A DNA stretch of 64,000 nucleotides. It comes from Ensifer adhaerens (GTDB lineage Bacteria > Pseudomonadota > Alphaproteobacteria > Rhizobiales > Rhizobiaceae). Positions 1 to 64,000 of this stretch are shown in pieces. How positions within the stretch are numbered: the first letter of the stretch is position 1; every line of letters begins with the position of its first letter. The notes below the pieces were generated by a model, which worked only from the letters and a program-made list of their open reading frames with translations, did no database searches and had not been told where the DNA came from. A program made the position numbers and the translations under genes. The DNA is taken from the NCBI RefSeq assembly GCF_013283195.1, contig NZ_JABEKT010000002.1, positions 620,001-684,000 of the forward strand, written 5' to 3'.

Positions 1-123
1 GCCCGACCCGGCGCCCGCGATGATCAGAAGTGGCCCGGCGATCGTTTCGCCCGGAGCGGTCACGCCAAATTCGACGGCATCGCGCTGTCGGTCGTTCAAT
101 TTTTCCAGATAGGCCGCCGCCAC
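1..123 (-). CDS. UvrD/Rep-family ATP-dependent DNA helicase, N-terminal fragment
   Basis: Only the first 41 codons are in the window; the gene continues beyond position 1. The minus-strand translation reads VAAAYLEKLNDRQRDAVEFG and then LLIIAGAGSG. These are the Q-motif region and the start of the Walker A loop (AGAGSGKT in the family) of superfamily 1 helicases such as UvrD, Rep and PcrA. They unwind DNA 3'-5' in repair and replication restart. I chose the GTG at 123 because GAGG lies 8 bases upstream and an in-frame TAG precedes it. The gene is divergent from recX. The subfamily cannot be decided from this fragment. Confidence 0.72.
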   Translation of the reverse strand, partial: MAAAYLEKLNDRQRDAVEFGVTAPGETIAGPLLIIAGAGSG

Positions 124-160
124 GCCGTAGTCCTCGGTAAGTCTCTGCAGATGCTACCCC

Positions 161-203
161 TTGCACCGCGCGCCGGTGCAAATTGCCCGGCGCTCCGGGC
201 AAT
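161..203. promoter_or_regulatory. Two tandem hairpins in the helicase leader
   Basis: Two perfect inverted repeats lie back to back: TTGCACCG/CGGTGCAA at 161-181 (5-base loop) and ATTGCCCGG/CCGGGCAAT at 182-203 (4-base loop). They sit 38-80 bases upstream of the helicase GTG start, in its likely 5' leader. Neither is followed by a clear T-run. They could be leader structures or repeat-type palindromes. Confidence 0.5.
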
Positions 204-401
204 GCCGAGGCATCCCCGCCCACGAAATGAGCGATTCTTGACGGGGAACGAATAAGGAACATATCAGCCGCGGGACATATTGCAAAGGCCCCGTTGGCAA
301 TGGCAAAGATGCGCCGCGGTTTCCGCCCGCAAATTCTCGATCCGGCGGCACGACAATCTGTCCCATTGCTGGCGGCTACCGAAGCCGCGTGCTAGCAGGT
401 T

Positions 402-1043
402 ATGCCTTCGCGCCAGACTTTAGCCAACAAGCGCACTGCAAACGAGCCCGCCCGCACCGTGACACCAAACGATCTGCAAGCCGACAATTTGTCCTCCGAT
501 ACGCCGCCTTCTGACACGCCCACCGGACGCATGCTGTCCTGGGCGCGCAACTCGGCGGTCTATCGCCTCGAGCGCCAGATGATGACCGAGAAGCAATTGT
601 TCGACGCCATCACCCGGAAGGCGCGACAGAAGTTCGAGGATATCAGCCAGGAGCAGCTGAAGGCTGTTGCCGACTTCGCGGTCAAGTTCGCCTATGATCT
701 GAACGCCCTGAACGATACCGATTACGCGCAGGTCAGCACCCAATCGGCGGTGCGCAGCGGAAAATCGAAACGGGCGATTGCCCAGAAACTCCAAGTAAAA
801 GGCATAGACCGGGAAACCGCAGCCCTCGCGCTCGAGGCGACCGATGATCTCTACGCGGCCGTCGTCTTTGCCCGCAAGCGCGGCTTCGGTCCTTTTCGTC
901 GCGGTGAGCTCGACGACAAGCGCAAAGCCAAGGAACTGTCCGCATTTGCCCGCAACGGCTTCGGCTTCGAGATCGGCAGAAAAGTATTCGACATGAGCCT
1001 CGGCGAGGCGGAAAGCGCGCTGCGGAAGGATGCCGTCCGATAG
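402..1043 (+). CDS. recX: Regulatory protein RecX
   Basis: A 213-residue RecX-family protein, which binds RecA filaments and modulates recombination and SOS induction. After a low-complexity head (about residues 1-43), the body from RMLSWARNSAVYRLERQMMTEKQL onward has the basic, all-helical three-repeat RecX pattern, with AIAQKLQVKGIDRETAALAL in the second repeat and FARKRGFGPFR in the third. Length fits the longer alphaproteobacterial versions. It is not next to recA here, as is common in Rhizobiales. The ATG at 402 has only a weak AGG upstream, so the true start could be a little downstream. Confidence 0.85.
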   Translation: MPSRQTLANKRTANEPARTVTPNDLQADNLSSDTPPSDTPTGRMLSWARNSAVYRLERQMMTEKQLFDAITRKARQKFEDISQEQLKAVADFAVKFAYDLNALNDTDYAQVSTQSAVRSGKSKRAIAQKLQVKGIDRETAALALEATDDLYAAVVFARKRGFGPFRRGELDDKRKAKELSAFARNGFGFEIGRKVFDMSLGEAESALRKDAVR

Positions 1044-1294
1044 AGGCAAGGCCCGTCGAATTCATCTGCTCTGTCGGGTTGTTTCGCCCCTGGCTGACTT
1101 TGGATGTTGCTCCGGCATGGGCCGCATCAGCTCCTCGCGCGCGCCCGACCGAGTGAATTTTGCAACAGTCGGATGACCGCGAACCCCTGGCGGTGATCAT
1201 CCACCAGTGAGATCGGATTTGACCACATTTCGGTCACGAATGGGACCAAAAGCAGACCTCTCTCCGCGCATGTCCCCAACCCCGGAATAAAACA

Positions 1295-2029
1295 GTGTCT
1301 TTTCAATTGTCCCGCCGATCGCTGCTTGCAGTGGTCGCAAGCTCCATTTTGAGCGCCTGTACCCAGGTCCCGAAGCCCGGTCTCGAGGCAAAAGCCGCCG
1401 ACAAGGCCAACAAGGACGTCATTACCCCTCGCGAGATCGATCCGATCGAGCCTGAGCGCAAGGACGAACCGGCGCCGAAGCTCGACTACGCCAAGATCTA
1501 CGGCCCGGTTAAGGACGAGGGCTATGATGTTCCGGCAGTCGAGTTCGGTGCGATCAAGCCCGAATTCCTGCGGCAGGAAGTTGCCTATGCGACCAACGAG
1601 CCGGCCTATTCAATCGTCGTCGATACCCAGAAGATGTTCCTCTACTGGGTGCTGCCCGGCGGCAAGGCGATCCGTTACGGCGTCGGTCTCGGCGCCCAGG
1701 GTCGCGCCTGGAAGGGCAGGGCCGTCGTGCACTGGAAGCGCAAGTGGCCGCGCTGGACGGTGCCGGATGACATGGTCGCGCGCCAGCCGCACCTGAAGAA
1801 ATACGGTATCGAGGCCGGCGGCATGGATCCGGGCCTCAGCAATCCGCTCGGCGCGCGGGCGATGTACATCTTCCAGGATGGCCAGGACACGCTCTATCGC
1901 ATCCACGGTTCGCCGCAGTGGCGCTCGATCGGCAAGAATGCGTCTGCCGGCTGTGTGCGGATGCTGCAGCAGGATGCGATCGATCTTTACAACCGCGTCC
2001 GCGGCAAGACACCGCTGCTCGTTATCTAA
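1295..2029 (+). CDS. L,D-transpeptidase (ErfK/YbiS/YkuD family), lipoprotein
   Basis: A 244-residue periplasmic L,D-transpeptidase, the enzyme class that makes 3-3 cross-links in peptidoglycan or attaches proteins to it. The N-terminus SRRSLLAVVASSILSAC has a twin-arginine pair, a hydrophobic stretch and a lipobox, so export as a lipoprotein is likely. The YkuD domain covers about residues 105-244 and carries the family signature HGSPQWRSIG...SAGCVRM; Cys220 is the catalytic nucleophile. The start is a GTG at 1295 with a weak GGA upstream. It converges on a paralogue at 2083-2880 that shares the RAMYIFQ-G-DTLYRIHGSP block. The exact substrate is not predictable. Confidence 0.9.
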   Translation: MSFQLSRRSLLAVVASSILSACTQVPKPGLEAKAADKANKDVITPREIDPIEPERKDEPAPKLDYAKIYGPVKDEGYDVPAVEFGAIKPEFLRQEVAYATNEPAYSIVVDTQKMFLYWVLPGGKAIRYGVGLGAQGRAWKGRAVVHWKRKWPRWTVPDDMVARQPHLKKYGIEAGGMDPGLSNPLGARAMYIFQDGQDTLYRIHGSPQWRSIGKNASAGCVRMLQQDAIDLYNRVRGKTPLLVI

Positions 2030-2043
2030 GGCCGGATTTCGTT

Positions 2044-2068
2044 CGTGGGGGCATCCATTGCTCCCACG
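2044..2068. terminator. Hairpin between convergent L,D-transpeptidase genes
   Basis: A 10-base stem, CGTGGGGGCA paired with TGCTCCCACG (one G-T wobble) around a 5-base loop, lies in the 53-base gap between two convergent stops. The position suits a bidirectional terminator, although neither side has a long T-run. Confidence 0.5.
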
Positions 2069-2082
2069 TGGACTGGTCCGTC

Positions 2083-2880
2083 TTAATAGATAGGCGGCGG
2101 TGCACCGGGAATGCCGCCTTCTCCGGGCAGGAGATTGTCCTGCGGCAACGGCTCCGCCTGTTGCGCCGCCATGCCGCCGCCCGACAGGTCCGTCACCACG
2201 ATCGGCGTGCCGTTCGGCACGCGATCATAGAGATCGACGACGTCCTGGTTGATCATGCGCACGCAGCCCGACGATACCGACTGGCCGATGGTCCACCATT
2301 CCGGCGAGCCGTGGATGCGGTAGAGCGTGTCTTCGCCATTCTGGAAGATGTACATGGCGCGGGCGCCGAGCGGGTTCTTCAGCCCCGGCTCCATGCCTCC
2401 TGCCTCGATGCTGTACTGCTGCAGTTCCGGCTGGCGGGCGACCATCTCGTTCGGCGGCTTCCAGCGCGGCCATGGCCGCTTGTACTGGATGACGCCACGC
2501 CCGGCCCAGGCGAAGCCGGCGCGGCCCAAGCCGACGCCGTAGCGCATCGCCTGGCCGTTCTCGTAGACACGGTAGAGGAAATGGTTGCCGACATCGACGA
2601 CCAGTGTGCCTGGCCGCTCACCGGTCGGGTCGGGAACCATCTGCCTGTAATACCGCGGGTCGATCTTCTCGTAGGGGATCGCCGGCAGCGGGTAAGTTTC
2701 TCCCGGCCGCTCGCCATACATCTCGGCAACAAAGGTATTGGCGGCCGGCACCGGTTCCGGTGCCGGGGCATATTGCTGCGAAACCCGCTCGCGCGTCGAC
2801 CCGCAACCCGCCAGTCCGAGCGCCGCTATCCCGGCGGAAAGCTTGAGGAAGGATCGGCGACCGACGTCACGTTGGGGCAT
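2083..2880 (-). CDS. L,D-transpeptidase (ErfK/YbiS/YkuD family), Tat-type lipoprotein
   Basis: A 265-residue paralogue of the gene at 1295. The start GRRSFLKLSAGIAALGLAGCGS combines a Tat motif (RRSFLK) with a lipobox ending in Cys, which predicts folded export and lipid anchoring. The catalytic signature HGSPEWWTIG...SSGCVRM ends in nucleophile Cys206. The C-terminus after the domain is a short Gly/Pro/Gln-rich tail. The ATG at 2880 has GAGG six bases upstream. The gene lies 73 bases downstream of the YafK-type transpeptidase on the same strand and may be co-transcribed with it. The catalytic class is secure; the in vivo target is not. Confidence 0.9.
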   Translation of the reverse strand: MPQRDVGRRSFLKLSAGIAALGLAGCGSTRERVSQQYAPAPEPVPAANTFVAEMYGERPGETYPLPAIPYEKIDPRYYRQMVPDPTGERPGTLVVDVGNHFLYRVYENGQAMRYGVGLGRAGFAWAGRGVIQYKRPWPRWKPPNEMVARQPELQQYSIEAGGMEPGLKNPLGARAMYIFQNGEDTLYRIHGSPEWWTIGQSVSSGCVRMINQDVVDLYDRVPNGTPIVVTDLSGGGMAAQQAEPLPQDNLLPGEGGIPGAPPPIY

Positions 2881-2953
2881 GGGGGTCCTCAGTTACCTGT
2901 GTTCGATGATCACCGGGAATGACGCATTGCTGTCGCTCATCTCCCGACGCCGA

Positions 2954-4015
2954 TCACAGGCCGGCATAGGGATCTGCCAGTGCCGCATCCGGTCGGCTAA
3001 TGGGGTATTTAGTTGCCGATATCTTTGCGGCCAGCTTTTCAGCACCGTTTTTCTCGAGCAGTGCCCGGAAACTCGGGTGCATGCCGCCGTCGACATAGGC
3101 ATTGACAGGTGCGGGCGTCTGATTGGCGACCAGGCCGGCAATCTTTGCGTCTTCCGTCTGCAGCCTTGCCATTAGCCCGGCGTCGGGAGCTGTGGTTGCT
3201 GCAGGGCAGGCGGCAAGCGGATCGGTCGGCTCGCCATCGGCAAACTCGGTATTGAAGACATAACGGCCCCCACAGACCGAAACCTTCGGCTGGCGCTTCG
3301 TCGCCTCGAAGATATCGTAGCCCTGCTTGATGTTCTTCCAGAAATCGAAGTTCGGGTCGCTGCTGTGCTTGGCCATGTTCGTTGCCGTCATGCGGAACGG
3401 GTAGGCTTGCACCTGAAATTGCCCTTGGCCACCGGCGAGCGCACGCTGAACCACGGGATAGATTTCGCCAACCCCCTGGTCCGTCAGCGCGTAGCAGCCG
3501 GATGACGAGCAGGCGCCATGCACCATCAGCGCCTCGCCGGTATAACCGAGCGCCGACTCAAGCCGGTTCGGATAGCCGAGATTGAACGACAGGTAATATT
3601 GCGACTTCGGGTTCAGCATGCGTGCCGACACATGGTAGAAGCCTTCCGGCGCCTGGCGGTCGCCCGACTTGGTCTTCGGCCCGAGCTTTCCGGACCAACG
3701 GCACATCGGGTAGGTCTTCAAGAGCGCATACTGGCCCGACTTGTTCTGTTTCCAGATCTCCAGTTCGCTTTCCTGCTTGAAGATGCGAACGAGCACCGGG
3801 CTTTCCGGCTTGGAGCCATTCTTGGCCATGGCGGCGATCAGCTTTGTCGGGATCGGCGGCGGCGCACGCACGTCGTCGAAGGCCGACATGCAGCCGGAAA
3901 GGGCGATGGCGACCGACACGGCAAGGGTGGCGCGCCGGGCCTGCTTCGTCTTGCCCAGCAATTCAGCGGCATTTGCTGATGACAGGGAAAGAAGATGTCT
4001 CGTTATGCGCCGCAT
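2954..4015 (-). CDS. YafK-type L,D-transpeptidase
   Basis: A 353-residue protein of the YafK (DpaA-like) branch of the YkuD superfamily. The region ESELEIWKQNKSGQYALLKTYP..W.G.LGPKTKSGDRQAPEGFY is characteristic, and the catalytic motif is VHGACSSSGCYAL. In E. coli the YafK homologue removes Braun lipoprotein from peptidoglycan rather than forming cross-links; whether this holds here is unknown. The N-terminus has a hydrophobic segment ending LSGC, a likely lipobox. I start at the ATG at 4015 because AAGGAG lies five bases upstream; a longer reading frame exists to 4129 but lacks a comparable ribosome site. Confidence 0.82.
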   Translation of the reverse strand: MRRITRHLLSLSSANAAELLGKTKQARRATLAVSVAIALSGCMSAFDDVRAPPPIPTKLIAAMAKNGSKPESPVLVRIFKQESELEIWKQNKSGQYALLKTYPMCRWSGKLGPKTKSGDRQAPEGFYHVSARMLNPKSQYYLSFNLGYPNRLESALGYTGEALMVHGACSSSGCYALTDQGVGEIYPVVQRALAGGQGQFQVQAYPFRMTATNMAKHSSDPNFDFWKNIKQGYDIFEATKRQPKVSVCGGRYVFNTEFADGEPTDPLAACPAATTAPDAGLMARLQTEDAKIAGLVANQTPAPVNAYVDGGMHPSFRALLEKNGAEKLAAKISATKYPISRPDAALADPYAGL

Positions 4016-4227
4016 GCGGGCTCCTTGAAATGGCGACCGGACCATAAGACCTCTAGCGGCTTTAGCTGCAAGCGCTTGCCGCTGGCTTTCGTGACGCGGC
4101 GGTTCAACAAAACTTGAACGCGCCTGCATCTCCGGTGCACACCAGCCTTGGCATGTGATGGTAAATTTTGTCCAAACAGCGGCATCACGTGCGCGTGACT
4201 CGTCCGGCCCTTGTCGCCGCCCGTTCG

Positions 4228-4878
4228 CTAGGCCGCCCGGTTGAGCGAAGACGCCATGGCGCGAAGGATCACCACCGACGATGCGGCGCCGGGGTCCACA
4301 TGGCCAAGCGAGCGCTCGCGCACCCGTGCCGCGCGTCCCTTGGTGGCAATCATCGAGCGCGTTGCGTTGGCTCCAGCCTCCGCCGAGGCGACGATATCGC
4401 GCCAGAAACCGTCGGCACCCTTGTTTTCGGCAAGCGCTGCCGCGGCGGCATCGGCTGCCGGCAGCCAGGCGTCGAGCATCGTCTTGTCGCCGCGCTGCCC
4501 CTTGCCGCGCTCGCGCATTCCCGAGCCCATGGCCTCGATGATGGCCGCGCAGGTGGCAAGGTCGAGTTCCGTCTTGCCGGCAACGGCCTGCGCTGCACGG
4601 CGAAAGGCCGTGGCATAGAGCGGGCCGGTCGAGGCGCCGACGGCATTGAGGAATGCGCCTGCCGCCGTGGCCATGACGTCGGAGATCTGCGCCTGATCAA
4701 GGTCGAGCTTTGACAGTTCGGCCTTCACCGCCAGGAAGCCGAGCGACATGGTGGTGCCGTGATCGGCATCGCCGATGGCACCGTCAAGCTCCGACAGATG
4801 ATCCTTCTCGGCTTCCACGGCATCGGAAATCGCCTGAAACATGCTGACCAAGCGGCGCGCCGCATTTTCCGACATCAT
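4228..4878 (-). CDS. dhaL: Dihydroxyacetone kinase subunit DhaL (set 1)
   Basis: A 216-residue ADP/ATP-binding subunit of a dihydroxyacetone-type kinase. Family motifs are intact: LDGAIGDADHG carries the Mg-nucleotide aspartates, followed by VGASTGPLYA, RGDKTMLDAW and GRAARVRERSLGHVDPGAASS. It lies 54 bases downstream of the SorC-DhaK fusion and presumably supplies its nucleotide-binding partner. Two ATGs occur in a row; the first is at 4878, behind GGGAGGA, and the second at 4875 is equally plausible. No DhaM phosphotransfer subunit is present in the window, so direct use of ATP or a remote DhaM both remain possible. Confidence 0.88.
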   Translation of the reverse strand: MMSENAARRLVSMFQAISDAVEAEKDHLSELDGAIGDADHGTTMSLGFLAVKAELSKLDLDQAQISDVMATAAGAFLNAVGASTGPLYATAFRRAAQAVAGKTELDLATCAAIIEAMGSGMRERGKGQRGDKTMLDAWLPAADAAAAALAENKGADGFWRDIVASAEAGANATRSMIATKGRAARVRERSLGHVDPGAASSVVILRAMASSLNRAA

Positions 4879-4932
4879 TGTCCTCCCAGAACGCCCGATA
4901 CCCATGCTTGATCATGGATCCCTGACGGAATG

Positions 4933-7020
4933 CTAATTGATACGCAGGAAAGCCGTTTCGCAAGGGTGATGCAGCAGATCGGTCAGTTCCTGGTCGAGAT
5001 GGAGGATCGAGATCGATGCGCCGACCATGTCGAGGGACGTGCAATAATGGCCGATCCAGTTCGCTTCAATCTCTATGTTCTTGGCGGCGAGGCGCTGCGC
5101 CACGCGCCGGTAGAGAATGTAGAGCTCCATCAGCGGCGTCGCGCCGAACGAGTTGATGAGAACGGCCACGCGATCGCCCGCCGTTGCCTTCATCTCCTTA
5201 AAGATGTTGTCCATGATTGCGTCGGTGATGTCGTCGGCTGGCTTGATGCGCTCGCGCGTTACACCGGGCTCGCCATGGATGCCCATGCCGATTTCCATAT
5301 CGTCGGGGCCGATCTCGAAATTGTGCCGCCGCGTCTGCGGCATCGAGCAGGGCTCGAGCGCAACGCCGACGGTATAGGTGCGCAAGTTCGCCTTGCGGGT
5401 GACAGCCTCACAAGCATCGAGCGAAAGGCCCCGGTCGCAGGCCGCCCCTGCAATCTTGAAGATGAAAAAATTGCCGGCGACGCCGCGCCGGCCCTCGCGA
5501 TCCTCGATCGGCGAGGAGGCGATATCGTCGGTGGTCAAGACGGTGCGGACCTTGATGCCCTTTTCCTCGGCGATCTCGGCCGCCATCTCAAAGTTCATCA
5601 CGTCGCCGGCATAGTTGCCGTAGACGAAAAGCACGCCCTCGCCGCCCGACGCGGCAACGGCGCATTGCACGATCGGATCCGGCGGCGGCGACGAGAAGAT
5701 GTTACCGACAGCGACCGCGTCCGCCAAACCCTTCCCGACATAGCCGAGGAAGCACGGTTCGTGGCCTGTGCCGCCACCGATGACGAGGCCGACCTTGCCC
5801 GGGCGCGGCCCGGATTTCGCGACGAGCGCGCGGTGCGAACCATTGATCGGTTCGATGTAGTCGCGGTGCGCCCTGACGACGCCGTCGAGCATTTCCTCGA
5901 CCACCTCATTGGGATTGTTGAGGAATTTCTTGACGTGGGTGCGGTAGGAGCTGGGCGCCTGGACAAGCTTCGGTTTTTGCGAAATCCGGGTGTCGAGGCC
6001 GGTGACGCCATCAGCCCGGAGAATGCCGTGGCCGGTTGCAGCGTCGGTGATCAGCACGTTGGCATAGCCGCCGCGAAGCGCCGCCAGCAGGGCCGGCACC
6101 TTGTCGAAGCCTCCGGCAACGGCGATGCGCGTGCCGATCCGGCGCAGCATCTCGAGCGAAATGCCGACCGTCCTGTCATCGAGCGGTCCGGCGACGGGGC
6201 GTCCGCGTTCGTCGATGAAACGCCCGGCGACTACGCCGACGGCACCGGCCGCAAGATAATCCTGCAGCGAGACGGATTCGAAGAAACGACTGGTGTGGAT
6301 GGTGGAGTTTGGCCGCAGCGACGAAATGCCGAAAAGAATGCGGTTGGCCTGCGCCAACGTCGCGAATTGCTCCTGCAGCAGCGGCTCGTCGAGCAGCATC
6401 TGCCGCAATTCCCTCGATTTGACGATCGCCGGCGCGGTGATGCCGACGCAGCGTGCACCAATCGCGCGGGCGATCGAAGCGGCGCAGAGTTCCGGGGTGT
6501 AGGAGAACGCCGCCGTCGTGCCACCGGTCGCCTGCACCACGGTTGCGTCCTGCAGTGCCTGCACATCCGCGTGCTCACCGACCGACATCACAGTGCGTCC
6601 CCAGGAGACAGCCAGGGTGTCGCCGGATTTCATCAACTTCTGCAGCGCCATTGCCCCGGCGACGCCGAGCCGGTCGATCAACGGCCGGGCGTTGTCGTCG
6701 CTCGGAACGACGAGACAGTCGGCAAGGCCGAAATGGCGCTTCAGTTCCTGGGCGATTGTCAGTGACGCGAGCCGGGCCGGCTCAAGCGAGATGTTGACGA
6801 TACCCTTCTCGCGGGCATCGGCGAGGTAGCTGTTGACGGTCGCGCGCGAGACACCCATGGCATCGGCGATCTCGCCCTGGGTCATTCCATCTTCGTAGTA
6901 GAGCCAGCAGGCCCAGACATAGGGATCGTCACCATAGCGCAGCGGGATGGCATCGGACGCGTCGGTCGCGCCGCTCCTGTTCGCGCCGCCCTTGCGTGGT
7001 GAGGATGTCTTCGATGTCAT
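4933..7020 (-). CDS. SorC-type transcriptional regulator fused to DhaK kinase subunit
   Basis: A 695-residue two-part protein. Residues about 30-75 are a helix-turn-helix (YEDGMTQGEIADAMGVSRATVNSYLADA), and about 80-345 match the SorC/DeoR-like sugar-binding effector domain. Residues about 360-690 are a full DhaK subunit. DhaK motifs are intact: GGGTGHEP with His420 (His56 in E. coli), YGNYAGDVMNFEMA with Asp473 (Asp109) and MGIHGEPG with His582, which binds the substrate covalently (His218). There is no stop or frameshift between the parts. I start at ATG 7020; the frame is open to 7155, but homology begins after 7020. The context (DhaL behind it, polyol transporter and second kinase upstream) suggests a regulator coupled in cis to the kinase it controls. 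Confidence 0.88.
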   Translation of the reverse strand: MTSKTSSPRKGGANRSGATDASDAIPLRYGDDPYVWACWLYYEDGMTQGEIADAMGVSRATVNSYLADAREKGIVNISLEPARLASLTIAQELKRHFGLADCLVVPSDDNARPLIDRLGVAGAMALQKLMKSGDTLAVSWGRTVMSVGEHADVQALQDATVVQATGGTTAAFSYTPELCAASIARAIGARCVGITAPAIVKSRELRQMLLDEPLLQEQFATLAQANRILFGISSLRPNSTIHTSRFFESVSLQDYLAAGAVGVVAGRFIDERGRPVAGPLDDRTVGISLEMLRRIGTRIAVAGGFDKVPALLAALRGGYANVLITDAATGHGILRADGVTGLDTRISQKPKLVQAPSSYRTHVKKFLNNPNEVVEEMLDGVVRAHRDYIEPINGSHRALVAKSGPRPGKVGLVIGGGTGHEPCFLGYVGKGLADAVAVGNIFSSPPPDPIVQCAVAASGGEGVLFVYGNYAGDVMNFEMAAEIAEEKGIKVRTVLTTDDIASSPIEDREGRRGVAGNFFIFKIAGAACDRGLSLDACEAVTRKANLRTYTVGVALEPCSMPQTRRHNFEIGPDDMEIGMGIHGEPGVTRERIKPADDITDAIMDNIFKEMKATAGDRVAVLINSFGATPLMELYILYRRVAQRLAAKNIEIEANWIGHYCTSLDMVGASISILHLDQELTDLLHHPCETAFLRIN

Positions 7021-7207
7021 CTGGTTGCGTTCGTTCCCTGTTTTGGTTGGTGAACATGGAAGCAACGTCGTGCTTTTGCAACCTTGCAGCACTGCGACTT
7101 TAATAGGGCCATTGGAAGTGCCGTGTTTATACAGTCGAATTGGCCCGCTGCGCATTTTGGTGCGGGCTGCGGCCGGCGCCGCCGGCTGAATTTCCTCTGG
7201 TCGCGGT

Positions 7208-7239
7208 GCGCGATCCCGCTGCGTTCAGCGGGATCGCGC
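7208..7239. terminator. 14-base perfect hairpin after the transporter-kinase operon
   Basis: GCGCGATCCCGCTG pairs perfectly with CAGCGGGATCGCGC around a CGTT loop. On the minus strand it lies 64-95 bases past the DhaL stop at 7303 and upstream of the SorC-DhaK gene. No T-run follows, so it may act as an RNA-stability or attenuation element rather than a classic terminator. Confidence 0.6.
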
Positions 7240-7302
7240 CGGCCTTGGGAGGCATCTTTGTCCGGCAAAGGCACAGTTGCGTGCCGTGGCCTTCATCATG
7301 AA

Positions 7303-7944
7303 CTACGCAATGCGTGCGCGGGCGCCGAGCGAAAGCTCCTTGAGGATGATCGCGCAGGAGGTGGCGCCTGCGTCGAGCACACCGAGCGAGCGCTCGCCGA
7401 GCCGGCTGGCGCGCCCGATCTTGGCAACGAGATCGCGGGTCGAATCGCGCCCCGCCTCGGCGGCGACAACCAGGGCGTCGAGCGCTTCATCGAACGATTT
7501 CCCGTTCGCGGTCGCCCCGTCAAAGGCTTCGACCGCAGGAACGAGCGTGTCGATCAGCGTCTTGTCGCCGACCTTGGCCGAGCCGATCGACTGGATGCCC
7601 TCGAGACCGGCATGCAGCATGTTGCTGTAAGTCGCGGCATCGATGGCGGGCACGCCGTCGAGCTTCTCGGCGAACTCGGTGAACATCACCCCGTAGAGCG
7701 GCCCCATGGAGCCGCCGATCTCGGTCATCAGCACGGTGCCGAGCGTGTCGAGCGCCTCCGACAGGGTGGTTTCCCTGTCCTTCAGCCGGTCGGCGGCCAT
7801 GGCAAAACCCTTGGCCATGTTGACGCCATGGTCGCCGTCGCCGATCTTGCCGTCGATTTCGCTCAAGTAAGCGCGGTTCTCGATGATGCGCTCTGCGAGC
7901 GACAGCACGATCGCGCCGGAATTGGCGTTGCTAAACGTCTGCAT
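7303..7944 (-). CDS. dhaL: Dihydroxyacetone kinase subunit DhaL (set 2)
   Basis: A 213-residue DhaL subunit that binds the nucleotide and phosphorylates the ketose held by DhaK. Motifs present: IDGKIGDGDHG (metal-nucleotide aspartates), IGGSMGPLYG, KVGDKTLIDTL and GRASRLGERSLGVLDAGATS. It begins 15 bases after the stop of its partner DhaK at 7960-8952. It is clearly divergent from the set 1 DhaL at 4228, so the two sets are not a recent duplication and may act on different substrates. It is the last gene of the transporter operon before a strong hairpin. Confidence 0.9.
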   Translation of the reverse strand: MQTFSNANSGAIVLSLAERIIENRAYLSEIDGKIGDGDHGVNMAKGFAMAADRLKDRETTLSEALDTLGTVLMTEIGGSMGPLYGVMFTEFAEKLDGVPAIDAATYSNMLHAGLEGIQSIGSAKVGDKTLIDTLVPAVEAFDGATANGKSFDEALDALVVAAEAGRDSTRDLVAKIGRASRLGERSLGVLDAGATSCAIILKELSLGARARIA

Positions 7945-7959
7945 GATACGCCTCTTTCG

Positions 7960-8952
7960 TCACAAGATGGTGGTGCAGCGAACCTCGACGTCGAGGAGCG
8001 CCTTGAGTTCGTCGTCGAGCGCCAGCACGGTCAGTGTCGCCCCGACCATTTCCAGCGAGGTGAAGTAGTTGCCGATATAGGTGCGGTAGATCTTGAGGCC
8101 GCGGCCGGTGATTTCCTTCTCGATCGTGTCGTTCAGGATGTAGAGTTCGTTGAGCGGCGTGGCGCCAAGGCCGGACACCAGCACCGCGACTTCGGTTCCA
8201 GACGCGAGGTTGTGATCGTCGAGCACGATCTGGCACATGTCTTTCGCGACTTCGTCGGCGGTCTTCAGCGCCTCGACCCGCACACCCGGTTCGCCGTGGT
8301 GGCCGATGCCGACTTCCATGGTGCCGGGCTCGATCTGGAAATTCGGATGGCCGACGGCCGGAAGCGTGCAGGGTCCAAGGCCGACGCCGATCGAACGGCA
8401 ATTGTCGATCGCCTTCTGTGCGGTTGCGCGCACCTCTTCGAGGCTTGCGCCTTCGGCCGCTTTGGCGCCGCCGATCTTCCACATGAAGATCTCGCCGGCC
8501 ACTCCGCGACGCTTCTCGCGCTCCTCGGGCGGTGCCGAGCAGACATCGTCATTGGCAACGACGGTCAGGACGTCGATGCCGTCCTTGGCCGCAAGTTTGA
8601 TTGCCATCTTCACGTTCATGTTGTCGCCGGCATAGTTGCCATAGAGGCAGACGACACCCTTGCCGCCATTGGCTTCGCGGATGGCATCATGGAAGCTCTT
8701 GGCGGTCGGCGACGAAAACAGTTCGCCGACGGCGACGGCGTCGAGCATGTTGCGGCCGGTGTAGCCGGTGAAGGCCGGCTCGTGGCCGGAGCCGCCGCCT
8801 GTGACGACACCGACCTTGCCGGCGACCGGCGCGCCCCTGGCGACAACGACGCGCGGATTGTCAGCCAGACGGACGATGTCGGAGTGAGCCTTGACGAAGC
8901 CCTTGACGGTGTCCTCGACGACCTCGTCGGGATTGTTGATGAACCTTTGCAT
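7960..8952 (-). CDS. dhaK: Dihydroxyacetone/erythrulose-type kinase subunit DhaK (set 2)
   Basis: A 330-residue DhaK subunit that binds a small ketose as a hemiaminal on a histidine. GGGSGHEPAFTGY, YGNYAGDNMNVKMA and GIGHHGEPG contain the expected catalytic and substrate-binding His/Asp residues. The ATG at 8952 is preceded by AGGAG at four bases; the frame is open further upstream but overlaps the SDR gene. It sits between an SDR dehydrogenase and DhaL, so the likely order is polyol oxidation to a ketose followed by phosphorylation. Related kinases act on dihydroxyacetone or on D- or L-erythrulose, and sequence alone does not distinguish these. Confidence 0.9.
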   Translation of the reverse strand: MQRFINNPDEVVEDTVKGFVKAHSDIVRLADNPRVVVARGAPVAGKVGVVTGGGSGHEPAFTGYTGRNMLDAVAVGELFSSPTAKSFHDAIREANGGKGVVCLYGNYAGDNMNVKMAIKLAAKDGIDVLTVVANDDVCSAPPEEREKRRGVAGEIFMWKIGGAKAAEGASLEEVRATAQKAIDNCRSIGVGLGPCTLPAVGHPNFQIEPGTMEVGIGHHGEPGVRVEALKTADEVAKDMCQIVLDDHNLASGTEVAVLVSGLGATPLNELYILNDTIEKEITGRGLKIYRTYIGNYFTSLEMVGATLTVLALDDELKALLDVEVRCTTIL

Positions 8953-8981
8953 GGTGTCTCCTGTAGATGGGTCGTGCTTCG

Positions 8982-9755
8982 TCAGAGAATGGTGTAGCCG
9001 CCGTCGATCAGGAGATCGGCGCCGTTGATCATGTCGGCTCCGGCCGACGTCAGGAACACGGCAGCGGCCGCGATCTCTTCCGGATAGGCGAACCGGCCGG
9101 CCGGGATGCGCTTCTTGGCGGCCTCGCCCTTTTCGCCACTCCAGGCTTTCTTGCCGAGCTCGGTCAGAACGATGGTTGGCGAGATGGTGTTGACGGTGAT
9201 GCCGTGTTTGCCCCATTCGGCCGCAAAGGTCTTCGACATGCCGATGACGCCAAATTTCGAGGCGCAATAGGCGACATGGTCCTCGATCGCGACCGTGCCG
9301 GCCTGCGAGGCGAGGTTGACGATCTTGCCGCCCCTGCCGGCAGCGATCATCGCCCGGCCGACGGCCTGGGTGACGAGGAAGCTGCCCTTCAGATTGATGG
9401 CGATGGTCTTGTCCCAATAGTCGAGCGACAGCTCTTCGGCAGGCGCGAGGAACACGACGCCGGCGCTGTTGACGGCGATGTCGATGCCGCCGAAAGCCGC
9501 GACGACGCCCGAGACTGCCGCATTGACCGAGGCCGCGTCCGAAACGTCGCAGACGAACGGTTTTGCATCCCCGCCGAGAGCCTCGGCCTTGGCGCGGGCG
9601 ACATCCTCGTTGATGTCGAGCACGGCCACTTTCGCGCCCTTGGCGGCAAAAGCGCTGGCGACAGCCGCGCCGATGCCGGAGGCGCCGCCGGTGACGAGGG
9701 CAACCTTGCCGGTCAGCGGGAAGTTGAGGTCGATCTGGGGTGTGGTCTCGGTCAT
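8982..9755 (-). CDS. Short-chain dehydrogenase, GolD/DthD-like polyol dehydrogenase
   Basis: A 257-residue classical SDR. The cofactor loop is TGGASGIG, the NAG-equivalent is NSAG, and the catalytic motif is Ser...YCASK. The start IDLNFPLTGKVALVTGG and overall pattern resemble the GolD (glycerol) and DthD (D-threitol) dehydrogenases, which in characterised systems stand beside DhaK/DhaL genes. It is encoded 29 bases upstream of DhaK in the same operon, so oxidation of an imported polyol to the kinase substrate is a reasonable inference. The ATG at 9755 has AGGG about nine bases upstream; a longer frame to 9794 has no comparable site. The substrate is not proven. Confidence 0.82.
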   Translation of the reverse strand: MTETTPQIDLNFPLTGKVALVTGGASGIGAAVASAFAAKGAKVAVLDINEDVARAKAEALGGDAKPFVCDVSDAASVNAAVSGVVAAFGGIDIAVNSAGVVFLAPAEELSLDYWDKTIAINLKGSFLVTQAVGRAMIAAGRGGKIVNLASQAGTVAIEDHVAYCASKFGVIGMSKTFAAEWGKHGITVNTISPTIVLTELGKKAWSGEKGEAAKKRIPAGRFAYPEEIAAAAVFLTSAGADMINGADLLIDGGYTIL

Positions 9756-9781
9756 GTCGGTTTTCCCTCGGCGGTTGGAAA

Positions 9782-9804
9782 GCGGGGCGGGCAAGCCGCC
9801 CCGC
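9782..9804. repeat. GC hairpin just after the CUT2 binding-protein gene
   Basis: GCGGGGCGG pairs with CCGCCCCGC around GCAAG. On the minus strand it lies 12 bases past the binding-protein stop and before the SDR. This position is typical of structures that stabilise the upstream binding-protein message and lower downstream expression. Confidence 0.5.
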
Positions 9805-9815
9805 CTGTGATGGCG

Positions 9816-10802
9816 TTACTTGCGGGCTTCAAGCAGCTTGTCGACGTTCTCGGTCGTGACCGGGGTCCACGGAACGTTGTATTCCTTGTCCTTGCCGTCG
9901 TTGAACGGCATGTCAGGATACTGCGCCCAGATGTCGGATTGCGGCTTGTAGTCGCCCTTCTTGGCCTGGAAGATCGCGAGGTCGAGCGCGCCCTGCGCCT
10001 GGGCGCGGGCATCCTGCAGGATCGAGGTCATCGTGCCTTCCTTGACGGCCGTCAGAGCATCGGTCACGCCGTCGATGCCGGCAATGGCGAAGTCGTCGAC
10101 CTTGAGGCCGGCCGACTTGATCGCTTCGATCGCGCCGAGCGCCATCTCGTCGTTCTGGCCGATGACGCCGTTGATCTGGCCCGAATGAGCCGTCAGCCAG
10201 TTTTCCATCAGCGTCTGGGCTTCGGCACGCGACCAGTTGGCAGTCTGCTGCTCGAGAACCTTGACGTCAGGGCACTCGGCAAGCGCCTTCTTGTTGCCTT
10301 CCAGGCGCGAGATCTGCGCCGACTGGCCAATCGGACCCTCGATGATCACCACGTTGCCCTTGCAGCCGATCTTGTCGAGAACGGTCTTGGCTTCCATGTA
10401 GCCCGACACGGTGTCGTCGGAGCCGACATAGGCGGTCAGAAGCTCGGAGTTGACGCGGGTGTTGGAGCCGACGACCGGAATGCCGGCATCATGGGCGGCC
10501 TGAACGGCGGTTGCGCCAGCCTCGATGTCGATCGGCACGAAGATGATCGCGTTGAACTTCTGCGTGATCATCGTGTTGAACTGTTCCTGCTGGACCAGTG
10601 CGTCGTAGCGGCCGTCGAACACGGTCAGTTCGACTTCACCGCTCTTGACGGCGGGGTGCTCTTCAAGGGCCGCCGACCAGATTTGCATGAATTCGGCATT
10701 GAGACCGTAGGGTGCGGCACCGATCTTGAGCTTTTCCTGCGCGACAGCTGATGACGCGAAGAGGGCCGTGGCGGAAGCCAGGGCGATCACGAGTTTCTTC
10801 AT
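9816..10802 (-). CDS. Sugar/polyol ABC transporter periplasmic binding protein (CUT2, RbsB-like)
   Basis: A 328-residue periplasmic binding protein of the ribose/galactose type. MKKLVIALASATALFASSAVAQ is a clear Sec signal peptide with cleavage after AVAQ or AVA. The mature part begins EKLKIGAAPYG and shows the type I fold blocks: FDGRYDALVQQEQFNTMI, NAIIFVPIDIEAG, AGIPVVGSNTRVN, IIEGPIGQSAQISRLEG and GQNDEMALGAIEAIK. It delivers ligand to the permease (10887) and ATPase (11951). Unusually it comes third, after both, and is bounded on each side by a GC-rich hairpin. The ligand is probably a short polyol, inferred from the coupled dehydrogenase and kinases. Confidence 0.88.
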   Translation of the reverse strand: MKKLVIALASATALFASSAVAQEKLKIGAAPYGLNAEFMQIWSAALEEHPAVKSGEVELTVFDGRYDALVQQEQFNTMITQKFNAIIFVPIDIEAGATAVQAAHDAGIPVVGSNTRVNSELLTAYVGSDDTVSGYMEAKTVLDKIGCKGNVVIIEGPIGQSAQISRLEGNKKALAECPDVKVLEQQTANWSRAEAQTLMENWLTAHSGQINGVIGQNDEMALGAIEAIKSAGLKVDDFAIAGIDGVTDALTAVKEGTMTSILQDARAQAQGALDLAIFQAKKGDYKPQSDIWAQYPDMPFNDGKDKEYNVPWTPVTTENVDKLLEARK

Positions 10803-10855
10803 GCTACTCCTCCATTGTGGTTTCCGCCGCCTTCATGGCGCACGGATTGGTGTAC

Positions 10856-10873
10856 GGCCGCCGCAGGGCGGCC
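10856..10873. repeat. GC hairpin between CUT2 permease and binding-protein genes
   Basis: GGCCGCC pairs with GGCGGCC around GCAG in the 84-base gap upstream of the binding-protein gene. With the hairpin at 9782-9804 it brackets that gene, which suggests differential mRNA processing. Confidence 0.4.
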
Positions 10874-10886
10874 GATGTCTTGGGGG

Positions 10887-11891
10887 TCAGAGACCCTGAT
10901 TGCGTTTCTGGTCGAGCATCACGGCGCCGACGATCAGCGCGCCCTTCAGGACCTGCTGGTAGTAGGATTGGATGCCCATCAGATCGAGGCCGTTGTTCAT
11001 CACGCCGATGATTAGCGCGCCGATCAGCGTTCCCGTCACGCGACCGACGCCGCCCGAAAGGCTGGTGCCGCCGATGACGACCGCGGCGATCGCGTCCAGT
11101 TCATAGGCGATGCCGGCCTGCGGCAGGGCGGAACCTGTTCTCGCCGACAGCATCATGCCCGCAAGGCCCGAAAGTCCGCCCGAAATGACGTAGACGAGGA
11201 AGCGGATGCGGGTGACGTTGATGCCGGAGGTCTTGGCCGCATGCGGGTTGCCGCCGACGGCGTAGATGTAGCGGCCGAAACGCGTGCGGGTCAGGATCCA
11301 CCAGGAAGCGAGAAAGACGATCCCAAGCAGGATTACCGGCATCGGGATGCCGAGGATGTTGCCGGTGCCGATCCAGCGTAATTCCGGCGTCAGTGCCGGT
11401 ACCGGCTTGCCGCCGCCGTAGATCAGCGTCATGCCGCGGGCGGCAGATAGCATGCCGAGGGTGGCGACGAAGGCCGGAACGGAGAAGCGCGAGACGATGA
11501 AGCCGACGATGATGCCGCAGGCGACGCCGACGAGAATGCCGATCGCAAGCGCCACGAAGAAGGGGTAGGGCGCGCCGGCAATGCCCGCCGTTGCCGAGGT
11601 CGTCGCGAAGCTGGCGCTGACCATGCCGGCAAGCGCCACGACCGAGCCGACGGAAAGATCGATGCCGCGCGTCAGGATGACGAAGGTCATGCCGATCGCC
11701 AGCACGCCGTTGATCGACGTCTGCAGAAGTACATTGGAAATGTTGCCCGGCGTCAGGAAATACTCGTTGGAGAACGACAGGATGACCGCCAGCAGCAGGA
11801 AGGCGAGAAAGATGCCGTATTCCTGTATCAGCGTGCCGCGCTTTTCGGCGCTGAACCAGCTTCTGGATGCGTTGTTTTCGATGTTGGACAC
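10887..11891 (-). CDS. Sugar/polyol ABC transporter permease (CUT2, RbsC-like)
   Basis: A 334-residue inner-membrane permease with about 8-10 hydrophobic segments. Family blocks are visible: NVLLQTSINGVLAIGMTFVILTRGIDLSVGS near the N-terminus, the EAA-like region GGNPHAAKTSGINVTRIRFLVY, and AIAAVVIGGTSLSGGVGRVTGTLIGA near the C-terminus. These are typical of RbsC/XylH-type subunits, which form a homodimeric pore. The start is a GTG at 11891 with a GGGG-rich stretch 10-14 bases upstream. It lies 59 bases downstream of the ATPase gene. Confidence 0.9.
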   Translation of the reverse strand: MSNIENNASRSWFSAEKRGTLIQEYGIFLAFLLLAVILSFSNEYFLTPGNISNVLLQTSINGVLAIGMTFVILTRGIDLSVGSVVALAGMVSASFATTSATAGIAGAPYPFFVALAIGILVGVACGIIVGFIVSRFSVPAFVATLGMLSAARGMTLIYGGGKPVPALTPELRWIGTGNILGIPMPVILLGIVFLASWWILTRTRFGRYIYAVGGNPHAAKTSGINVTRIRFLVYVISGGLSGLAGMMLSARTGSALPQAGIAYELDAIAAVVIGGTSLSGGVGRVTGTLIGALIIGVMNNGLDLMGIQSYYQQVLKGALIVGAVMLDQKRNQGL

Positions 11892-11950
11892 GGTTCTCAG
11901 GCCCCTTTGATGTCGGACAAGCGCTTTTTGGCGTCGATCTCGCGGGTGGT

Positions 11951-13429
11951 TCAGGTCGATAGATGCACGAGCGACTGGGCGTCCGTCGCCCGGCGATCGT
12001 GGATGCCGGCGGATTTTCCCTGGCGCATGACGAGGATGCGATCGGACATGCCCAGCACCTCGTCGATCTCGGAGGAGATCATGACGACGGTGCCGCCGGC
12101 CGCGGTGAAATCACAGATGATGCGGTAGATTTCGCGTTTGGCCCCGACGTCGACGCCGCGGGTCGGCTCGTCGAGCAGAAGCAATCTCGGCTGGCGCAGG
12201 AACCATTTTCCGAGCACGACCTTCTGCTGGTTGCCGCCCGAAAGACCCGAGACCGGCATCGTGTCGCGCGCCGCCTTGATGCCGAAGCGGGCGATCATCT
12301 CGGCACTGGCTGCGGCCTCGTCCCGCCCCTTCATGACGAAGCGCGGGCTCATCTCCGGAAGGCTTGCCAGGCAGATGTTGCCGCGAACGCTGTCGGCCAG
12401 ATTGAGGCCGCTGACTTTTCTGTCTTCGGTGACAAGCGCGATACCGCTCGCCATCGCGTCGGCCGGTTTGCTGACGGTGATCCGTTCACCTTCGAGCATG
12501 ACATCGCCGTGAGACGGGCGGTCGAGGCCGAACAGGCAGTTGAAGATCTCCGTACGGCCGGAGCCCATCAGCCCGTAGATGCCGAAGATTTCGCCCTTGC
12601 GCACCGAAAACGAGATGTCCTCGATCTTGCCGGGCAGTGTCAGGCCCGAGACCTCCAGGCCGATCTCGTCGGTCGGGTCGTTGGTCTTGATGTATTCCTC
12701 GCCGAGTTCGCGCCCGACGATCATCTTGATCAGGCCTGGGCGATCGATGTCGGAAAGCAGGCCGCTGCCGACATAGCCGCCGTCGCGAAAGACCGTGTAG
12801 CTGTCGGCGATCTGGAAGATTTCCGAAAGCCGGTGCGAGACGTAGACGACGCCCTTGCCCTCGGCCTTGAGGCGGGCAACCGCAGCAAACAGGTGTTGCG
12901 CTTCCTTCTCGCCGATCGCCGATGTCGGCTCGTCCATGAAGATGACTTCGGCTTCGTGGCTGAAAGCCTTGGCGATTTCGACCAGCTGCATCTGCGCGAC
13001 CGAAAGCGTCATCATCGTCTGGGTGGCGCGGATGCCGAATTCGAGCCGATCGAGAAGCTGCTGCGCGTCGCGGTTCATTTTCTTGAAGTCGATGCCGCCG
13101 AAACGCCCCGAAGGTTCGCGGCCGAGATAGATGTTTTCGGCGACCGTCATGTGCGGAACGGGGCTCAGTTCCTGCTCGATGATGGCAATGCCGGAGGCAA
13201 GCGCCTCAGCCGGGTTGCCATAGTGGACCTCCTTGCCGCGCCGCCAGATCGTGCCGCCGTCGCGCTGCTGGATGCCCATCAGGATCGAAAGAAATGTCGA
13301 TTTCCCGGCGCCGTTGCCGCCGCAAAGCGCGTGAACGGAACCGGCCTGAAGTTCAAGGCGGCCGTCGCGCAAGGCTGCGACGCCCCCGAATGATTTCTTC
13401 AGTCCTTCAACCTTCAAAAGCGGTTGCAT
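11951..13429 (-). CDS. Sugar/polyol ABC transporter ATPase (CUT2, RbsA-like, two ABC domains)
   Basis: A 492-residue double ATPase. Domain 1 has Walker A GGNGAGKST, a degenerate signature LSVAQMQLVEIAKA and Walker B VIFMDEPTSAI. Domain 2 has the degenerate Walker A GLMGSGRTE, a full signature LSGGNQQKVVLGKW and Walker B LLLDEPTRGVD. This asymmetric degeneration is normal for the RbsA/XylG family. The ATG at 13429 follows GGGAGGA; the frame is open to 13507 but lacks a good ribosome site. It is the first gene of the operon and faces the AT-rich region at 13430-13600 with several inverted repeats, presumably the promoter and operator. Confidence 0.92.
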   Translation of the reverse strand: MQPLLKVEGLKKSFGGVAALRDGRLELQAGSVHALCGGNGAGKSTFLSILMGIQQRDGGTIWRRGKEVHYGNPAEALASGIAIIEQELSPVPHMTVAENIYLGREPSGRFGGIDFKKMNRDAQQLLDRLEFGIRATQTMMTLSVAQMQLVEIAKAFSHEAEVIFMDEPTSAIGEKEAQHLFAAVARLKAEGKGVVYVSHRLSEIFQIADSYTVFRDGGYVGSGLLSDIDRPGLIKMIVGRELGEEYIKTNDPTDEIGLEVSGLTLPGKIEDISFSVRKGEIFGIYGLMGSGRTEIFNCLFGLDRPSHGDVMLEGERITVSKPADAMASGIALVTEDRKVSGLNLADSVRGNICLASLPEMSPRFVMKGRDEAAASAEMIARFGIKAARDTMPVSGLSGGNQQKVVLGKWFLRQPRLLLLDEPTRGVDVGAKREIYRIICDFTAAGGTVVMISSEIDEVLGMSDRILVMRQGKSAGIHDRRATDAQSLVHLST

Positions 13430-13503
13430 GGTGTCCTCCCACGCTGCGATGGCGATTTTGCCGCTATCGATTTCGACAAAAATCACATGCTGATCGACAT
13501 CTG

Positions 13504-13589
13504 TCAATATTGAGATTTTACTTTTGATTTTTTTGATCGGCTTTTGTCAAATTCCTATCTACCCACCACTCGAATTGACATGAGTCAAT
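13504..13589. promoter_or_regulatory. Candidate operator cluster upstream of the polyol operon
   Basis: This AT-rich stretch holds repeated TTGAC/GTCAA half-sites. TCAATATTGA is a perfect palindrome at 13504-13513, ATTGAC-N4-GTCAAT a perfect dyad at 13574-13589, and TTGAT...GTCAA a looser pair between them. It lies 75-160 bases upstream of the ATPase start. SorC-type binding, for example by the fusion regulator at 4933, is an inference from proximity. Confidence 0.4.
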
Positions 13590-13729
13590 GCAGGGTCCCG
13601 ATACCAAGGGTTTGTCTTAGCGATCGGTTTACGTCGCGGTGACGGTTGGCCACGCCGGGCCTATTCCCGGTTGTGTTTGGGTCGTCGCGGGCTATTGTCG
13701 TGATGTGCATTGCAAGGTGGGACGCTGAT

Positions 13730-14800
13730 ATGGAAAAAGCCCGGAAGAATTGGCTCGTGCTCGGCCTGATCGCTTTGGCCCTGGCCGGCGGCTACTACGC
13801 CTGGCAGAATCTCGATCGCAACGCCCTACCTGCCGGGATTGCCAGCGGCAACGGGCGCATAGAGGCGGTCGAAATCGATATCTCGACCAAAACGCCGGGC
13901 AGAATCAGAGAGATCATGGTCGACGAGGGCGATTTCGTCACTGCCGGGCAGGTGCTCGCCCAGATGGATACGGTCCAGCTCGAGGCGCATAAGCGACAGG
14001 CCGAAGCGCAACAGCAGCGCGCCATTGTCGGCGTCGAGGCGGCAAAGAACCTTGTGACCCAGCGCGAGGCGGAAAAGGCGGCAGCCGAAGGCGTGCTGGC
14101 GCAACGCCGGGCACAACTGGACGCTGCCGAGCGGCGCCTCGCCCGCTCCGAGCAACTCGTCAAGACGAGCACAGTTTCGCAGCAGGTGCTTGATGATGAC
14201 CGCGCCACCGCGGAAGGTGCGAGAGCTGCCGCCAGTGCCGCGGAAGCCTCGCTTGCCGCGTCGGATGCGGCGATCAATTCGGCGAAATCCCAGGTTATCG
14301 ATGCGCAAGCCTCGGTCGAGGCCGCCAAGGCGTCGGTCGAGAGCATCGTTGCCGACATCAACGACAGCACGCTTGTTTCGCCGCGCGACGGTCGCATCCA
14401 GTATCGGGTGGTCCAGCCCGGCGAAGTGCTGGCTGCCGGCGGCCGGGTGCTCAATCTCGTCGATCTCGGCGACGTCTACATGACCTTCTTCCTGCCGACG
14501 GATCAGGCCGGGCTGTTGTCTATCGGCAGCGAGGTCCGGCTGGTGCTGGACGCAGCACCGCAATACATCATTCCCGCCAAGGTCTCCTATGTCGCCGATG
14601 TCGCGCAGTTCACGCCGAAGACGGTCGAGACCGCCGAAGAGCGCCAGAAGCTGACCTTCCGGATCAAGGCGCAGATCCCGAAGGAACTGCTGAAGAAGTA
14701 TATCCGCATGGTCAAGACGGGGCTTCCGGGGGTCGCCTATGTCAAGGTCGATCCCAAGGCCGAGTGGCCGGCGAGCCAGACCGGCACGCTGGTGCAGTGA
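13730..14800 (+). CDS. HlyD-family membrane fusion protein (YhiI-like)
   Basis: A 356-residue periplasmic adaptor. One membrane anchor ([19 protein letters not shown], about residues 7-25) precedes a biotinyl-lipoyl-like half ([20 protein letters not shown]), a long Ala/Glu/Gln-rich coiled-coil hairpin (about 90-215), the second lipoyl half ([21 protein letters not shown]) and a beta-barrel domain. It bridges inner-membrane pumps to an outer-membrane channel. The ATG at 13730 has AAGGTGG upstream; the frame is open to 13646. Its stop overlaps the start of the RbbA-like gene (TGATG), so the three genes 13730-18701 are translationally coupled, as in E. coli yhiI-rbbA-yhhJ. Confidence 0.88.
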
Positions 14801-17586
14801 TGGCGGATCCCGACAGGGCCGGCCTGTCGCCGGCAGAGCCCGTGGTACGCCTCAACGCCGTCACCCTTTCCTACGGCAAGACCCGGGCGCTTGACGACGT
14901 GACGCTCGACATCCCCTCCGGCTGCATGGCCGGCCTGATCGGGCCGGACGGGGTCGGAAAGTCGAGCCTGCTCTCGCTTGTCGCCGGCGCCCGCGCCGTC
15001 CAGGGCGGTCGCGTCGAGGTGCTCGGCGGAGACATCGCCGATGCCGGCCACCGGCGGCGGACCTGCCCGCGCATCGCCTATATGCCGCAGGGCCTCGGCA
15101 AGAACCTTTACCCGACGCTTTCCGTCTTCGAGAACGTCGATTTCTTCGGCCGCCTGTTCGGCCACGATCGCGAGGAGCGCGAGCGGCGCATCGCCGGCCT
15201 GCTCCAAAGCACCGGCCTTGCGCCTTTCGCCGACCGTCCCGCGGGCAAGCTTTCCGGCGGCATGAAGCAGAAGCTGGGACTGTGCTGTGCGCTCATTCAT
15301 GACCCTGACCTCCTCATTCTCGACGAGCCGACCACGGGCGTCGACCCGCTGTCGCGCCGGCAGTTCTGGGAGCTGATCGATGAGATCCGCGCCGAGCGGC
15401 CTGGCATGAGCGTCGTCGTTGCCACCGCCTATATGGAAGAGGCGGCCCGCTTCGACTGGCTGGTGGCGATGGATGCCGGCCGGGTGCTGGCAACGGGCAC
15501 GCCTGACGAGTTGCTGCAAAATACCGGCGTCGACACGCTCGATGCCGCCTTCATCGCGTTGCTTCCGGAAGATCTCAGGCGCGAGCACCACGACGTCGTC
15601 ATTCCGCCGCGTCCGGAAGGGGTGGGCGACGACATCGCCATCGAGGCCAACAACCTCACCATGCGCTTCGGCGATTTCGTCGCCGTCGACAATGTCAGCT
15701 TCCGCATCGGCCGCGGCGAGATCTTCGGCTTCCTTGGCTCCAATGGCTGCGGCAAGACGACGACGATGAAAATGCTGACGGGCCTGCTCGCCGCCAGCGA
15801 AGGCACGGCCAAGCTCTTCGGGCGCGAAGTCGACCCGCGCGACATGGAAGTGCGTCACCGTGTCGGCTACATGTCGCAGGCCTTCTCGCTTTATACCGAG
15901 CTGACGGTCCTGCAGAACCTCGAGCTGCATGCCAAGCTCTTCGGCATGGCAGCTGACACCATTCCAAAGCGGATCGAGGAGCTTGCGGATCGCTTTGATC
16001 TCGCCGGCGTGATGGAGGCGCTGCCGGACGCCTTGCCGCTCGGGGTGCGCCAACGGCTGTCGCTGGCCGTCGCCCTGATCCATTCGCCCGACATCCTCAT
16101 CCTCGACGAGCCGACATCCGGCGTCGACCCCGTCGCGCGCGACAGTTTCTGGCAGATCCTCGTTGACCTCTCGCGCAACGAGCAGGTGACGATCTTCATC
16201 TCCACCCACTTCATGAACGAGGCGATGCGCTGCGATCGCATGTCGCTGATGCATGCGGGCAAGGTGCTGGTCAGCGACACGCCGGAGGGCATCATGAAGA
16301 GCCGCTCCGCGTCGACGCTGGAGGAAGCCTTCATCGCCTATCTCGAAGAGGCGATCGCCGGCGCGAAGCCGGCGGCGCCTTCCGTGGTCAGGGCGCACGA
16401 CCCGTCGAAGCCGGCAATCGCGCAGGAGGTCGAACGAAAGGCGTCGGCGACGTCGGCGTTTTTCGACGTCGGACGCATGTTCAGCTACACCCGTCGCGAG
16501 GCGCTGGAACTGGTGCGCGATCCCATCCGGGCGACGCTCGCGACCATCGGCACGGTCATCCTGATGTTCGTCATCGGCTATGGCATCAACATGGATGTCG
16601 AAGACCTGACCTTCGCGGTGCTCGACCATGACCAGACCACCACCAGCCGCGAATACATTCTCGAAATCGCAGGCTCGCGCTACTTCATCGAGAAGGACCC
16701 GATCACCGATTATGCCGACCTCGACCGGCGCATGCGCAATGGCGAACTGAGCCTTGCGATCGAGATACCGCCGGGTTTTGCCAGACGGGCGGCCCGTGGC
16801 GACGCGGTCGAAATTGCCGCCTGGATAGATGGGGCCATGGCGAGCCGCGCCGAAACGGTCAAAGGCTACGTGCAGGGCCTGCACGCCCACTGGCTGACCG
16901 GAAAGATCCGCGAACGCTACGGCGATGCGGCAACCGCCGGCACCTTCAAGATCGAGACGCGCTTCCGCTACAATCCCGACGTCAAGAGCATCGTCGCCAT
17001 GGTGCCCGCCGTCATTCCGCTGTTGCTGATGCTGATCCCGGCCATGCTGTCGGCGCTCAGCGTCGTGCGCGAGAAGGAGCTGGGCTCGATCGTCAACCTC
17101 TACGTCTCGCCGGTGACGCGGCTCGAATTCCTGGTCGGCAAGCAACTCCCCTATATCGCCCTGGCGATGCTCAATTTCGCGCTTTTGACCGCCTTTGCGA
17201 TCTTCGTCTTCCGGGTGCCGTTCACCGGCAGCCTGCTGGCCTGGACGGTCGCCGGATTGATCTACGTCTCGGCGGCAACGGCGATGGGGCTCGTCATCTC
17301 CACCTTCATGTCCAGCCAGATTGCCGCGATTTTCGGTACGGCGATCCTGACGCTCATTCCGGCCATCCAGTATTCCGGCATGATCGATCCGGTCTCGTCG
17401 CTGGAGGGCGCGGGCGCCTTCATCGGCCAGATCTACCCGACGACGCATTTCATGACCATCGCTCGCGGCACCTTCTCCAAGGCGCTCGGCTTCGGCGATC
17501 TCGCGGGCGCTTTCGTGCCGATGCTGATCGCGGTGCCGGTGCTGCTGGCGATCGGCACCCTGTCCCTCAAGAAGCAGGCGAGGTGA
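14800..17586 (+). CDS. RbbA-like ABC exporter: two ATPase domains fused to an ABC-2 permease
   Basis: A 928-residue fusion. ABC domain 1 (about 10-255) has [20 protein letters not shown] and [14 protein letters not shown] domain 2 (about 280-520) has [11 protein letters not shown], a weak signature [11 protein letters not shown] and [11 protein letters not shown]. From about 555 it is an ABC-2 permease with one N-terminal helix ([19 protein letters not shown]), a periplasmic loop and five or six C-terminal helices. E. coli RbbA was described as a ribosome-associated ATPase, but this fusion and the coupled adaptor and permease genes fit an export pump better. The cargo is unknown. A longer frame from 14764 lies inside the HlyD gene; 14800 is the coupled start. 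Confidence 0.88.
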
Positions 17587-17588
17587 CC

Positions 17589-18701
17589 ATGCGCCTGTCC
17601 CACATCTACCATCTCGGCATCAAGGAACTCTGGGGTCTCTGGCGTGATCCGATCCTGTTGATCCTGATCGTCTATTCCTTCACGCTGTCGGTCTATACCG
17701 GCTCGACGGCGATGCCGGAGACGCTCAACCGCGCCGCCGTCGCGATCGTCGATGAGGACCGCTCGCCGGTGTCGACGCGGATATCGACGGCTTTCTATCC
17801 GCCCTATTTCGTGCCGCCGCAGATGATCACGCCGGCGGAAATGGACCGGCGGATGGATCAGGGGCTGGATACCTTTGCGCTCGACATTCCGCCGAATTTC
17901 CAGACGGATCTGCTCGCCGGGCGCACGCCGACGATCCAGCTGAATGTCGATGCGACCCGGATGAGCCAGGCCTTCTCCGGCAACGGCTACATCCAGCAGA
18001 TCGTCACCGGCGAGGTCGCGGGCTTCCTCGAGCGCCACCGCAGCGAGCAGAAACTGCCGGTCGATCTAGTCCTGCGCGCGCGGTACAATGCCGAATTGAA
18101 CAAGGGCTGGTTCGGCGCAGTGATGAACGTCATCACCAACATCACCATCCTGTCGATCGTCCTGACAGGAGCTGCCCTCATCCGCGAACGCGAACATGGC
18201 ACGGTCGAGCATCTGCTCGTCATGCCCGTCACCCCGTTCGAAATCATGGTCAGCAAGGTCTGGTCGATGGGGCTGGTGGTGCTGCTGGCTTCTGCGGTGT
18301 CGCTGATCTTCGTGGTCAAGGGGGTGCTTGCCGTCCCGGTGCAGGGTTCGTTTGCGCTGTTCCTGCTCGCCACCGCCCTGCAACTCTTTGCCACCACGTC
18401 GATGGGAATCCTGCTGGCCACGATTGCCGGCTCGATGCCGCAGTTCGGCCTGCTGCTGATGCTCGTTCTTCTGCCGCTCCAGGCGCTCTCCGGTGGCATG
18501 ACACCGCGCGAAAGCATGCCGGAGATCATCCAGAATATCATGCTGGCGGCGCCGAACACCCATTTCGTCATTCTGGCGCAGGCGGTCCTGTTTCGCGATG
18601 CCGGTCTGGATGTCGTCTGGCCGCAGCTCCTTGCCTTGCTGGTGATCGGCGCCATTCTCTTTGCCTTCGCCATGCGGCGCTTCCGGGCGTTCCTGAAGTA
18701 G
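17589..18701 (+). CDS. ABC-2 type permease (YhhJ-like)
   Basis: A 370-residue membrane subunit with one N-terminal helix (LWRDPILLILIVYSFTLSVYTG), a large periplasmic region and a C-terminal block of about five helices containing LIREREHGTVEHLLVMPVTPFEIMVSKVWSMG, the ABC-2 signature region. It is probably a heterodimer partner of the permease half of the RbbA-like protein. The ATG at 17589 has GAGG five bases upstream; a GTG at 17583 overlaps the preceding stop (GTGA) and is the alternative start. It is the last gene of the export operon. Confidence 0.87.
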   Translation: MRLSHIYHLGIKELWGLWRDPILLILIVYSFTLSVYTGSTAMPETLNRAAVAIVDEDRSPVSTRISTAFYPPYFVPPQMITPAEMDRRMDQGLDTFALDIPPNFQTDLLAGRTPTIQLNVDATRMSQAFSGNGYIQQIVTGEVAGFLERHRSEQKLPVDLVLRARYNAELNKGWFGAVMNVITNITILSIVLTGAALIREREHGTVEHLLVMPVTPFEIMVSKVWSMGLVVLLASAVSLIFVVKGVLAVPVQGSFALFLLATALQLFATTSMGILLATIAGSMPQFGLLLMLVLLPLQALSGGMTPRESMPEIIQNIMLAAPNTHFVILAQAVLFRDAGLDVVWPQLLALLVIGAILFAFAMRRFRAFLK

Positions 18702-18761
18702 CCTTTGCGCCATGGGCCTTGCGAGCTCTGCGCGCGCAGACTTTACCAGTGGAAAATGCGA

Positions 18762-18783
18762 CCGGCGGTTGACCGGCCGCCGG
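18762..18783. terminator. Hairpin after the export operon
   Basis: CCGGCGG pairs with CCGCCGG around an 8-base loop, about 60 bases past the permease stop and about 25 bases before the cobalamin aptamer. No T-run follows. It may separate the export operon from the B12 transcription unit. Confidence 0.4.
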
Positions 18784-18805
18784 CATATGATAGGTCATTT
18801 CTTGC

Positions 18806-18990
18806 GAAACAGGTTCCGTCTGACGACGGATGAAAAGGGAACACGGTGAGGATTGCCCGCAAGGGACCGAAACCGCGACTGCCCCCGCAACTGTAACCGC
18901 CGAGCGGAACCCCATGAAGCCACTGCGCGAACTCTCGCGTGGGAAGGCGGGAGGAAGCGACGACGCGGAAGTCAGGAGACCTGCCTGTTT
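18806..18990 (+). promoter_or_regulatory. Cobalamin riboswitch
   Basis: The conserved blocks of the adenosylcobalamin aptamer occur in order: acaggttcc followed by aaagggaacacggtga, then the B12 box core accgcgactgcccccgcaac with tgtaaccgc, agccactg, tgggaaggcggg, and the closing gaagtcaggagacctgcctgt. The 3' closing strand pairs with the 5' acaggt. It lies about 190 bases upstream of the btuB start, so it most likely lowers expression of the uptake operon when cobalamin is plentiful. Confidence 0.95.
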
Positions 18991-19178
18991 CGGTCACCCA
19001 TGCCTGGACACGAGGGGTGTCGAGGCGCGGCCGTCCGTAGCGGTGACATTGGAGCAATGTTGCCGCGTGCCGCAGACGGCGCCGGGGTGGTCGCTTGTCG
19101 TCTTGCCTCTGCCACCCTTTGCCCGCGGTCGATCGCGCGTGGGCCGGATCGTGCCCATCGCGCCGGAGTGGGGACGAT

Positions 19179-21092
19179 ATGACGAAGCAATTGACTGGCG
19201 CAGCGGCGCTGGTTCTGACACTCGTGGGCGGGGCTCAGGCACAGGATACGGCCGCAAACGAACAACCGACCAAGCTTGAGAAGATCCTGGTTTCCGATGG
19301 CCTGACGCCGACCGAACAGCGCAAATCCGGGCGCGCCTTTACCGTGATTACCGGAGATCAGATCGAGAAAAACCAGATCCGCTACGTCGCCGACGCCCTG
19401 CGTCTCGTTCCCGGTTTCTCGGTTTCGCGCACCGGTGCCTCCGGCGGCCTGACGCAGGTGCGCGTGCGCGGTGCGGAAGGCAATCAGCTACTGGTGGTGA
19501 TCGATGGCGTCGAGGCGAACGACGTGTCCCAGGGCGAGTTCGACTTCGGCGGCCTGGTTGCCGACGACATCGAGCGCATCGAAATCCTGCGCGGACCGCA
19601 AAGCACCTTCTGGGGCGCCAATGCCATGGCCGGTGTCATCAACATCATCACCAAGAAGGGAAGCCGCGATGGTGCCGTGTCAAACGCCCGCACCGAAGTC
19701 GGCAGCGACGGTACCTGGCTTGGCGGCCTGTCGACCCGCGGCGGCGGCGAGGGCTATGATTACGCGCTGTCCGGCGTGTTCCAGAGAACCGGCGGTTTCA
19801 ATGTCTCCGATACCGGCTCCGAGGATGATGGCGACCGCAACGGCACCGTCAACGGCAAGTTCACCTTCGATCTCTCGCCGGATCTGCAGCTCGATGCGAC
19901 CTTGCGCGCCGTCAACCGCAAGACCGACCTCGACGCGCAGGATTACATGACGGCGCTGACCTACGACACGCTGGACTATACGCGATCGCGCGAGCTCTCG
20001 AGCTCGCTCGGCCTGACCCATTCGGCGCTCGACGGCGATCTCACCCAGAAGGCGCGCGTCTCCGGCCTTGACGTTCACCGCGACAATGTCAGCGGCTTCG
20101 GGCGATCCTGGAACGACGGCAACCGCTACAACGGCAGCTATCAGGCGAGCTACGGCTTCGATGGTGGAGACGGTATCCGCCACCAGATCACCGGAGGCTA
20201 CGAGTGGCAGCGCGAGACGTTCACGCCGTCGCATCTGCAGCAGACCTTCAGCCGCAATGCGCATTCGCTCGTCGGCGAGTATCGCGGCGAGTTCGCCGAC
20301 CAGTTCTTCGTCAATGCAGGCCTCAGGCGCGATTTCAACGATCGCTTCGAGGACGCGACCACATGGAGCCTCAGCGCCTCCTGGGAGATACCGGGCAGCG
20401 ATACCCGCCTGCACGCATCCGTCGGCACCGGCGTGACCAATCCGACCTTCTACGAGCAGTTCGGCTATATCCCGGGAACCTTCATCGGCAATCCCTACCT
20501 GAAACCGGAGGAAAGCCTCGGCTGGGACATCGGTGTCGAGCAGCGCTTCTTCGAAGACGGTCTGACCGTCGATGTCACCTACTTTGACCAGAACCTTAAA
20601 AACGAGATCGCCACCGTCTACGACGCCAGCTTCCGTTCGACGCCGGTCAATCGCTCCGGCGAAAGCTTGCGCCACGGGGTCGAGGTCTCCGCGACGGTCG
20701 ACTTCTTCAACGGACTGACGACGACGGCGACCTACACCTACACCGCTTCGACCGAGCAGACGCTTGCCGGCGGGCCGCGGCTGCAGGAGGTCCGCCGTCC
20801 GCGCCATGCCGCGTCGCTCGATGCCGCGTATGTCTTCTATGACGATCGTATCAGGGTCTTCGGCGAAGTCATCCTCAATGGCCGGATGCAGGATGTCGCC
20901 TATCGGCCGGGCCCGGAGCGAGTGCCGCTCGGCGCCTATACGCTGGTCAATGTTGGCGGCAGCTTCAAGGTCAACGACACGCTCGAGATCTTCGGCCGCG
21001 TCGACAACCTTTTCGATGAGGACTATGAGGAGATCTACGGCTACAACACGCAAGGCGTGACCGCCTTTGCCGGCCTGAAGGCCTCGTTCTGA
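19179..21092 (+). CDS. btuB: TonB-dependent cobalamin receptor BtuB
   Basis: A 637-residue outer-membrane receptor. The signal peptide MTKQLTGAAALVLTLVGGAQAQ is followed by an EKILVSDG-type TonB-box region, a plug domain (about 50-150, with RVRGAEGNQLLVVIDGVEAND and IERIEILRGPQSTFWG), and a 22-strand barrel ending in the sorting signal GLKASF with C-terminal Phe. The riboswitch upstream and the btuFCD genes downstream fix cobalamin as the substrate. The ATG at 19179 lies behind GGGGA; a longer frame from 19095 lacks a signal peptide. The TGA overlaps the next ATG. Confidence 0.93.
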   Translation: MTKQLTGAAALVLTLVGGAQAQDTAANEQPTKLEKILVSDGLTPTEQRKSGRAFTVITGDQIEKNQIRYVADALRLVPGFSVSRTGASGGLTQVRVRGAEGNQLLVVIDGVEANDVSQGEFDFGGLVADDIERIEILRGPQSTFWGANAMAGVINIITKKGSRDGAVSNARTEVGSDGTWLGGLSTRGGGEGYDYALSGVFQRTGGFNVSDTGSEDDGDRNGTVNGKFTFDLSPDLQLDATLRAVNRKTDLDAQDYMTALTYDTLDYTRSRELSSSLGLTHSALDGDLTQKARVSGLDVHRDNVSGFGRSWNDGNRYNGSYQASYGFDGGDGIRHQITGGYEWQRETFTPSHLQQTFSRNAHSLVGEYRGEFADQFFVNAGLRRDFNDRFEDATTWSLSASWEIPGSDTRLHASVGTGVTNPTFYEQFGYIPGTFIGNPYLKPEESLGWDIGVEQRFFEDGLTVDVTYFDQNLKNEIATVYDASFRSTPVNRSGESLRHGVEVSATVDFFNGLTTTATYTYTASTEQTLAGGPRLQEVRRPRHAASLDAAYVFYDDRIRVFGEVILNGRMQDVAYRPGPERVPLGAYTLVNVGGSFKVNDTLEIFGRVDNLFDEDYEEIYGYNTQGVTAFAGLKASF

Positions 21093-21961
21093 TGACATCC
21101 GGTTGGTGCAGGCGATATCTGGTTGCAGGGGTGCTTTGCACAGCCTTGCCCTTTGGCGCCTGGGCAGGCGAAGCGCCGCGCCGCGTCGTCTCCATGAACG
21201 TCTGCACCGACCAGATGGCGATGCTGGTGGCCGACAAGGGGCAACTCCATTCGGTATCCTATCTGGCCACCGATGGCTCGACCTCGGCGCTTGCCGCCGA
21301 GGCGAACTCCTATGTGGTCAATCATGGGCTTGCCGAAGAAATCTTCCTGATGAAGCCGGATCTGGTGATTGCCGGGACCTATACGACGCGCACGACCGTC
21401 GATCTGTTGAAGCGGCTCGGTTTTGCAGTCGAGGAGTTCGCGCCGGAGGCATCGATTGCCGAGGTCCGGGCAAACCTCCAACGCATGGGAAAGCTTCTCG
21501 GTCGTCAACAGCGCGCGGATCAACTGGTGGCGGAAATGGATGCCGAGATCGGGCGGTTGAAGACGATCAAGGTGCACGATGTCGATCTGGCGCTCTATTA
21601 TGCCAACGGCTTCACCTCGGGCAGCGGCACGCTGGTTGCCGATATCGTCGGCATCGCGGGACTGGAAAATCTCGCCGACAAGCTGGGCATCTCCGGCACC
21701 GGGCAATTGCCACTGGAAGTTTTGGTGCTTGCACGTCCGGACCTGATCGCCATCGATGCCAGCAGCGAACGCGGACCGGCGCTCGCCAAGCAGAATTTCG
21801 CCCATCCCGCCTTCAGAGCAGTTACCTCGCAGCACCAGGCCGTCCAGCTCGACAGTCGCTACACCATCTGCGGCGGACCGTTCACCCTGGTTGCCGCACG
21901 CATCCTGCAGCAGGCCGCTATGAAACTCGATGCCACGCAACTCGACTTGGGGAAAAGATGA
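21092..21961 (+). CDS. btuF: Periplasmic cobalamin-binding protein (BtuF-like)
   Basis: A 289-residue class III binding protein. After a signal peptide (YLVAGVLCTALPFGAWAG) the first lobe begins RRVVSMNVCTDQMAMLVADK, with the family patterns NHGLAEEIFLMKPDLVIAG and LLKRLGFAVEEF. It carries B12 from BtuB to the BtuCD transporter. It overlaps btuB by one base (TGATG) and btuC by four (ATGA). FecB/HemT-type iron-complex binding proteins share the fold; the riboswitch context makes cobalamin the better call. Confidence 0.88.
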   Translation: MTSGWCRRYLVAGVLCTALPFGAWAGEAPRRVVSMNVCTDQMAMLVADKGQLHSVSYLATDGSTSALAAEANSYVVNHGLAEEIFLMKPDLVIAGTYTTRTTVDLLKRLGFAVEEFAPEASIAEVRANLQRMGKLLGRQQRADQLVAEMDAEIGRLKTIKVHDVDLALYYANGFTSGSGTLVADIVGIAGLENLADKLGISGTGQLPLEVLVLARPDLIAIDASSERGPALAKQNFAHPAFRAVTSQHQAVQLDSRYTICGGPFTLVAARILQQAAMKLDATQLDLGKR

Positions 21962-22959
21962 CGGAAACCGCCCGATACCGCTTGCTCATCGTCTTGCTTG
22001 CCATTCTTGTCACCTCGCTTTTCGTCCTTTCGCTGACGGTCGGCCCTGCAGATGTCAGCCCATGGCAGGGCCTCGCCGGTCTTTTCGCTGGAGACGACAG
22101 TCTGATCGGGCTGGTGATGCGGGAAATCCGCCTGCCGCGGGCAATCCTCGGGCTGATGATCGGCGCGACGCTCGGGCTTTCCGGTGCCGCCCTTCAAGGC
22201 TATCTGCGCAATCCGCTTGCCGAACCCGGGCTGATCGGGGTCAGCGCCTCGGCGTCGCTCGGTGCTGTGATCGCCATCTACACCGGACTGTCGGCCTTGC
22301 TACCGCTTGCGCTGCCGTTGATGGCGCTTGGCGGCGCGCTCTGCGCCGTTCTGGTCGTCCGGCTGATGGCCGGGGCTGATGCCCGACCGCTCTCCGTCAT
22401 CCTTGCCGGCGTTGCGGTTTCGACCTTTGCCGGGGCGATGACCTCGCTGGCGCTCAATCTCTCTCCAAACCCGTTCGCGGCGATGGAGATCATGTTCTGG
22501 ATGCTGGGCTCGCTCACCGACCGGTCGATGACCCATGTCTGGCTGGCCGCGCCCTTCATGGTGCTCGGCTGGCTGATGCTGGCAAGCCTCGGCCGGGCGC
22601 TCGATGCCCTGACACTCGGCCACGAGACGGCGGCGAGCATGGGGATTGATATGAAAAGGGTGCAGCGGCTCGCGGTTATCGGCACGGCCGCCTCGGTCGG
22701 TGCGGCAACGGCGGTGGCCGGTGCGATCGGTTTCGTCGGCCTGGTCGTTCCGCATCTGCTGCGTCCCCTTGTCGGGGCGCGGCCCTCGCGGTTGCTCTTT
22801 GCCAGCGCGCTCGGCGGGGCGGCCTTGCTGCTTGCCGCCGACATTCTCGTGCGCGTCGTTGCACCCGGACGCGATCTCAAGCTCGGCGTGCTGACCGCTG
22901 TCTTGGGTGCGCCGTTTTTTCTTGTTCTGGTGATGCGCGCGCGGAGGCAGATGGCATGA
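21958..22959 (+). CDS. btuC: Cobalamin ABC transporter permease (BtuC/FecCD family)
   Basis: A 333-residue polytopic permease with about ten helices. The FecCD-family landmarks are present: REIRLPRAILGLMIGATLGLSGAALQGYLRNPLAEPGLIGVSASASLGAV, then LSVILAGVAVSTFAGAMTSLA, and GAIGFVGLVVPHLLRPLVG near the C-terminus. It forms the membrane channel with the ATPase at 22956. The start is the ATG at 21958 within the btuF stop; a long open frame running back to 21103 is an overlap artefact. Confidence 0.92.
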   Translation: MTETARYRLLIVLLAILVTSLFVLSLTVGPADVSPWQGLAGLFAGDDSLIGLVMREIRLPRAILGLMIGATLGLSGAALQGYLRNPLAEPGLIGVSASASLGAVIAIYTGLSALLPLALPLMALGGALCAVLVVRLMAGADARPLSVILAGVAVSTFAGAMTSLALNLSPNPFAAMEIMFWMLGSLTDRSMTHVWLAAPFMVLGWLMLASLGRALDALTLGHETAASMGIDMKRVQRLAVIGTAASVGAATAVAGAIGFVGLVVPHLLRPLVGARPSRLLFASALGGAALLLAADILVRVVAPGRDLKLGVLTAVLGAPFFLVLVMRARRQMA

Positions 22960-23771
22960 GCCGGCTTGCCGTTTCCAATCTCTCCGCCTCGCTTGGCGGC
23001 AATACGGTGCTGAAGGGCATCGCTCTTAGCGTCGGGCCGGGCGAATTCGTTGGTCTTATCGGGCCAAACGGTGCCGGCAAATCGACGCTTCTGCGCGCCT
23101 GCCTGGGGCTGATCCCGTCGAGCGGCGAAATTCAGCTTGCTGGGCGGGATCTGCGGCGGATGACTGCAGCCGACCTTGCCCGTCACGTCGCCTATGTCGC
23201 GCAGGACAGGGATATCGCCTGGCCGATCACGGTGGAAGCTCTGGTCGACCTCGGGAGACAGCCGCACCGGGGCGCCTTTGCACGATCGGCGCTCGCCGAC
23301 CAGGAAGCCGTTGAAGCAGCGCTCCAGCGCATGGATATCGACAAGTTGCGATCGCGCCGGGCAACCGATCTTTCCGGCGGCGAAAAAGCGCGCGCGCTGA
23401 TTGCAAGAGCCTTGGCACAGCAGGCCGACCTGCTTCTGGCCGACGAGCCGGTCGCGGGCCTCGATCCGGCGCACCAGATAGCGCTGATGCAGGTGTTCCG
23501 CGATCTGACGCGGCAGGGCACTTCGGTCGTAGCCTCGATGCACGATCTCGGTCTGGCGGCGCGCTGGTGCGATCGGCTCGTGCTTCTCGAAGGCGGCCGC
23601 ATCGTCGCCGACGGCCCGCCTGCCGCGGTGCTGACCGCAGACCTCTTGCGGCGCGTCTACGGTATCGAAGCCTATGTCACCGAGGCGGCGGGGGGGCTGA
23701 TCGTGCAGCCGACGCGCCTTGCGCAAGCCGGCATCGAACAAGAGGTTGCAGGGGATAATATCCATGGCTGA
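22956..23771 (+). CDS. btuD: Cobalamin ABC transporter ATPase (BtuD/FecE family)
   Basis: A 271-residue ATPase with Walker A GPNGAGKST, signature LSGGEKARALIARAL and Walker B LLLADEPVAGLD, followed by the switch histidine in SMHDLGLA. It powers cobalamin import with the permease. The start overlaps the permease stop by four bases (ATGA), and the end overlaps the next gene by eight bases. The second half of the signature is KARAL instead of the usual QRVxL, within normal variation. Confidence 0.92.
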   Translation: MSRLAVSNLSASLGGNTVLKGIALSVGPGEFVGLIGPNGAGKSTLLRACLGLIPSSGEIQLAGRDLRRMTAADLARHVAYVAQDRDIAWPITVEALVDLGRQPHRGAFARSALADQEAVEAALQRMDIDKLRSRRATDLSGGEKARALIARALAQQADLLLADEPVAGLDPAHQIALMQVFRDLTRQGTSVVASMHDLGLAARWCDRLVLLEGGRIVADGPPAAVLTADLLRRVYGIEAYVTEAAGGLIVQPTRLAQAGIEQEVAGDNIHG

Positions 23772-24798
23772 ACTCGCCGACATGCTCAGCACGCATCTGA
23801 AAGACCCGGAGGCCGGGTGGAGCATGGGGACCTTCGGCGCCATTGCCGAGTTCCACCAGGATCCCGGTGAAGCGCTCGTTGTCGACGCGCCGGAGATGTT
23901 TTGCAGGGCCACGGAGAGAGGTGGCGTGCGGATCGATCCGGCCTGCGTCGCCGATCTCGTGCCGGTCGCCTACGAAGCGCTGAGCCCGAGAGCGCACCGC
24001 TGGAGCCACGCGGTCGCTCTGTGCCTGCCGGAAGGCGATGCGCGGCGCGAGGCGCGTGCGCTCCTGACCGAACTCGGCCCTGACGAAGGGGCCATTCGCC
24101 CCGGCGATCGCCACGGCATCCTCTTTGATATGGGGCTTTCGCTGCCGCAATGCGACTTTTGCATTCGCACCGAAGACATCGAGCTGCTTGAGGTCATGAG
24201 GCGGTGTGTCGGACGCTCGCTGTTTGAAGCCGACAATCCGGCAATGCAGGCTATCTTGAAGGCCCATCCCCATCGCGTTGCCGTCACAGCCATCGGCCGT
24301 GTCGAGGTCTATCAGAAGATCGGCGGGCCGGACACCGGCGGCATATCTCCGCCCGGTCCGCACACGCACGTGTTGCCGCAACTCTTGCGCAGCGGCCGCA
24401 CGCATTCCGCCAATACTCCGATCCCGCCGGGCCTGCTGCCGCTCGGCAGCCTGCATCCTGGCAATCCGGTCGTCGGGCCGATGGGCGAGGAGAGGGCTTT
24501 CGATCCGCACCTGCATCAGCGGTTCCAGGGGCTTCTGGAGTGTTACGGCAATGCGTCGACGGTCGCCGTAAAGGCCGATCTCATTGCGGCGCTGGGCCGC
24601 AATGACCATCCGCAGAACTTTGCCTGCCCGAACGACCGGTCGGCCCGCGCGGCCATGCGCGTTGGCCTCAGGCAGCAGGAGCACCTCGCCCGTCAGAGCG
24701 GTGACGAAGAATATCTTGCGAGGGTTCTCGGCTGGCGCGCGGTGTACGATCGCGCCGTCGACGCTGCCGACACCGACGACGAAGCGCCTGGCCACTAA
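23764..24798 (+). CDS. Conserved protein of unknown function coupled to the B12 uptake operon
   Basis: A 344-residue soluble protein with no signal peptide or membrane segment. It begins MAELADMLSTHLKDPEAGWSMG and includes a Cys pair LPQCDFCIRT near residue 120 and a His/Pro-rich block GPHTHVLPQLLRSGRTH followed by PPGLLPLGSLHPGNP near residues 200-230. These could bind a metal or cofactor but match no motif I can name. It overlaps btuD by eight bases, the tightest coupling in the operon, so it is expressed with the B12 transporter and under the same riboswitch. A role in cobalamin handling is an inference from context. I do not recognise the family. Confidence 0.8.
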   Translation: MAELADMLSTHLKDPEAGWSMGTFGAIAEFHQDPGEALVVDAPEMFCRATERGGVRIDPACVADLVPVAYEALSPRAHRWSHAVALCLPEGDARREARALLTELGPDEGAIRPGDRHGILFDMGLSLPQCDFCIRTEDIELLEVMRRCVGRSLFEADNPAMQAILKAHPHRVAVTAIGRVEVYQKIGGPDTGGISPPGPHTHVLPQLLRSGRTHSANTPIPPGLLPLGSLHPGNPVVGPMGEERAFDPHLHQRFQGLLECYGNASTVAVKADLIAALGRNDHPQNFACPNDRSARAAMRVGLRQQEHLARQSGDEEYLARVLGWRAVYDRAVDAADTDDEAPGH

Positions 24799-24968
24799 GG
24801 GCAAGGCACTGCAGGTGCTGCGACGTCTGCGGCAAATCTGAAGCGTCGCGGGGGCGCCTTGCAAGACGCAGAGGGGAGGAAATGGCTTTCTGCTGCCTTG
24901 CCTGACGCGCGTTTTCACGCCAGACACGTGATCCGAACAGTGATCGAATTGACGAAGGGCAGGCGACG

Positions 24969-25589
24969 ATGGCCGAACGCAAACACGGAGAAACAGCCCC
25001 CGCCACGGACGTGACCATCGCCGGTGCCGACTGGTACGGGCTCGATATTTCCGACCGCAACCACAGCCGCACGCTGTTTTCGGATCTGGATATGACCGAG
25101 GCCACCAGCGCTGGTGCCGTCTTCAAGGAATGCACCTTCCGTCGCGCCAAGTTCAATTGCTCGCGCCACGAGGGCAGCGCCTTCATCAACTGTACCTTCG
25201 TCGGGTGCAATTTCTACGACGTCGACTTCAACGACTGCAAGTTCGTCGGCAGCATGTTCGACAGCTGCAAGTTCGATGCGACAAGGGTGAAGGGCGGCAA
25301 CTGGTCGTTCGTCGGATTGCCGGGTGCGGACCTTCGCAGCGCCGTTTTCACCGACGCGGTCCTGCGCGAGGCCGACCTGACCGGCGCCCGCTGCGAGAGC
25401 GGCACGATGACCGGCCTCGACCTGTCGGGCGCCTGGCTTCACAGTGCCAATTTCAGTGGATGTGACCTGCGTGGCAGCGATTTAACGTCGATCGAACCGG
25501 AAACGGTGACGCTGAAGCGTGCCGTCATCACCATCGAGCAGTCGGTGATGATCTGCGAGGCCATGGGCCTGGTGGTCCGGGCTTCCTAA
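24969..25589 (+). CDS. Pentapeptide-repeat protein
   Basis: A 206-residue protein built mainly of A(D/N)LXX-type pentapeptides from about residue 25 to 180, for example CTFRRAKFNC, CTFVGCNFYDVDFNDCKFVG and ADLRSAVFTDAVLREADLTG. These fold into a right-handed quadrilateral beta-helix. Some members (MfpA, Qnr) mimic DNA and protect gyrase, but most have no known role, and nothing here points to gyrase. The repeat is Cys-rich at several inward positions. The start at ATG 24969 has GGCAGGCGACG upstream. It stands alone, 170 bases after the B12 operon. Confidence 0.85.
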   Translation: MAERKHGETAPATDVTIAGADWYGLDISDRNHSRTLFSDLDMTEATSAGAVFKECTFRRAKFNCSRHEGSAFINCTFVGCNFYDVDFNDCKFVGSMFDSCKFDATRVKGGNWSFVGLPGADLRSAVFTDAVLREADLTGARCESGTMTGLDLSGAWLHSANFSGCDLRGSDLTSIEPETVTLKRAVITIEQSVMICEAMGLVVRAS

Positions 25590-25619
25590 ATCGTCGAGCG
25601 GCAGGTCGCAAGAACCTGC

Positions 25620-25871
25620 TCAGTTTCGCGGTTCTCCGCTCGGCGCGTAGACCGTCTTCTGCTTGAACGCGAAGATATTGCCGCAACGGCACCGTATCAT
25701 GTGTTTCGCGGGATCGCTCGACGGGCGCTCCGTCGAAAAGCCCGCTGGCATCTGGTCGATGAGAAAACCACGGGTCCTGCTTTTCGGATCGTCGTTCTCC
25801 GAGGCTTCTGCAAAGCCGGACGCACCGCATTTGGCACATTCCAGTTTTCTCGAATAACGATCTCTCGACAC
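25620..25871 (-). CDS. Small zinc-ribbon-like protein
   Basis: An 83-residue protein with two cysteine pairs, CAKC near residue 12 and CRC near residue 61, which together could form a four-Cys zinc ribbon. The rest (ENDDPKSRTRGFLIDQMPAGF) is hydrophilic. I believe similar small proteins occur in rhizobia but know no function. The start is a GTG at 25871. It converges on the pentapeptide-repeat gene with a 30-base gap. Confidence 0.55.
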   Translation of the reverse strand: MSRDRYSRKLECAKCGASGFAEASENDDPKSRTRGFLIDQMPAGFSTERPSSDPAKHMIRCRCGNIFAFKQKTVYAPSGEPRN

Positions 25872-26477
25872 GATTGTCCCAATCCAAAATCAATGAGGAC
25901 CCGCACTACAGGAGGCGAGGGGCTCGTTCAAGACCGTCCAGCGAAACGGTGCTGGATCGCGGCGCTCTGGAGGTCGCCTTTTGCCGGTCAGGCGTTGTCC
26001 TACCGGGAGCAACGTCGCGGCCGGAAATGCGACGGCCGATGGGTGGTTGCCATTGGCGCCATGCATCCGGCCGAGAAGGCTACTACTTCTGGATTAGTAG
26101 TCCCCCTCTCACGTATCTGCGAACTTTCGCATATAATCCGCTCGGCGCTAAGAGGGGTCTCTCAGCTTCATTGAAAATCAGGGTGCGGGTCGGAAGGCCT
26201 GACGCGGTTCTTTGTGTTCGAATGCAACTTAAAGTTAAGATCGCATCTGTTGCCCTCGAGCCGTGGAGACGGTGCGAGCATATTTTGCAGGCATGGAACG
26301 ACCGGAGGGAAGGCGACCGCGATTGATCGCGGCGGCAAATCTGATGGAGAACACTGTGCAGACAGACGACATCGGTAACGGCACATCGCAGCTTGTCAGA
26401 CCAACGGGCGCATCTGCCGATGATGCGGGGCGCCGCGTCACCCTCGCGTGTGGGGATGGTTCGATGCGGGGGCTGGC
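25872..26477. other. 606-base region without a confident gene
   Basis: Several short open frames overlap here, but none has a recognisable domain or strong ribosome site. Base composition is less GC-rich than the neighbours around 26060-26260. Visible elements are a palindrome next to TATAAT (26118-26137), a pair ACTACT...AGTAGT near 26080-26100, and one small frame coupled to the downstream gene (26344-26481). It is probably the long leader and promoter of the fusion gene at 26478. Confidence 0.45.
26118..26137 (+). promoter_or_regulatory. Palindrome overlapping a TATAAT hexamer
   Basis: TGCGAA-CT-TTCGCA is a perfect dyad at 26118-26131, and its last base adjoins the perfect -10 hexamer TATAAT at 26132-26137. 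No good -35 is present at 17 bases, so an activator or alternative promoter would be needed. It lies 340 bases upstream of the fusion gene. Confidence 0.35.
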
Positions 26478-26481
26478 ATGA
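26344..26481 (+). CDS. Possible small protein coupled to the fusion gene
   Basis: A 45-residue frame (MENTVQTDDIGNGTSQLVRP...) ends in a TGA that overlaps the ATG of the next gene as ATGA. Coupling of this kind is common among real genes in this window, but the frame has no recognisable domain and only a weak GGCGG upstream. It could be a leader peptide or chance. Confidence 0.22.
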   Translation: MENTVQTDDIGNGTSQLVRPTGASADDAGRRVTLACGDGSMRGLA

Positions 26482-29400
26482 GCGACCTCGACACGGAATC
26501 GAAGACGGCCTGGATTTCCCAGGGCTTCGAGCGGCTGGTCGATCGCGTCCGCAAGGCTCCTGCCGCTGTGCATTTCGATGTCCTGATCATTGGCAGCGGT
26601 TATGGCGGCGCGATTGCCGCTTCGACTTTCGCCGGGCGCACGCATGAGGGCAGGCCGATTTCGGTCGGCGTGCTGGAGCGCGGGCGCGAATACCTGCCGG
26701 GCTCCTTTCCGACAGGCCTTGGCGAATTGCCGCGCCATATTCGTGGTGACAACAACAAGGAGGGCCTGATCGATATCAGGATCGGTGCTGAGGTCGTTGC
26801 GGTCGTCGCCAACGGGATCGGCGGAGGATCGCTGATCAATGCCGGTGTCATGGAAACGCCGCTGCCAAGCGTTTTCCACAAGCGGTGGCCCACGGCCCTC
26901 AAGGATCTCTCGACCTGGAAATCCTATTTCGATCGTGCACGCGATCTGCTCGGTAGCACCGTCATGGGCGCTCCAAACACTATTGCCGACCATGTCGATG
27001 GCGTGCCGCAAAAGTTTAGGTCGGTGCGCGCAATCGCGCCGGACGGCAATTTCAGACCGGCTTCGATCACGGTCGCGATGAGTGACACCACCAGTTCCGG
27101 CAATGTGCGCCTGAACAAGTGCCTTCGCTGTGGTGATTGCGCGACCGGCTGTAATAGTGGCGCAAAGAACTCACTCGACGTCAATCTGCTGGTGAGCGCG
27201 AACCAATACGGTGCCGAAATCTTCAGCGGCGCAACGGTCCTCAGCCTGGCCAGGGATGGAGATGTCGGCTGGCTCGTCAGGGGCGTGCACACCAACGCGA
27301 AGCTCCGCAAGCGCGACACCGACCCGGTGGCGATCAGGGCCCGCAAGGTCGTGCTCGCCGCCGGTGCGCTCGGATCGAGCGAAATCCTCATGCGCTCTCG
27401 CGGCGCAGGCTTGCAACTGGCGGACAGGAACCTCGGCACAGGATGCTCGACCAATGGCGACATGCTGGTTGCCGACTATGCGACCGCCGCCGATGTCAAC
27501 ACCGTCGCCGACGAAACGATCAAGCCATCGACCCGGGCCATCGGGCCGATGATCACCGGGGTAATCGACCTTCGTGCCTCAAAGGGTGTGATGATCGAGG
27601 AGATGTCGGTGCCGGCGGCTCTGCGCATTGCCTTCGCCGAGGTTTTCGCCACCCTCAATATGCTGCACGGCCTCGCCAGGCATGATGGTACGCGGCACCG
27701 TCCGGGGTTTCCGGATGACGATATCTACGCAGCGCCGGCCGCACGCATCGGCCGCTCGGCACTTTACGCCGTCATGGCCGACGATGGAGCTGAGGGCCGG
27801 ATCGAACTCGATGGCGACCCAAATGCGGTCGATCGGGACGGCATTGCGCGGATCCGCTGGGACAAGCTGCAAACTCTGCCCGTTTTCGACAGGCAAGTCG
27901 AGGCACTCGCGGCGCTGACGAAAGGCACCGGTGGCCGGCTTATTCCCAATCCGGTCTGGAAGCTGTTGCCGGCCGACTTGACCTGGTTGCTGAAAGATCA
28001 GCGCGGGCCGCTGGCGACTTTCCATCCGCTTGGCGGCTGCGCGATGGCCGATACGGGCGCGGACGGTGTGGTCGATCACCTTGGCCGCGTCTTCACAGCG
28101 GTGGATTCCGACGCGGTGCATGACGATCTCGTCGTGCTCGACGGGTCGATCGTTCCGACCGCACTTGCGACAAACCCAGCCCTGACGATTGCTGCGATTG
28201 CGCTGCGCGCCGCGGAAGCGCTGGCCGAGGAATGGAACTATGATGCAGCCGAAGTTCGGCCCATCGGTTCCCCGCTGGTTCGGCCGGTCTTTCGCAACAC
28301 CGACGTCGCCGCGCGGGCGCAGTCAAGCGAGGTCGAAATCACCGAAAGGCTTGTCGGCCCCATCAGCTTGACGCCGGTGGATGGGATCGAGGAAACCCGG
28401 ATCGTCGAGCTGACCATGCGCTTCACGCCCATCTCGCTTTTGCAGTTGACGCCGAGCAATGGCAGCCACCCGATCCTTCGTGTCGCAACCGAAGTGCCGG
28501 ATGGTGCCATCCGAAGCCAGATCCGGATTTTCCCTCGGGACGTCTGGGAAACGCTGGAGACGACCTGGCTGCCCCTGCATGTGAAGGAGCGAAGGCTCGA
28601 TGCCGCCGCCGAATTCAGCGCGCCGATCTCCGGCAGTCTGCGGCTCTTCGAGCGCCAGCAGAGCTCGATGCCTGGGCGCGTGTGGCGCGCGGGCAAGGCC
28701 TGGGTGCTGAACCGGGGGCTTCGGGACGGCTACCAGGCACTCGCCGATGGAGACGATGGCCCCGGCCTCTGGTCGCGGCTCAAATCGGCTTTTGCGATTG
28801 CCAGCCGCTCCGGCGAGATCAGGACGCTCGGCTATGATCTGACCATTGGGCCGCAGGACGTCGGCGGCAAGATCGCGCTCGCCGGCAACCGTATCGTCGG
28901 CGTCAAGACCTTCACCTATGAGCGGCGCTGCAATCCCTGGCGCCAGCTTATGGAGATGACGCTCGACACGTTTCCGGGCTTGAGCCCCGGCAGCGGCGAG
29001 CGCGTGCTGAAACTCGACGTCGGTTATCTCGCGCGGATCGGCGTGCCGTTGTTCCGGGTCGTCGATCAACGCGACGGCGTCAACACCATCGCCGAATTGC
29101 TGACAGTCTTCGGCTTCATCGCGCGGCTTCTGCTCGGTCTGCATCTCTGGAGCTTTCGTGCTCCCGACCAGGACAAGCGACCGCGACCGGCGACCGTCAA
29201 CCGCCTGCCACCGACGACGCTGAAGCTCCCGGGCGGCGCGTCGATTACCGCCGAGCTGCATCGCATCGCGCTTGCGCCGGAACGGCCGGATGGCGGAGGC
29301 AGCGATGTGGCCGGCGAGGTGCGGCTGACGCGCTACCGCCATCCCAACAGCAAGAAGCGCCCGCTCATTATGTTGCACGGCCATAGCGCCAGCGGCACCA

Positions 29401-32144
29401 CCTTTGCGCATCACGCGGTCAACCCCAATTTCGCCAGCCATTTCTGGTGCACGGGTCGTGACATTTGGATCGCCGATCTCAGAACCAGCGCGGGCCAACC
29501 GACGGCGACAGAGGCGTGGAGCTTCGACCAGATCGGCAATGTCGACGTACCGGCGGCACTGAAGGCCGTGGCGGCAACGTCGCCGGACGGGACGGTCGAC
29601 GTGATCGCCCATTGCATGGGAGCCGTCGTCTTCAGCATCGCCGTGCTGAACGGCCATGCGACCGGGCTCGTCCATCGCGCCGCCTTCACGCAGGTCGGGC
29701 CGCTCGTCGTTTTTGCGCCGGCCAACATCTTTCGCGCCTATCTCACGCGCTACCTCATCGATTTCCTGCCGGGCAGCTACAGTTTCAACCCGAAGGAACC
29801 GACGCTTGCGGACGATCTTCTCGATCGTCTTCTGTCGTCGCTGCCCTATCCGGTCGAGGAGTTGGACGTCGAGAACCCGCGATGGCCAACGAAGCGCACG
29901 CCCTGGACGCGCACTCGGCATCGCATGGACGCGCTCTACGGACGCCATTTCGATGTGCGCAACATGGAGCCCGAAGTGCTGCGCTACATCGACGAGCATT
30001 TCGGTCCGTCGAGCCTGTCGACGGTGTCGTCCCACCTGCATTTCGTGCGTTCCTCGACGATGACGGATTTTCAAGGGCGCAACGGTCTGGTCTCGCGCCA
30101 GAACCTGACAAAGCACTGGTCGTTCCCGACCTTCAGCGTGCATGGGGGAGAAAACGGACTGTCACATGTCTCGACCGTTGATCGCATGCGGCAGATTTTT
30201 GGCGCCGCCGGCCGGGTCTATATGCCTCCCTTCGTCATTCCGGGCGCGGGCCACCAGGACGCGCTGGTCGGAACGACGCGGCACGCGGCCTTGGCGCAGA
30301 TACAGCAGTTTTTCGACGCCGACATACCGGCGGGCGTCGTCAAGGCCGACAGTGAAAAAGTGGTCTATCCGCCCTGGATCGGTCCGATCATTACCGAAGA
30401 GCGCCCGAAGACCCCGGCGCTGGTCATCCGCCTCGGTTCGGCGCCCTTGCATCGGGCGACCGAAGCCGCATTGCTCCTGCGCATCCGGATGGTCGATGAT
30501 CGTATCTGTCGGCCGGATGATCCGACACAGCCCTGGGACACAGCCTATCTCCTGGAGCATCTCGTTGCCTATACCTCGAAGGCACTTGAGGACGATGGGT
30601 GGGATGCGTTCGAAGTTCCATTGCTCGCCCGCATGCCCGGCCATGGAATTGCCGATCGCAGCGATGCCCTTCTGGTTCTGCTGGCCTATGACGAGGATGC
30701 GGCGGTGGCCGCACCGGACCTCGATCGTGAAGAGCCGCCGTCGCCGCTTGAACGCGTCGTGCCCGGTCCTGCCGCCCTGGCGCCGGCCTATGGTTACTTC
30801 GTTGCCGATATCGGGCAAAGGCGGATGCGGCGGCTCGATCCGACGGGAGCGGCCGGCAATGCCGCTTGCGGGCAGGCTGTCGCGTTCGCCTACAGCCGTT
30901 TTGAGAAGATGGCCGCGGCCGTGGAGCGCGCGATGGCCTTTCCATCGCCGAGGGCAGGGCGCCAGGGCTTCATGCAGTCGGCGCATCCACCTGTTGCCGA
31001 GCAGGATTTCGATCTGAGGGACGGCATCGTCCCCTATGATCCACCGGCACTTCCGCCCCTGGAACCGGCGCCGAACGGAACCAGTTTCTCGCTCTCTTCC
31101 TGCCAGTATCCGGCTGGGTTTCTCGACGCGGCGGTCGCCTACCGCGGCTATGGGCGCATTGCTGAACGGCTGGAGGCCCGTGCTGGGATCAAGCCGCGCT
31201 TCGCGCTTTTCGTCGGTGGCCAGGTCTATGTCGATCCGACGGCGGGGCTCTATGACCCTACCCGACGGGATGATCGTTACCGCCTGCCCTACGAGGCCTG
31301 GCTGAGCCAGAGCAGCGTGCGCAACGTCTTGCGACAGATCCCGTCCTTCATGCTGCCCGACGACCAGGAGATCGACGACAGTTGGGAGCCGATCTCCGAT
31401 CCGGATGACGATGATAATGCCGGCAAGGCGATGCGCGGTGTCGAAGCCTACCGGAAGTACCAACGGGGCAAAGATGCCAAGCTCGATATGTTCGATTTCG
31501 ACGGTTTCCATTTCTTCATGCTCGACACGCGTACGCAGCGAGCCCACCGAAAGGTGGGTGATGGCCTGAAGGCGTCCGCGATGTTCGCGCCGTCGATGAT
31601 GGAAAGCTTGAAGCAATGGTTGTTGCTAGCTCCCGGGCCGAAGTTCGTCGTATCTCCTGCTATGTTGCTGCCGCGGCATCGGCGCGCCACCCAGCGCGAT
31701 CAAAGCCTTTCCTGGACGAACTTGTCCGCGTTGCATTCCGACGGATGGGACGGCTACCCCAACACGCTTGGCGAGGTGCTTGGCTATATCTCCGAGAACC
31801 GAATCGAGCATGTGGTGTTTCTCTCGGGAGGCGAACACCGTGCTGGTGTCGCGACGGTCGACCTCTTCGACGAGGATGGCTCCGTCACCCGTGTTCACTC
31901 GATCCATACGGCGGCGATGTTTGCGCCCTATCCGTTCGCCAACCGCATCGACGAGGAAATTGTCGAAAGCGAAACGATCGAAGTCCGGTCGGGCGCGAGG
32001 ATCTACCGGTGCGCCGTCAACGCAACGCTGCCGGCCCCTGGTGACGGGGCGACGTTCCTGCGCGTTCGCCGGGCCGAAACCGAAACCGGATGGGAACTCG
32101 ATTGCGAGTTCGGCGATGGCGCGGTGCAGACGCTGGCAATCTGA
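26478..32144 (+). CDS. Triple fusion: GMC oxidoreductase, alpha/beta hydrolase and PhoD-like domain
   Basis: A 1,888-residue protein with no signal peptide. Residues about 30-590 are a cholesterol-oxidase-like GMC domain: FAD loop IGSGYGGAIAAS, Cys cluster CLRCGDCATGC near 215, and HPLGGC with His516. A linking region follows, then an alpha/beta hydrolase at about 950-1285: LHGHSASG oxyanion strand, nucleophile elbow AHCMGA with Cys1046 in place of Ser, and GAGHQDAL with His1259. From about 1535 it resembles PhoD/metallophosphatases, but usual ligands are altered: VGGQVY (normally GDQIY) at 1581, DDQE (normally DDHE) at 1630, and SGGEH near the end. The third domain may therefore be non-catalytic. 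The start at ATG 26478 has GGGGG five bases upstream. Substrate unknown; steroid, terpenoid or lipid-like compounds fit the GMC branch. Confidence 0.85.
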   Translation: MSDLDTESKTAWISQGFERLVDRVRKAPAAVHFDVLIIGSGYGGAIAASTFAGRTHEGRPISVGVLERGREYLPGSFPTGLGELPRHIRGDNNKEGLIDIRIGAEVVAVVANGIGGGSLINAGVMETPLPSVFHKRWPTALKDLSTWKSYFDRARDLLGSTVMGAPNTIADHVDGVPQKFRSVRAIAPDGNFRPASITVAMSDTTSSGNVRLNKCLRCGDCATGCNSGAKNSLDVNLLVSANQYGAEIFSGATVLSLARDGDVGWLVRGVHTNAKLRKRDTDPVAIRARKVVLAAGALGSSEILMRSRGAGLQLADRNLGTGCSTNGDMLVADYATAADVNTVADETIKPSTRAIGPMITGVIDLRASKGVMIEEMSVPAALRIAFAEVFATLNMLHGLARHDGTRHRPGFPDDDIYAAPAARIGRSALYAVMADDGAEGRIELDGDPNAVDRDGIARIRWDKLQTLPVFDRQVEALAALTKGTGGRLIPNPVWKLLPADLTWLLKDQRGPLATFHPLGGCAMADTGADGVVDHLGRVFTAVDSDAVHDDLVVLDGSIVPTALATNPALTIAAIALRAAEALAEEWNYDAAEVRPIGSPLVRPVFRNTDVAARAQSSEVEITERLVGPISLTPVDGIEETRIVELTMRFTPISLLQLTPSNGSHPILRVATEVPDGAIRSQIRIFPRDVWETLETTWLPLHVKERRLDAAAEFSAPISGSLRLFERQQSSMPGRVWRAGKAWVLNRGLRDGYQALADGDDGPGLWSRLKSAFAIASRSGEIRTLGYDLTIGPQDVGGKIALAGNRIVGVKTFTYERRCNPWRQLMEMTLDTFPGLSPGSGERVLKLDVGYLARIGVPLFRVVDQRDGVNTIAELLTVFGFIARLLLGLHLWSFRAPDQDKRPRPATVNRLPPTTLKLPGGASITAELHRIALAPERPDGGGSDVAGEVRLTRYRHPNSKKRPLIMLHGHSASGTTFAHHAVNPNFASHFWCTGRDIWIADLRTSAGQPTATEAWSFDQIGNVDVPAALKAVAATSPDGTVDVIAHCMGAVVFSIAVLNGHATGLVHRAAFTQVGPLVVFAPANIFRAYLTRYLIDFLPGSYSFNPKEPTLADDLLDRLLSSLPYPVEELDVENPRWPTKRTPWTRTRHRMDALYGRHFDVRNMEPEVLRYIDEHFGPSSLSTVSSHLHFVRSSTMTDFQGRNGLVSRQNLTKHWSFPTFSVHGGENGLSHVSTVDRMRQIFGAAGRVYMPPFVIPGAGHQDALVGTTRHAALAQIQQFFDADIPAGVVKADSEKVVYPPWIGPIITEERPKTPALVIRLGSAPLHRATEAALLLRIRMVDDRICRPDDPTQPWDTAYLLEHLVAYTSKALEDDGWDAFEVPLLARMPGHGIADRSDALLVLLAYDEDAAVAAPDLDREEPPSPLERVVPGPAALAPAYGYFVADIGQRRMRRLDPTGAAGNAACGQAVAFAYSRFEKMAAAVERAMAFPSPRAGRQGFMQSAHPPVAEQDFDLRDGIVPYDPPALPPLEPAPNGTSFSLSSCQYPAGFLDAAVAYRGYGRIAERLEARAGIKPRFALFVGGQVYVDPTAGLYDPTRRDDRYRLPYEAWLSQSSVRNVLRQIPSFMLPDDQEIDDSWEPISDPDDDDNAGKAMRGVEAYRKYQRGKDAKLDMFDFDGFHFFMLDTRTQRAHRKVGDGLKASAMFAPSMMESLKQWLLLAPGPKFVVSPAMLLPRHRRATQRDQSLSWTNLSALHSDGWDGYPNTLGEVLGYISENRIEHVVFLSGGEHRAGVATVDLFDEDGSVTRVHSIHTAAMFAPYPFANRIDEEIVESETIEVRSGARIYRCAVNATLPAPGDGATFLRVRRAETETGWELDCEFGDGAVQTLAI

Positions 32145-32180
32145 TGGATTTGAGCGCGGCCTGCCCGCAGGCGGGCCGTT

Positions 32181-33089
32181 TCAGCGATATCCTGCTGCAT
32201 CAGCGGGTTTGTCCGTTTCCATCACCTCGCGCATGTAGCGCCAGCAATCGGGGCGCGAGCCGTCGAGGTCGGTGAAGCCGTATGCCTGGGCGATGTTGCC
32301 GCTCGACAGCGATTGTCCGTTCCATCGCGCTTTTTGCGGGTCCGCGGCAACTGCGGCTACGGCGCGGCCGACGAAGCGCGGACTTTCGGAAATGACGAAA
32401 TGCGGCTGGAGCTTCGTTGCTTCCTGCCAGGTTTCTTCCGTTACCTGGAAATGCTCCAGCATCATCTCCGATCGCATCCAGCCAGGCGTAATCGATATGG
32501 CCGTGGCGCCGTGCGGCGCCAAATCCTTGGCATGTGCCCAGGCCATGCGATTGGCCGCGACCTTCGCGAGGTCGTAGAACGGCGAGAGCCGGTAGTGTTC
32601 TGCGTTGTATTCGGCAGTCCCGTCCGTCACCTCGACCAGCAGCCCGCCGCTATTCTCGATCATCAGCGGCAGGGCGTGATGGGCAGTGATCAGATGCGTG
32701 TCGATTGCCAGCCGGAGCAGCTTCAAGCCGTTGTCGAGGTCATGGTCCCATACCGGCTTGTTCCATTCGAAAAGGTTTTCGCCGCCCCAGATATCGTTGA
32801 CGAGAATATCGAGCCGACCTTGTTCCGTGCGGATGCGCTCGACGAGCGCTTTCACCTCTTGAGATTGCAGGTGGTCGACCTGCACCGCGATACCTTCGCC
32901 GCCAAGCGCGCTGACGAGTTCCGCCGTCTCCTCGATCGTTTCCGGGCGCTTGTAGTCCGATTGCTGGCTTCTCGTGGTGCGGCCGGTGACATAGACCGTC
33001 GCGCCCGCGGCTCCGAGCTCAGCGGCAATGCCGCGTCCGCCGCCGCGCGTGGCGCCTGCGACCAGCGCTATTTTTCCCTTGAGCATCAT
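32181..33089 (-). CDS. Short-chain dehydrogenase, DHRS1-like
   Basis: A 302-residue SDR with an extended glycine loop GATRGGGRGIA, a long insertion after it (GRTTRSQQSDYKRPETIEE) and the catalytic YDLAK. This pattern resembles the DHRS1-like subgroup rather than FabG. The INVDIWGG-type region reads VNDIWGGENLFEWNKP. Two ATGs occur in tandem behind GGAGGAAAA; I use the first at 33089. It is divergent from a TetR gene 88 bases away with a dyad between them, so it is probably the regulated target. The substrate is unknown; TetR-SDR pairs often answer to reactive carbonyls or xenobiotics. Confidence 0.85.
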   Translation of the reverse strand: MMLKGKIALVAGATRGGGRGIAAELGAAGATVYVTGRTTRSQQSDYKRPETIEETAELVSALGGEGIAVQVDHLQSQEVKALVERIRTEQGRLDILVNDIWGGENLFEWNKPVWDHDLDNGLKLLRLAIDTHLITAHHALPLMIENSGGLLVEVTDGTAEYNAEHYRLSPFYDLAKVAANRMAWAHAKDLAPHGATAISITPGWMRSEMMLEHFQVTEETWQEATKLQPHFVISESPRFVGRAVAAVAADPQKARWNGQSLSSGNIAQAYGFTDLDGSRPDCWRYMREVMETDKPADAAGYR

Positions 33090-33145
33090 TTTTCCTCCAT
33101 CGGCGATCCGCGCCATCTGGTCGTGGCGACGGGAATGAGATATAT

Positions 33146-33161
33146 AAACGATTATTCGGTT
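33146..33161. promoter_or_regulatory. Candidate TetR operator
   Basis: AAACGA-TTAT-TCGGTT is a near-perfect dyad (one mismatch) in the AT-rich divergent gap between the SDR and TetR starts. It ends 16 bases before the TetR ATG, a typical autoregulatory position. Confidence 0.45.
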
Positions 33162-33177
33162 ATTAATGAGAGTCAAG

Positions 33178-33762
33178 ATGCCGCGCCCCAAAACGATGCC
33201 CGACGAAGATGTGCTGGCCGCCGCGCTGGCGATCATGCATGCAAGCGGACCGGAGGGCCTGACCTTCGCCGCCCTTGCCGTGAGCACGGGGCTCTCCGCC
33301 TCCACGCTGGTCCAGCGGTTCGAAAACAAGCAGAACCTTGTCCAGCGCACGCTTCTGCAGGCCTGGGACGGGCTCGACCGCTTGACTGCAGAGCTTGCGG
33401 CCACCCTACCGATGACACCGGAAGGTGCCGTCGATCTGCTCGCCGGACTGTCGGGCGATTATGGTGGCATCGAAGCCTACGCCGACGGGTTGCGGGTCCT
33501 GCGCGAGGATTTGCGCGACCCGGCGCTTCGCGCCCGCGGCGCGCGGTGGCGCGATGCCCTTTCTGAAGCGCTGGACGTACGTCTCGCCGGTCCGTCGGCG
33601 CCGATGCCCGGTATCGGTTTGCTGATGGCGTCCCATTGGCAGGGGGCTCTGCTTTGGTGGAGTTTCGACCCGCAGATCCCGGTTGCGGATTTCGTCCGGC
33701 AGAGCCTGCGCCGTTTCGTGTCGGTGCTTGCCGCAGGCGCTGCCGGCCCGCAGGAAGCGTGA
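33178..33762 (+). CDS. TetR-family transcriptional regulator
   Basis: A 194-residue TetR-type repressor. The helix-turn-helix covers about residues 6-52 (DEDVLAAALAIMHASGPEGLTFAALAVSTGLSASTLVQRFENKQNLV), followed by an all-helical ligand domain with a Trp-rich C-terminal part (HWQGALLWWSF). I start at ATG 33178, which has GAGAG upstream; the earlier in-frame ATG at 33166 has none. It is divergent from the SDR at 32181, which it probably controls along with itself. The effector is unknown. Confidence 0.85.
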   Translation: MPRPKTMPDEDVLAAALAIMHASGPEGLTFAALAVSTGLSASTLVQRFENKQNLVQRTLLQAWDGLDRLTAELAATLPMTPEGAVDLLAGLSGDYGGIEAYADGLRVLREDLRDPALRARGARWRDALSEALDVRLAGPSAPMPGIGLLMASHWQGALLWWSFDPQIPVADFVRQSLRRFVSVLAAGAAGPQEA

Positions 33763-33871
33763 AACCGGTGCACGGATACGCCAGGTCCGGGCTTTTCACC
33801 GGGCTTCAAATCAGCGTGACAATGAATGTCGTCCGATGACGCGGCCGCGCTTTCACCCTAGATCGGAATAT

Positions 33872-34894
33872 ATGATCAGATTTGCCGCTGCATTGTTCTG
33901 GCTTCTGGCGATGTGCTCCCTGGCAGTCGCACAGGAGCGGCCTTCGCTTCCGACGCTGTTGGAGGGACTTGCAGCGCGAGACGACCTGACGCCGCTGAAG
34001 ACGGTGATCGTCGCCCGATCCGGTGCCGTCGTTGCCGAGCGTGGCTACCGGGGCAATCGCCCTTCGGACAGCACCAACATCAAGTCGGCTTCCAAATCGA
34101 TCGTGTCGGCGCTCGTCGGCATCGCGATCGACAAGGGGCTGCTGCAGGGGCCGGAGCAAAAGATTGCGCCGATCCTCGAGTCCGACCTGCCGGTGTCCCC
34201 GGACCCGCGGCTTCAGGACATCACCATCGGTCATCTGCTGTCGATGCAGGCCGGGCTTGGACGAATGTCCGGCCCCAATTACGGCCGCTGGGTGTCGAGC
34301 CGCAATTGGGTTCGCTCCGCGTTGGCACAGCCGTTCGACGATGAACCCGGCGGGGAGATGCTCTATTCGACTGCGTCCACTCACCTGCTTTCCGCAATTC
34401 TGACCAGGGTTAGCGGCAAGCCGACCCTTGCTCTTGCCCGCGAATGGCTCGGCCCGATCAAGGGCTTTCGCATCGATGGGTGGGACCGCGATCCGCAAGG
34501 CATCTATCTGGGCGGCAACCAGATGGCGATGAGCGCGCGATCGCTGCTTGCCTTCGGCGAGGTTTATCGCAACGGCGGCAAGACGGCCGAAGGGCGACAG
34601 GTCGTGCCGGCTGAGTGGATCGCGCAGTCCTGGCAACCGCGCACCAATTCGCGCTTCTCCGGGGACATCTACGGTTATGGCTGGTTTCAGCGCCAGATCG
34701 CTGGCGAGACTGTGCACTTCGCCTGGGGGTATGGAGGCCAGATGCTCTATATCGTGTCGGCGCTCGAGCTGACCGTGGTGATGACCTCGCAGGAGAGCGC
34801 CCCGTCGGCACGCACCGGTTACCGCGATGCCTTGCATCTCTTGCTCGGCAACATCATCGACACGGTCAAGGCCGCGCCACGTCTCGGCGAATAG
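33872..34894 (+). CDS. Exported serine hydrolase (class C beta-lactamase family)
   Basis: A 340-residue protein of the beta-lactamase/esterase (AmpC-like) family. The signal peptide MIRFAAALFWLLAMCSLAVAQ is clear. The nucleophile motif is SASK (S-x-x-K) near residue 72, the second motif is YST near 165, and the third region reads WGYGGQ instead of KTG. Such members are usually esterases, peptidases or amidases rather than true beta-lactamases. The frame is open upstream to 33683 inside the TetR gene, but only the ATG at 33872 gives a signal peptide. The substrate is unknown. Confidence 0.85.
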   Translation: MIRFAAALFWLLAMCSLAVAQERPSLPTLLEGLAARDDLTPLKTVIVARSGAVVAERGYRGNRPSDSTNIKSASKSIVSALVGIAIDKGLLQGPEQKIAPILESDLPVSPDPRLQDITIGHLLSMQAGLGRMSGPNYGRWVSSRNWVRSALAQPFDDEPGGEMLYSTASTHLLSAILTRVSGKPTLALAREWLGPIKGFRIDGWDRDPQGIYLGGNQMAMSARSLLAFGEVYRNGGKTAEGRQVVPAEWIAQSWQPRTNSRFSGDIYGYGWFQRQIAGETVHFAWGYGGQMLYIVSALELTVVMTSQESAPSARTGYRDALHLLLGNIIDTVKAAPRLGE

Positions 34895-35094
34895 CGGCGG
34901 TTCGCGACGTCCGTCATTCGAAAATCATCTGAACCGATGGCCGGCACTGGGCGAACTCGACTGTGACGAAAACAAGCTCGATCTAACCCAATCCCGGCCA
35001 TTCCAGGGGTGAGCTATTCCGCAGCTGTTGATGTCAGGACTCTGGCTGGGCAGGGGGCCGTATTCGCCCAACCGGACAAAGGTCCAACGCAGAT

Positions 35095-35877
35095 TCAGCG
35101 GGAGATGCGTTTAAGAACACCATCGAGCGCTCGTCTCAGGGCATCCGTCCCGCCCTGACCGTCGAAGTCTTGAAACACTTGCTCGTTCAAACCGCCCCTG
35201 GTGGCGAATTCGCGGCTCAAATCGATGAATTTGATATCTTCTTCGGCATGAGCTGCTGCTTCTGCAAGACCGGCAAAGAGTGGCGTGAGATAGGCGCGGC
35301 CCTTTTCTTCCGGCAACCCGTTTTCCGCGAGCCACTCCGTCGTGCGGTGCATGATGCCGAAATAGGTCGCCATCAGGGCGCTCGCGGTAGCGAGGAGGTC
35401 GTATTCCGCCTTGGTTTCGCATTCGACGGCGTTGCCGAGCACGTTGAAGATAGCGGCCGTGCCCTCATCCGGTGGGTAGACGGCGGTGACGCCCTTCCGC
35501 CGGGAGACGAAGGGTAGGGGGATGGCCTGAGTGAGCTCAACGTCGGCGCCGATCCAGTCGCGGAGTGCTTGTCTCCCGGTAGCGGCGACGACGCTGATCA
35601 CCCTCTGGTCGTCACGAAACCGCAGGGGGCGAATGACGTCCTCGGCGATCTGCGGGCGGATCGCCAGGACGACCGTATCGCAGCCGTCGACGATCGCCTG
35701 GTTGTCGTTGGAGACCAGCACTTGCGGGAATTCGGCGGCGAGCGCCGCCGAAATATCCGCGCTGCGCATCGACACCATAACATGCGGGACCGCAGCGGGC
35801 TTTGCGAGCAGGCCGCGCACCATGGCGTCGGTGATGGCGCCTGTTCCGATGAATCCGATCTTCTGGGGCAGGGGCAT
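35095..35877 (-). CDS. Pyrroline-5-carboxylate reductase-like protein
   Basis: A 260-residue ProC-family reductase. The N-terminal NADPH loop is GFIGTGAITDAMVRGL, and the C-terminal family block reads TRGGLNEQVFQDF. The ATG at 35877 starts three bases after the GntR stop, so the two are co-transcribed. Housekeeping ProC makes proline. This copy is next to an imino-acid-like catabolic cluster, so reduction of a cyclic imine intermediate such as a pyrroline carboxylate is a plausible alternative. I leave the symbol empty for that reason. Confidence 0.83.
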   Translation of the reverse strand: MPLPQKIGFIGTGAITDAMVRGLLAKPAAVPHVMVSMRSADISAALAAEFPQVLVSNDNQAIVDGCDTVVLAIRPQIAEDVIRPLRFRDDQRVISVVAATGRQALRDWIGADVELTQAIPLPFVSRRKGVTAVYPPDEGTAAIFNVLGNAVECETKAEYDLLATASALMATYFGIMHRTTEWLAENGLPEEKGRAYLTPLFAGLAEAAAHAEEDIKFIDLSREFATRGGLNEQVFQDFDGQGGTDALRRALDGVLKRISR

Positions 35878-35880
35878 GGT

Positions 35881-36600
35881 CTATTCCGCAGCCGCAAGCG
35901 GCCCGAAGGCGACATCGGTCGTGTAATTTTCGCGCAGGAACGAGATGAAATTATCCTGGAACTGGCGGGTGTGGGCATGGGCCAGCTCGTCGGCACGCTC
36001 GACGTTTTTCGCCCGGATTGCCTCCAGCATCAACTCATGCTCGTCGGTCAGGAGATAGCCGTCGCCGGTGCGCTCAAGATATTCGAAATGCAGGTGCAGC
36101 ATCCGCTGGCCCTGATTGAGGAGGCGCTCGTAGAATGAGGCGAGATAGGTGTTCTTCCCAGCGTAAGCGACGGCCATGTGGAATTGCTTGTTGGCCTCCG
36201 ACATCTTCAGGTGCATGCCGGTCCTGACGGCCGCCTCGAATTCCTTTTGACGCTTGGCTATGATCTTAAGGTCGGCGTCGGTCCTGAGAGCTGCGGCAAG
36301 CCGAGTGTTCATGCGTTGGGCGACATCAAGCGCCTCCACATATTTTGGAAAGCTTGCGACCTCGATCGGCGCCACGATCGTGCTGCGATTGGAAAGCGTC
36401 ACCACCAGATCCTCGCCCGCAAGCCTGATCAAGGCCTCGCGCACCGGCGACCGAGACATATCGAAACGCTCGGCAAGCGTTGTCTCATCCAGCAGTTGGC
36501 CCGGCGGCAGGGCCAGAGCGAGAATTTCAGTTCGCAGCGTGTCGTAGACGCTTTTCCAGCCGGTGCCGCGCACCCGTTTCGTATCAATCTCGTCAGACAC
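35881..36600 (-). CDS. GntR-family regulator (FCD/FadR subfamily)
   Basis: A 239-residue repressor. The winged helix at about 12-75 includes GQLLDETTLAERFDMSRSPVREALIRLAGEDLV. The all-helical FCD domain follows with metal/ligand histidines in NKQFHMAV, LHLHF and TDEHELM. The start is a GTG at 36600 behind AGGGA. It is divergent from the amino-acid transporter operon, with two exact direct repeats in between, so it very probably represses both directions. FCD regulators usually sense the substrate or an early intermediate of the pathway they control. Confidence 0.88.
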   Translation of the reverse strand: MSDEIDTKRVRGTGWKSVYDTLRTEILALALPPGQLLDETTLAERFDMSRSPVREALIRLAGEDLVVTLSNRSTIVAPIEVASFPKYVEALDVAQRMNTRLAAALRTDADLKIIAKRQKEFEAAVRTGMHLKMSEANKQFHMAVAYAGKNTYLASFYERLLNQGQRMLHLHFEYLERTGDGYLLTDEHELMLEAIRAKNVERADELAHAHTRQFQDNFISFLRENYTTDVAFGPLAAAE

Positions 36601-36671
36601 TTACGTCCCTTTCCGTATTTCTTCGGCATTGGGCCAGAAAAACGACCGCGCAGCAATTGTAAAATTTCCGC

Positions 36672-36726
36672 TTGACTTTGTCGACACGGAGACGACATAA
36701 ATTACTCAGTCGACACGGAGCCGACA
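36672..36726 (+). promoter_or_regulatory. Promoter with duplicated operator repeat
   Basis: The 18-base sequence GTCGACACGGAG(A/C)CGACA occurs twice, at 36680-36697 and 36709-36726, starting 29 bases apart with one difference. The first copy lies between TTGACT (36672-36677) and ACATAA (36695-36700), which are 17 bases apart and read as -35 and -10. Overlap with the promoter suits repression by the adjacent GntR protein. Confidence 0.5.
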
Positions 36727-36799
36727 CGAAAAACAAAAAGAACGGCCGCAGCCGACCGGTGGAACCGCGCTTTACGCGCACAAAAATTGGGGAATGCAC

Positions 36800-37633
36800 A
36801 TGCTTTCGAGAGTGATGACGTCCGCACTGCGGGCGACGGCGGCGCTCGTCCTGGTGGCGAGTTTTTCTCCCACAGCCGCATCGGCTGAGACCACAGACGG
36901 ATACTGGCAGGGCGTCCAGAAAACCGGGGCGCTGCGGTGCGGAGCAGCTGTCGCCCCGCCCTATGTCATGCGCGATCCGGCAAGCGGCGAGTATTCCGGC
37001 TTTTTTGCCGACCTCTGCCGCGAGTTTGCAGAGGTTTTGAAGGTCAAGCCCGAATTCGTAGACACGACCTGGGACAATATCGTCGCCGGTCTGCAGGCCG
37101 GGAAATGGGACGTGTCGCTGGCGCTCAACCGGACACCGGCACGGGCCATGGCCGTGCAGTTCTCCGTTCCTGCGATGGAGTATCAGATCTCGCTTGCCTA
37201 CAATAAGGAGAATCCCAAGATCCCGACTGGCGCGGCCGCAGTCGCCGATATCGACAAGGCCGACGTCACGCTCGCGGTGATGTCGGGCACGGCACAAGAC
37301 AAGGCGATCTCCTCGGTCGTCAAGACTGCCACGATCTTGCGCTTGCCAACCAACGATGAAACACGCCTTGCCGTTGTATCCCGCCGCGCGGACATACTTG
37401 TCGACGCGTCCGATACCAACCAGCTCTTCACACAGTCCAATCCGGATTGGGCCGTTGCGCTGAACCCCACGCCGGCGCTTGCAAGACAGGGCGTCGCCTT
37501 TGGCCTGCCGCATCAGCTTTCCGCCGCCGATGTCGAGGTGATCAATATCTTCCTCGAAGAGCGGGTTGCTACCGGTCACATCGAGGAACTGATCCGCAAG
37601 GCGGTCGATCAGGTTCTCAAAACCGGCAACTGA
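36800..37633 (+). CDS. Amino-acid ABC transporter periplasmic binding protein
   Basis: A 277-residue family 3 solute-binding protein. The signal peptide ends near PTAASAE. The mature region has the family opening KTGALRCGAAVAPPYVMRDPASGEYSGFFADLCREFAEVL and the hinge segment NIVAGLQAGKWDVSLALNRTPARA. It captures a polar amino acid or related compound for the ATPase and two permeases downstream. Of two close ATGs, 36794 is only one base after GGGGA, so 36800 is preferred. A 10-base hairpin follows the gene. Confidence 0.88.
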   Translation: MLSRVMTSALRATAALVLVASFSPTAASAETTDGYWQGVQKTGALRCGAAVAPPYVMRDPASGEYSGFFADLCREFAEVLKVKPEFVDTTWDNIVAGLQAGKWDVSLALNRTPARAMAVQFSVPAMEYQISLAYNKENPKIPTGAAAVADIDKADVTLAVMSGTAQDKAISSVVKTATILRLPTNDETRLAVVSRRADILVDASDTNQLFTQSNPDWAVALNPTPALARQGVAFGLPHQLSAADVEVINIFLEERVATGHIEELIRKAVDQVLKTGN

Positions 37634-37655
37634 GCCCGGCAACTATCAGCCATGC

Positions 37656-37679
37656 CGGAGCCGCCCCGCGGCGGCTCCG
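37656..37679. repeat. GC hairpin after the amino-acid binding-protein gene
   Basis: CGGAGCCGCC pairs perfectly with GGCGGCTCCG around CCGC, 22 bases past the binding-protein stop and before the ATPase gene. It fits a structure that retains a stable binding-protein message while reducing downstream expression. Confidence 0.55.
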
Positions 37680-37710
37680 CTTCCCTGTCTCAAGGAGGAG
37701 AGTTTGGACG

Positions 37711-38481
37711 ATGTCGGACACCGCCCCGCTGGTTAAGATCGAAGGACTGCACAAGAGCTACGGCGGCGTCGTCAAGGTGCTGCAGGGCCTCGATATCGAA
37801 ATGAAGGCGGGCGACCGCGTCGTCGTTATCGGGCCCTCCGGCGGTGGCAAGTCCACACTTCTGCGTGTTCTGATGGGACTCGAACAGATCGACAGAGGGT
37901 CCGTCGGTTTCGGTGGAAAGCCCTACATCTGCGCAAACGGCAACGGCAAGACCACGATTGATGCCAAGGTCCGGCGGTCGATCGGAATGGTGTTTCAGCA
38001 CTACACGTTATTTCCGCATCTCGACGTGATCGGAAACCTGATCCTCGCGCCGATGAAGGTACGGGGAGAGAAGAAGGCCGAGGCAGAGGCGAGGGCCATG
38101 GCGCTGCTGACGCGTTTCGGCCTCGCGCAGAAGGCTAAAGCCTATCCAGCCCAGCTCTCCGGCGGGCAGAAGCAGCGCGTGGCCATTGCCCGCGCCCTGA
38201 TGCTCGATCCGAAACTCATGCTGTTCGACGAGGTGACTTCGGCGCTCGATCCCGAGCTTGTGGCCGAAGTCGAACAGGTGATCCTGCAACTCGCCCAGCA
38301 GCAGATGCCGATGGTCATTGTGACCCACGACATGTGGTTTGCGAAGAACATTGCTTCCCGCGTGATTTTCTGCGCCGGCGGCGTGGTCGTCGAGGATGGT
38401 CCGCCAGAGCAGGTGCTTGGCTCTCCCAAGGAGGAGCGCACGCGCGAGTTCATCGAGCGGGTGTTCCACATCAAGCACTGA
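37711..38481 (+). CDS. Amino-acid ABC transporter ATPase (GlnQ family)
   Basis: A 256-residue ATPase with Walker A GPSGGGKST, signature LSGGQKQRVAIARAL, Walker B LMLFDEVTSALD and the switch MVIVTHDMWFA. It energises the importer formed by the permeases at 38492 and 39172. An AAGGAGGAG site lies upstream of ATG 37711, and an open frame running back to 37447 is an overlap. The DEV in place of DEP is common in this family. Confidence 0.92.
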   Translation: MSDTAPLVKIEGLHKSYGGVVKVLQGLDIEMKAGDRVVVIGPSGGGKSTLLRVLMGLEQIDRGSVGFGGKPYICANGNGKTTIDAKVRRSIGMVFQHYTLFPHLDVIGNLILAPMKVRGEKKAEAEARAMALLTRFGLAQKAKAYPAQLSGGQKQRVAIARALMLDPKLMLFDEVTSALDPELVAEVEQVILQLAQQQMPMVIVTHDMWFAKNIASRVIFCAGGVVVEDGPPEQVLGSPKEERTREFIERVFHIKH

Positions 38482-38491
38482 GGAGGACGCC

Positions 38492-39160
38492 ATGAACTAC
38501 AGTTTTGACTTCGCGTCCGTCTTTCGCAATTTCGGACCGCTTTGGGATGGCCTGCTCGTCACGGTCGAACTCACGATTGCCGCAAATGCCATCGGCTTGA
38601 CGCTTGGCTTTGGACTGGCGCTGCTCGTGATGAGCCGCTTTGCTGTGATCCGCCTCCCGGTCACGCTCTTCATCGAATTCTTCCGTTGCACGCCGGCGAT
38701 CATCCAGATTGTCTGGTTCTTCTATTGCGTCCCCATGCTGTTCAACGTGTTCCTCGGTTCAGTCACGATGGGGATCCTGGCGCTCGGCCTCAATCTCGCG
38801 GCCTTCAATGCGGAGGCTTACCGTGCCTCGATCCAGGCCGTGCCGCGCGAGCAGCTCGATGCCGGCGTGGCGCTCGGTTTGAACCCATTCCAGAGAATTC
38901 TCTATATCGTTCTACCCACAGCGGTGCGCAACTCGATGCCGGTGCTGCTCACCAACGGGATCGGGATCTTCCAGCAGAGCGCGCTGGTCGCCATCGTTGC
39001 TGTCCAGGATCTGATGTACCAGGGCAAGACCCTGGCCACGCAGACATACCGCCCGATCGAGACCTTCACCATCGTCGCATTGTTCTATTTCGCCGTGTCG
39101 TTCCCGGTTTCCCAGGTCGTCGGCTACCTGGAACGCCGCCGCGAAGCCCTGGCAAGCTGA
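38492..39160 (+). CDS. Amino-acid ABC transporter permease 1 (HisM/GlnP type)
   Basis: A 222-residue permease with about five helices. It has the N-terminal GLLVTVELTIAANAIGLTLGFGLALLVMS, the conserved EFFRCTPAIIQIVWFFY and the EAA loop SIQAVPREQLDAGVALGLNPFQRILYIVLP that docks with the ATPase. The ATG at 38492 follows GAGGAGGACGCC. It pairs with the second permease to form the channel. Confidence 0.92.
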   Translation: MNYSFDFASVFRNFGPLWDGLLVTVELTIAANAIGLTLGFGLALLVMSRFAVIRLPVTLFIEFFRCTPAIIQIVWFFYCVPMLFNVFLGSVTMGILALGLNLAAFNAEAYRASIQAVPREQLDAGVALGLNPFQRILYIVLPTAVRNSMPVLLTNGIGIFQQSALVAIVAVQDLMYQGKTLATQTYRPIETFTIVALFYFAVSFPVSQVVGYLERRREALAS

Positions 39161-39171
39161 GGAGTTCAACG

Positions 39172-39837
39172 ATGACCTTCGACTTCGCGATCGTGCTGAA
39201 ATTCCAGCATGCACTCTTGCTCGGCCTCTGGACCACACTCAAGCTGACCCTGATCTGCATCCTGCTCGGCTGCATCCTCGGCTTCCTTGTCGCCCTTGCC
39301 AGAACCTCCAAGAACGCAATCCTGCGAGGCCCATCGAGCGTCTATGTGGAGTTCTTCCGCGGCACGCCCGTGCTCGTGCAGCTGTTCTGGATATTTTTCT
39401 GCCTGCCATTGGTCCTCGGCGTCGAACTCTCCAACATGGCGTCCGGTGTGATAGCGCTGACGCTCTACATGGGGGCGATCAGCAGCGAAACGTTCCGTGC
39501 ATCGCTGAAGTCCGTCGGGCGCGAGCAGTTGGACGCCTGCGTGGCGCTGGGCCTTTCTCCCTGGGCACGCACGGCGAACGTCGTCCTCCCGCAGGCGGTG
39601 CTGCGCGCTGCACCGACGCTGCTTTCCAACTGCATCAGCCTCTTCAAGGAAAGCGCGCTGGTCTCGGCTGTCGGCATGGCGGACCTCATGTTCGTCGGCC
39701 AGAACATATCCAACAACACGGCCCGGCCCATCGAGGTGCTGACCGCCGTCGCCCTCATCTACTTCGTCATCGCCTTCCCGCTGACGCGCGCCGTCACGGT
39801 CATCGAACAACGCATCCTCAAGCGGCTGGCCGTCTGA
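39172..39837 (+). CDS. Amino-acid ABC transporter permease 2 (HisQ/GlnP type)
   Basis: A 221-residue permease, partner of the gene 11 bases upstream. Landmarks are LLLGLWTTLKLTLICILLGCILGFLVAL, EFFRGTPVLVQLFWIFFCLP and the EAA loop SLKSVGREQLDACVALGLSPWARTANVVLPQ. GAGGAG precedes the ATG at 39172. The two permeases are close paralogues, as usual for heterodimeric polar amino-acid transporters. Confidence 0.92.
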   Translation: MTFDFAIVLKFQHALLLGLWTTLKLTLICILLGCILGFLVALARTSKNAILRGPSSVYVEFFRGTPVLVQLFWIFFCLPLVLGVELSNMASGVIALTLYMGAISSETFRASLKSVGREQLDACVALGLSPWARTANVVLPQAVLRAAPTLLSNCISLFKESALVSAVGMADLMFVGQNISNNTARPIEVLTAVALIYFVIAFPLTRAVTVIEQRILKRLAV

Positions 39838-39873
39838 CGCGCCCGCCACACGAACATCCGAATGGAGATTCCC

Positions 39874-40752
39874 ATGAAACTGTCAGGCGTCATGCCGGCC
39901 CTCGTCACCCCCTTCGATGCCAAGGGTCAGATCGATTTCAAGGCCTTCGAAAGGCTCATGGTTCACCTGCGTGAAGCCGGTGTCACGGGCTGGGTGCCGA
40001 ACGGCTCCACCGGAGAATATTTCAGCCAGTCGACGGAAGAGCGTCGCGACGTTCTTCAGTTCGTCAAAGACTTTGCCAAGCCAGGTGAAATCCTGATCGC
40101 CGGCACCAATGCGCCGGCCACGCGTGAGGTCATCGAACAGACGGCGATTGCCAAGCAGATCGGCTACGACACCGTCCTGCTCGCGCCGCCGTTCTACACC
40201 CGCCCGAGCCAGGCCGAGCTCATCAAGCACTACGAGACCGTTCTTGCCGCCGTCGACGTCGATCTCGTGCTCTACAGTTATCCCGCCAAGGACGGGTCGG
40301 ACATCAGCTTCGAACTGATGGATCATTTTGCCGACAATCCGCGCGTCATTGCCATCAAGGAAAGCTCGGGCGTGCTGCAACGGGCGATCGACATCGCCAG
40401 TCGTTACGAAGGCAAAATCCAGCTTGTCAGCGGTTCGGACGACATCGCGCTCGATTTCATGTTCTGGGGTGCGGAAAGCTGGATCTGCGGTCCATCGAAC
40501 TGCATGGCCAAGGCCTGCTGCGATCTCGACCGGGCGTATAGGTCGGGGGACCTCGGCAAGGCCCGCCAAATGATGAAGACCCTTTACCGGGCGATGAACA
40601 TCCTCGAGTCCGGCAAGTTCGTCCAGAAGATCAAGTATGGCTGCGAATTGCAGGGCTTGCCGGTCGGCGAATGCCGAGGGCCGCTCGGGCTCCTGACGGC
40701 CGAGGAAAAGGCCGAATTCCGCGCCGCCATGCAACCGATCCTAAACTGGTAA
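39874..40752 (+). CDS. DapA/NAL-family lyase or deaminase (HypD-like)
   Basis: A 292-residue Schiff-base TIM-barrel enzyme. The Schiff-base lysine is Lys162 in AIKESSG; Tyr134/Tyr136 in LYSYPA supply the catalytic tyrosine, and GSTGEYF is the substrate loop. Dihydrodipicolinate synthase is the family name, but position inside a catabolic operon with an FAD amine oxidase and aldehyde dehydrogenase fits the Delta1-pyrroline-4-hydroxy-2-carboxylate deaminase role known in hydroxyproline degradation. That is an inference from context. I chose the ATG at 39874 because GGAG lies six bases upstream; the ATG at 39862 lacks a site. Confidence 0.85.
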   Translation: MKLSGVMPALVTPFDAKGQIDFKAFERLMVHLREAGVTGWVPNGSTGEYFSQSTEERRDVLQFVKDFAKPGEILIAGTNAPATREVIEQTAIAKQIGYDTVLLAPPFYTRPSQAELIKHYETVLAAVDVDLVLYSYPAKDGSDISFELMDHFADNPRVIAIKESSGVLQRAIDIASRYEGKIQLVSGSDDIALDFMFWGAESWICGPSNCMAKACCDLDRAYRSGDLGKARQMMKTLYRAMNILESGKFVQKIKYGCELQGLPVGECRGPLGLLTAEEKAEFRAAMQPILNW

Positions 40753-40814
40753 GTCCCCATGACCAGGCGGATGAGCCGCCCGACCAGACTGATGAACAAC
40801 GGAAAGAGGCGAGC

Positions 40815-42047
40815 ATGACGACCGTGGTTGTCGGCGCAGGGATCATCGGCACGGCGATTGCCTACGAGCTGCAGACGCGCGGCCGCCAGGTCGTCCTTCT
40901 CGATAGGGACGAGGTCGGGCGCGGCGCGTCCTACGGCAACATGGCCTCGATTGCCGTGACCGAGTTCATGCCGGCTTCACGCCCGTCGATCTGGCGGCAG
41001 ATCCCGGGCTGGATGCTCGACCCCGAGGGGCCGGTGCGCGTTCGTCCTGGCTATATGCCAAAGCTCCTTCCCTGGTTCGCGCGTTTCGTTGCCGCCTCGC
41101 GGCCTGGCAAGCTGCGCCGGCTGGAGGCCGAGGGTGCGGCCCTCTGCAGGCGTGTCTATGACGACCTCCTGCCTCTGCTGTGCGAAACGGGGCTGGAAGA
41201 CGAATTGACGGAACAGGGCTGCCTTTCGCTCTACAGCGACGAGGCGGAGTTTCGCGCCGACCGTGAGCATATCGAAATCCTCGAGCGCTTCGGCTTTCCG
41301 TACCGCCGGCTGACGGGTGCGCAGGCGCGGGAACTGGAACCGGAACTGTCGGACACGATCGGCATCGCCGTCCTCTTTCCGCAGAACCGCAGCCTGCGTG
41401 ATCCGTTTCGCCTGGTGAACCGCCTGGCGCAACGTTTCCGCGAACGCGGCGGCGAAATCCGGCGCGCAGCGGTGGCGGGGTTTGACCGATCCGACCGCAT
41501 CACCGCCGTGCGGCTCGCGGGAGGCGATCGCATCGCTGCCGATGAGGTGGTGATCTCAGCGGGTGCCTATAGCGGGTTGCTCTCGAAAATGCTGGGAGAG
41601 CCGATGCCGCTCGAAACCGAGCGTGGCTATCATACACAGATCATGGCTCCCGGCATTTCCATGCGCCATTCGATCATCTGGCCCGCACGGGCCTTCATGG
41701 TCACGCCAACGGCGGGCGGGATCCGCGTCGGCGGCACGGTGGAAATGGCGGGCCTTGACGCGCCACCCGATTACCGCCGCTCGAAGACAACCGTGCGGCG
41801 GGCGCAGACGGCCCTACCGAGGCTGCGCTGCGAAGACTTTTCGGAGTGGATGGGTCATCGTCCGGCTTTTCCCGACACCGTGCCGGTCATGTCTGCCTCG
41901 GCGAAGGTCTCGGGTGTCTTCTATGCCACAGGCCACGGTCATCTGGGCGTTACCTATGCCGCAACGACCGCGCGCCTGATGGGCGACCTGATGACCGGCG
42001 TGACACCGCCTGTCGATATGCGTCCTTATCGTGTCGACCGTTTCTGA
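40815..42047 (+). CDS. FAD-dependent D-amino-acid/imino-acid dehydrogenase (DadA/HypO-like)
   Basis: A 410-residue DAO-family flavoenzyme. The N-terminal FAD loop is VVVGAGIIGTAIAYELQTRG, followed by LDRDEVGRGASYGNMASI, and the C-terminal FAD-binding end is FYATGHGHLGVTYAATTARLMGDLM. Such enzymes oxidise secondary or D-amino acids to imines and pass electrons to the respiratory chain. Between the DapA-like and aldehyde dehydrogenase genes, oxidation of a D-hydroxyproline-like compound is the natural hypothesis. AGAGG precedes ATG 40815. Confidence 0.87.
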   Translation: MTTVVVGAGIIGTAIAYELQTRGRQVVLLDRDEVGRGASYGNMASIAVTEFMPASRPSIWRQIPGWMLDPEGPVRVRPGYMPKLLPWFARFVAASRPGKLRRLEAEGAALCRRVYDDLLPLLCETGLEDELTEQGCLSLYSDEAEFRADREHIEILERFGFPYRRLTGAQARELEPELSDTIGIAVLFPQNRSLRDPFRLVNRLAQRFRERGGEIRRAAVAGFDRSDRITAVRLAGGDRIAADEVVISAGAYSGLLSKMLGEPMPLETERGYHTQIMAPGISMRHSIIWPARAFMVTPTAGGIRVGGTVEMAGLDAPPDYRRSKTTVRRAQTALPRLRCEDFSEWMGHRPAFPDTVPVMSASAKVSGVFYATGHGHLGVTYAATTARLMGDLMTGVTPPVDMRPYRVDRF

Positions 42048-42103
42048 AGGGCGTTGTCCGCAGTCCGGACTGATGCCGCCCATGCATTACCTGTGAGGAT
42101 ATC

Positions 42104-43573
42104 ATGCAGAACAAGCTTTTCATCGATGGCCAATGGGTCGCTCCCGCCGACGGAGCGATGCTCGCGGTGATCGACCCGGCGACCGAAGAAGTTTTCCATC
42201 ACATTGCCGCCGCCGGCGCGTTGGAGGCCGAAGCTGCCGTGAAGGCGGCGCGCGAAGCCTTCGACAACGGGCCCTGGCCGCGTCTTTCGGGCAAGGAGCG
42301 CGCGAACTATCTCCGCGCCATGGCTAAGGGCATCCGCGATCGCCTGCCGGAGCTTGCGCGCATGGAGACCCGCGATAACGGCAAGCCGCTGCCCGAGTCC
42401 GAATGGGACCTGGCGGACGCCGCAGGCTGCTTCGATTTCTATGCCGATCTTGCCGAGGAGTTGGATGGCGAAGTGGAGGAGGTGACGCTTGCGGATGCGC
42501 GCTTCGTCTCCAAGGCCGTGCGCGAACCGCTCGGCGTCGCGGTCGCCATCGTTCCCTGGAATTATCCGCTTCTCATGGCCTCCTGGAAGGTCGCTCCTGC
42601 TCTTGCAGCCGGCTGCACCATGATTCTCAAGCCCGCCGAAACCACCTCGCTGACGGCGCTGGAGCTTGGCGCGATCGCCGAGGCAGCGGGGCTGCCGCGG
42701 GGCGTGCTAAGCATTCTCTCGGGCAAAGGTTCGGTCGTAGGGCAGGCCCTCGTCGAGCATCCCGCGGTCGACAAGGTGGCTTTCACGGGTTCAGGGCCGG
42801 TTGGTTCGCGCATCATGGCTGCCGGCGCGAAGGACGTTAAACGCATCAGTCTCGAACTCGGCGGCAAGTCGCCGTTCGTCGTCTTTGCCGACAGCGATAT
42901 CGAGAAGGCCGTCGAATGGATCATGTTCGGCATCTTCTGGAACCAGGGCCAGGTCTGCTCGGCCACGTCAAGGGTACTGGTGGAAGCCCCGCTCTACCCG
43001 AAGCTTCTGGCGCGGTTGGTGGAGGAAGCAAGGAAAATCAAGATGGGCAACGGCCTCGACGCGGGTACGCTGCTCGGGCCACTCGTCAACAAGGGCCAGT
43101 ACGAGGACGTCCTGCGCCACATCGACCGTGCGATAGAGCAGGGCGCGACCGTCGCGTGCGGCGGCAGATACGAGGGCTTCGACAAGGGTTTCTGGGTCGC
43201 GCCGACGATCCTCACCGACATGCCGCTCGACAGCGATGCTTGGATCGAGGAAATCTTTGGCCCGGTCGTCTGCATTCGTCCTTTCGAGACCGAGGAGGAG
43301 GCGATCCATCTTGCCAATGATTCCCGCTTCGGCCTCGCCGCCGCCGTCATGTCGGCGGATGATGAACGCTGCGAACGCGTGGCCGCCGCCTTCCGCGCCG
43401 GGATCGTCTGGATCAATTGCTCGCAGCCGACTTTCACCGAAGCGCCGTGGGGCGGCTACAAGCAGTCCGGAATTGGTCGGGAACTCGGCCGATGGGGCCT
43501 CGACAACTATCTGGAGACAAAGCAGATCACGCGTCTGGTTGGTGATGAGCCGTGGGGATGGTATCTGAAATGA
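42104..43573 (+). CDS. NAD(P)-dependent aldehyde dehydrogenase
   Basis: A 489-residue ALDH superfamily enzyme. Glu251 in SLELGGKSP is the general base and Cys285 in NQGQVCSATSR the nucleophile; IVPWNYPL is the cofactor-binding segment. The NQGQxCSATSR form is characteristic of betaine-aldehyde/aminoaldehyde dehydrogenases, whereas the context (hydroxyproline-like enzymes) would call for an alpha-ketoglutarate-semialdehyde dehydrogenase. The two predictions differ and cannot be settled from sequence. Its stop overlaps the next start (ATGA). Confidence 0.88.
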   Translation: MQNKLFIDGQWVAPADGAMLAVIDPATEEVFHHIAAAGALEAEAAVKAAREAFDNGPWPRLSGKERANYLRAMAKGIRDRLPELARMETRDNGKPLPESEWDLADAAGCFDFYADLAEELDGEVEEVTLADARFVSKAVREPLGVAVAIVPWNYPLLMASWKVAPALAAGCTMILKPAETTSLTALELGAIAEAAGLPRGVLSILSGKGSVVGQALVEHPAVDKVAFTGSGPVGSRIMAAGAKDVKRISLELGGKSPFVVFADSDIEKAVEWIMFGIFWNQGQVCSATSRVLVEAPLYPKLLARLVEEARKIKMGNGLDAGTLLGPLVNKGQYEDVLRHIDRAIEQGATVACGGRYEGFDKGFWVAPTILTDMPLDSDAWIEEIFGPVVCIRPFETEEEAIHLANDSRFGLAAAVMSADDERCERVAAAFRAGIVWINCSQPTFTEAPWGGYKQSGIGRELGRWGLDNYLETKQITRLVGDEPWGWYLK

Positions 43574-44601
43574 CCTTCGACAAGGTACTCGATATCCTGC
43601 TCGTGCATTGCAAGGGCGAAAGCGGCAATGTCCTCATCGGCGGCGCCCCCGACATTCCGGGCGCAACCATCCTCGACAAGATGAACCATCTCAACAACGT
43701 GGACCCGTCGCTGCGTCTGTTCCTGACACGCGAGCCGCGGGCACAGGTTGTCCACACGACCAACCTGCTGCTGCCGCCGACCCGGCCGGATGCCGATGCC
43801 GCCTTCATCGTGCTGCAGCCGGATCGTGCCCATCCGATGTCGGGCTCCAACTGCATCTGCGTGGTGACCGCGCTTATCGAAACCGGCCGTGTTGCTATGA
43901 TTGAGCCGGAAACGGTGGTCCGTCTGGATACCGCAGCCGGGCTGATCGTCGCCCGTGCGCGGTGTGAGAACGGCCGATGCCTGTCGGTCAGCCTCGACAA
44001 TGTCCCGGCCTTCGTTCACGCGCTCGATGTCGTGATCGACACGCCGAAATGGGGGCGCATCACCGGGGACATCGCCTTCGGTGGTGTCTTTTATGCCCAG
44101 ATCGACGTTGATCGAGTGGGCTTAAGGATCGTGCCGGAGGCGGCTCGCGCCCTGGCCGAGGCAGGGACGGAGATCAAGGCGCTGTTGGCCAAGCAGGTGG
44201 AGGTGGATCATCCTGAGATCCCGGGTCTCGATGAGATCGCGTATGTGATGTTCCGCGACTATCAACCTGATGGATCGGTCATCACCTGCACAACACTGAA
44301 ACCGGGCCGGGTCGACCGCTCGCCCTGCGGCACGGGCTCCTCGGCCAATCTGGCGATCCTGCATGCAAGGGGGCTGGCAGGGATCGGCGACCGGCGCATT
44401 TCGCGCAGCATCATCGGCGGGACCTTCACGGCGGAGATTGTCGGCGAGACAACCGTCGGCGGACGCCCGGCCGTCCTGCCGCGCATCACCGGCCAGGGCT
44501 ACGTCTTCGGCCGCCAGCAACTTCGGCTCGATCCACAGGATCCCTTTGCGCAAGGCTTTGCCCTGTCGGATACCTGGGGTCCGCAGGTGGGTGAACTATG
44601 A
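43570..44601 (+). CDS. Proline racemase/hydroxyproline epimerase-family protein with Ser/Cys pair
   Basis: A 343-residue member of the proline racemase family. Second catalytic site: DRSPCGTGSS with Cys253 intact. First site: MSGSNCICV with Ser91 where proline racemase and 4-hydroxyproline epimerase have Cys in MCGHGTIG; the following His is also replaced (GSN instead of GHG). Family members with a non-Cys first residue include dehydratases such as trans-3-hydroxyproline dehydratase (Thr/Cys), so dehydration or a one-base epimerisation are both possible. It overlaps the ALDH and the next SDR by ATGA on both sides. The ATG at 43570 is the coupled start. Confidence 0.85.
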   Translation: MTFDKVLDILLVHCKGESGNVLIGGAPDIPGATILDKMNHLNNVDPSLRLFLTREPRAQVVHTTNLLLPPTRPDADAAFIVLQPDRAHPMSGSNCICVVTALIETGRVAMIEPETVVRLDTAAGLIVARARCENGRCLSVSLDNVPAFVHALDVVIDTPKWGRITGDIAFGGVFYAQIDVDRVGLRIVPEAARALAEAGTEIKALLAKQVEVDHPEIPGLDEIAYVMFRDYQPDGSVITCTTLKPGRVDRSPCGTGSSANLAILHARGLAGIGDRRISRSIIGGTFTAEIVGETTVGGRPAVLPRITGQGYVFGRQQLRLDPQDPFAQGFALSDTWGPQVGEL

Positions 44602-45350
44602 AGCTTTCGGGACAGTCCATTCTCGTCACCGGTGCGACGGGCGCCATCGGGCGGGCGATCTGCCATGCTCTCGTGGCGGACGGAGCGAATGTCGTCGTGC
44701 ACTACGGCCGCAATCGCGATGCCGCCGAGGTGCTTGTGAAATCGCTTAACGGCAGGGGCTGGTGCGTGCCAGCCGATCTGTCGGATCCGGCCGGGCCGCA
44801 GGCCCTGTGGGATCAGGCCCTGGCCGTTGCCGGTCGGCTGACGGGCCTCGTCAACAATGCCGGTATCCGGTCAGAAGTTGCGATCGACGCGCCGATGGAA
44901 GAGTGGCAGCGGGTCTGGGTGCGCGAAATGCAGGTCAACTTCCTTTCGGCAGTCGATCTGTCGAAGCTCGCCATCCAGCATTTTCGCGTGCATGGCGGCG
45001 GCCGGATCGTCAACATGGCCAGCCGTGCCGGTCAGCGCGGCTACACCTCCAGTGCCATGGCCTATGGCGCCTCGAAGGCCGCCCTGATCAATCTCACCAA
45101 ATCGATTGCGCAAAGCCACGGGCATGAGGGCGTGACCGCGTTAGCGCTGGCGCCCGGCTGGGTGCGCACCGAAATGGCCGAAGCCTATATCGCCGAACAC
45201 GGTGAGGCGGCGGCTTTGGCCGGCATCCCCATCGCCAGGATGGTCGACCCACAGGAAATCGGCGAGATCACCGCCTTCGCCTTCCGTCCCTCGCAGGCCT
45301 CTCTCAACGGCGCCGTGCTGGACGTGAACGGCGGCAGCTACATGAGGTAA
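44598..45350 (+). CDS. Short-chain dehydrogenase A of the imino-acid cluster
   Basis: A 250-residue SDR with cofactor loop GATGAIG, NNAG, a catalytic serine in NMASRAG and YGASK. The basic residue pattern HYGRNRDAA after strand 2 suggests NADP(H). It is translationally coupled to the racemase-family gene and followed after four bases by a second SDR. Its substrate is unknown; it may oxidise a hydroxyl on the ring or on an opened intermediate. Confidence 0.85.
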   Translation: MKLSGQSILVTGATGAIGRAICHALVADGANVVVHYGRNRDAAEVLVKSLNGRGWCVPADLSDPAGPQALWDQALAVAGRLTGLVNNAGIRSEVAIDAPMEEWQRVWVREMQVNFLSAVDLSKLAIQHFRVHGGGRIVNMASRAGQRGYTSSAMAYGASKAALINLTKSIAQSHGHEGVTALALAPGWVRTEMAEAYIAEHGEAAALAGIPIARMVDPQEIGEITAFAFRPSQASLNGAVLDVNGGSYMR

Positions 45351-45354
45351 CAGG

Positions 45355-46107
45355 ATGCGTTTCAAGGATAAGGTCGTCATCGTCACTGGAGCTGCTGGCG
45401 GCATCGGGGGAGCGATCAGCGCCCGCTTCGCTGCCGAGGGCGCGCGCGTTATCGTCACGGACATGAACGGCGAAGGCGCGGAAGCGACCGTCGCGCAGAT
45501 TTCGGGCGAGGGCGGCAACGCCCGTGCGCTCGCCAGCGACATCGCCACTGCCGAGGGTTGCCGCGCCATCATCGATAACGTCATTGCGACCGAAGGGCAT
45601 ATCGACGTGCTTTGCAACAATGCCGGCATCAACCGCCGCGGCAATCTCCTCTCGCTGATGCCGGAGGATTGGCGGCTGAGCTTTGCGGTCAATGTCGATG
45701 CAATGTTCCACCTGTGCCAGGCGACGCTCCCTCACATGATCGAGGCAGGCGGCGGCGCGATCGTGAACACGGCCTCCCAGTGGGGCCTTTATCCTGCCCC
45801 CAATCACATCGCCTACAACGTCACGAAGGCCGCGGTGGCCAGCTTCACGCAGAACCTTGCGCGCGACTACGCGCCGAACAAGATCCGCGTTAACGCCGTC
45901 TGCCCAGGCGAGATCCACACCCCGATGCTGGAAGCCGGAGTGAAGCGTTCCGGGCGCACCATTGCCGATCTCGACAAGCTCGTCCCCTTCGGGCGCATCG
46001 GGAAACCCGAGGAGGTCGCAGCCTTGGTCGCCTTCCTGGCCTCGGACGAAGCAGCCTTCATGTGCGGTTCACTTGTCGAAATCACCGGCGCGCAGGCGGT
46101 TGCCTGA
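45355..46107 (+). CDS. Short-chain dehydrogenase B of the imino-acid cluster
   Basis: A 250-residue SDR with GAAGGIG, NNAG, NTASQWG (catalytic Ser) and YNVTK. TDMNG after strand 2 has an acidic residue, which points to NAD(H) and contrasts with the NADP-like neighbour. It begins four bases after the first SDR and is the last gene of the operon. An NADP-type plus NAD-type pair could carry out a stereo-inversion by oxidation and reduction; this is inference only. Confidence 0.85.
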   Translation: MRFKDKVVIVTGAAGGIGGAISARFAAEGARVIVTDMNGEGAEATVAQISGEGGNARALASDIATAEGCRAIIDNVIATEGHIDVLCNNAGINRRGNLLSLMPEDWRLSFAVNVDAMFHLCQATLPHMIEAGGGAIVNTASQWGLYPAPNHIAYNVTKAAVASFTQNLARDYAPNKIRVNAVCPGEIHTPMLEAGVKRSGRTIADLDKLVPFGRIGKPEEVAALVAFLASDEAAFMCGSLVEITGAQAVA

Positions 46108-46357
46108 GATTGGGCCAGCATTTCGGCAGTAGGCACGGATCGAACATTGGCCTGATGAGGAGGTTCGCAGTTCGATATCGCTTCAAGCCGTCGGTGTTGT
46201 GTCGCACCGCTCTGACGACACTTTGCTCAAAGCAGGTCAGGGCGAAGCAGGCGGATCGGTGAACTCACGCGGGGATTTAAAGAGGGGCGGGGCTTAAGAG
46301 TTGGTCATCGCAAGCGACGAGCACGCTGGTAGAGCGTCCCGGGGCCTTGTCGAACAC

Positions 46358-47254
46358 TCAATTGTTTCTTGCAGCGCTGGCAATGAAGGCCGCCTTCAGA
46401 TGCTCGGCAGCGGGAGAAAGGCTGTGATGGCGCCGTTGAAGCAGTGAGACATCGCGCATGACGATGGGGTCAATGAGATCGATTGTGGTCACCCCGACGG
46501 CCGAGGCGAGTTGTCCGGAATTCTCCGGCAGCACCGAAACACCCATCCCGGCAGCGATCATGCTGATCGCGGTCGTCGAAAAACGCACCTCGTACTTCGG
46601 CCGATAGTTCGGGACGACGCGGATAAGATTGTGCTCGACGATGTTGCGTAGTGGATTGGAAGCGGCAAGCGTAATCAGGGTCTCGTCTTTAAGTTGTGCC
46701 CAGCGCACGGATTTGCGCTTTGCAAACCGGTGATCTTCCCGGCAGACGAGCATCAGCTTGTCGCGCAGCAAGGCCGTCGCGGTGATCTCCGGATCCTCCT
46801 CGGAGAGGGTGCCGACGGCGATGTCGACCTCGTGGCGCTTGAGCGCCGGGGTGATCTGCTCCTCGGGCATGTCGCGAATATTGACGGAGATCTCCGGGTA
46901 CATGCGCAGGAAGCGCGCGATGATCGGCGGAACGATGGTGGCGGCAAGCACGATCGCCGCGGCGACCGTCACCTGGCCGCGCTTCAGCATGGCGTTGTCG
47001 CGCACGTCGCCGACGGCCAGTTCCAGGTCCTTCAGGATCTTTCGCGCTTGCGGCAGAAACTCCTGGCCGACAAGAGTGAGGGAGACCATGCGCGTATGCC
47101 GGTCGAACAGACGCACGCCGATTTCCGTCTCAAGGTCGCGGATGAGGATGCTGACCGCGGACTGGGTGAGATGGAGATTGCGTGCGGCGATGTTGAACTG
47201 GCCGAGCTCGGCCACTGCGATGAAGGCCCTGAGTTGCCGCAGGGTTATGTTCAT
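46358..47254 (-). CDS. LysR-family regulator 1
   Basis: A 298-residue LysR-type regulator with N-terminal HTH (LRQLRAFIAVAELGQFNIAARNLHLTQSAVSILIRDLETEIGVRLFDRHTR) and a C-terminal effector domain. GGGAGG lies upstream of ATG 47254. It is 56 bases downstream of the nucleoside-type ABC transporter ATPase on the same strand, so it may be read from the same operon. It resembles the second LysR at 54572, and the two probably control the two divergent arms of the cluster. Confidence 0.88.
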   Translation of the reverse strand: MNITLRQLRAFIAVAELGQFNIAARNLHLTQSAVSILIRDLETEIGVRLFDRHTRMVSLTLVGQEFLPQARKILKDLELAVGDVRDNAMLKRGQVTVAAAIVLAATIVPPIIARFLRMYPEISVNIRDMPEEQITPALKRHEVDIAVGTLSEEDPEITATALLRDKLMLVCREDHRFAKRKSVRWAQLKDETLITLAASNPLRNIVEHNLIRVVPNYRPKYEVRFSTTAISMIAAGMGVSVLPENSGQLASAVGVTTIDLIDPIVMRDVSLLQRRHHSLSPAAEHLKAAFIASAARNN

Positions 47255-47310
47255 GTACGCGCGACCTCCCGTTATCCTGCCCCATCAAAGCCTGCCAAAT
47301 CTTCGCTTGT

Positions 47311-48843
47311 CTACCCCGCAGGTGCCGGCTGTTCCTTGTTGCCGGCCATAAGCAAGCCTAGTTCGTCGAGACGAGTGCGGTCCGGGGGCAGTTCGCCAAG
47401 GATCCCGCCGTGGAACATCACCAGGATGCGGTCGCAGATTGCGAACAGCTCCTCGAGCTCCGTGGAGATAAGCAGAATGGCGCGACCGCTGTCGCGCTGC
47501 TTCAGCATCTCCTCCATCACGAACTCCATCGCGCCGATATCGATACCGCGGGTAAGCTGGTTGACGAGGATGAAATCGGGATTGCGCGCCAGCTCCCGCG
47601 CGACGACCAGTTTTTGCTGGTTCCCACCTGACAGCGCAGCGATTGGCTGGTTCTCGTCCCGGCTCTTCACACGGAAACGCTTGATCAGGTCGCGGGTATG
47701 CTCGGCAATCACCCGGCCATTCAGCATGCCGCCCGTCGCGAAGGGTTTTTGGTCGTAGCGTTGGAGGATGGTGTTTTCGCTGAGCGACAGCGGAAGCACG
47801 ATGCCATGTTTGTGACGGTCCTCCGGTATGTGGGAAAAGCTCCTGGCATTGATCGCGGCGGGATCAAGACCGGTAATCTCCTTTCCGTTGAGAACGACGC
47901 GCCCTGTATCGACGGGCAGCAGTCCGGAAAGTGCGAGCGAGAGTTCCGTTTGGCCGTTGCCGGAAACGCCGGCGATGCCGACGATTTCGCCGGCGCGCAC
48001 GTCGAAGCTCACGCCGCGCACGGCCGGAATGCCATTCTCTGCGCGGCAGGCAAGGTTTTCAACAGAGAGCACGATAGGGCCGGGTGGCTCGGGGTTGCGC
48101 GGCAGCTCCATGCGAACGTCGCGGCCCACCATCATGCGGGCGAGCTCCCGCGCATTCGTTTCCCCTACCTTGACCGTGTGTACGACGCGTCCGTCGCGCA
48201 TGACGCTGATGCGATTGCTGACGCGCATCACCTCGTCCAACTTGTGCGAGATGAAGACGACGGTCTTTCCATCCTTCACGAGATCGCTCATCAGGCAGAG
48301 GAGGCGGTCGGTCTCCTGCGGGGTCAGAACGGCGGTTGGCTCGTCGAGGATCAGCAGGTCGATGCCGTGGAACAGCACTTTCAAGATTTCCACCCGCTGC
48401 TGCTCGCCGACCGAGAGATCTTCGACGATTGCGTCGGGACGTACGTCGAGGGCGTAGCGTTCGGAAAGCGCGCGGATCTTTCGGTGGACCTTGTCCATGT
48501 CGGAGATGACGCTGAGTGCAGAACCCTGGCCGAGGATGTAGTTTTCCGCCACCGTGAGGTTCGGCACCAGCATGAAATGCTGGTGCACCATGCCGATGCG
48601 CTGGCGGATCGCGTCGCGCGGGCTGGCGAAGCTCACCGGTTGCCCTTTGTAGACGATATCGCCTTCATCCGGCCGGACCATGCCGCATATCATGCTCATC
48701 AGCACGCTCTTGCCGGCGCCGTTTTCGCCAAGCAGCGAGTGGATTTCGCCCTCCTCGATTTCGAGGGATACACCGTCGCTGGCGACGATGGGCCCGAAGC
48801 GTTTGCGGATATTGTCGATGCGCAGGAAGGGTCTTGTCGACAT
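47311..48843 (-). CDS. Nucleoside-type ABC transporter ATPase (two ABC domains)
   Basis: A 510-residue double ATPase of the BMP/Nup family. Domain 1: GENGAGKSV, LSVGEQQRVEILK, LILDEPTAVLTPQE. Domain 2: degenerate Walker A GVSGNGQTE, LSGGNQQKLVVARE and ILVNQLTRGID, where the Walker B glutamate position is replaced, as is usual in this family's second half. It powers two permeases (48849, 49862) fed by a BMP binding protein (51026). Family substrates are purine/pyrimidine nucleosides and related compounds. The start is ATG 48843 with GAGGTG upstream; a longer open frame beyond it is an overlap. Confidence 0.9.
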   Translation of the reverse strand: MSTRPFLRIDNIRKRFGPIVASDGVSLEIEEGEIHSLLGENGAGKSVLMSMICGMVRPDEGDIVYKGQPVSFASPRDAIRQRIGMVHQHFMLVPNLTVAENYILGQGSALSVISDMDKVHRKIRALSERYALDVRPDAIVEDLSVGEQQRVEILKVLFHGIDLLILDEPTAVLTPQETDRLLCLMSDLVKDGKTVVFISHKLDEVMRVSNRISVMRDGRVVHTVKVGETNARELARMMVGRDVRMELPRNPEPPGPIVLSVENLACRAENGIPAVRGVSFDVRAGEIVGIAGVSGNGQTELSLALSGLLPVDTGRVVLNGKEITGLDPAAINARSFSHIPEDRHKHGIVLPLSLSENTILQRYDQKPFATGGMLNGRVIAEHTRDLIKRFRVKSRDENQPIAALSGGNQQKLVVARELARNPDFILVNQLTRGIDIGAMEFVMEEMLKQRDSGRAILLISTELEELFAICDRILVMFHGGILGELPPDRTRLDELGLLMAGNKEQPAPAG

Positions 48844-48848
48844 GTCGA

Positions 48849-49781
48849 TCACCTCATCTCGTAGGGCTGGCCGAGCTTGCTGGGTGCAGCACCCTTGCCG
48901 CGGAACACGACGAGCGTGATGATCGTCATGATATAGGGAAGCGCCTGCAGCACCTGATAGGGCACGACGATGGACGCTTGCGCCTGGAGCATGAGCTGCA
49001 GGGCATAAAAGAGGCCGAAGAGCAGAGAGACGAAGAATGCCCCGATCGGCGACCAGCGCGCAAAGACCACGACAGCCAGGGCGATGAAACCGCGGCCGGA
49101 GGTCATGCCTTCGACGAACTGGTTGGAGTGACCAAGCGTCAGGAACGCGCCTCCGAGCCCCGCAAACCCGGTACCGACGAGAACGGCGGCATAACGGTAG
49201 CCAGGCACGCTGCGACCGGCGACGTCGACGGCTTTCGGGTGTTCGCCGACGGCGCGAAGCGTCAGGCCGAACGAGGTGCGGTAGAGCACGAGTGTGGCGA
49301 GGATGGCGGCCAGTATCGTCGAGTACACGATCAGGTTTTGCCGGAAGAACGCCTCCCCGAGGAAGGGCAGGTCGCTCAGCCACGGTATGTGGACTGGCTG
49401 GGCGATATCGATGCCCTTGCCCGTCGAGACGTAATAGGTGCGGAAGAGGAAGGCCGTCAGGCCCATGCCGAGCAGGTTGAGTGCCGCGCCCACCACGATC
49501 TGGTCTGCCTTGATGGTGATCGTGAAGAAGGCGAAGACGAGCCCGAACAGCATGCCGCCGGCAACGCCCGCCAAAAGCCCGAGCGGAATGTTGCCGGTGG
49601 CCGAGGCCGCAGCGAAGCCGCAGAATGCGCCGACGAGCATTGTGCCCTCGAGTCCGATATTGAGCACGCCCGCGCGCTCGGAAAAGACCTCGCCGATCGA
49701 GGCGAAGATCAAGGGGGTGGCAAGCCTCCAGGCGGCGCCGACGAGCGTCGCGAGGAAGGTGAGGAGCATCATGTCGTCCAT
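48849..49781 (-). CDS. Nucleoside-type ABC transporter permease 1
   Basis: A 310-residue permease with about eight helices: MMLLTFLATLVGAAWRLATPLIFASIGEVFSERAGVLNIGLEGTML is the conserved N-terminal block of the BMP/Nup permease family, followed by ALNLLGMGLTAFLFR and GFIALAVVVFARWSP. It ends five bases before the ATPase gene. It probably forms a heterodimer with the 364-residue permease upstream. Confidence 0.9.
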   Translation of the reverse strand: MDDMMLLTFLATLVGAAWRLATPLIFASIGEVFSERAGVLNIGLEGTMLVGAFCGFAAASATGNIPLGLLAGVAGGMLFGLVFAFFTITIKADQIVVGAALNLLGMGLTAFLFRTYYVSTGKGIDIAQPVHIPWLSDLPFLGEAFFRQNLIVYSTILAAILATLVLYRTSFGLTLRAVGEHPKAVDVAGRSVPGYRYAAVLVGTGFAGLGGAFLTLGHSNQFVEGMTSGRGFIALAVVVFARWSPIGAFFVSLLFGLFYALQLMLQAQASIVVPYQVLQALPYIMTIITLVVFRGKGAAPSKLGQPYEMR

Positions 49782-49861
49782 CGGTTATACCCTCTAGGAA
49801 TGTAGCCAAAGGTTTTGTTTTCCCGCGGACGGCAAAGGGTCGTGCGGGAGTTTCCATGCTT

Positions 49862-50956
49862 TCAAGCCACGATCCTGAGGACGTCGCGCAGCTTGGCGAA
49901 GGCGACGACCGAGAGGATGACAATGCCCTGGATGACGAGCACCAGGACCTGCGGGACCTGCGAGGTGATCTGGAGGACTTCCGAGCCCGAGCGCAGCGTC
50001 GCAAACAGGCCGCCCGAGAGAATCGCTGCCAACGGGTTGTTGCCCGCCAGCAACGCCACGGCGATGCCTTCGAAGCCATAACCGGGCGAGATGTTCTGAT
50101 AGAGCCGTCGGGTGACGCCCGCCACTTCGAAGGCGCCGGCAAGCCCGGCCATCGCGCCGCTGATGCAGATAGCGATCATGACGTTTCGTGCGACGTTCAT
50201 GCCGGCATAACGGGCGGCGTGGGGGTTGAGACCGACGACGCGCAGCGCAAAGCCGCGACTGCTTCTTCGCAGGAAGATGTAGAGGCCGACGGCCAGCACC
50301 AAAGCGACGAGAATGCCGATGTGAAGCCGCAGGTCGGTCACCAGACGTGGTGTCCAGGCTTCGCGCACCAGCCTTGCCGATTGCGGATAGGCAGCACTCG
50401 CGTCGCGCATCGGACCGGTGACCAGATAGCTCGTAAGGATGAGGGCGATGTAGTTGAGCATGATCGTGGTGACGATCTCGCTCGCCTGAAAGCGCACCTT
50501 CAGGTAGCCGGCAATGCCGGCCCAGGCAGCGCCCGCCAACGCCCCGGCCAGCATCACGAGCGGCGCATGCACCCACACGGAAAGTCCATCGATGCTGGTG
50601 CCGACAAGAGTTGCAGCGATCGCACCAACATAGAGTTGGCCCTCGGCGCCGATGTTCCAGATCGAACAGCGGAAGGCTACACAGAGGCCCGCGCCGATCA
50701 GGATCAGGGGGGTCGCCTTGAGGAGAATTTCTCCGACCGAACGCATGTCTTGAAACGAGCCGAAGACCATCACGGTAACGACGTCGCTGCCGTTGAAGCC
50801 GTTGAGCGATAAAAGGGCGGCGCCAAAGGCGAGAGCGACGAGAACCGCCGCGATGGGTGTCAGAGCGCTGATCGCGGCGCGCGAGAGCGTGTGGGTGAAG
50901 GCGTGGGTTGCTTGAGAATTCACGGTCTCACGCACTCCCTGGTTTATCTCAGCCAT
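49862..50956 (-). CDS. Nucleoside-type ABC transporter permease 2
   Basis: A 364-residue permease with about nine helices and the family block LILIGAGLCVAFRCSIWNIGAEGQLYVGAI, then FQASEIVTTIMLNYIALILTSYLV. It is longer than its partner because of an N-terminal cytoplasmic tail. The ATG at 50956 lacks a strong ribosome site, and a GTG at 50923 with AGGGAG upstream is an alternative. It lies 69 bases after the binding-protein stop, with a hairpin in the gap. Confidence 0.88.
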   Translation of the reverse strand: MAEINQGVRETVNSQATHAFTHTLSRAAISALTPIAAVLVALAFGAALLSLNGFNGSDVVTVMVFGSFQDMRSVGEILLKATPLILIGAGLCVAFRCSIWNIGAEGQLYVGAIAATLVGTSIDGLSVWVHAPLVMLAGALAGAAWAGIAGYLKVRFQASEIVTTIMLNYIALILTSYLVTGPMRDASAAYPQSARLVREAWTPRLVTDLRLHIGILVALVLAVGLYIFLRRSSRGFALRVVGLNPHAARYAGMNVARNVMIAICISGAMAGLAGAFEVAGVTRRLYQNISPGYGFEGIAVALLAGNNPLAAILSGGLFATLRSGSEVLQITSQVPQVLVLVIQGIVILSVVAFAKLRDVLRIVA

Positions 50957-50989
50957 GGGTCGGTCCGGATGTTGGTGTGAGGCGGGAGG

Positions 50990-51015
50990 GCTGCGGCCGG
51001 ACGACCTGCCGCAGC
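50990..51015. repeat. GC hairpin after the BMP binding-protein gene
   Basis: GCTGCGGC pairs with GCCGCAGC around a 10-base loop. On the minus strand it lies 10 bases past the binding-protein stop and before permease 2, matching the placement of the hairpins at 9782 and 37656. Confidence 0.45.
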
Positions 51016-51025
51016 GTGAAGCCGG

Positions 51026-52015
51026 CTATTCTGCGCCGGTCTTGATCTCGCCAGCGGCGATCTTGTCGCTGATTGCCTTCACCTCGGCGCGGATGTCCTG
51101 CGGCACGGTGACCGGGCCGTCGTCGCGAAACGTAAACGAGATGACCTTGGGATCCTTCAGGCCGAAAACGACGTTTGCCGCCGGCGGGTGACCGTCCTTG
51201 ATCGCGCGGACCACCTCGACCACGCCTTGCGCGTAATCGGCAACGTAGAGCCCCAGGATGTTGTTGGGCGCTACCTCGGTGAAATCGCTGAAGATCGAGA
51301 AGGAGCGCACGTCCGGGCCGGACTCTGCGATGGCCTGATAGCCGCCGACCGTTGCGCCCGAGGCGTTCGGTACGACGAAGTCCGCGCCTTGCGAAATCAT
51401 GCTCAATGCAGCTTCCTTGGCGGCGGTCGTATCGGTGAAGTTGCCGATATAGGCCTCGCTGATCGGGAAGTCCGGGTTGATGCTTTTTGCGCCGTTCTTG
51501 AAGCCGGTGAAGGCCTGCTGGATCGGCGGGATTTCCATGCCGCCAACGAGGCCGGCCTTGCCACCCATTTTCGCGGCGATGACGCCCATCAGGTAGAAGG
51601 GCTGGCTGGTATCGGTGTTGAGCCCGATGACGTTGCCTTCGTGGATCGCGCTCGACGAGATAAGGAAATAGGTGTCCGGGTAGTCGAGGGCGACATCGCG
51701 CGCGGCGTCCTGGAACTCGAAGCCGTGGCCGAGGATGACCTTGTAACCCTGGCTGGCATAGTCGCGAAACGCCTTCTCGAAGGAGGCCGGGTTCTGCTGC
51801 AGCTCGACATAGCTGATCTTGGCGCCAAGCTGTTCCTCCACGCCCTTGAGCGCGTTGTAACCGATCCGGTTCCATCCTTCTTCGGAGACACTACCAGGCA
51901 CTAGAAGGCCCATCTTAAAGTCTTCCGCATGCGCGACGTCGAGCCGGAGCATTCCGGTCAGGGCCATTCCGAGAGTGGACGCAAGCAGTAAACGACGCGA
52001 AATTTCAGTTATCAT
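51026..52015 (-). CDS. BMP-family periplasmic binding protein
   Basis: A 329-residue basic membrane protein (Med/PnrA-like) binding protein. The signal region MITEISRRLLLASTLGMALTGML...AHAE is followed by FKMGLLVPGSVSEEGWNRIGYNALKGVEEQLGAKISYVE, the hallmark opening of the family, and VILGHGFEFQDAARDVALDYPDTYFL. It captures a nucleoside or base-like ligand for the ABC transporter. ATG 52015 has GGGAGG six bases upstream. It starts 54 bases after the amidohydrolase stop, in the same operon. Confidence 0.88.
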   Translation of the reverse strand: MITEISRRLLLASTLGMALTGMLRLDVAHAEDFKMGLLVPGSVSEEGWNRIGYNALKGVEEQLGAKISYVELQQNPASFEKAFRDYASQGYKVILGHGFEFQDAARDVALDYPDTYFLISSSAIHEGNVIGLNTDTSQPFYLMGVIAAKMGGKAGLVGGMEIPPIQQAFTGFKNGAKSINPDFPISEAYIGNFTDTTAAKEAALSMISQGADFVVPNASGATVGGYQAIAESGPDVRSFSIFSDFTEVAPNNILGLYVADYAQGVVEVVRAIKDGHPPAANVVFGLKDPKVISFTFRDDGPVTVPQDIRAEVKAISDKIAAGEIKTGAE

Positions 52016-52069
52016 TTCATTCCTCCCATTAGATTGAAGTCACAATCCCCCCGGAGCAGCCGTTCCCTT

Positions 52070-53365
52070 TTATGCGTTCTCCTGCAGGCGGATATTTTCG
52101 GTGGCGCTCTGCGAGACCAGGCGCCCGTTCGAGAAGACAAAGGCCCGATCCGGTCCGCCGGCAACCAGCGTGTCGGTATCGATGCAGTCAGTGACCACGA
52201 AGTCAGCGCGCGCGCCGGGCCTTAGGCCATAGTCTCTTCCAAGGCCCATCAGGCGGGCAGGGGCCGTCGTGATCATGCCGTGCGCTGCGGCGAGTTCATC
52301 ACCGCGCAGGTGGCCGGCCAGCAGCGTCCAGCGGGCGATTTCCAGCATGTCGCCCGAGCCGGTCGGGACGAAGGGGTCCTGGATATTGTCCGAGGCCGTG
52401 GCGATGGTGATGCCGGCACGATAGAGCTCGGCGACGCGCGTCAGTCCGCGCGGCGGCAGGACCTCGTAGTCGCGGCCTTGCAGATAGAGATTTGCCGCAG
52501 GCAGCGTCACGACACCGACATTCAGTTTGTGCAGGCGCTCGGCTATCCGCTGGAACTGCCGACGGGGCAGGGCGCTCAACACAGAGACGTGGCTGAAGAC
52601 GGTGCGCCCCTGCATGCCGAAGTGTTCCACGCGATCGAGAGCGGCGTCGAGAAGATGCACCCCGCTATTGAGGTGTTCATCGAGATGCAGGTCGATCGGC
52701 TTGCCGGACTTCACAGCCGCGGAAAACAAGATGTCGAGGTAACGCGGCGGGTCCTCGGAAACGGCGGGCGTTCCGCCGACGGCATCGGCGAGCGCGACGG
52801 CGCGGTCGATGTTCTTGCCCAGCCACTCGAAATCCTGGCCGGGATGGGGCGTCATGAAGGCGACCAGTTGAAGCGTGATCCGGTGCCTCTCAGCATCGCG
52901 AATGGCCGCCAGCGTCTCGATGCCGTGGAAGCCGGCATCCTTGTCGACGTTGATATGGCTGCGGATCGCGGTCGTGCCGCGGGAAAGACATCGCCCGATT
53001 GTGCGCGTTGCGCGCTTGCGAATGTCGTCAGGGCCGGCGGTACGGGCATATTTCGCGAAGGCTTCGCGGGCGCCCTGGAGCGTGCCTGACGGATTGGGGG
53101 TAAAGCGCAGTACGCCCGTTTTGTCGAGATGCTGGTGCGCGTCGACGAAACCCGGCGAAACGAGCATGCCTGTAATATCCACATGGGCGCTGTAGGACCC
53201 GCTGTCGAGAAAGGGTTCGACAATGGCGATGCGCCCGTCGGCGCCGACGACAATGTCGCTCACCGATTGTGAGCCGTCGTCATGAATGACGCTTCCGCCC
53301 GTGAGAGCAAAGGACTGACCGCCGGTCAGTTTTGCGAGCGACGCCGTTAGATTGTCACGTGCCAT
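52070..53365 (-). CDS. Cytosine-deaminase-like amidohydrolase
   Basis: A 431-residue metal-dependent hydrolase of the CodA/AtzC branch. Metal and catalytic residues are visible: HQH in GFVDAHQHLDKTG, HLDEH, SHVS and the aspartate in TASDNIQDPFVPTGSGDMLE. The family deaminates or dechlorinates ring carbons in cytosine, isoguanine and triazines. Co-location with a nucleoside-type transporter and a molybdenum hydroxylase makes an N-heterocycle substrate likely. It is preceded by a LysR-type dyad at 53414-53438. Confidence 0.87.
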   Translation of the reverse strand: MARDNLTASLAKLTGGQSFALTGGSVIHDDGSQSVSDIVVGADGRIAIVEPFLDSGSYSAHVDITGMLVSPGFVDAHQHLDKTGVLRFTPNPSGTLQGAREAFAKYARTAGPDDIRKRATRTIGRCLSRGTTAIRSHINVDKDAGFHGIETLAAIRDAERHRITLQLVAFMTPHPGQDFEWLGKNIDRAVALADAVGGTPAVSEDPPRYLDILFSAAVKSGKPIDLHLDEHLNSGVHLLDAALDRVEHFGMQGRTVFSHVSVLSALPRRQFQRIAERLHKLNVGVVTLPAANLYLQGRDYEVLPPRGLTRVAELYRAGITIATASDNIQDPFVPTGSGDMLEIARWTLLAGHLRGDELAAAHGMITTAPARLMGLGRDYGLRPGARADFVVTDCIDTDTLVAGGPDRAFVFSNGRLVSQSATENIRLQENA

Positions 53366-53413
53366 TCCGTCCCCACCTTCTTGTCATGGCGGAAGACTAA
53401 GCACGGGCCATTA

Positions 53414-53438
53414 ATTGAAACAAATTCATTATTTCAAT
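53414..53438. promoter_or_regulatory. LysR-type dyad upstream of the amidohydrolase-transporter operon
   Basis: ATTGAAA-N11-TTTCAAT is a perfect 7-base dyad with 11-base spacing, the geometry of LysR binding boxes. It lies 49-73 bases upstream of the amidohydrolase start in an AT-rich gap, and either LysR protein of the cluster could bind it. Confidence 0.5.
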
Positions 53439-53587
53439 CATTTGATAAGTAAATCGCAATAATTGCTTTCGTCGGGAATACGCGCAAGTAAAGATCTCCA
53501 AAGAAAGTAATAAGCTAAATCAATGTGCTGCGACTGCGATGGGTCGAGGGTTGTGGCCCATCACCTACCGCAGACGACCACCCAAAA

Positions 53588-54376
53588 TCAGTGACGATAC
53601 TGCGGTTCCTCGCCATCCAGCTGGCGGCGAAGGGCTGCGAGATGGGCCTGGGCGGACGCGGGATCGCCTTCGCGCATCTGTCTGTAGGCCGCCTCGGCAA
53701 TTGCGGGATCTACCGGCAAGACCTCCCTGCCCGTGGACATGGCGAGCACCTGCACTTCGGCCGCTCGCTCCAGGTAATAGAGGTCGTCCCAGGCTTCTGC
53801 GATCGTGGGCGCCAGTACCAGCACGCCATGGTGTTTCAGAAAAACGATATCAGCGTCGCCGGCGGCTGCGGCGATGCGCGCACCCTCCTGGTGGTCGAGC
53901 GCCAGGCCATTGTAGTTTTCGTCGACGGCGGTGCGTCCGTAGAATTTCAGCGCCGTCTGTCCAGCCCAGATCAACGGAGCACCCTCGGTCATGGAGAGCG
54001 CTGTCGCATAGGGCATGTGGGTGTGGAAGGCGACCTTTGCGCGCGGCAGTCGGCGATGTATCTCCGCATGGATGTAGAAGGCTGTCGCCTCCGGTTCGCC
54101 TTCACCGTCGATGACGGTGCCATTGAAATCGCACACGAGGAGTTTTGACGCCGTCAGTTCGCGAAAGGCATAGCCGTATGGGTTGACGATGAAGAGATCG
54201 TCGTGGCCAGGCACGACCGCGGAAAAATGGTTGCAGATCCCCTCCTCAAAACCGTTGCGCGCTGCCATGCGGAAACAAGCGGCAAGGTCTTCCTTCGCCG
54301 TACGGACGGCATCGGCGGAAAGATCGGGCCGGTTGTGACGGTCCGCATCGGTGTGGCATTTCAAAGAATGGGCCAT
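53588..54376 (-). CDS. Class II aldolase/adducin-family protein
   Basis: A 262-residue FucA/AraD-like zinc enzyme. Zinc ligands appear as HTH in KVAFHTHMPYATALS and His in FLKHHGVLVL; Glu in YIHAEIH corresponds to the catalytic acid/base position. The SAVVPGHDDLFIVNPYG region is the substrate phosphate or carboxylate loop. The family includes aldolases, epimerases and decarboxylases. It precedes the amidohydrolase on the same strand with a 222-base gap holding a LysR-type dyad, so it may be a separate unit. The substrate is unknown. Confidence 0.82.
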   Translation of the reverse strand: MAHSLKCHTDADRHNRPDLSADAVRTAKEDLAACFRMAARNGFEEGICNHFSAVVPGHDDLFIVNPYGYAFRELTASKLLVCDFNGTVIDGEGEPEATAFYIHAEIHRRLPRAKVAFHTHMPYATALSMTEGAPLIWAGQTALKFYGRTAVDENYNGLALDHQEGARIAAAAGDADIVFLKHHGVLVLAPTIAEAWDDLYYLERAAEVQVLAMSTGREVLPVDPAIAEAAYRQMREGDPASAQAHLAALRRQLDGEEPQYRH

Positions 54377-54571
54377 GGGTGCTCCTGGGCATGGTTGGGC
54401 TGGGAGCGGCGGCTGGCCCGAAGGCTACCGCGCGCAGCGTCGTGCGGCTGCGCCCTGCCTGCCCGAGTCGTCACGGTCCAGCAGCGCCACCAGATAACGC
54501 TCGAAGCCTTGCGCGGTCAATTGCGGGCTGGTGGTCCGGGGGCGGCACCGCTGACCCTTTACGGTAAAAGT

Positions 54572-55468
54572 CTAGTGCACGGATTTCAGCAGGAAGTCGC
54601 GAAACCGTCGGGCGGCTGGCGAGAGCGAACGCGCGCGCTTCTGGATCAGGCTGACTTCCCGCTTGATGTGCGGCTCGGTCGGCGTCCGCACGACGAGGCC
54701 CATCGACGTCGCGAGACGCGTGACCGCCGAGGTCATGATCGCGACGCCGAGACCGCCCTCGACCATGCCGATGATCGTCAGCGGCAGCGCCACCTCCTGC
54801 ATCGTCTTATCGAAGGGCAGCACGATGCCGTTGCGCGCCAGTTCGTTCTCCAGGCGGTCTCGGATCGGATTGCCCCGCTGCGGCCCGATCAGCTTCCTGT
54901 CGACAAGATCTGTCCAACGCAGCTCGGTCAGTTTGGCGAGCGGATCGTCCGGGTGAAGGACGACGAGGAATTCGTCGGTCGTAAGCCGGGTGCCCATGAG
55001 TTCGCTGTCGTCCTCCGGTACCGTGCCGATGCCAAGATCCACCGAGCTGTTGGCGACCTGTTCCAAGACGGCTTTCTCCGCGACATCATGCAGGGCGACG
55101 GAGATCTCGGGGTAGAGCTTGTTGAAGGCGTTGACGAGCTGCGGCAGCATCAGAGCGGCCTGCACAGTTCCGGCTGCGATCGAAACTTTTCCGCGCCGGA
55201 GCGCATTCAATTCACGCGAGCTCTCCACCATGCCTTCGATGTCGGCCACGGCGCGTGCTGCGACCGGCAATATGTCCGTGCCGGCCTCCGTGAGGCGCAG
55301 AAGTCGCGTGTGACGGTCGAAGAGACGCAGATTGAGGTTCTGCTCCAGCTGGCGCACGAGCGTGCTGACGGCCGACTGCGACGAGCCGAGTTTGTCGGCA
55401 GCCAGGGTGAACTGTCCGAGGTTGGCCACGGTGACGAAGGCCCTAAGCTGTTTCAGCGTGATGTCCAT
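54572..55468 (-). CDS. LysR-family regulator 2
   Basis: A 298-residue LysR-type regulator with HTH LKQLRAFVTVANLGQFTLAADKLGSSQSAVSTLVRQLEQNLNLRLFDRHTR and a C-terminal effector domain. I use ATG 55468 because it aligns with the start of LysR 1 at 47254; a longer frame begins at 55486. It is divergent from the NCS2 permease and the hydroxylase genes, the classic arrangement for a LysR activator and its target. A dyad at 55481-55499 lies just upstream. Confidence 0.88.
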   Translation of the reverse strand: MDITLKQLRAFVTVANLGQFTLAADKLGSSQSAVSTLVRQLEQNLNLRLFDRHTRLLRLTEAGTDILPVAARAVADIEGMVESSRELNALRRGKVSIAAGTVQAALMLPQLVNAFNKLYPEISVALHDVAEKAVLEQVANSSVDLGIGTVPEDDSELMGTRLTTDEFLVVLHPDDPLAKLTELRWTDLVDRKLIGPQRGNPIRDRLENELARNGIVLPFDKTMQEVALPLTIIGMVEGGLGVAIMTSAVTRLATSMGLVVRTPTEPHIKREVSLIQKRARSLSPAARRFRDFLLKSVH

Positions 55469-55480
55469 CGCGATCCATTC

Positions 55481-55499
55481 ATTCAATTATTATATGAAT
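55481..55499. promoter_or_regulatory. AT-rich dyad in the LysR 2/permease divergent gap
   Basis: ATTCA-N9-TGAAT lies 13 bases upstream of the LysR 2 start and 130 bases upstream of the permease start. Its position fits autoregulation by LysR 2 plus activation of the plus-strand operon. Confidence 0.35.
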
Positions 55500-55628
55500 A
55501 AATCTAATTGTGCCGATTGTTTGCTGATTTGACCAGCCGCATGATCCTCGGTGTACGGCGTGCGGTTAAAAGATCATGAGGCCAAGATGCCCCACCGCGC
55601 CGGAAGCTGTTCGCTGGGAGGAAAGCGA

Positions 55629-57020
55629 ATGCGTAAGTCCGACACGACGGATCCAGTCGAAAAGATGTACCCGATTCCGAGCCTGATGGCTCTGGGCCTG
55701 CAACACGTTCTCGTCATGTATGCCGGAGCGGTCGCCGTACCGCTCATTGTCGGCAGCGCACTTCACTTGCCCAAGGAACAGATCGCGATGCTCGTCAGCG
55801 CCGACCTGTTCTGTTGTGGCATCGTTACCCTCATCCAGGCACTCGGCATCTGGAACGTCGGCATTCGCCTGCCGATCATGATGGGGATTTCGTTCACCGC
55901 CGTGCCCTCCATCATCGCGACGGGCACCAATCCCGATCTCGGCATGCCGGGCGTCATTGGCGCCGTCATAGGCTCCGGGGTATTCACGGTCCTGGTCGCG
56001 CCGTTCTTCGGCCGCTGGGTGCGCTTCTTTCCGCCTGTTGTCACCGGTACCGTCATGCTGGTCATCGGCCTCTCGCTGATGCGCGTCGGGGTAAACTGGG
56101 CGGCGGGCGGCCAGCCGATGATCAAGGGCCCGGATGGCATGATCCCCAACCCCGCCTATGGCGCGCCCTTCGCGCTCGCCGTCGCCGCCATCGTGCTCCT
56201 GTCGATCCTGCTGCTCACCCGCGTCCTCAAGGGCTTCATGGCCAATCTTGCGGTCCTGCTTGGCATCGGTGTCGGCTTCGTGATCGCGATCGCTGCCGGA
56301 AAGGTGGACTTCCACGGCGTTGCAGAGGCCGACTGGGTGCGCATCATTCACCCGCTCGCCTTCGGATGGCCGATCTTCGAGTTCTGGTCGATCCTGTCGC
56401 TCTGTGCGGTCATGACGGTCATGATGATCGAATCGACAGGACAATTCCTGGCGGTAGGCGACATGGCCGGTCGCAAGATCACCCAGGCTGAACTGACCCG
56501 GGGCTTGAGAACCGACGGTGTCGGGAACATTATCGGCGGCCTGCTCAATACCTTCACCTACACGACCTATGCGCAGAATGTCGGCCTTCTTCAGATCACC
56601 GGCGTGCTCAGCCGCTTCGTGGTGGCGGCGGGCGGCGTCATCCTGATCCTGCTCGGCTCGTTGCCGAAAGTTGCTTTCGTCAGCGCTTCGATCCCGAGCT
56701 ACGTTGTCGGCGGTGCTGCCATCGTGATGTTCGGCATGGTGTCGGCAACGGGCGTGAAGATCCTGACGAAGGTGGATTTCGCGGCGAACAGGCGCAACCT
56801 CTACATCGTCGCCGTCAGCGTCGGCCTCGCCATGGTGCCGGTTGTCGCCGAAAACATCTTCGACCAATTGCCCGCGGCGATCGAGAAGTTCCTGCACAGT
56901 GGCGTCCTCGTCGGTACCTTCGCGGCAGCGCTGCTCAACATTCTCTTCAACGGCGTTCCGGCGAAGGAGCCGGAGGAAGCAGAGCTCGCGGACGGCACGC
57001 CGGCTGCCGACCTTGCCTAG
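55629..57020 (+). CDS. NCS2-family nucleobase:cation symporter (xanthine/uracil permease)
   Basis: A 463-residue transporter with about 12-14 helices. NCS2 landmarks are LQHVLVMYAGAVAVPLIVGSAL near the N-terminus, the ESTGQFLAVGDMAGRKIT segment and FTYTTYAQNVGLLQITGVLSRF, the substrate-binding motif. Family substrates are xanthine, urate, uracil or related heterocycles driven by protons. The ATG at 55629 follows GGGAGGAAAGCGA; an upstream frame from 55551 lacks a site. It is the first gene of the plus arm and offers a second import route beside the ABC system. Confidence 0.9.
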   Translation: MRKSDTTDPVEKMYPIPSLMALGLQHVLVMYAGAVAVPLIVGSALHLPKEQIAMLVSADLFCCGIVTLIQALGIWNVGIRLPIMMGISFTAVPSIIATGTNPDLGMPGVIGAVIGSGVFTVLVAPFFGRWVRFFPPVVTGTVMLVIGLSLMRVGVNWAAGGQPMIKGPDGMIPNPAYGAPFALAVAAIVLLSILLLTRVLKGFMANLAVLLGIGVGFVIAIAAGKVDFHGVAEADWVRIIHPLAFGWPIFEFWSILSLCAVMTVMMIESTGQFLAVGDMAGRKITQAELTRGLRTDGVGNIIGGLLNTFTYTTYAQNVGLLQITGVLSRFVVAAGGVILILLGSLPKVAFVSASIPSYVVGGAAIVMFGMVSATGVKILTKVDFAANRRNLYIVAVSVGLAMVPVVAENIFDQLPAAIEKFLHSGVLVGTFAAALLNILFNGVPAKEPEEAELADGTPAADLA

Positions 57021-57036
57021 AGAGCAACACCATTAG

Positions 57037-57059
57037 TCCGGCGGCCGCGCGCCGCCGGA
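57037..57059. repeat. Hairpin between permease and hydroxylase genes
   Basis: TCCGGCGGC pairs perfectly with GCCGCCGGA around CGCGC, 17 bases past the permease stop. No T-run follows, so it may adjust relative expression of the permease and hydroxylase. Confidence 0.45.
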
Positions 57060-57083
57060 GCTCCGAACCCCAAGAGGAATTCC

Positions 57084-57947
57084 ATGAGACGCTTCGACTA
57101 TTATCGGGCGGAAACGCTGGAGCATGCCTCCCGCCTTCTCACCGAACTCGGCGACGATACATTTCTGTTCAACGGAGGCACGGACCTTTTGGTCGAGATC
57201 CGCGAGCGGCTGCGACGCGTGCGCAACGTCGTCGATATCAAGCAGATCCCTGGCTTGTCCGACATCACCTACGACGAGACGCGCGGCCTGACCTTCGGCG
57301 CGCTGGTGACCGTCGGACGGCTGGAGAACCTGTCGCTGGTGCGCCAGCAATATCCGAACCTGCGTGCCGCACTCGCCTCGCTCGGCTCCATCCAGGTGCG
57401 CAACCGCGCGACCGTCGTCGGCAATATCTGTCGCGCCTCGCCGTCGGCCGATACCATTCCGCCATTGGTCGCGGACGGCGCCTTCGTGCACATCTACAGC
57501 CGCACCGACATGCGGGTCGTGCCGATCGCCGAGTTTTTCACCGGCCCCGGCAAGACCGTTCTCGCCAAGGGCGAGATCGTTACCGGCATCACCGTGCCGC
57601 CAGCGGCGGACAATATCGGCAAGGCCTATCTCAAGCACGGTCGCCGCAAGGCGATGGAGCTTTCCACCGTCGGCGTCGCCGTGAGCCTGGCGATGGACGA
57701 GGGTGTCTGCAGCGACGTCCGCATTGCGCTCGGTGCGGTCGGCGCCACCGTGCTCCGCGCGCCGCAAGCCGAAGCCATGCTGCGTGGATCGAGGCTCGAC
57801 GCCGCGACGGTCAGGAAGGCCGCCGACAAGGCAATGGAGGAATGCACACCGATCAGCAACGTTCGCGCCAGCGCGGACTACCGGCGCGACATGGTCGGCG
57901 TCCTGACCGGCCGGGCCATCAGACAGGCATTGGAGACTTTCGCATGA
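57084..57947 (+). CDS. Molybdenum hydroxylase FAD subunit (CoxM/XdhB-like)
   Basis: A 287-residue FAD-binding subunit. FNGGTDLLVEIRERLRRVRNVVDIKQIPGL is the FAD-binding opening, and VRNRATVVGNICRASPSADTIPPLVADGAFVHI the second FAD block. It passes electrons from the iron-sulfur subunit to NAD or a quinone. Its stop overlaps the next ATG by four bases, so the three subunits are made together. Confidence 0.9.
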   Translation: MRRFDYYRAETLEHASRLLTELGDDTFLFNGGTDLLVEIRERLRRVRNVVDIKQIPGLSDITYDETRGLTFGALVTVGRLENLSLVRQQYPNLRAALASLGSIQVRNRATVVGNICRASPSADTIPPLVADGAFVHIYSRTDMRVVPIAEFFTGPGKTVLAKGEIVTGITVPPAADNIGKAYLKHGRRKAMELSTVGVAVSLAMDEGVCSDVRIALGAVGATVLRAPQAEAMLRGSRLDAATVRKAADKAMEECTPISNVRASADYRRDMVGVLTGRAIRQALETFA

Positions 57948-58426
57948 AACGGATGGTCGAATTCATCGTGAATGGCGAGGCACGCGAGATGGCCGTCGAT
58001 GGCTGCCGGTCCCTGCTTGATGCGTTGCGCGACGATGTCGGTCTCACCGGCACCAAGAAGGGCTGCGACGTCGGCGACTGCGGTGCCTGCACCGTGCTCG
58101 TCGATGGCGAGCCGGTAAACGCCTGCCTGATGCTTGCCGTGGAAGCCGAGGGCCGCTCGGTCGAGACAGTCGAAGGTCTTCAGCCGGGCGTCGACAGGCT
58201 GCATCCCCTGCAGGATGCCTTCATGCGGCACGGCGCCTCGCAATGCGGCTTCTGCACGCCCGGCATTCTGATGATGGCGAAGAAGTTACTCGACGACAAT
58301 CCGAGCCCGACCGATGAGGAAATCCGCTTCGGGCTCTCCGGCAATATCTGCCGCTGCACTGGCTACACCAAGATATTCGACGCGATCAAATCCGCCGCGC
58401 GCGAGATGGAGGCTGCAAGACCATGA
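57944..58426 (+). CDS. Molybdenum hydroxylase [2Fe-2S] subunit (CoxS/XdhC-like)
   Basis: A 160-residue iron-sulfur subunit with two clusters. The plant-ferredoxin-like cluster uses GCDVGDCGACTVLVDGEPVNAC, and the second uses QCGFCTPG with NICRCTGY. Both sets of cysteines are complete. It overlaps both neighbours by four bases. Confidence 0.93.
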   Translation: MKRMVEFIVNGEAREMAVDGCRSLLDALRDDVGLTGTKKGCDVGDCGACTVLVDGEPVNACLMLAVEAEGRSVETVEGLQPGVDRLHPLQDAFMRHGASQCGFCTPGILMMAKKLLDDNPSPTDEEIRFGLSGNICRCTGYTKIFDAIKSAAREMEAARP

Positions 58427-60729
58427 ACATGACCACCCCTATCGAACAGCGCGAGTTCAGAATCGTCGGCAAGAGCGTCAAGCGCGACGACGTGCTCGAG
58501 AAGGTGACAGGCGAGGCGCAGTACACCGGCGATATCAAGCTCCCCGGTATGCTGCACGGCAAGATCAAGCGCGCGGCCATCGCCCATGCCCGCATCAAGG
58601 CGATCGACGTCAGCAAGGCGCTCGCCTATCCGGGCGTCAAGGCAGTGCTGACCCATGAGACCGTGCCGCGCGTCCTGCACTACGGCTCGCCGCATCCACG
58701 CTCTGCCTCCTGCACCAGGGACCAGTACATCCTCGACGACAAGGTCCGCTTCTGGGGCGAGGGCATTGCCGCAGTCGCCGCGATCAGCGAGGAGATCGCC
58801 GACGAGGCGCTCGACCTGATCGAGGTGGAATATGAGGCCCTGCCTGCCGTCTTCGAGCCGGAGGACGCCGCCCAGCCCGGTGCACCGCTGATCCACGACG
58901 TCGGCCCCGGCGGCAACCTGGTGCTCGACCCCGTGCGCGTCAGCCGCGGCGACATCGACAAGGGTTTCGCCGAGGCGGATTTCGTTCTCGAAGGCACCTT
59001 TTCCGGCGGGCGGCCACATCCGGCCTACATGGAGCCGAACGTCTGCATCGCCGACTGGGACGGCTCCAACAAGCTGACCTTCTGGACCTCGACCCAGACC
59101 TCCTTCATGGTCCGCGGCATCCTCGCCGAAGTGCTCGGCCTGCCGCTCACCAAGGTGCGCGTGCTCGTCGACCATATGGGCGGTGGCTTCGGAGCCAAGC
59201 AGGACCTCTTCCAGCACGAGTTTCTGTGTGCGCTGCTGGCGAAGGAAACCCGCCGGCCGGTGAAAATGGAGTTCACCCGCCACGAGACCTTCGTGGCTGG
59301 TCGCTCGCGTCACCCCTGCAGGATCTGGCTGAAACAGGGTTTCAAGAACGATGGCACGCTTGTCGCCCGCGACATGAAGCTGGTCTATGATTCCGGTGCC
59401 TACGGTTCCCACGGTCCGGGTGTGACCATTGTCGGAACCACCGCCGCCACCTCGCTCTATCGCTGCGAGAACGTGCGGCTGGAAGGGCGCTGCGTCTATA
59501 CCAACACCCCGATTAACGGCGCTTTCCGCGGTTACGGGGTGGTGCAGAGCTACTATGCACTCGACATCCAGATGGACGAGGCGGCCGAACGGCTCGGCAT
59601 GGATCCGGCGGATTTGAAGTTGAAGAACGTTGTGCGGGCGGGCGACATCGCGCCATCAGGCCACCCGATCATTGGCCACGGGCTTGAAATCTGCCTTCAG
59701 CACGGCGTCGACGTGCTCGACTGGAAGGCGCTTTGGAACCGGGACCGGACGCCGGATCCCAAGCGCCCGCACATCCGCAAAGGGTGGGGTATCGGCTGCG
59801 AAATGCACGGCTCGTCCGCTTACCCGGGCATCAAGGAGCAGGGCAACGCCACGGTGAAAATCAACGAGGACGGCACGGTGACGCTGCTGACCGGGGCTGC
59901 CGGACTTGGTACCGGCGCGCATACGGCGCTGGCGCAGATCGTTGCGGAAGAACTCGGCGTCCGCTTCGAGGACGTCGGCGTCATTCACGGCGACACGGAC
60001 GTGGTTCCGTGGGACATCGGCGCCTTCGCCAGCCACACGACCTATCTGGTCGGTACCGCCGCCAAGATGGCCGCTGGCAAGGTCCGCGCCGCCGTGCTCG
60101 AACGGGCAGCCATGAAGCTGCAGGTCTCGTCTGATGAGATCGACCTTTGCGATGGCAAGGTCTTCGTCACCGCCGAGCCCGACCGCTCCATGACGGTTTC
60201 GGAAGCCATGGGGCCCTCGCGCGGAATTCCCGCCGCCAACATTGTCGGCAACGGTACCTATGAACCTACCAAGTCCTATTCCTTTGCGGCGCACTTCACT
60301 GAGGTCGACGTTGATACGGAAACCGGGATCGTTGAGGTCAAGCGTGTCGTGCCGGTGCACGATGTCGGCCGGGTGATCCATCCGATCGCCGCGCAGGGGC
60401 AGATCGAAGGCGGTATCCAGCAGGGCATCGGCCATACACTGACCGAGGACTACCTGATCGACAAGAAGACCGGTCGCTCGCTCAATGCCGGCCTGGTCGA
60501 CTACAAGATGCCGCTCTCCATGGACATGCCTGATATCGAGACGATCATTCTCGAGGCAGCGCCCGATCCGGGCGGCCCTTGGGGCGCCAAGGGTGTGGGC
60601 GAGGATCCGATCATCGCGATCGGACCGTCCATCGCCAACGCCATTCACGACGCGATCGGCATTCGCTTCCACCACTATCCGATTACTCCGGAAGACGTTC
60701 TCAAAGCCTTGAGGGAGAAGGGCGCATGA
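58423..60729 (+). CDS. Molybdenum hydroxylase large subunit (xanthine dehydrogenase family)
   Basis: A 768-residue molybdopterin-binding subunit. VDHMGGGFGAKQ and INGAFRGYGVVQ are the molybdopterin-cytosine-dinucleotide regions, and Glu727 in WGAKGVGED is the catalytic base next to molybdenum. The family hydroxylates carbon in N-heterocycles (xanthine, nicotinate, quinoline, isoquinoline) or oxidises CO or aldehydes. The three-gene M-S-L order is that of the CoxMSL type, not classical xdhAB. The nucleobase transporters nearby favour an N-heterocycle. Confidence 0.9.
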   Translation: MNMTTPIEQREFRIVGKSVKRDDVLEKVTGEAQYTGDIKLPGMLHGKIKRAAIAHARIKAIDVSKALAYPGVKAVLTHETVPRVLHYGSPHPRSASCTRDQYILDDKVRFWGEGIAAVAAISEEIADEALDLIEVEYEALPAVFEPEDAAQPGAPLIHDVGPGGNLVLDPVRVSRGDIDKGFAEADFVLEGTFSGGRPHPAYMEPNVCIADWDGSNKLTFWTSTQTSFMVRGILAEVLGLPLTKVRVLVDHMGGGFGAKQDLFQHEFLCALLAKETRRPVKMEFTRHETFVAGRSRHPCRIWLKQGFKNDGTLVARDMKLVYDSGAYGSHGPGVTIVGTTAATSLYRCENVRLEGRCVYTNTPINGAFRGYGVVQSYYALDIQMDEAAERLGMDPADLKLKNVVRAGDIAPSGHPIIGHGLEICLQHGVDVLDWKALWNRDRTPDPKRPHIRKGWGIGCEMHGSSAYPGIKEQGNATVKINEDGTVTLLTGAAGLGTGAHTALAQIVAEELGVRFEDVGVIHGDTDVVPWDIGAFASHTTYLVGTAAKMAAGKVRAAVLERAAMKLQVSSDEIDLCDGKVFVTAEPDRSMTVSEAMGPSRGIPAANIVGNGTYEPTKSYSFAAHFTEVDVDTETGIVEVKRVVPVHDVGRVIHPIAAQGQIEGGIQQGIGHTLTEDYLIDKKTGRSLNAGLVDYKMPLSMDMPDIETIILEAAPDPGGPWGAKGVGEDPIIAIGPSIANAIHDAIGIRFHHYPITPEDVLKALREKGA

Positions 60730-61865
60730 ACATGCATATCGAGCCTGCGAGCCAGCAGAAACTCCCGATCACGATCCTTACCGGGTTCCTAGGGTCGGGA
60801 AAGACGACGCTGCTCAACTACATCCTTACCGAGCGTCATGGCCATCGCATCGCGGTGATCGAGAACGAATACGGCGAGGTCGACGTGGACAGCGATCTGG
60901 TCCTCGCTTCCGACGAGGAAATCTTCCAGATGCAGAACGGCTGCATCTGCTGCTTCGTCGACGTGCGCAATGATCTGATCGACGTGATGAAGAAGCTCCT
61001 GAGCCACAAGGACAAGTTCGACCACATCATCGTCGAGACCTCAGGTCTTGCCGATCCCACGCCGGTTGCCACCGCCTTCTTCGTAGACCGCAGTGTGGCC
61101 GACGAGGTGGAGCTCGACGCCGTCGTGACACTGGTGGATGCAATGCATATCGACCAGCACCTATACGATCCGGTGCTCGACGGCAGCGACAATCAGGCGG
61201 TCAACCAGATCGTCGCGGCGGACCGCATTCTGGTCAACAAGATAGACCTTGCCGAGGAGGATGCGCTCGATTCGCTGGAAGGGTCGCTGCGTCGGCTCAA
61301 CCAGACGGCACCCATCCTGCGCTCCAGCTACGGCAAGGTGGACCTCTCCAATATCCTCGGGGTCAAAGGTTTCAGGCCGTCCTATGTGCGAGAGCGGGCG
61401 GAAATCCTCGACATCGACATGGATGACGATCACGGTGCTGACCACCATCATCATCATGATTGCTCCGAACCCTGTTGCGACCACCCCGATCACGATCATG
61501 GGCACCACCATCACGGCCATGACCATGGACGTCCGCATGTAGCCGCCCTGCGGCCACACCTGCATGACGCGACGGTGAACTCCCACTCCTTCGTTTATTC
61601 CGAAGCCTTCGATGGCGAGAAGCTCGCAGGGTTCCTGAAGGACTATCTCGGCGAGCACGGTGGCGACATTTTTCGCACCAAGGGCATCGTTTCCGTTGCC
61701 GGCGACGACCGTTTCTTTGTGCTCCAGGCCGTGCACAAGCTTGTCGATTTCCGCCCGGACCACGCCTGGGGCGAAGACAGGCGGAAGTCGAAATTCGTGT
61801 TTATCGGCCGCAATCTCGACCGTGTCAGCATCGACAGAAACTTGCGTGCATGCCTGGTGCCCTAG
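60726..61865 (+). CDS. CobW/COG0523-family GTPase metallochaperone
   Basis: A 379-residue G3E GTPase. Walker A is GFLGSGKTTLLN, the metal motif GCICCFVDVR carries CxCC, and the guanine motif is NKIDLAEE. Between about residues 240 and 280 there is a run of Asp/His/Cys (DHHHHHDCSEPCCDHPDHDHGHHHH), followed by the CobW C-terminal domain. Family members deliver zinc or other metals to target enzymes. Start overlaps the hydroxylase stop (ATGA), so metal delivery to this pathway, for example to the amidohydrolases or the hydroxylase, is an attractive inference. Confidence 0.88.
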   Translation: MNMHIEPASQQKLPITILTGFLGSGKTTLLNYILTERHGHRIAVIENEYGEVDVDSDLVLASDEEIFQMQNGCICCFVDVRNDLIDVMKKLLSHKDKFDHIIVETSGLADPTPVATAFFVDRSVADEVELDAVVTLVDAMHIDQHLYDPVLDGSDNQAVNQIVAADRILVNKIDLAEEDALDSLEGSLRRLNQTAPILRSSYGKVDLSNILGVKGFRPSYVRERAEILDIDMDDDHGADHHHHHDCSEPCCDHPDHDHGHHHHGHDHGRPHVAALRPHLHDATVNSHSFVYSEAFDGEKLAGFLKDYLGEHGGDIFRTKGIVSVAGDDRFFVLQAVHKLVDFRPDHAWGEDRRKSKFVFIGRNLDRVSIDRNLRACLVP

Positions 61866-61913
61866 CAGCGAGTCTCCCGCCGGACGGCGCTTGCGTAAGC
61901 CTTTCTGTCTGAG

Positions 61914-61957
61914 CCGCCCGCGCACCTCCAGCGCGGGCGGTTGCTGCTGTTTTTCTA
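61914..61957 (+). terminator. Rho-independent-like terminator after the CobW-type gene
   Basis: CCGCCCGCGC pairs perfectly with GCGCGGGCGG around a 7-base loop, followed by ttgctgctgttttttct-like T-rich sequence. It lies 49 bases past the stop and should end the permease-hydroxylase-CobW unit. Confidence 0.75.
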
Positions 61958-62261
61958 AAAAGATATTTAAAAATAATGACTTAGATCTATTTTTGTGTTG
62001 ACAGAAACCACGCGGAGTGGTTCCTTTGAAGGCGAGTAGAAGCACCGACAATTGCTCACCGTCTGTTGGAAGATGAGGCTGCGATGTCGATGCTGACGAA
62101 TAGAGGAATGCCCGGTTGCCCCGCCCTGGGAGCTTATGCGCCGGCCCGTTCCCTCCGTCTTCGGCATTTCCTGAGATCGCGGATCCACGCCCGGCTTCGG
62201 CCGGCATGGCGTTCATCGCGCGGCCCCGCATCGACCGGACCCTCTACGACAGGAGAAACCT
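61958..62261 (+). promoter_or_regulatory. 304-base leader of the tandem amidohydrolase genes
   Basis: No gene is visible. The first 40 bases are very AT-rich and end in TTGACA (61998-62003), a perfect -35, but no good -10 follows at 17 bases. A dyad AACCAC-GCGGA-GTGGTT lies at 62006-62022, where an activator or repressor could act. AGGAG at 62251-62255 serves the first amidohydrolase. Confidence 0.4.
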
Positions 62262-63185
62262 ATGATTATTGACCTGAGCTGCTATCCCACCGATCTGGTG
62301 GACCTGGCTTGGCGACACGACGGACCGCCGTTCACCGGCGACAAACTGCTCAAGATGATGGATGGCCCGTACTATGTGAACGGTAAGCCGCGCCGGATCG
62401 ACAAGGCCTTTATCCAGCCGCCGCAGGGCAACACCATCTACACCCACGAGGTCATGGATCTGGAGGGCAAGGCCGCCATCCGGCAGTACATGGCCTACAC
62501 GGAAAAGATGGTCACCGAGCATCCAGACCGGTTCCTTGGCTGCTTCGTCTACAACCCGCGCTACGGCACCACGAACGGTGCCGAAGAAATCGAACGCTAT
62601 GCGAAGGAGTTTGATTTCAAGATGGTGCAGCTGCAGGCGAACATGCACGCCTACCGCCCGGACCGCGCGCTCGACTGGCTTCGCCCGGCACTGAAAAAGT
62701 GCGCGGATCTCGGGCTGATGGTGAAGGTGCATACCGGTGACGGTCCGTACTCGATCCCGACGGAGTTCTATCCGATCATCCGCGAGTTTCCGGAAGTCAA
62801 CTTCATCCTGGCGCATTTCGGCGTTCAGACCGGCGGCGTCTACGTGTTCGAGCCTATGCAGATGGCGCTCGACACGCCGAGTGTCTACGTGGAATCCGGT
62901 TGGTGCCTTCAGTCGCGCATCGTCGAGTTCGCCAAGGTGCTCCCCAAGCACAAGATCCTCTTCGGCTCCGACACACCGCCGAACGAGCCGGGCATGTGGA
63001 TCAACCTTCTGGAGGTCCTTTGCCACGAGCCGCCGCAGGGCCTCAACCTCGATGAGGATACGCTCGAAGATTACCTCGGCAACAACGTCGCCCGGATGAT
63101 CGGCCTGGAAGCGACGAAGCCGCCGGCCACCGTCGAGGAAGCCGAGGCGTATCTGCGCCAGCACGGCGTAGCACTTGCCGCGTAA
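62262..63185 (+). CDS. Amidohydrolase-2 family protein lacking the HxH metal motif
   Basis: A 307-residue TIM-barrel protein of the ACMSD/gamma-resorcylate decarboxylase-like family. It is a close paralogue of the next gene (shared MDGPY, NGKPRRID, FIQPP, RPDRALDWLRPA, HTGDGPY, FYPIIREFP, ESGWC and QSRIVEFA blocks). Where the paralogue starts MIIDTHLHP, this one starts MIIDLSCYP: both metal-binding histidines (6 and 8) are Ser and Tyr. His157, His185 and Asp237 are retained. It may be a non-catalytic partner, use a different metal geometry, or catalyse a metal-independent reaction. AGGAG precedes ATG 62262. Confidence 0.85.
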   Translation: MIIDLSCYPTDLVDLAWRHDGPPFTGDKLLKMMDGPYYVNGKPRRIDKAFIQPPQGNTIYTHEVMDLEGKAAIRQYMAYTEKMVTEHPDRFLGCFVYNPRYGTTNGAEEIERYAKEFDFKMVQLQANMHAYRPDRALDWLRPALKKCADLGLMVKVHTGDGPYSIPTEFYPIIREFPEVNFILAHFGVQTGGVYVFEPMQMALDTPSVYVESGWCLQSRIVEFAKVLPKHKILFGSDTPPNEPGMWINLLEVLCHEPPQGLNLDEDTLEDYLGNNVARMIGLEATKPPATVEEAEAYLRQHGVALAA

Positions 63186-63203
63186 ATTTGAACGGAGTGA
63201 ACA

Positions 63204-64000
63204 ATGATCATCGATACCCACCTTCACCCGACCAACCTCGTTGACGAGGCGTGGCGCCACACAGGCGAGCCCTTCACGGGCGAGCGCATGCTCAAGCTGA
63301 TGGATGGCCCCTACATGATCAACGGCAAGCCGCGCCGGATCGACATGGGCTTCATCCAGCCGCCGCCGGGAAATACCGGCTACCGCGACGGCAATCGCAA
63401 GGGTCGCGAGGGCATTCGCGACTACATGGCCTATTGCGCCGAGCTTTGCCAGAAGTACCCGGACCGTTTTATCGGCAACTTCAACTACAACCCGCGCTGG
63501 GGACCTGAAAACGGCGCGGCGGAGCTGGAATTCCACGTCAAGGAATACGGCTTCAAGATGTTGAAGCTGCACGCCAACATGCACGGCTACCGTCCTGACC
63601 GGGCGCTCGACTGGTTGCGTCCGGCGATGAAGAAATGCGCCGAACTTGGGGTGGTGGTCCTCATCCACACCGGCGACGGCCCGTACACCATCCCGACGAT
63701 GTTCTACCCGATCATCCGCGAGTTTCCGATGGTCAACTTCATCATCGGTCACTTCGGCATCCAGACGGGCGGCAACTACTCGTTCGAATCCTTCTGGATG
63801 GCGATGGATACCCCGAACGTCTACTGCGAATCCGGCTGGTGCTTCCAGTCGCGCATCGTCGAATTCGCCCAGCAGCTGCCGAAGAACAAGATCGTTTTCG
63901 GCACGGACAGCCCGCCGAACGATCCGGGTATGTGGCTGCGCGAACTGGAAGTGCTCTGCAAGGATCCGCCGCACGGGATCAACCTCTCCGAGGACGATCT
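63204..64000 (+). CDS. Amidohydrolase-2 family protein, C-terminus cut by window end
   Basis: The first 265 codons of a TIM-barrel metal-dependent hydrolase or decarboxylase; it has no stop before 64000. The complete metal set is visible: DTHLHP (His6, His8), HTGDGP, GHFGIQTGG and GTDSPP. GGAG lies about eight bases upstream of ATG 63204, and it starts 18 bases after its paralogue's stop. Family chemistry includes hydrolysis and non-oxidative decarboxylation of ring or ring-opened acids, which would fit a step after ring hydroxylation. The substrate is unknown. Confidence 0.88.
   Translation, partial: MIIDTHLHPTNLVDEAWRHTGEPFTGERMLKLMDGPYMINGKPRRIDMGFIQPPPGNTGYRDGNRKGREGIRDYMAYCAELCQKYPDRFIGNFNYNPRWGPENGAAELEFHVKEYGFKMLKLHANMHGYRPDRALDWLRPAMKKCAELGVVVLIHTGDGPYTIPTMFYPIIREFPMVNFIIGHFGIQTGGNYSFESFWMAMDTPNVYCESGWCFQSRIVEFAQQLPKNKIVFGTDSPPNDPGMWLRELEVLCKDPPHGINLSEDD

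Follow-up and report, generated by a model that had tools for sequence, protein, structure and literature searches.

A conserved four-module GMC-MID-ABH-PhoD fusion protein in Ensifer adhaerens with a degenerate PhoD-like metal site

The 64,000 bp stretch of Ensifer adhaerens DNA analyzed here (contig NZ_JABEKT010000002.1, positions 620,001 to 684,000; hereafter the window) encodes a member of a conserved four-module enzyme family. The gene (bp 26478..32144, + strand) carries GMC oxidoreductase, MID, alpha/beta-hydrolase (ABH) and PhoD modules in a single frame of 1888 aa counted from the ATG at bp 26478, with a possible GTG start at bp 26448. A preliminary description of this DNA had placed GMC, hydrolase and PhoD types in one frame, which is confirmed by the ORF and by Pfam matches to each type. 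The description had missed the MID module (approximately residues 600-940), a CxxCxxCxxxC cluster (residues 215-225) and the changed ligand position N1635S; while its observation of the sequence stands, its interpretation as a whole is supported in part.

The architecture of the fusion is old and conserved and is spread over several classes of Pseudomonadota, and the same module order recurs as a single frame both within and outside the Alphaproteobacteria. Complete fusions were found in 9/16 genomes of the genus (the genome studied here included), in at least one further Rhizobiaceae genome (G030) and at no fewer than seven non-alphaproteobacterial loci, with one more truncated by a contig end. 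Because searches of large genome samples scored few candidates per genome, these counts are lower bounds. Annotation does not recognize this family, which is probably cytoplasmic and joins a possible Fe-S GMC enzyme to a module without a Pfam family and to an acid-lipase fold bearing Cys-His-Asn. Literature searches aimed at the fusion returned nothing on it by title or start of abstract, and an earlier description may exist. The annotation of one fusion copy reads merely "alpha/beta fold hydrolase".

The GMC module (residues 1-590; bp 26478..28247, + strand) was delimited by Pfam, HMM alignment and fold comparison. Matches to GMC_oxred_N (residues 105-307, 46.4 bits) and GMC_oxred_C (residues 469-575, 43.9 bits) are above the gathering cut-offs of 23 and 24.6, respectively. 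The predicted FAD motif GSGYGG (residues 39-44), His516 and Asn566 are kept in 18/18 aligned rows, as expected of the GMC superfamily, and HMM alignment places the latter two residues at His447 and Asn485 of cholesterol oxidase, both of which are thereby retained. The GMC-type cholesterol oxidase of Streptomyces is the top solved match of the module (profile E-value: 1e-37, and Foldseek), but the window protein scores 139.1 against a cut-off of 850 with the cholesterol oxidase equivalog NF058674, other GMC enzymes score level with cholesterol oxidase in VIA-align, and the window module differs in having four extra cysteines and in being fused to three further modules. These cysteines (Cys215-x2-Cys218-x2-Cys221-x3-Cys225; bp 27120..27152, + strand) form a putative Fe-S site and are invariant in 17/17 rows of alignment A5 and 18/18 rows of another. 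FAD glucose and fructose dehydrogenases (FAD-GDH/FDH) with a 3Fe-4S cluster make up the second Foldseek group for the module. According to an excerpt of PMC6719666, the 3Fe-4S site of the FAD-GDH BcGDH is held by a loop near the FAD; the cysteine cluster described here would correspond to this loop by chain position, although its x2-x2-x3 spacing differs from that of Cys 212/218/222 in FAD-GDH/FDH. Among the 10 neighbouring ORFs scanned with Pfam (one of which had no family), neither small-subunit nor cytochrome c subunit genes of these dehydrogenases were found, nor any other cytochrome family.

No Pfam family was obtained for the MID module (residues 600-940; bp 28275..29297, + strand), and the lists from Foldseek and VIA-align fold searches were both filled by GMC folds. 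Six of its columns are nearly invariant (E623, G627, G719, Y786, K810 and W821). Sequence and fold comparison assign the ABH module (residues 945-1285; bp 29310..30332, + strand) to the acid-lipase type, with acid lipase/cholesteryl ester hydrolase as the nearest fold; the Pfam Abhydrolase_1 match (residues 962-1057, 21.0 bits) is under the cut-off of 25.8. The triad positions are Cys1046, located in an AHCMG motif, Asn1226 and His1259, and Cys-His-Asn is present in 31/31 sequences. Relative to the Ser-Asp-His triad of lysosomal acid lipase and gastric lipase, Cys therefore replaces Ser and Asn replaces Asp. The preliminary description had correctly noted Cys1046 in place of Ser and likened it to PHA-synthase-like enzymes; the window protein matches no PHA synthase family profile, and Asn occupies the acid position of the Cys-Asp-His triad of PhaC throughout the alignment.

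The PhoD-like module opens with a beta-rich part (residues 1293-1415; bp 30354..30722, + strand), whose strands are seen at low to middling confidence in predicted model B and which may be the counterpart of the N-terminal region in PhoD-like proteins that stand alone. The core (residues 1520-1888; bp 31035..32141, + strand) has a degenerate metal site. Its Pfam PhoD match (residues 1553-1801, 51.8 bits) is above the gathering cut-off of 27, and the window protein scores 14.2 with the PhoD equivalog NF058638 (cut-off 1000). The altered motifs reported previously, GGQVY (1580-1584), DDQE (1628-1631) and GGEH (1784-1787), are all present. In contrast to Bacillus subtilis PhoD, the window protein has no hydrophobic N-terminal segment by hydropathy and has lost three ligand positions, all on the + strand: D1581G (bp 31218..31220; PhoD D207, matched through the GDxxY motif), the CaB ligand position N1635S (bp 31380..31382; PhoD N272) and D1785G (bp 31830..31832; PhoD D436). 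It had been proposed that close homologues with intact ligands would point to a local error. Such homologues exist, yet sequencing error is ruled out because D1581G and H1630Q are common to three genomes (the window, L002 and L003). Ligand loss as a family-wide trait is likewise ruled out, as the Fe/Ca ligand set is intact in 17/20 aligned sequences and lost only in the window and two sister species. In this clade, changes affect 5/8 ligand columns compared with 17/163 other invariant columns (Fisher p 0.001), and the loss appears from the alignment to be stepwise and recent.

The modules are also found apart. At locus L044 all four are encoded by neighbouring genes on the same strand, one of which (235 aa; 9231-9938) matches the middle module of two-module proteins; L070 has a GMC-MID-ABH gene plus a PhoD gene, divergent from a cyclase gene. 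Position and the six nearly invariant columns suggest that the middle domain of the two-module proteins is the MID of the fusions. Metallophosphoesterase genes of several families adjoin 7/15 two-module loci, five of them directly adjacent and on the same strand; these are raw counts without a random-locus baseline, taken from 158 neighbouring ORFs scanned locally with the found enzymes as queries (and so biased to their kin) and, for some only, with Pfam. The 15 loci exclude G038 (L019), whose contig is short, and H12, a second record of R. leguminosarum. As an Azospirillum protein and its G060 relative have no Pfam family, "metallophosphoesterase" is in their case the record's own annotation, and the Azospirillum protein is unsupported as a PhoD homologue (BLAST matches at chance level only). 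The split forms make this a Rosetta-stone case for four activities sharing one pathway.

Our preferred reading, to which we give a probability of roughly 55%, is that of an intracellular four-module enzyme that processes a conjugated lipid-like alcohol and that has lost its phosphatase step in the window lineage. The modules would act on one bulky lipid-like alcohol arriving in conjugated form. The acid-lipase-type module, with its Cys-His-Asn residues, would take off or transfer an acyl group via a thioester, the PhoD module would take off a phosphate or phosphodiester group, and the GMC module would oxidize the freed hydroxyl with FAD, passing electrons to the Fe-S centre and not directly to oxygen.

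A signalling protein adjoins the fusion at most loci seen. At 8/8 non-alphaproteobacterial loci (one contig-truncated), a homologous hybrid histidine kinase of 582-626 aa directly precedes the fusion in the same orientation, and the two frames either overlap or lie 2-21 bp apart; the five kinases scanned have 1-5 N-terminal membrane segments by hydropathy. With this pairing, the substrate or signal can be tested directly. The synthase/sensor-kinase gene pairs CqsA/CqsS and LqsA/LqsS have the same layout, according to an excerpt of PMC3376566. By analogy with CqsA/CqsS, the enzyme might make, mature or destroy a small lipid-derived signal sensed by the adjoining kinase, with a cyclase-like protein, encoded divergently from the fusion at seven loci, replacing the kinase in the Rhizobiaceae. 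We regard this as unlikely. Rhizobiaceae fusions have no kinase beside them in the stretches searched, the C-terminal half of the kinase is nearest the NahK/ErcS model in 4/4 cases tested (285-307, under the cut-off of 400), and both kinase and cyclase may merely regulate the enzyme. Kinases near two-module genes also match the hybrid kinase (G747, 31% identity; Leptospira, 29% identity), but unrelated kinases in other stretches do so too, more weakly.

The Rhizobiaceae neighbour resembles soluble adenylyl cyclase: both catalytic domains match human ADCY10 (E-value: 8e-26) and are followed, as in ADCY10, by an AAA-type ATPase. The catalytic Asp, Lys and Asn/Arg positions are presumably retained, and we take Met to stand in place of Thr at the ADCY10 adenine site. 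Beside the window gene this cyclase gene has been deleted, leaving a scar (bp 25959..26081, - strand; tblastn E-value: 4.7e-5, 41% identity, cyclase residues 15-55) at which the DNA match to L025 ends. A replacement elsewhere in the same genome is not supported: the cyclase has no relatives there closer than two distant ones, at 30% and 24% identity. In a cAMP loop, a PhoD module acting as phosphodiesterase on the nucleotide of the divergent cyclase would have become superfluous after such a deletion, and this would explain why PhoD ligands are lost only in the clade with a deleted cyclase, and why the fusion is damaged at 4/5 loci where the cyclase is broken or missing but at 0/7 where it is present (a count that leaves out the remnant-only genomes G001 and G002 and is not independent, since the three ligand losses represent one clade). 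The likeness to the human enzyme in both catalytic domains is in keeping with this explanation. We nevertheless consider it very improbable: PhoD motifs are kept at two broken-cyclase loci (L022=L004 and L027=L010), at L044 PhoD accompanies GMC, MID and ABH with no cyclase close by, and no cyclase is present in the stretches fetched for the non-alphaproteobacterial loci.

Returning to the lipid-alcohol enzyme, with the cyclase gone and the PhoD ligands lost stepwise, the window protein today most likely keeps GMC activity, with ABH perhaps weakened and PhoD serving as a scaffold without catalysis; from parallel cases, we infer that cyclase loss preceded PhoD loss. The window clearly illustrates how a fused enzyme can lose one catalytic site while the remainder stays open. 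A speculative and rather doubtful extension is that deacylation, dephosphorylation and oxidation of one precursor build or unmask a lipid messenger, which the kinase (outside the Alphaproteobacteria) or the cyclase-like protein (in the Rhizobiaceae) reads, and that in the window this circuit is being dismantled after the loss of its reader.

Pairwise Nei-Gojobori counts were used to compare omega in the window clade with two control trios. The values were 0.115 (controls 0.100/0.116) for GMC, 0.247 (0.139/0.107) for MID and 0.204 (0.044/0.080) for ABH; GMC is still constrained in the clade, and dN/dS of MID and ABH is raised. These raised values, the cyclase deletion, a frameshifted copy in E. 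canadensis and the remnants carried by G001 and G002 could indicate that the gene in the window is decaying, a relic with no present function. This too seems unlikely, as the 5.7 kb frame is open in three species, GMC omega is unchanged and every catalytic position given above for GMC and ABH is retained.

The open reading frame at 26478-32144 of the window (+ strand) encodes an 1888 aa protein in which Pfam matches GMC_oxred_N/C and PhoD and, weakly, Abhydrolase_1. Between the GMC and hydrolase (ABH) modules lies a module of ~340 residues (MID), for which Pfam gave no family at an E-value of 1. The motifs listed in the preliminary description, including Cys1046 at the hydrolase nucleophile position and the altered PhoD motifs, are read in this product as given there. 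The multi-enzyme fusion it proposed is real and larger than the three modules described: behind it is a conserved four-module family (GMC-MID-ABH-PhoD) with recurrent signalling neighbours. Its domain types are of already known kinds, and a limited search of the open-access literature aimed at the fusion found no description of the combination, MID, the Cys-His-Asn acid-lipase form or the pairing with a kinase. Hydropathy analysis detected no membrane segment ahead of residue 558, which points to a protein that is probably cytoplasmic. A DUF6925 protein (420.7 bits) is encoded upstream, at 23719-24798.

Among 16 genomes of the genus (Ensifer/Sinorhizobium, judging by its named loci), the whole fusion occupies a single open frame in nine (including that of the window), is frameshifted near residue 294 in one (G014, the E. 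canadensis plasmid), persists as remnants in two (G001 and G002) and has no match at an E-value of 1e-20 in four. At the E. canadensis pT173e locus (L027, 14809-20776), a frameshift in the GMC module breaks the fusion and the adjoining cyclase gene is reduced to end pieces. Some genomes were present in two collections (L002=L024, L003=L023, L004=L022, L005=L021 and L006=L025); the ten-sequence alignment includes each genome once (the nine genus genomes and G030). G030 was the only one of 21 genomes from other Rhizobiaceae genera to carry the fusion. At the same E-value, the class sample (385 genomes) contained the split genes of G153 and no fusion other than that of the window, while the phylum sample (398 genomes) contained, besides the window's fusion, split genes in G503. 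Elsewhere in the phylum, fusions were found in 3/214 genomes of one non-alphaproteobacterial order (G831, G840 and G943) and 2/203 of one class (G1134 and G1149). The family of G943 has fusions in 4/15 genomes (G943, G1191, G1193 and G1194), and those of G1149 (three genomes) and G831 (two genomes) contained no additional one. The G840 fusion runs off its contig end; the remaining seven non-alpha fusions are complete. Based on these counts, the architecture is rare yet widely scattered. A shorter GMC-MID-ABH ("two-module") form, ~1,100-1,300 aa in length, also occurs in Azospirillum, Rhizobium leguminosarum, Leptospira, Bernardetia, Persicobacter and further genomes.

G503 (locus L070) encodes GMC-MID-ABH (1364 aa) and PhoD (558 aa) in two genes ~30 bp apart. 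Trees of both parts group G503 with the Rhizobiaceae fusions and, when the non-alpha fusions are included, place all fusions and G503 in one group (100/100) separate from the two-module proteins. G153 (locus L044) carries four consecutive same-strand genes encoding a PhoD-like protein (573 aa), a 235 aa protein, GMC (524 aa) and ABH (367 aa). The 235 aa protein shows 24-34% identity to the middle module of two-module proteins; BLAST gave no direct link to the MID of the fusions, and its probable correspondence to that module is based on position and on six columns that hardly vary across 21 aligned rows. TRAP-transporter genes lie in the same gene run (L044, 13584-16863) and also adjoin the fusion in one Ensifer group (L026, 21034-24149).

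In the substitutions of B. subtilis PhoD described in PMC4223295, changing C180, D265, N271, N272 or D436 abolished activity and changing D207 or D266 drastically reduced it. By motif and profile alignment (motif for C1542 and D1581), these residues correspond to window positions C1542, D1628, D1634, N1635, D1785, D1581 and D1629, respectively. Tyr1584 and His1787, which we presume to contribute to the site, were added. With Asp or Asn at 1634 scored alike, the nine positions are intact in 17 of 20 aligned sequences, the exceptions being the window and its sister species L002 and L003. D1581G and H1630Q are common to all three. At position 1635 the window has S and L002 has H; at position 1785 they have G and N, respectively. 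L002 additionally lacks Y1584 and H1787, and L003 has lost D1581 alone among the site positions. Different replacements at the same positions fit the decay of an already dead site. Considering columns invariant among the other seven fusions, 5/8 ligand columns are altered in this clade versus 17/163 others (Fisher p 0.001).

The PhoD scaffold is not in free drift, as omega for PhoD_core in the clade (0.186) is near that of two control trios (0.130 and 0.155). GMC is unchanged (0.115), while omega is raised for ABH (0.204 versus 0.044 and 0.080) and MID (0.247 versus 0.139 and 0.107), with bootstrap ratio intervals above 1 for both. When changes at invariant columns are simply counted, a cruder measure, the clade exceeds control trio L004-6 in every module and does not exceed the more divergent trio L007-9, except marginally in ABH.

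Directly upstream of the fusion, 8/8 non-alpha loci encode a homologous hybrid histidine kinase, 582-626 aa long. The first five kinases share 36-48% identity with one another, and the last three are ~67% identical to that of G943. The divergent gene in Rhizobiaceae encodes a cyclase that has two catalytic domains in tandem and an AAA-type ATPase; the nearest PDB match of this cyclase is human soluble adenylyl cyclase (E-value: 8e-26). Seven loci have it (L021, L025, L026, L075, L076, L070 and L047, where 1,110 aa are visible before the stretch ends). Its frame is broken in L022, most of the gene is gone from L027, and L023, L024 and the window have lost it by deletion, with a scar remaining in the window at 25959-26081. 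A link between cyclase and PhoD is suggestive: the fusion is damaged at 4/5 loci with a broken or missing cyclase versus 0/7 with a cyclase (p 0.010), but this count represents about two evolutionary events, ignores kinship and leaves out the G001 and G002 remnants.

The nearest relatives of the modules are cholesterol oxidase, cholesteryl ester hydrolase/acid lipase and PhoD phosphodiesterase, which point to a bulky conjugated alcohol as a candidate substrate that the fusion would deacylate, dephosphorylate and oxidise. The L044 operon also holds TRAP-transporter and dehydratase genes, which speaks for a substrate of another class in that system.

Metallophosphoesterase genes adjoin 7/15 two-module loci, either directly and co-directionally (L039, L072, L093, L094 and L096) or one gene away (L074 and L046); the L039 protein is named from its record rather than Pfam, and that of L046 from a 34% match to it. 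Most of these proteins have no BLAST-detectable similarity to each other, and that of L096 resembles PhoD with a score of 22.5 bits, short of the cut-off (27). By the tests made, no such neighbour was found at the other eight loci (L040, L041, L042, L043, L071, L073, L097 and L098). L046 carries a divergent relative of the Azospirillum metallophosphoesterase (1-2165) and, at 2312-7601, a GMC gene (577 aa) in tandem with, and directly upstream of, its GMC-MID-ABH gene. On a R. leguminosarum plasmid (L040, 2288-9451), phaC, PhaE-subunit, iron alcohol dehydrogenase and CoA-transferase genes lie upstream of the two-module GMC-ABH gene. A RoxA-like cytochrome c gene is directly 3' of the two-module gene in G568 (L074, 11208-13139) and a MauG-type di-haem peroxidase gene is downstream of that in G1048 (L097, 5966-7021); both products are possible electron acceptors.
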